Below, one piece after another: positions 1 to 33,671 of a DNA stretch of 33,671 bases. Origin of the DNA: Bacteriovoracaceae bacterium (GTDB lineage Bacteria; Bdellovibrionota; Bacteriovoracia; Bacteriovoracales; Bacteriovoracaceae); contig JARXAH010000002.1 in the NCBI GenBank assembly GCA_029865945.1, positions 1 to 33,671 on the forward strand, given 5' to 3'. Numbering within the stretch: the stretch's first letter is position 1; each line of letters begins with the position of its first letter. The notes under the pieces were generated by a model. It worked only from the letters and a program-made list of their open reading frames with translations. It was not told where the DNA came from and searched no databases. The translations under genes and the position numbers were made by a program.

Positions 1-141
1 TACCTACGTAGTTTTGTAACTACCTAAGGCCCTCTGGAAATTTCGTCACGACTAGGACGACGTTTCGAGGCTTGCTTCCTGCAAGCCGCAGAAAAAGGAG
101 TCCGTAGAGTGGCGAAATTTACGAGGGACCTAGGTAGTTAC
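1..141 (+). repeat. Palindromic interspersed repeat, copy 1 (left end cut by window edge)
   Basis: This copy matches 32422-32562 at 135 of 141 positions with no gaps. Bases 16-141 form one long imperfect palindrome: GTAACTACC at 16-24 pairs with GGTAGTTAC at 133-141. Further paired blocks follow inward (CCCTC/GAGGG, AAATTTCG/CGAAATTT, CTA-GGAC/GTCC-G-TAG). It ends in a 7-bp hairpin, GGCTTGC/GCAAGCC, with a 5-base loop. Bases 8-23 can instead fold as a small hairpin, GTAGTT-TTGT-AACTAC. There is no coding capacity. The form resembles ERIC or MITE-type elements but I do not recognise the sequence. By comparison with copy 2, about 5 bases of the left end lie outside the window. Confidence 0.9.
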
Positions 142-175
142 TTAATTTTTAAATAAAGATGAGACGACTTTGAAA

Positions 176-556
176 ATGAAATATCTAATTCATACATTAT
201 TCTTGATGACCTTTGGTTTAATTTTGGATTTTGTATGGATTGGATACCTTGCTGGAGATTTTTATCGATCTAAGTTAAGTCACATCTTAAGATTAAATTC
301 TGATGGCAGTATTAACGCACAAATTTTTCCTGCCTTGTTTGTTTATTTATTTTTTGCCTTAGGAATTCAAGTTTTTGTCGATAAGATGAGTCAAGGTGCC
401 TTGCTTGGTTTAGTGATTTACGGCGTCTACGATTTTACCAATGTGAGTTTGTTTCAAGGCTGGACTTGGGACATCGCTGCCGTCGATATAGGATGGGGGA
501 TCTTTCTCTTAACTTGCATGAGCGCGTTTTATCTCAAAGTTTTAAGAAAAAAATAA
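176..556 (+). CDS. DUF2177 family membrane protein
   Basis: A 126-residue integral membrane protein with four hydrophobic segments, near residues 3-24, 44-61, 74-92 and 98-118. The pattern LDFVWIGYLAGDFY near the N-terminus and GLVIYGVYDFTN followed by GW-WD-AxVDxGWG near the C-terminus is what I associate with DUF2177, whose function is unknown. Length is typical. I chose the ATG at 176 because the protein then starts directly with the first membrane segment. A TTG at 170 would add only two residues. Neither start has a strong ribosome site. The palindromic repeat ends 34 bases upstream, so transcription must start inside or close to that element, or read through it. The gene abuts the oppositely oriented small gene with no spacer. 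Confidence 0.8.
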   Translation: MKYLIHTLFLMTFGLILDFVWIGYLAGDFYRSKLSHILRLNSDGSINAQIFPALFVYLFFALGIQVFVDKMSQGALLGLVIYGVYDFTNVSLFQGWTWDIAAVDIGWGIFLLTCMSAFYLKVLRKK

Positions 557-769
557 TTAGGCCGCTTTTTTGTTTTTATCTTCTTCGCTTTCCATCTTTA
601 ATTTAGGTGCCGGGAACGGAAGAGTGTTGTTAGCTGAATTGGCGTGTTTAGAAAAAATGGTCTCTTTTTCAATCTCAAAATTTGTGCGTTTTTCATCACG
701 TTTTGTCATGATATGAAGGGCCAATGCCAGTGCCGCCGGTAGAAACATAACTGTAATAATTAATCCCAT
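557..769 (-). CDS. Small single-pass membrane protein, unknown
   Basis: A 70-residue protein I do not recognise. Residues 1-20 form one hydrophobic helix rich in Leu, Ala and Val. A basic stretch (TKRDEKR) follows at once, which predicts an outside N-terminus and a cytoplasmic tail. The remaining 45 residues are polar, rich in Lys, Glu and Asn, and likely disordered. Its stop codon directly abuts the stop of the DUF2177 gene, and no terminator hairpin separates the two convergent genes. The ribosome site before the ATG (GCGGGA) is weak. The case for a real gene is the clean membrane-then-basic-tail layout and the exact tail-to-tail packing. It could still be a chance frame. Confidence 0.55.
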   Translation of the reverse strand: MGLIITVMFLPAALALALHIMTKRDEKRTNFEIEKETIFSKHANSANNTLPFPAPKLKMESEEDKNKKAA

Positions 770-1004
770 ATTATCCCGCTTTAACTTAGCTTTAGTTAAT
801 TTTGATTAAATCTTCTTCTTGATTAGTCTTGTCGGTTATTTTTTGCGATTACTTTAATTTTAATTAAAAAGGATATTATTGCCTGAACTTTCAACATTTA
901 TTCAAAATTTTTGTTGATTAAAGATGCACTTAATCTGATCCGAAGGGAAGAAACAGATAAAACTATAGACAGATTTATTATTGATTTCTCTTACAGGAGT
1001 TCTT

Positions 1005-2663
1005 ATGGGTGCACCCATTCACATAAAGATGATTAACATAATCCTTATTTTTAGCTTAGTTGTTGTCACTGGTTGTAGTGGGCAAAAAAACTTAACGCCG
1101 CTGGAAATTAGTCAATTTATCAGTGGTACCACAGGGTCAGCAAAGGCAGATTTTTGTACACTTGATCCTTCGTTAATTGATCAAGAATTAAAAATAATTT
1201 TTGTACTCGATATTTCAGGAAGTAACGCCATTGCAGCTGAAGGTAGGCCGGCAACTGACCCTAACAGAGCAGATCCCAATCTAGGGCGACGCTATCCTCC
1301 GCTCATTAATTTTATTTCGAATAGGCAAGGAAACCCAAAAGAATTTTATACACTTCTCGAATTTTCAGAAGAGAGTGTAAAAATTTCTCCGGACTTAACG
1401 TCGATTCCAGATACCGCTCCCTTCACGAATGATAAATCACTTTTTCAAAACGTGGTGACGACTCAGCAAAATTCCTCCCAAGACGCTGGTGGAACTCCGT
1501 ACAAAGCTGCGCTGACCAGTGTGATCAACATCATTACCGACGATGCTAGAAAACAAAAAGAAAAAGCAGATAAAGGTGAGACCCCAATAAGTTCTAACTA
1601 TGTCATCAGTTTCATTTCAGACGGAAAACCTACTGACGGGGCCAGTATTTCTGAGCCAGTGAATTTAATTAAAGATGTATTAATGAGACTTCCTCAGAAT
1701 CCCGATTTTGGCGCGTACATTGCTCAGATTACCTTAAATACAGGTTACTATTATGTGGACGTGGATTTACCGGAAGCAAGGGATGTCTTAAGAGAAATGG
1801 CCAAGGCCGGAAAGGGAGAGGCCTTTTCTTTTGATCAAGGCACAGTAATCGATTATGACAAATTGACCCAAGTGCTCATCAAGAAAATAAAAACTTCTTT
1901 ATCTGAAGTCATCGTCAATAACGTAAATACCATTTGGAATTTAGAGCAAGTAAATATCTTACCAGATCTCGACGGAGACTTATTAGATGACCTAACGGAA
2001 ATAAAGCTTGGCTCAAATCCTTTTGTCGAGGATTCCGATAAGAATGGTGTTCGCGACGGAATTGAATACTTAATTAGTCAAAATAGTCGGCCTTGCAAAG
2101 ATGCTTTATGCGACCCAGATAAGTCCTACTCCTTTAATGGATGTTTCGATCCTGAAACAAATGAAGTGCTGGATACAGACAAAGATAAAATTCGAGATTG
2201 CGAAGAAATTGCCATGGGAACAGATGAGAAAAAAGTTGATAGTAACGGTGATGATCTACCAGATTGGCTCTCAGTTAAATATGATATTCCTGCGGTTAAA
2301 GATGACGATGAAGGAAATCCTGCGCCTTCGGCCGCCTCAACAGACACAGATTTTGATGGGGTCTTTAATTTAAAAGAGGTAAAAGAAAATACGCCACCTA
2401 CCTACGATAATGGCGTCATTAGAAATTTGAAGCCCTATCAATACGTTATTTCTCAAACCAGTAGAAATAATGCTACTGGGGTAACATGCTATGAATTAAA
2501 TGTAACAGATATTACTTTTAGTCGGCCAAATGATTTGATTCGACTATTTTTATTAGAAAATGAAACAACTCAATCTGGAAGAAAATTTTATCGTATTATA
2601 GAAAAACGTGCTTCTGGATATAAAGTAAAGTTTGATCAAAGTGATTTTCCAACTAAACCCTAA
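1005..2663 (+). CDS. VWA-domain lipoprotein with calcium-type repeats (paralogue 1)
   Basis: A 552-residue predicted lipoprotein. I chose the ATG at 1005 because AGGAG sits 6 bases upstream; the upstream TTG (981) has no such support. Residues 1-24 form a lipoprotein signal ending in VTGC, so Cys24 would be lipidated. A VWA domain spans about 60-300. Its metal-site (MIDAS) elements are visible: DISGS at 69-73, Thr164 in GGTPY, and Asp206 in SDGKP. After it come acidic repeats of the DxDxDGxxDxxE type (thrombospondin-3/calcium-binding style), at about 321-360, 390-422 and 445-460. A roughly 80-residue C-terminal region follows and recurs in the second VWA lipoprotein at 21681-23459. The likely site is the cell envelope, as a metal-dependent adhesion or protein-binding factor; the ligand is unknown. 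A terminator follows directly. Confidence 0.85.
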   Translation: MGAPIHIKMINIILIFSLVVVTGCSGQKNLTPLEISQFISGTTGSAKADFCTLDPSLIDQELKIIFVLDISGSNAIAAEGRPATDPNRADPNLGRRYPPLINFISNRQGNPKEFYTLLEFSEESVKISPDLTSIPDTAPFTNDKSLFQNVVTTQQNSSQDAGGTPYKAALTSVINIITDDARKQKEKADKGETPISSNYVISFISDGKPTDGASISEPVNLIKDVLMRLPQNPDFGAYIAQITLNTGYYYVDVDLPEARDVLREMAKAGKGEAFSFDQGTVIDYDKLTQVLIKKIKTSLSEVIVNNVNTIWNLEQVNILPDLDGDLLDDLTEIKLGSNPFVEDSDKNGVRDGIEYLISQNSRPCKDALCDPDKSYSFNGCFDPETNEVLDTDKDKIRDCEEIAMGTDEKKVDSNGDDLPDWLSVKYDIPAVKDDDEGNPAPSAASTDTDFDGVFNLKEVKENTPPTYDNGVIRNLKPYQYVISQTSRNNATGVTCYELNVTDITFSRPNDLIRLFLLENETTQSGRKFYRIIEKRASGYKVKFDQSDFPTKP

Positions 2664-2681
2664 CGACGATGATTATTAAAA

Positions 2682-2717
2682 AAAAGAGGCCACATTCGCG
2701 GCCTCTTTTCTTTTTTT
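2682..2717. terminator. Bidirectional rho-independent terminator
   Basis: A perfect 10-bp stem, AAAAGAGGCC/GGCCTCTTTT, encloses an 8-base loop, with an A-run on the left and a T-run on the right. It sits between two convergent genes, so it can end transcription from both sides. Confidence 0.93.
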
Positions 2718-2726
2718 CGACTGTCT

Positions 2727-2972
2727 CTAAATCAGTTTCATAAAGTCTTTGTCATAAGAAAGTTCATCTCCTTGGATTTTAAACTTTCTTTTCTGTTTGC
2801 CGCTGCCACGATCTCTCGCTTTGGATTCCTCGGAATTAGAAGAATTTTGCTTGTGGCCTCCAAACTCAAATTGACATTTACCTCCGTCAGAAGTTTTTAC
2901 GTTTAATCCGGACATGAAGTCTTCATTCATGAGTTGCTGACTTTCATGTTGAATTTGAGGCTTAATGATCAT
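2727..2972 (-). CDS. Small hydrophilic protein, unknown
   Basis: An 81-residue protein I do not recognise. It has no signal peptide and no membrane segment. The middle is low in complexity (Ser, Asn, Glu, Gly), followed by a very basic stretch, GKQKRKFKIQGDEL, near residues 58-71. That could mean nucleic-acid contact, but nothing in the sequence proves it. AAAGGAAG lies about 11 bases before the ATG, a usable ribosome site. Its 3' end is served by the bidirectional terminator at 2682-2717, which supports it as a real transcription unit. It lies 155 bases downstream of the aminotransferase gene on the same strand. Confidence 0.6.
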   Translation of the reverse strand: MIIKPQIQHESQQLMNEDFMSGLNVKTSDGGKCQFEFGGHKQNSSNSEESKARDRGSGKQKRKFKIQGDELSYDKDFMKLI

Positions 2973-3127
2973 AGGCCTAGGCTTCCTTTATCCCTGGGGT
3001 TACAAAAACAGGGATCCCATTATTTTACTAGATAAATGTGAAAAACCATTAAGTTGGATTAACTTATGGATTTTAGGTGGATGGATTTTCGAAAAGGGAG
3101 TTTAAGTCAGGCCAAATGTCATGATAA

Positions 3128-4060
3128 TTAGTCACTCCAGGAAAAGGAGCGAATATATTTTTGAACTAAGTCTTCATAACCTTTCATGAGCTGCTTCGTG
3201 ATATTACCAGGTTTGCCGCTTCCTATAGGAAGATGATTAATTTTAGTGATAGGTACGATTCCTTTCGTTGCACTTGTATAAAAAGATTCGCTTGCCGACT
3301 CAATATCACTTGGATAAAGAATTTTTTCTTCGATAGAAATATTGAGGGCCTTAGCAATTTCAAAAATTTTTTCTCTAGTAATTCCTCGCAAGAGTCCACT
3401 CTTTAAATCTGGGGTAACTACATTTCCATTTTGTTGGACAATCCAAAAATTATTTGTTGTTCCTTCGGTAATTTCGCCTTTTGCATTCAACATGATGGCG
3501 TCGTGATAATTTTCTTTTTTTGCTTCATTGAGGGCCAATTGGCTGTTGAGGTAATTGCCAGTTTTGTTCATCGGATCCATGGCCTTCTTGGAATTTCTTT
3601 CAAAGGTAGAAATTTTAAAATCCACCCCTTCACTCATCCATTCTGTTGGCATATGAAATTTTTTTAAATAAAGCACAATAGTATTTTGCACCTCGTGGTA
3701 TGACTGAGGAGCTAATCCCATTTCATTTTCGCCGCGGGTAACGACTATTCTCATAAAAGATTCTTCAAACGGATTTTTCGCTACTAATTCTTTAATGCTA
3801 TAAATTAACTGCTTACGATCAAAATTCATTGGCAAATCAATACGCTGGGCACTTTGATACAATCGATCAAGATGTTCGTAGAAAAAAACCGGCATTTTTT
3901 TGTAACAAAAAAATACATCGTAAACAGAATCACCAAACAGGAAACCGCGATCCATGATGCTCACTTTTGCATCACTAGCGTTCATGATGTTTCCATTCAC
4001 AGATACTAAGTAATCGTGGGTTTGATAATTTATTTTTTGAGAGGCAATCATTGGATTCAT
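3128..4060 (-). CDS. Class IV PLP aminotransferase (IlvE / D-amino acid transaminase type)
   Basis: A 310-residue fold-type IV PLP enzyme that transfers amino groups between amino acids and 2-oxo acids in the cytoplasm. Diagnostic features are VNGNIMNASDAKVSIMDRG near residues 21-39, GDSVYD at 43-48, the predicted PLP-binding Lys166 in NKTGNYLNSQLA, and EITEGTTNNFW near 196-206 with the cofactor-nitrogen Glu. SGLLRGITRE (about 222-231) fits the phosphate-binding segment. Family members include branched-chain aminotransferase, D-alanine transaminase and aminodeoxychorismate lyase; the sequence alone does not settle which. Length and overall pattern favour an IlvE-like or D-amino acid transaminase. 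AGGAA lies 6 bases before the ATG at 4060. It is 51 bases behind the TPR-like protein gene and may share its transcript. Confidence 0.85.
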   Translation of the reverse strand: MNPMIASQKINYQTHDYLVSVNGNIMNASDAKVSIMDRGFLFGDSVYDVFFCYKKMPVFFYEHLDRLYQSAQRIDLPMNFDRKQLIYSIKELVAKNPFEESFMRIVVTRGENEMGLAPQSYHEVQNTIVLYLKKFHMPTEWMSEGVDFKISTFERNSKKAMDPMNKTGNYLNSQLALNEAKKENYHDAIMLNAKGEITEGTTNNFWIVQQNGNVVTPDLKSGLLRGITREKIFEIAKALNISIEEKILYPSDIESASESFYTSATKGIVPITKINHLPIGSGKPGNITKQLMKGYEDLVQKYIRSFSWSD

Positions 4061-4111
4061 TGATGTTCCTAGGAAAGCATAATAATTGAGGTTCTATTTT
4101 ATCATGGTCGA

Positions 4112-5365
4112 TTAATCTATGGAAGGAGGAGTTCCTGATAATTCATTAGTCTTTCTCCAATAACTATAGGACAGCGGACATGATTCTTTATCTCCCAAAT
4201 CACAGGCATTACTTGCTGCTTGAAAGACAAGGTTTTGATTATTTTGATCAATACCAATCCATTGCCATAAATTATTTTTTAAGATGGACGTATGATCATT
4301 GTCTGGCCTAGGAGCATCATAAAGAATTTGTTTTGATTCTTCACTTCGATGAGCTTGCATTAAAACCGTGGCCGATAAATTAACCAAGTCTGAAGGAATG
4401 TTTTGAAACGTGGCATTTAAATGTTGAATCTTTTGCACTGATTCTTGATTTTTTCCAGACAGCCAATAAAGAAGGGCAAGCATGGAGTTAATGTTATAAC
4501 TGTAGGGGTAAAGGGACCATAAACTTTCCAAAGTGGTAATTGCCTCAATCCACGATCCTTGGGTGATAAGTGGTTTAAGTTTTACGACACTCAAATTTAA
4601 ATCCATGATTTCAGATGAAGTCGCATTAATTTCAGAATTTTCAAAATTTTCAGACTGCTCAGACTGCTCAGACTGCTCAGGCTGCTCGGAGTCCTGCGGC
4701 CCTTGTTGCCACCTTATGACATTGGAAATCTCTGCAATTTCCTCATCGAGAAGATAAAACTCCGGAATGGAACGGAAATATTTTTGGATATTAAGTTCCC
4801 TATGATGAAAATAATTTAGTTTGTACCATTGTCTTAAGTGCTGCAATTTGGATTCATGGTTGAGGTCTCCCATGAGAGGCCGGTAGGCCAAAAGATTTTC
4901 GTAAAAAGACATCGTTTCCGTCGTCCAAGGATGTTTTAAAAATTGGATTTTTAATTGAGTCGTCCTCGTGTGCCAAAATAAATAGGGAGTATTCTCTTGC
5001 GCTAAAACACCGGTGCATAATTTCATTACTTGATTTAGTTCGTTTACATCAGAGAGGTAGAGCTCGTTCATCCATTTTAAGTGGCATAATTTTCCCAAAT
5101 AGGGGGAATTAGTCTTCGTAGAAAGTTGATCTAAATCCATTCGAACTTGGGAGTAGTTGCCATCAATAAAATTAACTAGTGCTCGATAATACAGCTGGCG
5201 ATCATTCTTGCGAGTTATTTTCGTACCAATGATTCCTAACGTCTTTTTCGCTCTTTGCGCCTCCCCTTGTGCCAAAGCTTTTTTTAAATAATCGTAGGCA
5301 TCAGTCGCCTGGACGAAAGCGGGCAAGATGCAAAAAATAAAGAGTAAAATTTTTCCTCTGTGCAT
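4112..5365 (-). CDS. Exported TPR-like protein, unknown function
   Basis: The reading frame is open further upstream (to 5515), but I place the start at the ATG at 5363-5365. There the protein begins with a classical signal peptide, MHRGKILLFIFCILPAFVQA, giving 417 residues. The rest is alpha-helical in character. The C-terminal half (about 265-400) shows repeating helix pairs with spaced Ala, Leu and Tyr of TPR type (for example GSWIEAITTLESLWSLYP and GKNQESVQKIQHL). A low-complexity linker rich in Gln, Ser and Glu, near residues 220-245, is encoded by a 9-bp tandem repeat. The gene is divergent from the exported protein at 5442, with 76 bases between starts. Function is unknown; the layout suggests a periplasmic assembly or interaction protein. 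Confidence 0.65.
   Translation of the reverse strand: MHRGKILLFIFCILPAFVQATDAYDYLKKALAQGEAQRAKKTLGIIGTKITRKNDRQLYYRALVNFIDGNYSQVRMDLDQLSTKTNSPYLGKLCHLKWMNELYLSDVNELNQVMKLCTGVLAQENTPYLFWHTRTTQLKIQFLKHPWTTETMSFYENLLAYRPLMGDLNHESKLQHLRQWYKLNYFHHRELNIQKYFRSIPEFYLLDEEIAEISNVIRWQQGPQDSEQPEQSEQSEQSENFENSEINATSSEIMDLNLSVVKLKPLITQGSWIEAITTLESLWSLYPYSYNINSMLALLYWLSGKNQESVQKIQHLNATFQNIPSDLVNLSATVLMQAHRSEESKQILYDAPRPDNDHTSILKNNLWQWIGIDQNNQNLVFQAASNACDLGDKESCPLSYSYWRKTNELSGTPPSID
4651..4690. repeat. 9-bp tandem repeat inside the TPR-like gene
   Basis: The unit CAGACTGCT starts at 4651, 4660 and 4669, followed by a one-mismatch copy (CAGGCTGCT) at 4678. It encodes an alternating Ser/Glu/Gln linker on the minus strand. 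A second 9-base periodicity (TTTCAGAAT, TTTCAAAAT, TTTCAGACT) runs just before it. The unit is a multiple of three, so copy-number change would lengthen or shorten the linker without a frameshift. Confidence 0.85.
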
Positions 5366-5441
5366 ACACTCATTTGATTTTAGTTTTTTCTTTCTCTTTA
5401 TCGCCGATAAGGAGCTAATAGATAAATGGTGGGGCTTAATA
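5366..5441. promoter_or_regulatory. Divergent promoter interval
   Basis: These 76 bases separate the start codons of two oppositely oriented exported-protein genes, so they should hold both promoters. GGTGGGG lies 8 bases before the rightward ATG and serves as its ribosome site. I cannot identify clear -35/-10 pairs. Confidence 0.4.
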
Positions 5442-6797
5442 ATGAGCTGGTGGAAAATTTTTTCCTCTCTAAGTTTGATAAATTTCGCGATACTAAAATT
5501 TTGCTTGGCCAGCAATGATTTATTTTCCGTAAGTTCACTTTCAGAATACTGTCAACAAAAGGCAGTAACTCCTTTTTATGCCAAGGCCTACCAAGAAAGA
5601 CAGATTGAAAAAATGTTCATCACCACGTTTCAAAAACTCATCACTCAGGAACTTAAGAAAAATTTTTATTCTTTAGCTCTCAAAGTAAGTACAAATGAAT
5701 GGGATCAACTTGTTGATCAGTTGAAATACGATGTAAAAAATGAATGCCGTAGTTCCGGTCTTTTATTTTCACCAACGTATTTTTTAGGAGGGCTATTGTC
5801 TTCCTTTCATCAAAAAAACAACCTTCACCTTTTTGAACATAATGAACTGTTAAAAAATATCAACGAAGAACAAAGAATTAAGCTTCATCAAACGAATTTA
5901 TCGCTTGCAAGGCAAGTCTTTCGCGACACTTGCTCTTGGTCTGGACTGGTTTCCGAGAGTGAAGTCATGAATAGCTATTTAAGTGATCCTGCCATAGGAC
6001 TAAAAACGTTAAAAAAATTGCAGTGGGATCCTCGTCCCATCTTGTGTTCAGATGAAGGTTGTAAAGAAGTCTCACGAAGTACTTGGGTCGCAACCCTTCC
6101 ACGTCCTCAAGAAAGAAGATCAATCCAAGAAGATTTGCAAGATTATTGGTGTGGAAACTTTTTTACTAAACGAGTAGCAACTACTCCTGGTTTTCGCTGG
6201 AAGGTAACTTTTGCAGGTGACTTACTCCTTAACCATCACGATCCTTTTTATCTTCACCTCTTGGGAATACCTTTAGTTCAACAGTGGGAAAAAAAACTAC
6301 AATCCTCATTAAATCCGTGGGCAAAAGAAGAATTGCTGAGAAGTGTGCAACGTCAGTCCTGGGAAGAACCCCTGCAAGTAAAACTCCTTTCACGAGACGA
6401 AAATTTTTTAGATAAAAAAGGATTACACGTCGAAATATACTACGGAGAATTTGATCGAAATTTTGAAACATTTGATAAAATATTTTATCAATCAAAATTA
6501 GTTCTAAACAGGCAACTTCTCGATTGGTCTATGAGATTAAAATATAAAAAACGAGTTGAGGTGGAAAGAACGGTTTCTATCAATATTCAAGCCCAATTAA
6601 CTCAATTGAGCGAAACTTATCATTTCCTAAAATATGCACCCAAATTGAGTCAAGACTTGGCGGTATGGGTTATGGATAACTTAGAGCAAATTCTAACTCA
6701 TAGAGGTGAACTTAATCAAAATCCTATCATTGAAATACCTATGGAATTTCGCGCGGGAATTATGGCCTTAAAGCTTATCCATGATAGAAAACTTTAA
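5442..6797 (+). CDS. Exported protein of unknown function
   Basis: I do not recognise this protein. I chose the ATG at 5442, which has GGTGGGG 8 bases upstream and gives 451 residues starting with a signal peptide (MSWWKIFSSLSLINFAILKFCLA). A longer open frame upstream would place that signal in the middle of the protein. The mature part has several Cys, including a pair in CSDEGCKE, a Trp/Tyr-rich centre (DYWCGNFF, GFRWKVTFAGDLLLNHHDPFYLHLLG) and a mostly charged C-terminal half. No membrane segment is seen beyond the signal. It is divergent from the TPR-like exported protein, and the pair may act together outside the cytoplasm. I find no catalytic motif. Confidence 0.6.
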   Translation: MSWWKIFSSLSLINFAILKFCLASNDLFSVSSLSEYCQQKAVTPFYAKAYQERQIEKMFITTFQKLITQELKKNFYSLALKVSTNEWDQLVDQLKYDVKNECRSSGLLFSPTYFLGGLLSSFHQKNNLHLFEHNELLKNINEEQRIKLHQTNLSLARQVFRDTCSWSGLVSESEVMNSYLSDPAIGLKTLKKLQWDPRPILCSDEGCKEVSRSTWVATLPRPQERRSIQEDLQDYWCGNFFTKRVATTPGFRWKVTFAGDLLLNHHDPFYLHLLGIPLVQQWEKKLQSSLNPWAKEELLRSVQRQSWEEPLQVKLLSRDENFLDKKGLHVEIYYGEFDRNFETFDKIFYQSKLVLNRQLLDWSMRLKYKKRVEVERTVSINIQAQLTQLSETYHFLKYAPKLSQDLAVWVMDNLEQILTHRGELNQNPIIEIPMEFRAGIMALKLIHDRKL

Positions 6798-6847
6798 AAC
6801 TCGAAATTAGGAGAAAATTAAGGATAAATAGAGTATGATTTCTCTCT

Positions 6848-7783
6848 ATGGCAAAAATAAATAAAAAAAATCATTACGTCGTTCCTTCTGTCGTATCCAC
6901 TCCAAAAACTAATACAATCGTCCCCGTCAAACGTCCCCCAAAAGAATCCTTAGATTTAAAAGACGCTCTTAAAAGTTACTTACAGCAAATTAGTAAAAAT
7001 AAATTGCTCACTCCTGAAGAAGAAAAAATTTTAACAGAAAAACTTTTTGAAACCGGTGATATTGAAATTGCCAAATCTTTAGTGATGGCCAATTTGCGTT
7101 TGGTTGTGAAGATTGCGATGGAGTATCGACATTCCTATCAAAATATTTTGGACCTCATCCAGGAGGGAAATATTGGGCTCATGAAGGCCGTTTCCAAATT
7201 TAATCCAAATAGCGGGGCCAAACTTTCGTATTATGCGAGTTGGTGGATTCGCTCCTATATTTTAAAATTTATTTTGGATAATTTTCGACTCGTAAAAATT
7301 GGGACGACTCAAGAACAGAAAAAATTATTTTACAATCTCATGCGCGAAAAAAATCGCTTGATGGCCCAGGGAATCGATCCTACGGTAAAATTACTGTCTC
7401 AAAATCTCGATGTATCAGAAAAATCAGTGACTGAGATGCAGCAACGATTAGAATCTCAAGGCTCAGAAATTAGTCTTGACCAATTTTCCCTCGATGATGA
7501 CGGACCAAGCCTACATGACTTAATACCTGATGACCGTGAATCAGTGGAAGAAGAACTAGGATTTTCTCAAGGTTTGCAAATTTTACAGCAAAACTTAGGG
7601 CAATTTCTTGCCGAACTTAAACCCAGGGATCGTGAAATTTTTGAAAAGCGATTATTATCGGAAATTCCAGAATCACTACAAAGCATTGCCGATCAATACG
7701 GCGTGACGAGGGAGCGAATTAGACAAGTCGAAGAGCGCCTTATTAATCGCCTAAAAGAATACATGAAAGACTACATAAACTAA
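6848..7783 (+). CDS. rpoH: RNA polymerase sigma-32 (heat-shock sigma factor)
   Basis: A 311-residue sigma-70 family factor of the RpoH group. It directs RNA polymerase to heat-shock and related promoters. Region 1.2/2 runs from about residue 40 to 145, including NLRLVVKIAMEY and DLIQEGNIGLMKAVSKFNP. QKKLFYNL at 157-164 corresponds to the RpoH box (QRKLFFNL in E. coli), which separates it from RpoD and RpoS. Region 4 with its helix-turn-helix is at about 276-305 (SLQSIADQYGVTRERIRQVEERL). The N-terminus carries a basic extension of about 35 residues. No good Shine-Dalgarno sequence precedes the ATG, so translation may be controlled or weak. ftsH, whose product degrades RpoH in E. coli, is also in this window. 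Confidence 0.9.
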   Translation: MAKINKKNHYVVPSVVSTPKTNTIVPVKRPPKESLDLKDALKSYLQQISKNKLLTPEEEKILTEKLFETGDIEIAKSLVMANLRLVVKIAMEYRHSYQNILDLIQEGNIGLMKAVSKFNPNSGAKLSYYASWWIRSYILKFILDNFRLVKIGTTQEQKKLFYNLMREKNRLMAQGIDPTVKLLSQNLDVSEKSVTEMQQRLESQGSEISLDQFSLDDDGPSLHDLIPDDRESVEEELGFSQGLQILQQNLGQFLAELKPRDREIFEKRLLSEIPESLQSIADQYGVTRERIRQVEERLINRLKEYMKDYIN

Positions 7784-7882
7784 GTAAATTTTTCTAGTTG
7801 GGAATTGCATTTTCTCCGATTTATTGACTTAAGTAGATAAGTGGTTTATTTTTTAAGCACGATTTCGTTTTGGGAGGTTTGG

Positions 7883-7932
7883 CCTTGGTCAGACTTTTCT
7901 GGGACGCAAATGTCGATAAAATTTAACCAAGG
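7883..7932 (+). promoter_or_regulatory. rpsO leader with ribosome-site-hiding helix (candidate)
   Basis: CCTTGGT (7883-7889) is perfectly complementary to ACCAAGG (7926-7932). The 3' arm covers the rpsO ribosome site (AAGGG, 7929-7933), 7 bases before the ATG. Between the arms, CAGA-CTTT-TCTG (7890-7901) can form a hairpin. An extended version of it (G7888-C7905, T7889-A7904 across a two-base bulge) would compete with the hiding helix. S15 is known to repress its own mRNA through leader structures that differ between bacterial groups. This arrangement fits that theme but is inferred only. Confidence 0.4.
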
Positions 7933-7940
7933 GATTACCT

Positions 7941-8234
7941 ATGATTACTTCCGAAAAGAAAAAAGAACTCATCGAAAAATTTGGGGCCAACGCTCAAGAT
8001 TCTGGTGCTTCAGAGGTCCAAGTGGCCATCCTAAGTGAACGAATCGCAAATTTAACAGGTCATTTATCTACGAATAAAAAAGATTTTAGTTCTATGCGTG
8101 GGATGATGAAACTGATTGGTCAAAGAAAATCACTTTTAAAGTATATCAGTAAGAAAGATCCAAAAAAATACGACAAACTTGTTAGCGATTTAGGGCTTCG
8201 TAATCAACAGCAAACGACTAGTTCTTATAAGTAA
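7941..8234 (+). CDS. rpsO: 30S ribosomal protein S15
   Basis: A 97-residue small-subunit primary binder of 16S rRNA. Diagnostic segments are DSGASEVQVAILSERIANLTGH (split across about residues 20-41), the SMRGMMKLIGQRKSLLKYI block near 51-69, and a C-terminal YDKLVSDLGLR. S15 is usually 88-89 residues. Here the conserved protein ends at LGLR and is followed by a short polar tail, NQQQTTSSYK. AAGGG lies 7 bases before the ATG. It sits upstream of pnp, the same order as in E. coli, but with a long 323-base spacer instead of tight coupling. Confidence 0.97.
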   Translation: MITSEKKKELIEKFGANAQDSGASEVQVAILSERIANLTGHLSTNKKDFSSMRGMMKLIGQRKSLLKYISKKDPKKYDKLVSDLGLRNQQQTTSSYK

Positions 8235-8557
8235 TTATCGGCTTGTTTGTTAGATTCACTGAAACCCCATGGAAGGAGGTTCTTTATCATTAATTCAATT
8301 TAATTTAAGATTCGGAGATTGATGGACTAATAGTTCTTAAGTTTGTAAAAAAAATCGATTGGTGATTGGGATAAATAATTGTTAGAGGTACAGATTCGCT
8401 AGTCATTATTTATCTTACATCATTAATCTTACATTCTGGAATTCTTGCCCTTCCTTCCTGCCAATCAAACTCAACGCTCTCTATACAATTACATTGTTTG
8501 TAGCGATGTTATTAATTTAATTTACAAATTTTTTTAACTGTTACCTTAAGGAGTTCT
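8235..8557 (+). promoter_or_regulatory. rpsO-pnp spacer: structured pnp leader, no gene
   Basis: No credible gene lies in these 323 bases. There are three points of interest. First, AAGGAGGT (8273-8280) is a perfect anti-16S match with no start codon at working distance. Second, GATAAATAAT (8370-8379) pairs perfectly with ATTATTTATC (8405-8414), and inside it TTAG (8382-8385) can pair with CTAG (8399-8402). Third, a weaker hairpin centres on ACAAT-TAC-ATTGT near 8487-8499. In E. coli the pnp leader forms an RNase III-cut hairpin used for PNPase autoregulation; these structures would suit such control. The pnp ribosome site AAGGAG is near 8548-8553. Confidence 0.5.
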
Positions 8558-10714
8558 ATGAATACGAATAAAAAAGAATATCAATTTACCTTCGGTGATA
8601 AAGAAATCACTATTGAAACTGGACGACTTGCAAAACAGGCCGACGGCGCTGTTCTCGTGACTTGTGGAAAAACCCAAGTTCTCGTCACTGTTTGTTCAGC
8701 GAAAGAAGCGGCACCAGAAGCTGATTTCTTTCCACTTCTCGTTGATTATAAAGAAAAATTTTACGCTGCAGGAAAATTTTTAGGTGGCTTTAATAAGCGC
8801 GAAGGTCGTCCATCAAACGGTGAAATTTTACTCATGCGCATGATCGATCGCCCCCTTCGTCCGCTTTTCCCAGAAGGATATTTTTGTGAAACGATTGTTA
8901 CAGCTCAAGTTTTATCTTATGAAGAAAATTGCGATCCAGAAGTTTTAGCGGGACTTGGATCTTGCGCTTCACTCGTCGTTTCCGACATCCCATTTTTTTC
9001 ACCCGTTGGTTTTTGTAAAGTGGGTTACATCAATAAGCAATATATTTTAAATCCGACCCCAGAACAATTTAAGAAATCCGAATTAGAAATTGTGGTTGCT
9101 GCTTCTAAAGACGCTATTCTTATGGTGGAAGGTGAAGCGAATGAAGTCTCTGAAGAAGTGATGCTAGGGGCCATCAATTTCGCACACACGGAAATTAAGA
9201 AATTCTGCGAAGTCATGGTTAAGATGCAAAAAGAAGTGGGTAAAGCAAAACGCGAATTTAAAATTGATAACAGTGCACTAACATCCGTCACTCAAAAAAT
9301 TAAAACGCAATTTTTTGCTAAAGTTCAAAAGTGTTTGGCGGTAAATGATAAAATGGAACGTCAAAATGCGGTGAGTGCCCTTAAAAAAGAAGTTAAGGAA
9401 GCTCTTGCAGCAAACCCGGGCAACTTTGGAGTTGAAGCAACTGCCTCTTTTGGAAGTTTATCAAATAAAGCGATTGAAGATATTTTATATCACACGATGC
9501 GAGAAGATATTTTAGCGAACAGCAAACGTATCGGCGGAAGAGATTTAAAAACCATTCGAAAAATTCAAGTAGAAACAGATGTACTTAAGAATGCCCATGG
9601 ATCTTCTCTCTTTACGAGAGGGGAAACTCAAGTTTTAGGTGTCGTCACATTAGGTGGGAAAGAAGGCGAGCAGTTAGTGGATCGCATTAGCGGCGTTACG
9701 TTTGATCGATTTTATTTGCACTACACATTTGCTCCTTACAGTGTTGGGGAAGCGCGTGGTTACCGAGGAGTAGGTCGTCGCGAAATTGGTCACGGAAATT
9801 TGGCCGAACGTGCCCTTAAAAAAGTTTTACCAGCAGATGCTTACCCTTATACGGTGAGAATTTGTTGTGAAGTTTTAGAATCCAACGGATCAAGCTCGAT
9901 GGGATCTGTTTGTTCAGGTTCGATGGCGCTCATGGATGCAGGTGTGCCGATAAAAGCTCCAGTGGCCGGAATTGCCATGGGACTTATTAAAGAAGGCGAA
10001 AAATATAAAATCCTTTCTGATATTTTAGGGGACGAAGATCATTTAGGTGATATGGACTTTAAAGTCGCAGGAACTAAGGATGGGATTACGGCCATTCAAA
10101 TGGATATTAAAATTACCGGAATTACCTCTCAAATTATGCAAGAAGCTATGAGTCAGGCGAAAGAAGGCCGCATGCATATTTTGAAAGAAATGACTTCTGC
10201 CATTTCAACTTCTAGAGGTCAATATAAAGTGGGTGTTCCAGTGATTGGTCTAACTAAAATTGCACCAGATCAAATTGGTATGTTGATTGGGCCAGGCGGA
10301 AAAAATATTCGCGCACTTCAAGAAGAATACAAAGTTACGATTGAGTGTCAGGAAGATGGAACTATTAAAGTTTTAGGCCCAATTCAAGACAATGTGGATA
10401 CTTGTATCTCAACGATTAGCTTGCAGATGAATGGCCCAGAAGTAAATTCTGAGTATGAAGCCAAAGTGGTATCGCTAAAAGAGTACGGAGCATTTGTTGA
10501 TATTGCGGCAGGAATTTCTGGACTAGTTCATGTGTCGGAAATTTCTAATGACCGGGTTCAAGATATCAACGAATATTTGAAAGAAGGCGATAAAGTAAAA
10601 GTAAGAGTATTGGACGTGGACCGTTTTGGAAAAATTAAATTTTCCATTAAGGCGATTGCCCCACTAAATAAGCGCGCCAATGATTCTTCTAGTGGATCGA
10701 TTAGTGCAAATTAA
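8558..10714 (+). CDS. pnp: Polyribonucleotide nucleotidyltransferase (PNPase)
   Basis: A 718-residue 3'-to-5' phosphorolytic exoribonuclease of RNA decay, normally a trimer. Two RNase PH-type domains are visible: residues about 1-220 (including FNKREGRPS and RPLRPLFPEGY) and about 315-545. The second has GSSSMGSVCSGSMALMDAG at 444-462 and the acidic site DHLGDMDFKVAGT at 494-506. A helical linker joins them. A KH domain with the GxxG loop IGPGGKNI lies near 577-584, and an S1 domain at about 630-698. All expected parts are present and the length is typical. The ribosome site AAGGAG is well placed. The preceding leader is long and structured, which suggests post-transcriptional control. Its end overlaps the dut start. 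Confidence 0.98.
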   Translation: MNTNKKEYQFTFGDKEITIETGRLAKQADGAVLVTCGKTQVLVTVCSAKEAAPEADFFPLLVDYKEKFYAAGKFLGGFNKREGRPSNGEILLMRMIDRPLRPLFPEGYFCETIVTAQVLSYEENCDPEVLAGLGSCASLVVSDIPFFSPVGFCKVGYINKQYILNPTPEQFKKSELEIVVAASKDAILMVEGEANEVSEEVMLGAINFAHTEIKKFCEVMVKMQKEVGKAKREFKIDNSALTSVTQKIKTQFFAKVQKCLAVNDKMERQNAVSALKKEVKEALAANPGNFGVEATASFGSLSNKAIEDILYHTMREDILANSKRIGGRDLKTIRKIQVETDVLKNAHGSSLFTRGETQVLGVVTLGGKEGEQLVDRISGVTFDRFYLHYTFAPYSVGEARGYRGVGRREIGHGNLAERALKKVLPADAYPYTVRICCEVLESNGSSSMGSVCSGSMALMDAGVPIKAPVAGIAMGLIKEGEKYKILSDILGDEDHLGDMDFKVAGTKDGITAIQMDIKITGITSQIMQEAMSQAKEGRMHILKEMTSAISTSRGQYKVGVPVIGLTKIAPDQIGMLIGPGGKNIRALQEEYKVTIECQEDGTIKVLGPIQDNVDTCISTISLQMNGPEVNSEYEAKVVSLKEYGAFVDIAAGISGLVHVSEISNDRVQDINEYLKEGDKVKVRVLDVDRFGKIKFSIKAIAPLNKRANDSSSGSISAN

Positions 10715-11198
10715 GATTAGAATTCGCCCGCTTGAACATTTTGATTCTTCCTTTAGCATCCCGCAGTACATGACGGCGGGTGCCGCAGGGGCAGATATTT
10801 GTGTAAGTTTTGAAACGACTGAACTAAGAAAAACTGGAAAAATATTGGCCCCGTGGGAGCGCATTGCCGTACCTACGGGTCTCACCTTTGAAATACCAAC
10901 TGGATATGAACTGCAAGTGAGACCGCGCTCTGGACTCAGTTTAAAAACAGGATTAGTAGTCATTAATTCTCCGGGTACTATCGATAGTGATTATCGAGGA
11001 GAGTTAAAAATTCTCATCGCTAATTTATCGCCCAATGATGAAAAAATTAGTCATGGGATGCGGATTGCCCAAATTGTATTGGCGTCTGCCCAGCAAGCTA
11101 AATTTGAATTTAGCGAAACCTTGAGTGCGACCCAAAGAGGCGAGCAAGGATTGGGTTCAACCGGAACGGGTTTTTTTGTTCCTGAGAGTAACCACTAA
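10680..11198 (+). CDS. dut: dUTP diphosphatase (dUTPase)
   Basis: A trimeric dUTPase that hydrolyses dUTP to dUMP and diphosphate, keeping uracil out of DNA and feeding dTMP synthesis. The five family motifs are present: AGAAGADIC, RPRSGLSLK, the GTIDSDYRGE block, MRIAQIVL, and the C-terminal lid RGEQGLGSTG. The ATG at 10680 overlaps pnp by 35 bases and gives 172 residues. A GTG at 10704 overlaps by only 11 bases and would start MQIKIRIRPL, closer to the usual dUTPase N-terminus, so I think the GTG is at least as likely. The overlap with pnp points to one transcript and translational coupling. Confidence 0.95.
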   Translation: MILLVDRLVQIKIRIRPLEHFDSSFSIPQYMTAGAAGADICVSFETTELRKTGKILAPWERIAVPTGLTFEIPTGYELQVRPRSGLSLKTGLVVINSPGTIDSDYRGELKILIANLSPNDEKISHGMRIAQIVLASAQQAKFEFSETLSATQRGEQGLGSTGTGFFVPESNH

Positions 11199-11217
11199 TC
11201 ACTGATAAAGAGGCCCT

Positions 11218-11502
11218 ATGGATTTAAAAATACCTTATAAAAATTTTACCGACGCTGCCAGCGCCTATGAAAAAGTACAGAGCGTTTTAAAATCACAAGG
11301 TCTTGAGGGATTGCCGCTTAAGCCAAATTTTAAATTTGATGACCAATTAAAAATTGTTAGTGCAAAAGGAAGCGGTTTTCAATTAAAGGCAGAATTTCGA
11401 GAGCAAGACCTTGTCATCGAACTGCAATTGGGATTATTGTTCAAATCTTTTAAAGATAAAGTTTTGAAAACCATTGAATCGAAATTAAAAAATGTTGTAT
11501 GA
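11218..11502 (+). CDS. PHA-granule-region-type small protein
   Basis: A 94-residue cytoplasmic protein. Its second half (GFQLKAEFREQDLVIELQLG, then LLFKSFKDKVLKTIESKLKN) follows the pattern I associate with the putative polyhydroxyalkanoic acid system family (PF09650): a beta-rich middle, then a G-LL-xxxK turn and an amphipathic helix. The family's role is not firmly established. No PHA synthase is visible in this window, so a PHA connection here is unproven. GAGG lies upstream of the ATG. Its stop overlaps the ferredoxin start (ATGA at 11499-11502), so the two are translationally coupled. Confidence 0.55.
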   Translation: MDLKIPYKNFTDAASAYEKVQSVLKSQGLEGLPLKPNFKFDDQLKIVSAKGSGFQLKAEFREQDLVIELQLGLLFKSFKDKVLKTIESKLKNVV

Positions 11503-11969
11503 AAAAAATTGTACTACTGCCAGATCAAGTTACTATTGAAGTTGCAGGAAAAGATTCTCTCCTTAGGGAACTAAAGGCCGCTGGAGTAGCGATCAAATCT
11601 AGTTGCGGAGGTCACGCATCTTGTGCTGACTGCGTAGTTAAAATTGTTCGCGGTGAAGAAAATTTAACTCCACCCCCTTTTGAAGAATTGCGGTTACTAG
11701 GAAATGTTTTTCATTTAACGAGAGAGCGACTTTGTTGTCAGGCGAAGGCCTTGGGCGAAGTGGTCATCGATATTTCTGGTCACGAAGGTTATAAAAAAAA
11801 TTCCTTTCTTCAACAAAAAGAGGAAGAAATAAAACCAATGGCACCTAAAGTAACTGTGCGCAAATCGCCCAAACGCACTGAACTTCCCACCATGCCAACC
11901 TTTGAAAAACGCAATCGCCCCCAGAAAAAGGGCGGCAACTGGCGTCCTAAATCTTTTAAATCACAGTAA
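11499..11969 (+). CDS. 2Fe-2S ferredoxin with basic C-terminal tail
   Basis: A 156-residue plant/adrenodoxin-superfamily [2Fe-2S] electron carrier. Cluster ligands are C36, C42 and C45 in SSCGGHASCADC and a fourth Cys at 79/80 in RERLCCQ; C80 precedes the Gln and is the likely ligand. The fold ends near residue 95. A roughly 60-residue tail follows, rich in Lys, Arg and Pro (for example VTVRKSPKRTELP, EKRNRPQKKGGNWRPK). This is unusual for small ferredoxins and could bind nucleic acid, membranes or a partner. The gene overlaps the preceding small gene by 4 bases. The redox partner is not apparent from the neighbours. Confidence 0.85.
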   Translation: MKKIVLLPDQVTIEVAGKDSLLRELKAAGVAIKSSCGGHASCADCVVKIVRGEENLTPPPFEELRLLGNVFHLTRERLCCQAKALGEVVIDISGHEGYKKNSFLQQKEEEIKPMAPKVTVRKSPKRTELPTMPTFEKRNRPQKKGGNWRPKSFKSQ

Positions 11970-12094
11970 ATTTCTTAATTTTATCCTTTTAAATCATTAA
12001 TTGTAAGATTTATGCAGATAATAGTTGCATTATTTTTTGTTTAGTCATAGATTCGCCCCCTAACGTTTAATTAATTCTAAACAACGGAGAGGCG

Positions 12095-12658
12095 ATGAAA
12101 AAATTAATTCTATTAGGTTCCTTTTTAGGTGCATCAATTTGTTTTGCACAAGAAGACTTCTACGATCGACCAGTTATCAATCTTGCTAGTGATGGGGTTA
12201 GTAATTCAACGATCGAAATTAATGAAGGTGCCGTTTTTTACGACGCAAATAAAACAAAATCTGTAATCCGAGGTAGTAATGATGTGGTAGGCGGAGCTCC
12301 TCTATGTAGTTTGAAATTACTTAGCTCATCAGACACTCAAAGTTTCAATTCTGCACTTAAATTACAAATTACCGCTGTTACAGGAACAGCAATAAATCCA
12401 GAGAACAGAACTAGCGCCATTGTTGTTCTTCAATTAAGTAAACTTTATGGCCATAAAACTGAAAAAGTAGCAACTTTAACTTGTGTTAATATTCCGGTTA
12501 CTTCTGGTTACAGTTTTGAAACAGGATCAAATATTAATATGGTAACGATAAAAACACTTAACAATAATCTTGGTGATTATGCAAAAATAACTATGGTTGA
12601 TCCCTTGATATTTACTGAAGTTGAGCCTGTGGTAGAGCCAAAAAAAGGTAAAAACTAA
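12095..12658 (+). CDS. Exported protein, unknown
   Basis: A 187-residue protein with a clear signal peptide (MKKLILLGSFLGASICFAQ, cleavage near residue 18). I do not recognise it. The mature part looks beta-rich, with alternating hydrophobic residues and many Ser, Thr and Asn. Two Cys (in APLCSLKL and LTCVNIP) could form a disulphide in the periplasm. The C-terminus is short and charged (VEPKKGKN). There is a good ribosome site (GGAGAGG) before the ATG, and a strong terminator follows at 12694, so it appears to be its own transcription unit. An outer-surface or periplasmic structural role is possible, but there is no direct evidence. Confidence 0.65.
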   Translation: MKKLILLGSFLGASICFAQEDFYDRPVINLASDGVSNSTIEINEGAVFYDANKTKSVIRGSNDVVGGAPLCSLKLLSSSDTQSFNSALKLQITAVTGTAINPENRTSAIVVLQLSKLYGHKTEKVATLTCVNIPVTSGYSFETGSNINMVTIKTLNNNLGDYAKITMVDPLIFTEVEPVVEPKKGKN

Positions 12659-12693
12659 GAAAGTTTTTGATCTTTAATTTTAGTTACTGATAT

Positions 12694-12737
12694 AAAAGCA
12701 CCGAAGAAGAAATTCTATCTTCGGTGCTTTTTTTATT
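12694..12737. terminator. Bidirectional rho-independent terminator
   Basis: The stem AAAAGCACCGAAGA (12694-12707) pairs with TCTTCGGTGCTTTT (12718-12731) across a 10-base loop, with further T-rich sequence on the right and an A-run on the left. It lies between the convergent exported-protein gene and phhB. Confidence 0.93.
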
Positions 12738-12745
12738 TTTCTCCC

Positions 12746-13039
12746 TTAAAAAAAATGCTTTTCAATTTCTTTCGCTAAATCCAAATCTTTATTTGTAATA
12801 TTATTTTCTGCATCGTGGGTCGTAAGTTCCACTCTTACTTTGCCAAATGTTAAATAAATATCTGGGTGATGATTATATTTTTGCGCAAGCCAACCAATGA
12901 CTTGCACAAAATTGAGCGCTTTAAAATACGCCTTAAATTCATAAATTTTAAAAATTTTTTGAGAAGTTAAATCATACTCCCACTGACTCCCAAGTAATGA
13001 GAGTTGCTCTACTAATTCAGGGCCACTATAAATTTTCAT
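12746..13039 (-). CDS. phhB: Pterin-4a-carbinolamine dehydratase
   Basis: A 97-residue enzyme that dehydrates the 4a-hydroxy-tetrahydropterin released by phenylalanine hydroxylase, allowing the cofactor to be recycled. The signature YNHHPDIYLTFGKVRVELTTH is present near residues 55-75 with the catalytic His pair, followed by ITNKDLDLAKEIE. Length and layout are typical. The start codon overlaps the phhA stop by one base (TAATG), so the two are translated together. It is the last gene of the nfeD-slipin-phhA-phhB series and ends at the bidirectional terminator at 12694. Confidence 0.95.
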   Translation of the reverse strand: MKIYSGPELVEQLSLLGSQWEYDLTSQKIFKIYEFKAYFKALNFVQVIGWLAQKYNHHPDIYLTFGKVRVELTTHDAENNITNKDLDLAKEIEKHFF

Positions 13040-13857
13040 TAGTAAACTCCACTTGATACTTCGCCATCTTGATTTTTTAAAGAAAATTTAGAGGGAAGGT
13101 CGCCGAGCAACAAAGATTCTTTGGCCATACTTATTAAGTCTTTTTCCAGCGTTTTAAAAAGTGCTGGAAGATTTTCGACGACGAAATAAACAGGTTGTAA
13201 AATATCGATGCGATACGGAGTGCGAAGCGCCGTCATGGGGTCTAAGGAAATTCGGTCAGGTGATTCATCATCAACGGCCCATACAGTTTCTTTGGATGAT
13301 GATAAAATACCACCTCCGTAAGCGCGGTAGTTTCCATTTTCTTTAAGCAATCCAAATTCAATGGTAAACCAAAATAATCGAAACAAGCGCATTCGCTCTT
13401 TCCCTTTCACGGTCAAAGCGAGTCGTCCATATTCTTGCATGTAGTCGCCGTAGTCTTGATTCGTGAGTAATGGGCAGTGGCCGTAAATTTCGTGAAAAAT
13501 ATCGGGTTCTTTTAAATAATCTACTTCTTCTGGAACCCGAATAAAATTTGCTGATGGGAACTGTTTGTTTTTCAGCAAGGTAAAAAATTCTTCTGCTGGA
13601 ATAATTTCTGGAACAGGTGCAACCGACCAGCCTGTGTGGGAACGTAGAATTTCACTCATCTCAAAATGCTGGGGAACTTTGTGGGCAAAATCGAGCAGTT
13701 CAAGTCCCCGCAAAAATTCTTTGCAGGCCCGATTTTGAATAAGGCGATTTTGTCTTGCGACCAGAAAGCGCCAAGTAATCTCTTCGGTTTCATCGTAAAT
13801 AATTTTTCCCGTTTTAGGGTCAGGTATTTTATTTATGTACTTGGGATCTTTTGCCAT
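13039..13857 (-). CDS. phhA: Phenylalanine 4-monooxygenase
   Basis: A 272-residue bacterial-type phenylalanine hydroxylase: iron- and tetrahydropterin-dependent conversion of Phe to Tyr in the cytoplasm. The iron ligands are His122 and His127 in FHEIYGHCPLL and Glu167 in FTIEFGL. The substrate and pterin pocket segments HTGWSVAPVPEIIP (74-87), FIRVPEEVDYL (105-115) and YRAYGGGILSS (about 177-187) all match the family. There is no N-terminal ACT regulatory domain, as usual in bacteria. The stop overlaps the phhB start. Only two bases separate it from the slipin gene upstream, so it is cotranscribed with membrane quality-control genes, an unusual setting. Confidence 0.97.
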   Translation of the reverse strand: MAKDPKYINKIPDPKTGKIIYDETEEITWRFLVARQNRLIQNRACKEFLRGLELLDFAHKVPQHFEMSEILRSHTGWSVAPVPEIIPAEEFFTLLKNKQFPSANFIRVPEEVDYLKEPDIFHEIYGHCPLLTNQDYGDYMQEYGRLALTVKGKERMRLFRLFWFTIEFGLLKENGNYRAYGGGILSSSKETVWAVDDESPDRISLDPMTALRTPYRIDILQPVYFVVENLPALFKTLEKDLISMAKESLLLGDLPSKFSLKNQDGEVSSGVY

Positions 13858-13859
13858 TA

Positions 13860-14618
13860 TTACTCATCCTTACCAAATTTATTGGCCAATTTTAATAATT
13901 CAATGGGTAGTGGAAAAAAGGTCGCGGTATTTTTCGAGTTAACCGAAATTTCTCTCATGGTATCAAGGTAGCGAAGGGTAATCGCATCTTTGTGTTCTGA
14001 TAAAATTTTTGCAGCATCCACAATTTTTTGGGCCGCCATGAATTCACCTTCCGCAGATAAAATTTTTGCTCTTCTCTCTCTTTCCGCTTCGGCCTGTCTT
14101 CCAATCACTCGTTGCATACTTTCAGGTAAATCAATTCCTTTAAGTTGAACATTCGTAACTTTGATTCCCCATGGTTCAGTAGTTTGATCTAAAATTTCTT
14201 GCAATTTATTATTGATGTCATCTCGCTGTATTAAAATTTCATCTAGCTCATATTGGCCAATAATGGTACGAAGAGTCGTTTGCGCAATTTGGGAAGTAGC
14301 GTGGTAATAATTTTCAATACTGATAACGGCGCGCTCAGGAGAACTGACCTTGAAATAAACCACCCCGTTGACTTTGAGAGTCACGTTATCTTTCGTAATA
14401 ATATCTTGAGCGGGCACATCTAAGGTGACAGTTCGCAAATCCACTCGTTGCATTTTTTCAACAAATGGGATGAGCAAAATGAGTCCAGGTCCCCTGACGC
14501 CTCCAAATTTTCCTAAGCGAAAGACAACGGCCCGTTCATATTCATTTAATATTTTTACGCAACTAAAAATAATAAAGCCAACAATTAAAAGAAAAGGAAG
14601 AGACGAAACAATAAACAT
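13860..14618 (-). CDS. Slipin (stomatin-like SPFH protein)
   Basis: A 252-residue SPFH-domain membrane protein. The N-terminal hydrophobic segment (about residues 3-24) anchors it. The SPFH/band-7 domain follows from [14 protein letters not shown] through [23 protein letters not shown] and [10 protein letters not shown] helical section ([19 protein letters not shown], about 171-190) drives oligomers. The C-terminus is short. It lies directly downstream of nfeD, and slipin and NfeD are well-known operon partners: in archaea the NfeD-type protease cleaves its stomatin partner. A role in membrane microdomains or proteostasis is inferred from the family. Confidence 0.92.
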
Positions 14619-14654
14619 GGGTGTCCTTTGGTTATAAAATGTATACTTACGGTG

Positions 14655-16061
14655 TCATAGTTTTTTTATGATTTCTAGAGTCAAATCGCTAGTTTGTTTG
14701 GACATGACTTGAACGAGATCTCCGATATTGTAGACCTGACTTGTTTTCGCTCTCCAAATTTGTCCATCTACTTTTACTTGGTAAAAATGAATTTCGCTTT
14801 CACTCATCAGCTCTCCCACTACTTGGCCGTGAGTATTTAAAATGGAAAAAAAATTTCCTATTTTTTCTTTTGGCCTAGTTTTGTATAAGAGAAATATCAT
14901 TAATCCCATGCCTAGAATGAGGGGAGCGATGGCAGACAAAATGACAAAGTGACTCAGTTCAAAGAGCGAATCATCCGTTTTATATAAGATAAGGGATCCG
15001 GCGATGAGTGATGCTAAGGCCGCTAGTGAAAGTAATCCAAAACTGGGAAGATAAAGTTCAACAACAAATAGGCCTAGGGATAAAATGATTAAAAAAATTC
15101 CACCAAAATTTATAGTAAGAAATTGGAAGCCCATCGCTGCAAAAATTAAAGCAAGGATCCCAAATGATCCGGCCACATAACCGCCGGGGGCCTGAAATTC
15201 GAAGTAGAGTAGTGCCAACCCTGCTAAGAAAAGCAGATAAGCTATTTCAGGATTTGTAAAAATAGTGAGTAATTGTTGGCCAAGAGTTGGTTTAATGAAT
15301 GAAACGTTCGGTTGATCAATAACAATTGAGTAAGCTTGGTTCTTGATCTTAAAAGAAGATTTTAAAAGCTTGGGCCAAATATCACTCATTTCGTTGGCGA
15401 TACCATTGATGACATTTTTGCTTAAGGCCTCTTGGGCAGTAAAACTTTTTGCCTGAGTAATCATCATTTCATAAGCAGCTGCATCTCTCCCTTTTGATTC
15501 TGCCAAGGATTTTGTTAAGGCAACTAAATCATTAATCGCCTTAGATCTCACATCACTATCAGGGGATTTTGTTACTTTTTCTTCCTCTTTTTCTTTATTA
15601 TTTTTTTTGGGCCCAAGATCACCACCAATTCCAATGGGAGTCGCCGCCCCAATATTGGTTCCCTCAGACATATAAAGATAATGAGCTCCCGCAGAAATAA
15701 TAGCGCCTGCACTCGTGGCACTTGATCCTTGAGGCCCAATCCATACAATGATGGGAAAAGTTGTTTCTCCCATCAGATTGAGGATTTGTTTCGTTGTTGA
15801 AACGAGTCCTCCAGGAGTCGACATTTTAATCAAGAGGGCATTGGTGGGGTTTTTGCTATTAATTTTTTCTATCTGTTCCACCGAAGTTTTCAAGTAATCA
15901 TAAGTAGCTGGCCCGATGGCACTATCAATATCAATTTGAAAGACGGATTCTATTTGATAAGTGTTTTTTGGAGCCATGTGATCTTGGGAATAAAGATTGA
16001 AACATATTAAATTGAGCGCAAGTAGGGCCACGATTAGTTGAAAGGGGTTTTTTTTGATCAT
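14655..16061 (-). CDS. nfeD: NfeD-family membrane serine protease (ClpP class)
   Basis: A 468-residue full-length NfeD protein. It has a signal peptide or anchor at 1-25, then a ClpP-like serine protease domain at about 35-230. The predicted Ser-Lys dyad is Ser117 (ATSAGAIIS) and Lys174 (RSKAIND); STPGGLV and GTNIGAATPIG are also conserved. A very charged insertion (KKNNKEKEEEKVTK, about 152-165) interrupts the domain. Several transmembrane helices span about 272-395, followed by a C-terminal OB-fold domain from about 408. It precedes slipin by 36 bases and forms the usual partner pair. GGAAAAA is the likely ribosome site. Confidence 0.93.
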   Translation of the reverse strand: MIKKNPFQLIVALLALNLICFNLYSQDHMAPKNTYQIESVFQIDIDSAIGPATYDYLKTSVEQIEKINSKNPTNALLIKMSTPGGLVSTTKQILNLMGETTFPIIVWIGPQGSSATSAGAIISAGAHYLYMSEGTNIGAATPIGIGGDLGPKKNNKEKEEEKVTKSPDSDVRSKAINDLVALTKSLAESKGRDAAAYEMMITQAKSFTAQEALSKNVINGIANEMSDIWPKLLKSSFKIKNQAYSIVIDQPNVSFIKPTLGQQLLTIFTNPEIAYLLFLAGLALLYFEFQAPGGYVAGSFGILALIFAAMGFQFLTINFGGIFLIILSLGLFVVELYLPSFGLLSLAALASLIAGSLILYKTDDSLFELSHFVILSAIAPLILGMGLMIFLLYKTRPKEKIGNFFSILNTHGQVVGELMSESEIHFYQVKVDGQIWRAKTSQVYNIGDLVQVMSKQTSDLTLEIIKKL

Positions 16062-16407
16062 AAGAATTTTTCCAAAAAATATTTTTTTTTCATGTTATCT
16101 CCATATATCAGATATGCAAATGTAAGAATTGCAAAAAAAAAAAAAGAATAATCACTGAGATAATTTCTTTTATTACTAATGGACACTGAAGATCGTCGTA
16201 TTTTTTAAAATGTATATTCATTTCGTAAAAAAATAAATGAACGTAAGTTTTCGTCAAAAGATTGGCCAAACAAAAAATACAAAAACAACAAACTAAAAAA
16301 GGTATTGAAATTTATGAAAACTGTTGTCACACTAATCAATATCTATTGGATTTTAAACTTAATACTTAAGAAACCAACGTTTCTTAACCAATACAAGGAG
16401 TAAGGTA
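16062..16407 (+). promoter_or_regulatory. nfeD/porin divergent intergenic region with 5' stem-loop
   Basis: No gene is seen in these 346 bases. The left part is very AT-rich, with an A-run near 16133. At the right, TTAAGAAAC (16366-16374) pairs perfectly with GTTTCTTAA (16379-16387) around a CAAC loop, 8 bases before AAGGAG and about 20 bases before the porin ATG. A hairpin at the start of a porin mRNA would match the stabilising 5' structure known for E. coli ompA. I cannot assign a promoter with confidence; TTGTCA at 16324 lacks a well-spaced -10 box. Confidence 0.55.
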
Positions 16408-17523
16408 ATGAACAAAAAATTGTCGACTGTTCTACTAGGAACACTGATGGCGGGATCGTCAGTATTCGCAGCGGATTCTGATGTTAAAGTTACAGCTAAC
16501 TTTGATATCAACTATCTTTACAACAAGAGCCTAAGACTAGACACATCTACATCTAATGGAACAATTCCAGGAATTAGTAAGTCTAATCAAGCTAACGAAC
16601 TAAACGTTTCTGAAGTTTATGTTGGTTTTGGTGGTACTGTGAAAAATTTGGATTGGTATGTTGAAGCGAACTTAGGTGGAGAGGGTGCTGCTAATACTTC
16701 TGGTGTTGCAACTCAGTACATCAACAGAGCTTGGCTATCTCACAACGTAAATGAAATGCTTGCAATCTCTGCAGGTCGTCTTAGCACAAATGTTACTAAC
16801 GAAAGCTACATGTCAAAAGACAATTGGAACTATACTCGTTCATTTTTGTTTCAAACAGTTGCAGACTGGGGGAACGGAGTTGCTGCGAAGTATGATATGA
16901 AAAATGGTTTTGCTGTTTCCGTAGCGGTTTTGGATCGTCCAGAATCTAACGAAAACACAACTACTACAGAATCAAAATCTCAATTAGTTCAAGCAAGTTT
17001 TTCTCGTGATAAATTAGTAGCTGAATTAAATTATTTGATTTCAAAAAGTGTTATGGGTGTAAAAAATCCATCTGATGAAACTTTTACTCATATTGATTTA
17101 AATGCTAAGTATGAAATTAATCATAATTTCTCTGTTGGTTTGATTTATGCTATGGGAAGTGGCGATGTTGCAGTAAAAGGCACAGAGTCTAAGTACAGTG
17201 ATATAGCTGTTCTTGCTAAATTTAAGGCAACTGATAACTTCTGGGCATCTGCACGATTTGAGCAATTTAAAGAAGAAGTTGACGCTGGTGGAACATTTTT
17301 CTTTAGTAAAGTTTCAACATCAAGTGCTTTCTCTGCTGCTAATGGTAACGACAACACATTCACATCTTCAACGCTTACTGTTGCTTACGATTTCATGAAT
17401 GGATCAGAAATCAGACTTGAAGGAAGAATGGATAAGTCTGACGATAACGTTTATACAGATAAAGATGGTAATGCTGATGATTCAAATACAACAATCGCAG
17501 CTGCATGGTTGTTTAGAATCTAG
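16408..17523 (+). CDS. Outer-membrane beta-barrel porin-like protein
   Basis: A 371-residue outer-membrane protein. The signal peptide is MNKKLSTVLLGTLMAGSSVFA with cleavage at about residue 21. The mature part alternates short amphipathic strands and polar loops rich in Asn, Thr, Asp and Gly. It ends in AAWLFRI, aromatic-rich as expected for a barrel closing strand, though the last residue is Ile, not Phe. There is a well-placed AAGGAG, a perfect leader hairpin and a strong terminator. The gene avoids rare-looking codons, so it is likely highly expressed as a major porin. The acidic loop YTDKDGNADDSN (about 349-360) resembles a divalent-cation site. The subfamily and solute are not determinable here. 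Confidence 0.8.
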   Translation: MNKKLSTVLLGTLMAGSSVFAADSDVKVTANFDINYLYNKSLRLDTSTSNGTIPGISKSNQANELNVSEVYVGFGGTVKNLDWYVEANLGGEGAANTSGVATQYINRAWLSHNVNEMLAISAGRLSTNVTNESYMSKDNWNYTRSFLFQTVADWGNGVAAKYDMKNGFAVSVAVLDRPESNENTTTTESKSQLVQASFSRDKLVAELNYLISKSVMGVKNPSDETFTHIDLNAKYEINHNFSVGLIYAMGSGDVAVKGTESKYSDIAVLAKFKATDNFWASARFEQFKEEVDAGGTFFFSKVSTSSAFSAANGNDNTFTSSTLTVAYDFMNGSEIRLEGRMDKSDDNVYTDKDGNADDSNTTIAAAWLFRI

Positions 17524-17560
17524 TCCAACTTTTTTTAGCTGAATTGTTTTACAAATTCGA

Positions 17561-17588
17561 GAGGCACAGAGTATTCTGTGCCTCTTTT
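17561..17588 (+). terminator. Rho-independent terminator of the porin gene
   Basis: A perfect 10-bp stem, GAGGCACAGA/TCTGTGCCTC, with a 4-base loop (GTAT) is followed by TTTT. It ends 29 bases before the speD ATG, so speD needs its own promoter within or after it, or depends on read-through. Confidence 0.9.
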
Positions 17589-17616
17589 CGTTTGTGGGTT
17601 TAGGAAGGAATTTTTC

Positions 17617-18417
17617 ATGACTAAGGAAGTAAAAGATTCAAAAGAGCGTATTAAATTATCGGGATTTAATAATCTTACAAAAGTTGTGAGTTTTAATTTA
17701 TACGACTTTTGCATTGCGGTTGATGAGGCCCAAAGAGAAGATTATATCGCCTATATTGATGAATACTATAATGCCAAAAGAATAGCATCTATATCACAAA
17801 CTATCTGTGACATCATTGAGGCCAATACCCTCCATATTTCCATGCAAGATTATGATCCCGTCGGAGCTTCTACCATGTTACTCATGAGTGATATTAAGGG
17901 TGGTAAATGGGAAGAATCCAAACAAGAAAATGCTAGGCCCCATGGCCCGCAAGTAAGTATGCACTTAGATAAATCTCACATTACTGCTCACACTTATCCC
18001 GATGCCTCTGACCCCCAAGGTATTTGCAGCTTTCGTGTCGATATTGATATCGCCACTTGTGGTGACATTGTTCCCCTCAATGCGATTAATTATTTATTTG
18101 AATCCTTTGAGTGTGACGTGGTCTACATCGACTATGTGGTGAGGGGTTTTACCAGGACTTTAGACGGAAAAAAAATATACATGGATCACTATCTCAATAG
18201 TATCCAAGATTTTATCAAGCCAGAAATTTTAAATAATTATAAATATCGAACCGACTTAAATATTGGCCGGGAAAATATTTGGCAAACGAAATTAATGGTG
18301 AAAGATTTTGGGCCTGAAAGATACGTCATGCATAAAAAAGATTCTCACCATCCAGATATTGAAAATAAAATGAAACTGCTTCATCAAGAGATGCGAGAAG
18401 TTTACCACCTCAATTAA
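17617..18417 (+). CDS. speD: S-adenosylmethionine decarboxylase proenzyme
   Basis: A 266-residue SpeD of the long (E. coli) type. It makes decarboxylated SAM, the aminopropyl donor for spermidine. The proenzyme self-cleaves at the Ser in LDKSHITAHTYPD (Ser120 from the chosen start), which becomes the pyruvoyl cofactor. Other conserved blocks are GFNNLTKVVSFNLYD, EDYIAYIDEYYNAKR, FRVDIDIATCGDIVPLNAINYL and VDYVVRGFTR-type sequence. The ATG at 17617 is chosen because AGGAAGGA precedes it; an upstream GTG at 17578 lies inside the porin terminator. No spermidine synthase gene is in the window. Confidence 0.97.
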   Translation: MTKEVKDSKERIKLSGFNNLTKVVSFNLYDFCIAVDEAQREDYIAYIDEYYNAKRIASISQTICDIIEANTLHISMQDYDPVGASTMLLMSDIKGGKWEESKQENARPHGPQVSMHLDKSHITAHTYPDASDPQGICSFRVDIDIATCGDIVPLNAINYLFESFECDVVYIDYVVRGFTRTLDGKKIYMDHYLNSIQDFIKPEILNNYKYRTDLNIGRENIWQTKLMVKDFGPERYVMHKKDSHHPDIENKMKLLHQEMREVYHLN

Positions 18418-18492
18418 TTAACCATATTAATTTCTATCATTACAATAAAATAGGTAGACGCGATCGCTACGTGGCCCTATATTTCTTCTCTT

Positions 18493-19257
18493 ATGAGTTT
18501 AGAAATATCCATTCAAGGTTTAAGAAAATCGTTTAATCAAAATCCCATTCTCAATGGAATTGATCTCACTATTCCTAAAGGTAATTTGGTTTGCTTTATA
18601 GGAAGATCAGGATGTGGAAAATCCACCCTGCTTCGCTGTCTCAACGGACTTGAAGTTCTGGACTCTGGAAAAATTTCCATTGGAGGTCACGTTATTTCCA
18701 GGGAAGTTGGTGTTCCTTTTAACGAGGAAAACTTTCAGAGAGAAGCGATGAGTATACGCCAGGACGTAGGGATGGTGTTTCAGCAGTTTCAACTTTTTCC
18801 TCATTTACGAATCTTAGAAAATATTTGTTTGGCCCCAGTCGTTCTAAAGAAATGCTCGCAAGATGAAGCAAAAAAGCGAGCAAACCAATATCTAGAGATG
18901 GTGGGCATGAGCGAGCACATCCATAAATATCCTCAGCAGTTATCAGGCGGCCAACAGCAGCGCGCAGCGATCGCACGCGCCCTTTGTTTAAATCCCAAAG
19001 TCATTTTGTATGACGAGCCCACAAGTGCTCTCGATCCAGAATTGGTGGATGAAGTTTTACTTGTGATGAAAACATTGGACCGTGAACACGATCTCACTCA
19101 ACTCGTCGTGACTCATGAGATGCGCTTTGCGAGAGAGGCCTCTGATACTATTGTTTATTTGGATAAAGGATTAGTGGCCGAAGAAGGCCCGCCTGATCAG
19201 TTATTCGGAAATGCCAAAGATGATCGAACCAAACAATTTTTAAGAAAATTTATCTAA
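18493..19257 (+). CDS. Polar amino acid ABC transporter, ATP-binding protein
   Basis: A 254-residue ATPase of the GlnQ/HisP group that powers amino acid import at the inner membrane. Walker A is GRSGCGKST (37-45), the Q-loop is in VFQQFQLFPHL (about 95-105), the signature LSGGQQQ is at 150-156, Walker B VILYDEP at 170-176, and the switch His is in VVTHEMRFA. It lies 14 bases before the fused binding protein-permease, its evident partner. No clear Shine-Dalgarno sequence precedes the ATG. GlnQ-like proteins are similar across substrates, so the exact amino acid is not set by this gene. Confidence 0.95.
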   Translation: MSLEISIQGLRKSFNQNPILNGIDLTIPKGNLVCFIGRSGCGKSTLLRCLNGLEVLDSGKISIGGHVISREVGVPFNEENFQREAMSIRQDVGMVFQQFQLFPHLRILENICLAPVVLKKCSQDEAKKRANQYLEMVGMSEHIHKYPQQLSGGQQQRAAIARALCLNPKVILYDEPTSALDPELVDEVLLVMKTLDREHDLTQLVVTHEMRFAREASDTIVYLDKGLVAEEGPPDQLFGNAKDDRTKQFLRKFI

Positions 19258-19271
19258 AAAGTTTATTAAAA

Positions 19272-20780
19272 ATGATTAACTCAATTTTTGTCATATTTTT
19301 TTCTTTTTTCTTAGCAACTGAAATTTTAGCTAGGCCTCAATTGCGATGGGCAGCAGATGCCGAGAGTGGCGCACCCTTCGTTTTTTATAATCCCGACAAT
19401 CTCAATGAGATGATGGGATTTGAATACGATATTGTTCAGGCCGTGGCGAAGGAAATGGATTACGAGCCGGTCTTTGTCCAAAATAGCTGGGAAGGTTTAG
19501 TGCCAGGCCTTCAGCGGGGGCAATACGACGTCATTATTAATGGAATTGAAATTACGGAAGATCGCAAGCAGGTGATCTTATTTTCTGATCCCTATTTTGT
19601 CACTTTCGAGCAAATCGTTGTACGAAAAGAGACAGATGGCATCGAATCATTGGCCGACATGAAAGGGAAAAAAGTTGGAACCCTGAGATCATCCCTTGCA
19701 GAGCGAATTTTGCGCTCAGAAGGGGACATTGAAATTTTAGGATATGATGCAGAAACTAATGCGTACTCAGATTTAAAGTTAAAGCGAAGTGACGCCGTAT
19801 TATTAGATGCCCCGATTGCGCAGTATTACGCAAGGCCTGATGCTGATCTCAAGATGATTGGGGCACCTATCGGTCAAATTCTTTATGGAATTGGAATTCA
19901 AAAAGAAAATCAAGAATTACAAAAGAAAATAAATAGAGCTCTTAAAGTTATTATTCAAAATGGCACGCTTCGAGAAATTTATGATCGCTGGAGTTTGTGG
20001 AATTCTCCCATGGCCAGCCTCTTTAATGATTTTGCCCCATCCCGCGTACCGCCCACCCAGTACGATTTCTTCTTAAGACACAATGGTAAAACTAGGACGT
20101 GGAAAGAAAAAGCTCTCCTCTATTGGAGCTTTATTCCCATCATGGCAAAAGGAGCAGTGACGACGTTAAATATTTCTTTAGTATCTATGGCGTTGGCCGT
20201 TGCCCTCGGATTAATTTTGGCACTCATGCGTTTATATGGCCCACGTCCGGTGGTCTGGATGGCGACCATCTACATAGAAGTCGTTCGTGGAACTCCGTTA
20301 CTCATACAATTATTTTTTATTTTTTACGCGCTTCCTCACATCGGAATCAAATTATCTCCCTTTGTCGCTGCTTTCCTTGGACTGGGTTTAAATTACGCCG
20401 CCTACGAAGCTGAAAATTATCGCGCAGGGATTCAAGGAATACCTAGAGGGCAAACGGAAGCGGCCGCTGCACTCGGGCTTGGAAAGATGGCCACCCTTCG
20501 CTATGTGATTGTCCCTCAAGCGATGCGAATCGTACTTCCGCCCATCACCAATGATTTTATTGCGCTCTTAAAAGACTCCTCGCTCGTTTCTGTGATCACC
20601 ATGGTGGAGCTTACGAAAATTTATGGCCAGCTCGCCTCCACTTACTATGATTTTATTGGAACCGGCATATTAGTTGCCCTTTTTTATCTCCTTCTGGGAT
20701 TACCATTTGTAAGGTTGCTTCGTTATGTGGAAAATAGATTTCACGCTCCCTATGGAGAAAAGGGGCACAGTCTCCGATAA
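19272..20780 (+). CDS. Polar amino acid ABC transporter: fused binding protein and permease
   Basis: A 502-residue two-domain protein. Residues 1-20 are a signal sequence. About 22-245 form a family 3 solute-binding domain (for example GFEYDIVQAVAKEM, WEGLVPGLQRGQYDVIINGIEIT, FSDPYF). From about 290 to 495 runs a HisM/GlnP-type permease with several transmembrane helices. It carries the ATPase-docking EAA loop, NYRAGIQGIPRGQTEAAAALGLG, at about 379-401, and PQAMRIVLPPITNDFIALLKDSSL. In most systems these are separate proteins; fusions are known in several phyla. With the ATPase upstream this makes a complete importer. The nitrilase-like gene follows within 20 bases. Confidence 0.95.
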   Translation: MINSIFVIFFSFFLATEILARPQLRWAADAESGAPFVFYNPDNLNEMMGFEYDIVQAVAKEMDYEPVFVQNSWEGLVPGLQRGQYDVIINGIEITEDRKQVILFSDPYFVTFEQIVVRKETDGIESLADMKGKKVGTLRSSLAERILRSEGDIEILGYDAETNAYSDLKLKRSDAVLLDAPIAQYYARPDADLKMIGAPIGQILYGIGIQKENQELQKKINRALKVIIQNGTLREIYDRWSLWNSPMASLFNDFAPSRVPPTQYDFFLRHNGKTRTWKEKALLYWSFIPIMAKGAVTTLNISLVSMALAVALGLILALMRLYGPRPVVWMATIYIEVVRGTPLLIQLFFIFYALPHIGIKLSPFVAAFLGLGLNYAAYEAENYRAGIQGIPRGQTEAAAALGLGKMATLRYVIVPQAMRIVLPPITNDFIALLKDSSLVSVITMVELTKIYGQLASTYYDFIGTGILVALFYLLLGLPFVRLLRYVENRFHAPYGEKGHSLR

Positions 20781-20799
20781 ATCATGATAAGAGGTGAGA

Positions 20800-21609
20800 A
20801 TGAAAGTGGGAGTCATTCAATTTAATTCCAATGAAGATGTGGAATTGAATCTAAAGTTTTTTAGAGAACAATTAGTTGAAGCCAAAAAACAAAATGTTCA
20901 GCTCGTGTGCGTCCCCGAAAATTTTCCTTTTGTGGCCCATTCCAAAGAGGGAAGAAAAAAATTTCAAAAAAAAATTTCTGATGATGTGATTGCTCAAATT
21001 CAGGGGTGGGCAAAAGAATTTAACTTAAATATTTTAACTGGTGGCCACCATACCTGGACCACCGATGATTCCAAATTACCTTTCAATCGCATTCACGCTT
21101 TTTCACCTGAAGGAGTCATCGTTCAAACTTACGATAAAGTGCATTTGTGTGATTTAGAAGTGGTGGGCGGCCCTCGTCATTTTGAGTCTGAAGTCATGTC
21201 TCCCGGACACACTCCCCAAATTTTAGATCTTAAAGATTTAGGAGTATGGGGACTCTCGATTTGTTTTGATTTGCGGTTTCCACTTTTGTTTCAAAAATTG
21301 CGCAAGATGGGGGCCCAAGTTTTATTCGTTCCAGCGGCCTTCTTTTATCATACGGGCCGCATGCATTGGGAAGTATTGCTTCGCGCGCGCGCCATTGAAA
21401 ATCAATCTTATGTGGTGGCCCCCGCACAAACAGGAATGCACGGGCCAGAGCGCAGATCTTGGGGACACAGCATGATTATTTCTCCATGGGGAGAAATCTT
21501 AGTGAACGCCAAAGAAGAACTTGGCCTATTTGTGGGAGAGTTAGATTTTCAAGAAGTGGAATCTATGCGGCGTCAAATTCCAGTCACAAAATATTTAAAG
21601 GATATTTAA
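20800..21609 (+). CDS. Carbon-nitrogen hydrolase (nitrilase superfamily, Nit1/Nit2-like)
   Basis: A 269-residue amidase of the nitrilase superfamily. The catalytic triad is complete: Glu40 (CVPENF), Lys113 (YDKVHLCD) and Cys155 (SICFDLRFP). DKVHLCDLEVVGG and GHSMIISPWGEIL match the Nit1/Nit2 branch, which includes deaminated glutathione amidase and omega-amidase; I cannot separate these by eye. I chose the ATG at 20800, with GAGG 5 bases upstream, over the GTG at 20794. It is 19 bases after an amino acid importer and may act on an imported or derived amide. Confidence 0.9.
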   Translation: MKVGVIQFNSNEDVELNLKFFREQLVEAKKQNVQLVCVPENFPFVAHSKEGRKKFQKKISDDVIAQIQGWAKEFNLNILTGGHHTWTTDDSKLPFNRIHAFSPEGVIVQTYDKVHLCDLEVVGGPRHFESEVMSPGHTPQILDLKDLGVWGLSICFDLRFPLLFQKLRKMGAQVLFVPAAFFYHTGRMHWEVLLRARAIENQSYVVAPAQTGMHGPERRSWGHSMIISPWGEILVNAKEELGLFVGELDFQEVESMRRQIPVTKYLKDI

Positions 21610-21680
21610 TCATCTAAATTATTTTATCTTATAACGATGCCTGACAACAATGAAGGTTATTTAATAGGTTTGGATTTATT

Positions 21681-23459
21681 TTATTTTTGAACCCGGATTT
21701 TAAAGTCCGACCACTTGATGTTAGCTTGCCCTTTCACTAATGGCTCAATGGCGGTATAAATAATTTTTTCACCTTGCCCGCTAGTTTGCTGCATGATGAC
21801 GTCAAACTGCAAAAGGTCGTCTTGGTTTGGTTTCAAAGTTGGAACGTTATCAATCCTAAAATATTCACACTTAATCCCCTTAATCGGATCAAAGGTAAAA
21901 CTGGTTCTCGTTCTGGTAATGGGTTTTAGTCCGCGAAAGTCCAATAAACTATTATCAATCTTCCAAGGGGTAAATGTTTTCACAATTTCTTGATAGTCAC
22001 TAAGCTTATCATCATCTTGATCCATTCCTGCAGGATTGGGTACGGGATAGAGAGGATTAGTAATGGGATAATTTCTCATGACTGAATAAAAGTCTGTAAT
22101 TCCGTTAGCGTCTGAATCTGGCAATTCTGGGTTTGAGCCCAGTTTATCTTCTTCGCAGTTGTAAAGTCCGTCGCCATCATTATCAAGGCGCGGTTTTCCT
22201 TGTGGACCACAAATGGTCGCAATTTCTGAGGCGCAAACATCTACTCCATTTGGGCCTGCAATTAACTTACAAGATTTTTTATAAAATCGATAATAAACAA
22301 AATCTCGAACGCCACTATCATTACATGATTCTTTGAAAACACAATAGGCAGGAAATTCTTCAACGTCCGCAACTCCATCCGCATCAGAATCAAGAAGTAT
22401 CCACTCGGTATTCTCCTCGTCCCACTTGGCATTGCGAGGAAGAATTCCCCAATCGACGATGGTGTTATTAATATTCTTGGGATCAAGCTTAATGACTTGA
22501 TCATACGGAATAGGCCCACCAGTCGCATCAAAGAAAACACCGTATCCAGCTTCCGCCATGTCTTTTAATAAAAATTTTGCAAAGGGATTACTGGCACTGG
22601 TTTTTTGATAGTAAACGGTGTTGAGCTGAGCGTATGTGATGTATTGGCCCCATTCTGGATGGGCCGGTAATTTTGTGACAAAGTCTTTTACTAATTGAAG
22701 CATTCCGCTTGGCCCTGTGACATCGACTTGACCGAATTGAGGGCATGTATAAGGATCAGTTTCCACTTGCCCGTAGTGACCATAAACACCACCATCAGGT
22801 TTATCACCAGAACAGTTTTGTCCATCTGTGACAAGAATATGAAGAACTTGAAAGAGACTTTTTTTGGCCGCGGGATTCGTTAATAATTCTTGTGCATATT
22901 TTTCTTTTCTAATTTTTAAATCGGCAATAACTAGCTCTTCTGCTTTTTTGATAATGCGGGCGTAAGGCGTACCATCACTATCATTAGTCGCCGTTTTTTG
23001 TGCGGCCACGAGGTCGCGAAATTCTTGTAATTTTAAGAAAGGTTTTTGTTGATTGAAATTTCCATTCGCTTGTCCATTGACAATAGTGTCACCTAGATTA
23101 AATTCAATGAGCGCGTAGTTTTCTAATTCATTTTTAAATAAGGGATTGATCAGTCGTGTGTCGGCCCATTCGATCAAAAGATCATATCGGTAGCGGCGAT
23201 CTGGATCGGATCCTCCACCCGGGCCGGCCACGTTACTTCCAGTGTTATCGAGAGAGATAATTACATCAATCCCATCGACTTCTTCATTTGGGGCAATATT
23301 ACAAATTTCGACAGAGGGATAAACGACCAGAGGGGAAGTGACGGGTACGATTTTATTTAATTTTTCTAATTCTTTTTTGCCACCACAATTAAGGAGAAAG
23401 ATTAAAAGCAGCAAAGATTTAAATTGAAAAAGCGTAAATTTTTTCAAAAAAGCGTTCAT
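21681..23459 (-). CDS. VWA-domain lipoprotein with calcium-type repeats (paralogue 2)
   Basis: A 592-residue paralogue of the protein at 1005-2663. I chose the ATG at 23459 (AGAAGG 5 bases upstream) over 23486. The lipoprotein signal ends in FLLNC, with lipidated Cys25. VWA metal-site elements are DNTGS (71-75), Thr164 in DGTPY and Asp212 in VTDGQN. Acidic DxDxDGxxDxxE repeats follow: DSDADGVADVEE (357-368), DNDGDGLYNCEE (426-437), DSDANGITDFY and DQDDDKLSDYQE (480-491). The C-terminal 80 residues resemble paralogue 1 (GLKP, TS, GIKC, DDLL, TSGQGEKIIY, IEP, SDF). It has many more Cys than paralogue 1 in the 380-430 region. An envelope-exposed binding protein is likely; the ligand is unknown. 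It is divergent from ftsH. Confidence 0.85.
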   Translation of the reverse strand: MNAFLKKFTLFQFKSLLLLIFLLNCGGKKELEKLNKIVPVTSPLVVYPSVEICNIAPNEEVDGIDVIISLDNTGSNVAGPGGGSDPDRRYRYDLLIEWADTRLINPLFKNELENYALIEFNLGDTIVNGQANGNFNQQKPFLKLQEFRDLVAAQKTATNDSDGTPYARIIKKAEELVIADLKIRKEKYAQELLTNPAAKKSLFQVLHILVTDGQNCSGDKPDGGVYGHYGQVETDPYTCPQFGQVDVTGPSGMLQLVKDFVTKLPAHPEWGQYITYAQLNTVYYQKTSASNPFAKFLLKDMAEAGYGVFFDATGGPIPYDQVIKLDPKNINNTIVDWGILPRNAKWDEENTEWILLDSDADGVADVEEFPAYCVFKESCNDSGVRDFVYYRFYKKSCKLIAGPNGVDVCASEIATICGPQGKPRLDNDGDGLYNCEEDKLGSNPELPDSDANGITDFYSVMRNYPITNPLYPVPNPAGMDQDDDKLSDYQEIVKTFTPWKIDNSLLDFRGLKPITRTRTSFTFDPIKGIKCEYFRIDNVPTLKPNQDDLLQFDVIMQQTSGQGEKIIYTAIEPLVKGQANIKWSDFKIRVQK

Positions 23460-23607
23460 ATACCTTCTTATCGGACTATTTCGCATAACAATTTAATTAT
23501 TTCTCGAAAAACAGCTAAATTTTATTCTTACTTGAAGGTATTGAGGGATTTTGAGAGCTTAGGCCTATTTGAGAAAAATGATAGTAGATTATTTGCGCCC
23601 ACTATTC

Positions 23608-23635
23608 TTGTCATTAGATTCCATAAGATTACATT
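23608..23635 (+). promoter_or_regulatory. Candidate sigma-70-type promoter for ftsH
   Basis: TTGTCA (23608-23613) and TACATT (23630-23635) are 16 bases apart, about 105 bases before the ftsH ATG. They are reasonable but not strong matches to -35/-10 consensus. No sigma-32 consensus pair is seen. The rest of the 282-base ftsH/VWA divergent spacer holds no gene. Confidence 0.25.
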
Positions 23636-23741
23636 ACAATCCTTGGGTAATTATATGCTTCGTGCTAGATTAATAGATGAAGCTGCTCAATGAGAGTCCT
23701 TCTGGGTTTCACTAAATTTACATTTACACAGAGATTAACGA

Positions 23742-25691
23742 ATGAAAAAACAGCAAAAAACCTTTTTATTTTGGATCATTTTATTTCTGACTGCTGCCGT
23801 ATTAATGAAAGGCTGGGATCAAACGCGAGTGGAAAATACCACTATTCCTTTCTCTGAATTTATTAAAGAAGTGAAGAGCAATAACGTTGAGGCCGTTACT
23901 TTTCAAAGGCCTGATATCATCACCGGAAAATTTAAAAGTGCGGGCGAACGCAAATCCCTTGCTTTTGAATCGGTGGGAAATCTGGAGAGCGATTATTACA
24001 CCAAGATGCTGGATGAAGCAGGTGTCACACCCAACTTCAAGAAAGAAGATCGACAAGGATTACTGTCGACAATCTTGATTAATTGGTTTCCGATGATTTT
24101 AATATTTGTCATTTTTTATTTTTTCTTGCGCCAACTGCAAGCAGGCGGAGGCAAGGCCTTAAGCTTTGGAAAATCTCGCGCGCGCATGCTCAATGAGTCC
24201 GATAAAAAAATTACTTTTGTTGATGTCGCAGGCGTGGAAGAAGCGAAAGAAGAATTAGTTGAAATTGTCGATTTTTTAAAAGATCCCAAAAAATATACTT
24301 CCCTTGGTGGAAAAATTCCTAAAGGTGTTTTGTTAGTGGGGCCTCCCGGAACCGGTAAAACATTGCTTGCGCGCGCAGTGGCAGGAGAAGCTGGTGTTCC
24401 TTTCTTTAGTATCAGTGGATCTGATTTTGTGGAAATGTTTGTGGGTGTTGGTGCCTCCCGGGTTCGCGATCTTTTTGAGCAAGGAAAAAAACACGCTCCG
24501 TGTATTATCTTTGTTGATGAAATTGATGCCGTCGGTAGACATCGCGGCGCCGGAATGGGCGGCGGGCACGATGAGCGTGAGCAGACACTCAATCAATTAT
24601 TAGTAGAGATGGATGGATTTGAATCGAATGAAGGTGTCATTTTAATCGCTGCAACGAACAGGTTAGATGTACTTGATCCAGCATTACTCAGGCCAGGCCG
24701 ATTCGATCGCCGAGTCATGGTGGGCCGTCCCGATATTAGAGGACGTCATGCCATCATTAAAGTTCATACGAAGAAAACACCTTTGACTGAAAATGTCGAT
24801 CTTGAAACGATTGCGAGAGGTACTCCAGGATTTACTGGTGCCGATCTAGCAAACTTAGTCAATGAGGCCGCACTCTTGGCTGCGCGCGCAGGGAAGAAAA
24901 AATTAGAAACCATTGATTTTGAAAATGCAAAAGATAAAGTGCTCATGGGAGTTGCAAGAAAATCCATGGTGGTATCAGAGGCAGAGAAAAAAATTACGGC
25001 CTATCACGAGGCCGGGCATACTTTGGTAGGGATGGCACTACCGCTCACTGATCCTATCCATAAGGTAAGTATTATTCCTAGGGGCGGAGCACTAGGTGTG
25101 ACACAAACATTACCGAATGAAGAAATGCTCAATTTAAATTCCGAGCGCGCAAATAATTTTATCGCCTTTTTAATGGGCGGTCGCTGCGCAGAAGAAATGA
25201 TGTTTGGGGAAATTACAAACGGCGCTTCTAACGATATTGAGCGTGCGACAGATTTAGCGAGAAATATGATTTGTCACTGGGGTATGTCAAAAACATTGGG
25301 CCCCGTTAACTATTCTAGAAGCAGATCCAATCCTTTTATGCATCCAGGAATGCAAGAAGGGGAGAGTACATTTTCGGAAGATACGGCGCAAAAAATTGAT
25401 AAAGAAATTTCGAGCATCGTTCAAAATAACTACGAAATGGCGGTGAAGATTTTGCGGGAACAAAGGTCGGCCCTCGTTAATTTGGCCGAGGCCCTGATTG
25501 TGTGGGAGACACTTGATAGTGAACAGGTTAAGGCCGTCATCAAGGGGCAAGATATCGGCGTGCCTAAAATTAGTGATACGACAAAAAATGGTGGGGGATC
25601 CAATAGTAGTGATGCTGCAAAAGTGGAAGATAAAGACAGTAACAAGGAATCCATGCCCAACCTAACTAGTGGCAAAATTATTCCTGTTTAA
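23742..25691 (+). CDS. ftsH: ATP-dependent zinc metalloprotease FtsH
   Basis: A 649-residue membrane-anchored AAA+ protease that extracts and degrades membrane and some soluble proteins. Transmembrane helices are at about 7-23 and 110-130 with a periplasmic domain between. Walker A is GPPGTGKT (200-207), Walker B IIFVDEID (255-262), the pore motif FVGVGA is near 233-238, and the second region of homology covers about 302-323. The zinc site is HEAGH (422-426) with Asp498 (SNDIERA) as third ligand. The C-terminal 45 residues are polar and Ser/Asn/Lys-rich. In E. coli FtsH degrades RpoH and the lipid A enzyme LpxC. folP follows 35 bases downstream, the same neighbour order as in E. coli. Confidence 0.98.
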
Positions 25692-25726
25692 GATTAACCG
25701 CTAACCTCCAGAACAATTAGTTATTC

Positions 25727-26662
25727 ATGAAGATAACCATCAATGATACAAAATTGAAACTGATCCCTATGGGAGTGATTAACATCACTCCCGATTCTTT
25801 TTCTGATGGTGGGGCCTGGTTAGATTCCCATAAACTCAATGAACATTTGTGGTCCTGGAATGATCATCAGGCGATCTGGGACATAGGCGCAGAATCCACA
25901 TCGCCACATTCTCAAAAATTAACAAGTGATGAAGAGCTAAAGCGGTGGGAGGATTATTTTTTTCCCGTTATCGAGAGCATGTTAGAAGCGGACTTAAATT
26001 CGAAACTTGCCTCACAAGAAATATCGATTGATTCCTACCACGCTTCAACAGTGAAACATATTTTAGAGCGATTTCAAATGTTGGGCCTAAATTCCACGAT
26101 TTATTGGAATGATGTTTCCGGAAAGTTTGACTCCCACGTGGTGGATTTATTGGGGCGATATTCCTCCTTAAAATATGTCTTTTGCTATAATTTAGCTCCG
26201 ACCCGGGAGCAGTCCCAAGATCACGCCCTCCACCATTTGCCCAGCGACTTAAGTGAAAGAGAATATTTTTTACATCTAGTAAAATACTTTCATTCGGCCA
26301 TTATTCAGGCCTCTAAAATAAATGCCCTGGGACGACTGATTCTTGATCCCACATTTGGATTTTCCAAGAGCAGGGCCTTTAATTTTAAGCTGTGGAGAAT
26401 ATTACCTTTGGTGGTAAAAGAGTTAGGACACAGTGATTGGCTAATTGGAGTTTCTAGGAAATCTTTCTTGCGTCCGCAAAATAAAAGCATCCATGAACCT
26501 GGAGTAAGAGAGCAGGCCGAATGGTCAGAGGCCTGGTTGCTAGGTGATTTGATTGGGCGTTTGATGATGGATTCAGAAATGAAACGAATTTATATTCGCA
26601 ACCACAGGTCTGACTTTTTAAGTACCTTATTATCCTTTCATCAAGAGAAAATTCAGTCATGA
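25727..26662 (+). CDS. folP: Dihydropteroate synthase
   Basis: A 311-residue TIM-barrel enzyme of folate synthesis that condenses p-aminobenzoate with the pterin diphosphate; it is the sulfonamide target. Conserved features are GVINITPDSFSDGG (16-29), IWDIGAESTSPHS (50-62), a DVSG strand end near residue 129, LILDPTFGFSK (about 204-214) and LIGVSRKSFL (about 240-249). AESTSPH replaces the more common GESTRPG, a modest deviation at the pterin loop. It is longer than the usual 270-285 residues. No strong ribosome site is seen. Its stop overlaps the decarboxylase start (ATGA), so the genes are coupled. Confidence 0.93.
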   Translation: MKITINDTKLKLIPMGVINITPDSFSDGGAWLDSHKLNEHLWSWNDHQAIWDIGAESTSPHSQKLTSDEELKRWEDYFFPVIESMLEADLNSKLASQEISIDSYHASTVKHILERFQMLGLNSTIYWNDVSGKFDSHVVDLLGRYSSLKYVFCYNLAPTREQSQDHALHHLPSDLSEREYFLHLVKYFHSAIIQASKINALGRLILDPTFGFSKSRAFNFKLWRILPLVVKELGHSDWLIGVSRKSFLRPQNKSIHEPGVREQAEWSEAWLLGDLIGRLMMDSEMKRIYIRNHRSDFLSTLLSFHQEKIQS

Positions 26663-28128
26663 TGTCTTTAGAAGAATTTAGTAAAAATGCAAAAATCATT
26701 ATTGATTGGTCAGTAGATTTTTTTAAAAATTTAAGATCACTTCCCGTGAAGGCCAAAACAAATTACGGTGATCTACGTCTTGAGATTCCCTTGAGTCCTC
26801 CGCAAAATTCGGAAAGTTTTGAAGACATTTGGAAAGACTTTTGCGAAAAAATTATTCCAAAAGTTAATCACTGGCAGCATCCAAAATTTTTTGCTTATTT
26901 TCCCATGAATTCAAGTTACCCAAGCATCTTAGGTGACCTAGCGGCGTCCATTATCAATACCCAGGCCATGGGTTGGGAGCTATCACCAGCGGCCACCGAA
27001 CTTGAAGAGATTGTCTTAAGTTGGCTTCAACAAGAAATGCGTTTACCGATTCATGTTCGAGGTGTCATTCATGATACGGCGTCGACGTCTACCCTTTGTG
27101 CTCTGATGGCCGCAAGAGACCGCGCCACCGATTGGAAATTACTTGATACTGGATGGCTGGAAAAAAATCGCCCGTTGATTTTGTATTGCTCGGCCCATGC
27201 TCACTCCTCAGTTGAAAAATCTCATTTTATGCTTGGGTTAGGAAAAGATCACATTCGCAAAATTCCTGTGGATCAAAATTTTTCTATGATCTCAAGCGAG
27301 TTAGAAAAACAAATTGAAATAGATCTATCGAACAAATGTATTCCTTATGCCATCGTGGGTGCATTTGGAACCACTAGTACGGCGGCCGTTGATCCGATGG
27401 TTGAGTTAAGTCGAATTGCTTTAAAATATAAAATTTGGCTGCACGTGGATGCTGCTTACAGCGGGCCTACTTTACTCTTAAAAGATTTTCAAGAAAAGTA
27501 TCAAATTCGAAACTGGGATTTTGATAGTTTGGTGCTCAATCCTCATAAGTGGATGCTCACCGGTTTTGATTGCTCCATTCTTTATGTGAAAAATCCGCTT
27601 GAGTACCAAAAATCCTTTAAGGTGGAGCCTCCCTACTTAAAAAATCTGGACGTTTCAAAAACGAAACTTGACCCCGATGAAATGCCCACCGAATATCGCC
27701 ATTGGACCCCGGCCTTAGGACGAAGATTTCGCGCGCTGAAATTGTGGTTCGTCATGAGAAGTTATGGGATGGAGGGGATCCGCAAATTTTTAAGATCCCA
27801 TCTTAAGATGGCGAAAAAATTTACTGAAAAAATGGAAACTCTTCCTGAGGTTAAAATAGTGGCCCCTGTTGATTTTGCTTTGGTGTGTTTTCGCTATCAA
27901 AGTTCCGCCTTGAGTGCAATTCAACTCAATGAAATTAATCAACAATGGCTCATGCATATCAACGCCAATGGACTTTATCTTTCTCCTACCATCATTGGTA
28001 GTGATTACGTCTTACGCTTTTCCATTGGATCTACTCATTGCGAAGACCGCGATATTGAGGAGTCCTTTGAAATTATTAGAAAAACGTTAATTAAGTTATT
28101 AGTAACTCATGGAAAAAATTCTCCATGA
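26659..28128 (+). CDS. Aromatic-L-amino-acid decarboxylase family protein (PLP group II)
   Basis: A 489-residue fold-type I PLP enzyme close in pattern to animal DOPA decarboxylase and plant Trp/Tyr decarboxylases. HPKFFAYFPMNSSYPSILGD (74-93), His182 in AHSSVEK (stacks on PLP), Asp263 in HVDAAYSG and the PLP Lys297 in NPHKW are present. Tyr326 (EPPYLKN) lies 29 residues after the PLP Lys. That is the same spacing as Lys303-Tyr332 in human DOPA decarboxylase, whose Tyr marks decarboxylases as opposed to aldehyde synthases. The product would be an aromatic amine such as tyramine or tryptamine; the substrate is not proven. It overlaps folP and the next gene by 4 bases each. Confidence 0.9.
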   Translation: MMSLEEFSKNAKIIIDWSVDFFKNLRSLPVKAKTNYGDLRLEIPLSPPQNSESFEDIWKDFCEKIIPKVNHWQHPKFFAYFPMNSSYPSILGDLAASIINTQAMGWELSPAATELEEIVLSWLQQEMRLPIHVRGVIHDTASTSTLCALMAARDRATDWKLLDTGWLEKNRPLILYCSAHAHSSVEKSHFMLGLGKDHIRKIPVDQNFSMISSELEKQIEIDLSNKCIPYAIVGAFGTTSTAAVDPMVELSRIALKYKIWLHVDAAYSGPTLLLKDFQEKYQIRNWDFDSLVLNPHKWMLTGFDCSILYVKNPLEYQKSFKVEPPYLKNLDVSKTKLDPDEMPTEYRHWTPALGRRFRALKLWFVMRSYGMEGIRKFLRSHLKMAKKFTEKMETLPEVKIVAPVDFALVCFRYQSSALSAIQLNEINQQWLMHINANGLYLSPTIIGSDYVLRFSIGSTHCEDRDIEESFEIIRKTLIKLLVTHGKNSP

Positions 28129-28508
28129 AGTTAAATAAAATTGAATTGCCTGTTATTCCCTCTACGCTTTTTTGGTACAAAGATTTTGCATCAGATATTT
28201 TAGAATTAGAGTTTTCATTGATTGATGAAGGTGGAGATGAGGATAAGGGACTTCTCATTCATTCTCCCCACGTGATCATTTGTTGTCGGCCCATTTTGGA
28301 GCAAAAATTATCTGTGTTTAATAAGTTAGATTTTTATTGTTCCCATGAAATCACTACAAAAGATCTTGAGCAAAAATTAGAACTCTTTGTTTACAAGCAT
28401 CGCTCAAGGAAAGTGACCAAAGAAATACATTTTTTTTCACGAACCCAAGAGGGAAAAGAGATGCTGATAATGAAAGATCCCAACGGACATGAGTGGGGAT
28501 TCGAATAA
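28125..28508 (+). CDS. VOC/glyoxalase-like small protein
   Basis: A 127-residue protein. The C-terminal MKDPNGHEWGF is the closing strand motif of vicinal-oxygen-chelate (glyoxalase/bleomycin-resistance) proteins. The N-terminal TLFWYKDFASDILELEFSLIDEGG fits the first beta-alpha-beta unit. The metal-ligand set is not obvious: the first His/Glu ligands are unclear, so it may be non-catalytic or divergent. The start overlaps the decarboxylase stop (ATGA), so it is translationally coupled and may serve the same pathway. It is convergent with the TRAP operon; no clear terminator hairpin lies in the 46-base gap. Confidence 0.6.
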   Translation: MKLNKIELPVIPSTLFWYKDFASDILELEFSLIDEGGDEDKGLLIHSPHVIICCRPILEQKLSVFNKLDFYCSHEITTKDLEQKLELFVYKHRSRKVTKEIHFFSRTQEGKEMLIMKDPNGHEWGFE

Positions 28509-28554
28509 TACCAAATCTAGAAAATTACGTATTACCTAATTTCACGAACTCTTG

Positions 28555-29838
28555 TTATTTCACGAAAACCAAACTGATATACGGCACGTAAGTAATGATC
28601 AATAATCCAAGCATTAAAACTAACAAGAATGGAAAACTGTCTTTATAAATCGCAAGCAGTGGACGTTTGAATCGATTCGATGAAATAAATAAATTGATGC
28701 CAACTGGCGGAGTTAAATATCCAATTTCTAGATTGGTTAAAAAAATCATCGCCAAATGTACAGGATGGATGCCGTAAGATTCGGCCAAGGGAATAATCAT
28801 AGGAAGGATAACGATGATGGCGCTAAAAATATCCATCAAGCAACCAACCACAAGTAAAAATAAATTGAGTACTACTAAAAATATCCACTTGTTTTGAATT
28901 AACTCTCGCATAGGGCCAAATATTTTCTGAGGCACTTCACTGTCGATGAGGTAATTAGTTAATCCCAAGGCGCAGGCCAAAATAATTAAAATAGAACCAA
29001 CGAGTGCCATGGATTCTTTAATAATCGGCCCAAAATCGCTGGAAAATTTTAAATCACCTCTGATAACAAAAACGAGCAGCATCGAATACACGAGCGTAAA
29101 AGTGGCGGCCTCTGTTGTGGTGATGACGCCCAGATAAATTCCTGCGAGCACGAGGATGGGTAAGGGAAATTCATATTTAGAAGAATCAAAGGCAAGTCTT
29201 AGACGATCTTTTAGTGGCCGGTAGGCATCAGCAATCATGGTAACTTCGTGGTCTGTCGTTTTCTCTTTATAAATACTGTAAATAGTGAGCAGCGCAACTA
29301 AGAGCAAGCAAGGAAGAATTCCAGAAATAAAAAGTTGATCAATACTAACTTTACTCACAACCCCGTAAAGAATGAGCGGAAGACTTGGCGGTAAAAGTAA
29401 ACCCAGTGATCCCGTTACAGTAATGAAACCATAACTGTAGCTTTCCCCAATTCCCCTCGTCTGAAGGATCGGAAATAAAAGCCCGCCTAGGGCCACGATC
29501 GTTACACCAGAGGCCCCGGTGAAGGCCGTAAATATTGAGCAGAGCGCCAGACATCCCAGAGAAAGTAGCCCAGCGCGATTTCCAAAGAGAATTTTTACGG
29601 AAGTGATCAATCGTTGGGGAGTTTGCGAGTAGGCGAGTAAATATCCTGCCACCGTAAAGAGTGGAATGGAAACAAGAGTGGGGGATTTTGCGACCCGGTA
29701 CATTTCAATAATCACAGCTGACATCTCGATATCAGCGATATGAAATAAAACGAGACCAAGTCCTCCCATCACAGCAAAGAGTGGCAACCCAAGAAAGGCC
29801 ATCACAATAAAAAGGAGAACTAGTATCCATTCATTCAT
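28555..29838 (-). CDS. dctM: TRAP transporter large permease (DctM)
   Basis: A 427-residue inner-membrane protein with about 11-12 hydrophobic helices. It is the ion-coupled translocation subunit of a TRAP transporter. Family markers are LGLPLFAVMGGLG near the start, SIPLFTVAGYLLA, FTAFTGASGVTIVALGGLLFPIL, SLGLLLPPSLPLILYGVVS and LTPPVGINLFI near the C-terminus. Length and layout are typical. Its start overlaps the dctQ stop by 4 bases. It is the last gene of the tatT-dctP-dctQ-dctM operon. Confidence 0.95.
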   Translation of the reverse strand: MNEWILVLLFIVMAFLGLPLFAVMGGLGLVLFHIADIEMSAVIIEMYRVAKSPTLVSIPLFTVAGYLLAYSQTPQRLITSVKILFGNRAGLLSLGCLALCSIFTAFTGASGVTIVALGGLLFPILQTRGIGESYSYGFITVTGSLGLLLPPSLPLILYGVVSKVSIDQLFISGILPCLLLVALLTIYSIYKEKTTDHEVTMIADAYRPLKDRLRLAFDSSKYEFPLPILVLAGIYLGVITTTEAATFTLVYSMLLVFVIRGDLKFSSDFGPIIKESMALVGSILIILACALGLTNYLIDSEVPQKIFGPMRELIQNKWIFLVVLNLFLLVVGCLMDIFSAIIVILPMIIPLAESYGIHPVHLAMIFLTNLEIGYLTPPVGINLFISSNRFKRPLLAIYKDSFPFLLVLMLGLLIITYVPYISLVFVK

Positions 29839-30365
29839 ACTAGGTCCCTTCGAACTTTATGTTTGCCAGTCGGATTAACTAAAAAGAGAGTTAAACATTT
29901 ATCTAAGGCATGGGTAAAAAAACGAAAGGCCATCAGTGATAAACCAAACGGAATGGTTAGCAAAACGTGATGAAGTTTAAAGAAAAGAAAGGCCTCTGAT
30001 TCAGTCGCTTTTTCTACTAAATAATAATCCCATGACGCATAAACTAAGAACCCTAAAAAAACCACGCAACTTAAATATAAAACAATCATGAGGCACGATT
30101 CAGTTTTTTTAAATCCTCTTATTTCTAAGTAACGTGTTAATAAGTCCATGCGAATGTGTTGATCGTTGGCCACTGCTATGGTCGCCCCTAAGAAGAGGGA
30201 TAAAAAAACTAAATGTCGCATGAGCGGCTCGGCCCAAAGATTTGTTGAGTGCATCAATCTTGAAACGATTGACCAACAACTAAATAAAAGAAGTGAGAGG
30301 ATGACAAGGATAAGTATTTTTAATATCGCCTTATCAAACCAATGATTGATGCGCTTTAGCCACAT
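29835..30365 (-). CDS. dctQ: TRAP transporter small permease (DctQ)
   Basis: A 176-residue membrane protein with four helices, the DctQ subunit that supports DctM. Helices are near 13-33, 44-62, 92-112 and 129-150. EPLMRHLVFLSLFLGATIAVANDQHIRMDLL is the conserved second-helix block (about 41-71). The gene sits 7 bases after dctP and overlaps dctM, as is usual for these operons. Confidence 0.92.
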   Translation of the reverse strand: MWLKRINHWFDKAILKILILVILSLLLFSCWSIVSRLMHSTNLWAEPLMRHLVFLSLFLGATIAVANDQHIRMDLLTRYLEIRGFKKTESCLMIVLYLSCVVFLGFLVYASWDYYLVEKATESEAFLFFKLHHVLLTIPFGLSLMAFRFFTHALDKCLTLFLVNPTGKHKVRRDLV

Positions 30366-30372
30366 AAAAAAA

Positions 30373-31371
30373 TTACTTTTTTAATTCTTTTTCGAATTCA
30401 TCGAAAGCTTTTTGAGAAATAAAACTTGGCACCAATTTTGAAACAACTTTTTTTCTCAGTTCCGTCGATTTTTCGATATCAGCTTTTGGAAAATCCACCA
30501 TTTTTATTTTCATACTTGCGAAGGAATCTAAGGTTTTTTGATTATCTTCCTGAGTTTTTGAATTGGATTTGGCAATATATTTATTGGAAATACTCAATAT
30601 TTTTTTTTGATTTTCAGCTGAAATTTTATTCCAAGTTTTTAGTGAAATAATGAGGGAGCCAATGGAATAAGCTACTGGGTAGTTAATGATGTATTTCATT
30701 TTAGTGTGCCACTGTAACGCCGTCATTCCCAGCGGAGGTGCGTAAGCTGCATTGATAATTCCAGAGGAGAGCGAAGTGAGTACGTCTGGCAAGGAAAGGG
30801 ATTCTGAAACGAGTTCGAGACTCCCAATGAGTGCCTCTGCAATCTTATCTCCTTGCCACGCCCAAACTTTTAAACCTTTGAGGGACGCAAGATCTTTTAC
30901 TTTTTTGGTTGACCCTAAGTAGACTGGCCCAATTTCATACATACCTAAGGATGCGTAGCCGCTCTTTTTAAATTCGGCCTCAAAATAGGGAGACATTTTT
31001 TCTAATATTTTAAGAGCTTTTTTGTTGTCACCCTTAAAGGTAAAAGGAATTTCAAAAACTCGAGAATCAGCATAAATATCGCCAAGTGTTTTTCCGGTAA
31101 ACATTCCACCGCTCAATTGGCCAATTTTAATTTTGCTTAAAGCATCAGACTCATCACCTGCTGTTCCTCCAGCATAGAGTTTAAACTTTACCGCGTTGGC
31201 CGTTTCTTTTTCCATCTCTAAGGCCATACTTCTGATGTCCTGGTCCCAGTGAGTTCCTTCAGGGGCAAGATAGGCCAATTTAATTTCAACGGGGGCACAA
31301 AAAGCAAAATTGGAAAAAGTTAAAAAAAGCGAAGCGATTAAAACGTTAAGGTAAGCGAAATTTTTTTGCAT
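30373..31371 (-). CDS. dctP: TRAP transporter substrate-binding protein (TatT-linked DctP type)
   Basis: A 332-residue periplasmic binding protein. I place the start at 31371, where a signal peptide begins (MQKNFAYLNVLIASLFLTFS, cleavage near FCA); the longer frame to 31455 would bury the signal. The DctP fold is clear: APEGTHWDQDIRSMALEME, GDESDALSKIKIGQLSGGMFTG, PFTF, and LPDVLTSLSSGIINAAYAPPLGMTALQW. At the usual GLK-I-R site, where Arg binds a substrate carboxylate, this protein has Trp170 in GLKVWAWQGD. That is my recollection of the TatT-associated branch, proposed to bind more hydrophobic ligands. The ATG overlaps the tatT stop by one base. Confidence 0.92.
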   Translation of the reverse strand: MQKNFAYLNVLIASLFLTFSNFAFCAPVEIKLAYLAPEGTHWDQDIRSMALEMEKETANAVKFKLYAGGTAGDESDALSKIKIGQLSGGMFTGKTLGDIYADSRVFEIPFTFKGDNKKALKILEKMSPYFEAEFKKSGYASLGMYEIGPVYLGSTKKVKDLASLKGLKVWAWQGDKIAEALIGSLELVSESLSLPDVLTSLSSGIINAAYAPPLGMTALQWHTKMKYIINYPVAYSIGSLIISLKTWNKISAENQKKILSISNKYIAKSNSKTQEDNQKTLDSFASMKIKMVDFPKADIEKSTELRKKVVSKLVPSFISQKAFDEFEKELKK

Positions 31372-32408
31372 TATTTTTTCTTCCTGTTCATGTTGGTTGA
31401 TACATTTGGTGATGTCTTTAAAAATGTGGCGTTTAGAATTTGAAACCTTTCCCATGCGATGGCATTAAATAGATTTAATCGCTCATCATAAGAAAGCATT
31501 TTTTCTTTTACGGGAATGGCAGAAATTTGTTTTTGCCATATCTCAAATTGACTTAATAATTTAGGTAGTAATAATTTCACTTCTGAAACGCGGTCCTGTG
31601 GGATTAAAACGTATTGAATATAAGAGATCGGATAGAGTAAATTTTGCGGATATTGATCCCTTAATTTCTGAAGATTATTTTCACCCGACTCTGGATTACC
31701 GCCTAACATTTTTGGTCTTGATAATAAATAAACAGCTTTAAATAAATCGCAGGCCCCAAAATCTATATTCGGATTCCACTCGCAGGCAAAATCGATTAAT
31801 GACTTAGCTTGTGGTAGGAGCAGGACAAGTTCTGGTTGGTCGCGGTGGAAATTTAAATAAGACGCCCAAGCTTGGCCAAAATAAAATAAACCTTCAGCAT
31901 CATCTTTTTTAAAGAGAGAATTTAAGTACTTCTTTGTATCGGATTCATCGTTGCCGATTTGAATAAATTTTTCTAGGGAGCTCCCTTTACTTTTTAGCCA
32001 TTCATCTCCCACTTTGACGGCCTTGGCGTACCAAGGAGTTGCAAGATGAGAAAACTTTGAAATTTCAGATAGGCCAAGAGAGTTTGCGGACTTCATCATT
32101 TCAGTTTCACCATAACCAAAACCGTAGCTGCTATAGGCCTTGATGATCTGGACAAAAAGAGTGGAGTTTTTTGGTGAGTTAGCTCTAAGTGATTCTAAAA
32201 ATAATAAATTTCCAGGTAACGCCTTAGAAAAATAATCGTAATCAAAAATATAATAAGGGGCCTGAGATCCCTCTTTGGCCAATTCGGCGGTGGTATTAGT
32301 GGCCATTTTTTTCACGAGCCCAGAGCAACCGAAAAGGCCACCGCCAAGCAAAATAAAAATATAGTTAACGCAGAATAAATACGTCTGAGGATAAAAATAA
32401 TTTTTCAT
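31371..32408 (-). CDS. tatT: TRAP-associated lipoprotein TatT (TPR trimer type)
   Basis: A 345-residue lipoprotein. The signal ends in GLFGC with predicted lipidated Cys28. The body is helical with TPR-like pairs. SPKNSTLFVQIIKAYSSYGFGYGE (about 79-102), FYFGQAWASYLNFHRDQPEL (about 175-194) and PKMLGGNPESGENNLQKL (about 232-249) match the TatT family (PF16811). Its Treponema pallidum member Tp0956 forms a complex with the DctP-like Tp0957. The stop overlaps the dctP start. The palindromic repeat begins 8 bases upstream of the start codon. No good ribosome site remains there (AGGT is about 15 bases away), so expression may depend on the repeat. Confidence 0.88.
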   Translation of the reverse strand: MKNYFYPQTYLFCVNYIFILLGGGLFGCSGLVKKMATNTTAELAKEGSQAPYYIFDYDYFSKALPGNLLFLESLRANSPKNSTLFVQIIKAYSSYGFGYGETEMMKSANSLGLSEISKFSHLATPWYAKAVKVGDEWLKSKGSSLEKFIQIGNDESDTKKYLNSLFKKDDAEGLFYFGQAWASYLNFHRDQPELVLLLPQAKSLIDFACEWNPNIDFGACDLFKAVYLLSRPKMLGGNPESGENNLQKLRDQYPQNLLYPISYIQYVLIPQDRVSEVKLLLPKLLSQFEIWQKQISAIPVKEKMLSYDERLNLFNAIAWERFQILNATFLKTSPNVSTNMNRKKK

Positions 32409-32416
32409 GATTTTTT

Positions 32417-32562
32417 GTATCTACCTACGTGGTTTTGTAACTGCCTAAGGCCCTCTGGAAATTTCGTCACGATTAGGACGACGTTTCGAGGCTTGCTCCT
32501 GGCAAGCCGCAGAAAAAGGAGTCCGTAGAGTGGCGAAATTTACGAGGGACCTAGGTAGTTAC
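32417..32562 (+). repeat. Palindromic interspersed repeat, copy 2 (apparently complete)
   Basis: This is the second copy of the 1-141 element, with 135/141 identity over the shared part. The outer ends form inverted repeats: GTATCTACCTACG at 32417-32429 against the complement of the right end, GTAACTACCTAGG, 11 of 13 matching. The 8-base sequence GATTTTTT flanks it on both sides (32409-32416 and 32563-32570) and could be a target-site duplication, though it is low in complexity. It lies between folE2 and tatT, both on the minus strand, and separates tatT from its original upstream sequence. Confidence 0.88.
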
Positions 32563-32637
32563 GATTTTTTTATACTAGCAGGAGGAGAGGAAGAGGTAAA
32601 TTTCAAAACAAATATTTCAAAGCAAATAGATCAAAAA

Positions 32638-33669
32638 TTAAATGAGGGAATTCTTAAGACCTTCCGGGATACCTTTATAAAGTTCGGCGACTGCATTGTG
32701 TGAGTGAAGGGATTCAAAGTGCTCGAGCTTGGCAAACCAATCTTGAATCCATGTGGCCTGCTCAAGAATTTGATGAACATATTTTCCAGCATGCTCTACA
32801 AACATGGGATTACTTCCATTTAAAATAGCAAAGGCCTGCTCATCCATTCTCTTCGCCAAAGATTGAGTTTCGGTTGGGAGGGCAAGTCGTAACAAGTTAA
32901 CTAACTCTGGAATGAAGTATTCACCACTTTCAATGGCCTGCTCTGTTAACTGAACCGTCACACTGGCCTTCGCTCTTTGACTGTGAGCAACCGCAACTCC
33001 GTAACCATCTTGTCTTTGGTGTTGATTGAATTCTTGTTCATATTGTTTTGACATGGATAAGGCACAAGGACAGGTGGCCGAGTACTCATAATTCACGACG
33101 AGAAAGACCTGATCTTTACCCAGTTTATGGATTCCCATTAATTCGCAATCGTAATATTGCCATCCCCATCTTTCGCTTTTAAGAGTGGTTTGCTTGAGCG
33201 CGTAAGGAAATTTTAAATGTATTTTTGACCACTCAAGAGGAGATTCATGAAGGGAATCACACATGAGCGACCTAAGACCAGTGGCCATCTGGCGTATCAG
33301 TTTGGGATCCACAATTTTGTTACTGGTTTCTGCTTGAATGTACTCCACCATTCGGCTCATGTTGAGGCCCGTTTTACCGGGGCGCAAATTCACAAACAAA
33401 GAAGCATGAGTGTCATGATTCATGGGCCCGAAAGGGTGAGCATAACTAACAGGAAGTCGAAATCGCTCGATTCCCACATGGGCAAGTGCAATTGCTTGTT
33501 GAGGAGGGGACAAAAGTTGAATGTCATTGAGACCATTTTCGTCAACTAGGGGGGATTCCAGCAGACCTTTTAGGAAATGTATTCTTTCTTGATCAAGGAA
33601 AGAGTTACCTGAGATGTTATTATTTCTAAAATTTGACGCATCATCATTTTGATAATTATTAATATTCAT
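32638..33669 (-). CDS. folE2: GTP cyclohydrolase I type IB (FolE2)
   Basis: A 343-residue protein of the FolE2 (GCYH-IB, formerly DUF198) family. It converts GTP to dihydroneopterin triphosphate, the entry to folate and related pterins. Markers are HVGIERFRLPV (about 64-74), the ASLFVNL-(R)-KTGLNMSRMVEYI block (about 88-110), the metal-site Cys in YSATCPCALS and HSQRAKASV. FolE2 works with metals other than zinc and often replaces FolE under zinc shortage. The N-terminal 24 residues are Asn-rich and unlike the core. The ATG is only 2 bases from the window end, so a further upstream start cannot be excluded. Confidence 0.93.
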   Translation of the reverse strand: MNINNYQNDDASNFRNNNISGNSFLDQERIHFLKGLLESPLVDENGLNDIQLLSPPQQAIALAHVGIERFRLPVSYAHPFGPMNHDTHASLFVNLRPGKTGLNMSRMVEYIQAETSNKIVDPKLIRQMATGLRSLMCDSLHESPLEWSKIHLKFPYALKQTTLKSERWGWQYYDCELMGIHKLGKDQVFLVVNYEYSATCPCALSMSKQYEQEFNQHQRQDGYGVAVAHSQRAKASVTVQLTEQAIESGEYFIPELVNLLRLALPTETQSLAKRMDEQAFAILNGSNPMFVEHAGKYVHQILEQATWIQDWFAKLEHFESLHSHNAVAELYKGIPEGLKNSLI

Positions 33670-33671
33670 CA

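Follow-up and report, generated by a model that had tools for sequence, protein, structure and literature searches.

Two closely similar copies of a repeat that is predicted to fold into a long hairpin lie in the window, a 33,671-nucleotide stretch that constitutes an entire contig (C27) of a 3.08 Mb, 103-contig Bacteriovoracaceae genome. It is an open question whether small bacterial repeats fold to serve a function or simply because their DNA is palindromic. At this locus, what kind of element is present, and does its fold matter on one strand?

A sequence-only reading of the window had placed the repeat unit at positions 1–141. The repeat is real, but its left edge was misplaced: intact copies in this genome reveal a full element of 146 bp, GTATC...GTTAC, with GTATC starting five bases further left. 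Base 1 is the contig end, and exactly 141 bases are common to it and to other contig ends cut inside the element. Since many contigs stop inside the repeat with exactly 141 common bases, the left edge at base 1 is an edge of the assembly; an assembler word length of 141 would leave such 141-base overlaps. Approximately 35 copies are present in this Bdellovibrionota genome, and the element has the properties of a MITE, being short (146 bp), multicopy and devoid of transposase coding. The features of the window are as follows, with the apical cores aligned by the cross-phylum model R2 described below.

1–141, + strand: MITE copy 1, its left end cut by the contig end and GTATC missing
16–141, + strand: long hairpin body of copy 1, from the predicted fold and pair conservation
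67–89, + strand: apical core of copy 1 (R2, 11.7 bits, E 1.6 over 100 kb; a weak match in the right place and strand)
32409–32416, no strand: target-site duplication GATTTTTT, left of copy 2
32417–32562, + strand: MITE copy 2, complete, 146 bp
32417–32436, + strand: leader of copy 2 (20 nt), beginning with 14 bases that match the ends of a resident IS66-family element exactly
32437–32562, + strand: long hairpin body of copy 2
32488–32510, + strand: apical core of copy 2 (R2, 12.4 bits, E 1.1 over 100 kb)
32563–32570, no strand: target-site duplication GATTTTTT, right of copy 2

Longer copies (L024, L026, L027, L030, L044, L045 and L047) contain additional hairpins at fixed places and in varied combinations.

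Target-site duplications of 8 bp, matching at seven or more of the eight positions, flank 11 of 14 intact copies compared with none of 2,800 shifted controls, and copy 2 in the window has GATTTTTT duplicated on both sides. The element was moved by transposition and left 8-bp duplications behind, a property that the earlier reading missed. IS66 elements produce 8-bp duplications and encode a DDE transposase that acts on duplex DNA. A resident IS66-family element at C76 consists of a single 471-residue transposase ORF between perfect 18-bp inverted repeats (GTATCTACCTACGTCCCT), and the MITE shares 14 identical bases with the ends of this element on the left and 14 of 15 on the right; BLAST of the MITE against it found no similarity apart from these ends. 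An IS66 transposase (PF03050 over the cut-off) is encoded at two loci in the genome, C76 and C9. The shared termini suggest that the MITE is a non-autonomous element mobilized by an IS66-family transposase, although the absence of a clear target duplication at the C76 element itself argues against this explanation. No MITE-like ends were found in the IS66 stretches examined from genomes G076, G024, G039 and G022.

The IS66-family element at the other of these loci (L049, on C9) has the ends GTAACTACCCA and is near the leaderless MITE copies C10 and C101, which start GTAACTACC.

The two window copies, compared over 1–141 and 32422–32562, differ at exactly six positions (10 A/G, 22 A/G, 52 C/T, 77 T/C, 79 C/T and 80 T/G), as had been reported from the sequence. 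Positions 77, 79 and 80 fall in the apical loop of the predicted + strand fold. The remaining three had been read as stem changes that each produce a G·U pair, which holds for the pairs 22–135 and 52–107. Position 10 lies in the 20-nt leader, outside the main fold, and is paired only in an alternative hairpin; thus, only two of the three stem changes concern the main fold. This alternative hairpin (8–23) had been put forward as one of two competing folds at the left end. It is broken in copies C83b and C73b, where the main stem carries compensating changes instead, and C10 and C101 have no leader at all (alignment read by eye), so the proposed competition finds no support among the copies. The + strand fold itself lies far beyond shuffled sequences (z-scores of −9.2 and −8.6 for the window copies), while the other strand folds less well.

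Conservation of this fold was assessed in an alignment of 23 distinct copies from this genome. At 49 paired positions the variant types comprise 14 Watson–Crick, 13 G·U, three A·C and 13 other, and two of the three A·C types stem from indel misalignment (in C10 and C15). Restricted to ten distinct short copies, the alignment has 97.9% of its cells paired and 12 pairs altered on both sides, compared with 0–3 in slid controls. None of 500 shuffles of these ten reaches any of the pairing measures, a count that is not a probability because the copies share ancestry. The + strand hairpin has been preserved by compensatory changes and by G·U pairs, and hardly by A·C intermediates; substitutions that break stems are not as frequent across the copies as those that keep them.

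The architecture of the body, with stems that change freely but stay paired, GA-rich internal loops and an apical GAGGC...GYCGCA, recurs in this genome in at least three further families. No match to the repeat came from a DNA-level search of 38 relatives, and related elements were recovered only by structure models and the core motif. Other long hairpins, in this genome and in ten further genomes of the family, were picked up by a covariance model of the core (R1) in which hairpin shape dominates. In genome G076, judged by eye, the whole plan of leader and hairpin is repeated with its own end sequence and with 8-bp duplications, GATTTTTT among them. A pattern for the apical core occurs in 13 of 291 genomes of the phylum and its reversal in none; a stricter form yielded at least 80 stretches, in genomes labelled Nitrospira, Rokubacteria, Gemmatimonadota, Acidobacteriota, Myxococcota, Bdellovibrionota, Solincola and Deltaproteobacteria. 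Sixteen core-pattern genomes hold between one and 15 copies each, the reversed control being zero, and most of the stretches fold into long ladders, some of them weak. Viral contigs contained no exact core match. The arms of these loci turn over in sequence, a left arm scoring a median of 18.5 against its own right arm and 7.3 against those of other loci, like shuffled sequence. As the folded core resembles hairpin repeats in unrelated phyla, the window element may belong to a widespread structured element.

The likeness to other phyla could instead reflect convergence of long hairpins, leaving the window element as a local IS66 MITE only. The shape-dominated R1 and the choice of the wide loci by the motif itself are compatible with this explanation, as is the score of R2, a core model built from loci of other genomes only, which gives the window copies about 12 bits (E of about 1); these are, however, its sole matches in the window at E values of up to 5, and both are in the right place and on the right strand. 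Other evidence argues for kinship. The reversed-pattern controls are zero in every genome, and CGA precedes the core without exception in 22 of 22 loci of the alignment even though it is absent from the search pattern. R2 also matches the own-genome copies C53 (7 × 10−7) and C26 (2.5 × 10−5), whose kinship with the window family is based on model R1 and a shared module, and its weaker matches are copies from further families of this genome (TATACTGATGCAGG, with TA-type ends, CCTGATTCGGCAAATCC and ATACCAATTCCGTTTAAT). The module, an extra hairpin TTGAGGAATCC...GGATTCCGAAG, is found at a matching position in long copies of the window type and in a single fourth-family copy, and is a stronger link across families than the R2 score. 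Convergence thus appears unlikely. Taken alone, the connection of the window copies themselves to the cross-phylum core is suggestive and falls short of significance, and homology of the window family to this core is likely, not proven.

Rfam searches at gathering and permissive thresholds gave no convincing match; a sub-threshold match to the Phe_leader terminator was discarded, as it lies beside an element and not inside one. A literature search with the literal core sequence returned unrelated papers only, and no description of such a hairpin family was found in the open-access journal literature covered. A tentative proposal, held with slightly less than even confidence, is that these repeats form an uncatalogued cross-phylum superfamily of mobile structured RNAs that combines a conserved GA-loop core, arms that turn over completely in sequence while paired on one strand, lineage-specific transposon ends (IS66, TA and others) and exchangeable hairpin modules.

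Two further arrangements were observed among the hairpin loci. In a Gemmatimonadetes bin the core stands in a tandem array with a 134-bp period (L170 and L194). In this genome and in G022 a hairpin family (L238–L243, L251–L253, L096–L098, L116 and L141) has the ends TATACTGATGC or TATACCCTTCG and is apparently flanked by TA, and was possibly moved by a TA-targeting transposase.

The wider set of loci allows the strands to be compared. Each left arm was aligned with the reverse complement of its right arm using a symmetric score, which avoids the bias of RNA folding rules, and mismatches were counted as isolated when flanked by four matches on both sides. Over 125 loci from 52 genomes the isolated stem mismatches are 30 G·U, three A·C and 34 other, with G·U in excess in 15 genomes and A·C in two (p = 0.002). 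The ratio of G·U to A·C is 57:9 with three flanking matches and 12:1 with five, and at three flanking matches G·A plus A·G mismatches number 23 compared with three for the mirror T·C plus C·T. These isolated-mismatch counts replace a first G·U count of 217:128, which included internal loops and was noisy. The + strand also gives the more stable predicted fold in 35 of 36 genomes, a figure that partly reflects the shared core by which the strand is defined. Strand-biased mutation could contribute to the asymmetry. Mismatch counts over more than 100 natural loci nevertheless point to selection on one strand, and the suggestion that the fold is selected as read from the + strand, made originally from the two window copies, is upheld both by these counts and by the G·U excess and the pairs altered on both sides within this genome. 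Such a number of natural loci with strand-informative mismatches bears on the question of whether folds of this kind are functional.

The orientation of the element relative to genes is only mildly biased. Among the placements in this genome, 21 of 29 have a right-hand neighbour on the + strand and 14 of 26 a left-hand one, and the window's copy 2 is antisense to the neighbours on either side. Elsewhere, tandem contexts run ten with the element and nine against it, and divergent gene pairs are the rarest context (three of 32, from crude ORF calls).

On the + strand of the window, positions 95–111 carry AAGGAG eight bases before a GTG, and the frame VAKFTRDLGSY that follows leaves the element at its right end. 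In five copies (L005, L007, L011, L014 and L021) this frame continues into a downstream frame; examples of the downstream frames fused to the element frame are KILVIGAGPAGAT and the MiaA-like MNSKSPLKIAIFMGPTATGKS. Judged from sequence, the element could supply a start site.

Taken as a whole, the observations favour, with somewhat better than even confidence, a MITE moved by an IS66-family transposase, the body of the MITE functioning as a structured nucleic acid once its + strand has folded, with RNA as the most likely form. The folded + strand would then be a transcript, and its GA-rich internal loops might be recognized by a protein or nuclease. The element might act in cis on the RNAs that hold the insertion, through stability, processing or insulation, by analogy with what has been proposed for BOX and NEMIS. 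A function as RNA is directly testable given the many loci, the several phyla and the presence of the family in at least one genome that is complete, that of Candidatus Nitrospira defluvii, where the core pattern occurs at four loci.

The folded + strand could matter as single-stranded DNA and not as RNA, in replication, in excision or through recognition by a single-strand DNA enzyme. A similar strand asymmetry would be expected. G·T is also tolerated in DNA hairpins, and both the nearly neutral orientation to genes in the wide set and the existence of copies antisense to both neighbours fit a role in DNA. The duplex-DNA chemistry of IS66 transposases, however, is not that of a single-strand enzyme, and an unsystematic look identified no linked single-strand transposase or recombinase, making this alternative quite improbable.

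Still poorer is the agreement with a plain MITE with a functionless fold, its arms kept paired by template switching between them during replication, which would copy a mutation in one arm into the other. Hairpins with compensatory changes are known to arise and persist through template switching (PMC8794818), and the almost complete turnover of the relatives' arms with pairing kept is what such a process could leave. It treats the two strands alike, so leftover A·C mismatches should equal G·U, whereas they stand at 3 to 30; moreover, the asymmetric internal loops are conserved and have not been corrected. Template switching therefore explains the paired arms and not the strand asymmetry, and is very unlikely as the whole account. 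Integron attC sites were dropped as a candidate, since the ends depart from the attC consensus and the target duplications favour transposition.

The favoured reading, a transposed element with a fold that works on one strand, can be set against known systems. The element resembles IS66 insertion sequences in the terminal sequence held in common with a resident element and in its 8-bp duplications, and differs from them in having no transposase gene and in being similar to the resident element at the ends only. REP and REPIN sequences are multicopy intergenic palindromes with conserved bulges. The present repeats are likewise multicopy intergenic palindromes with conserved bulges, but REP units are much shorter, and here target-site duplications and a 126-nt ladder are present.

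The ERIC, Correia/NEMIS and RUP MITEs (PMC2229807) are closer in form, being 100–200 bp in length with terminal repeats and target-site duplications. Their transcripts are predicted to fold into one long stem-loop, and effects on neighbouring mRNAs have been proposed (PMC2229807). In contrast to these, the present element has IS66-type ends and 8-bp duplications, its strand asymmetry has been counted over many loci and its core has likely relatives in other phyla. The BOX elements of streptococci (PMC3049150) are also interspersed folded repeats with optional internal modules, and in S. suis differing ends surround the same module (PMC3049150). Compared by description, the element studied here differs from BOX in that its modules are hairpins inserted at fixed places and its ends are of the IS66 type.
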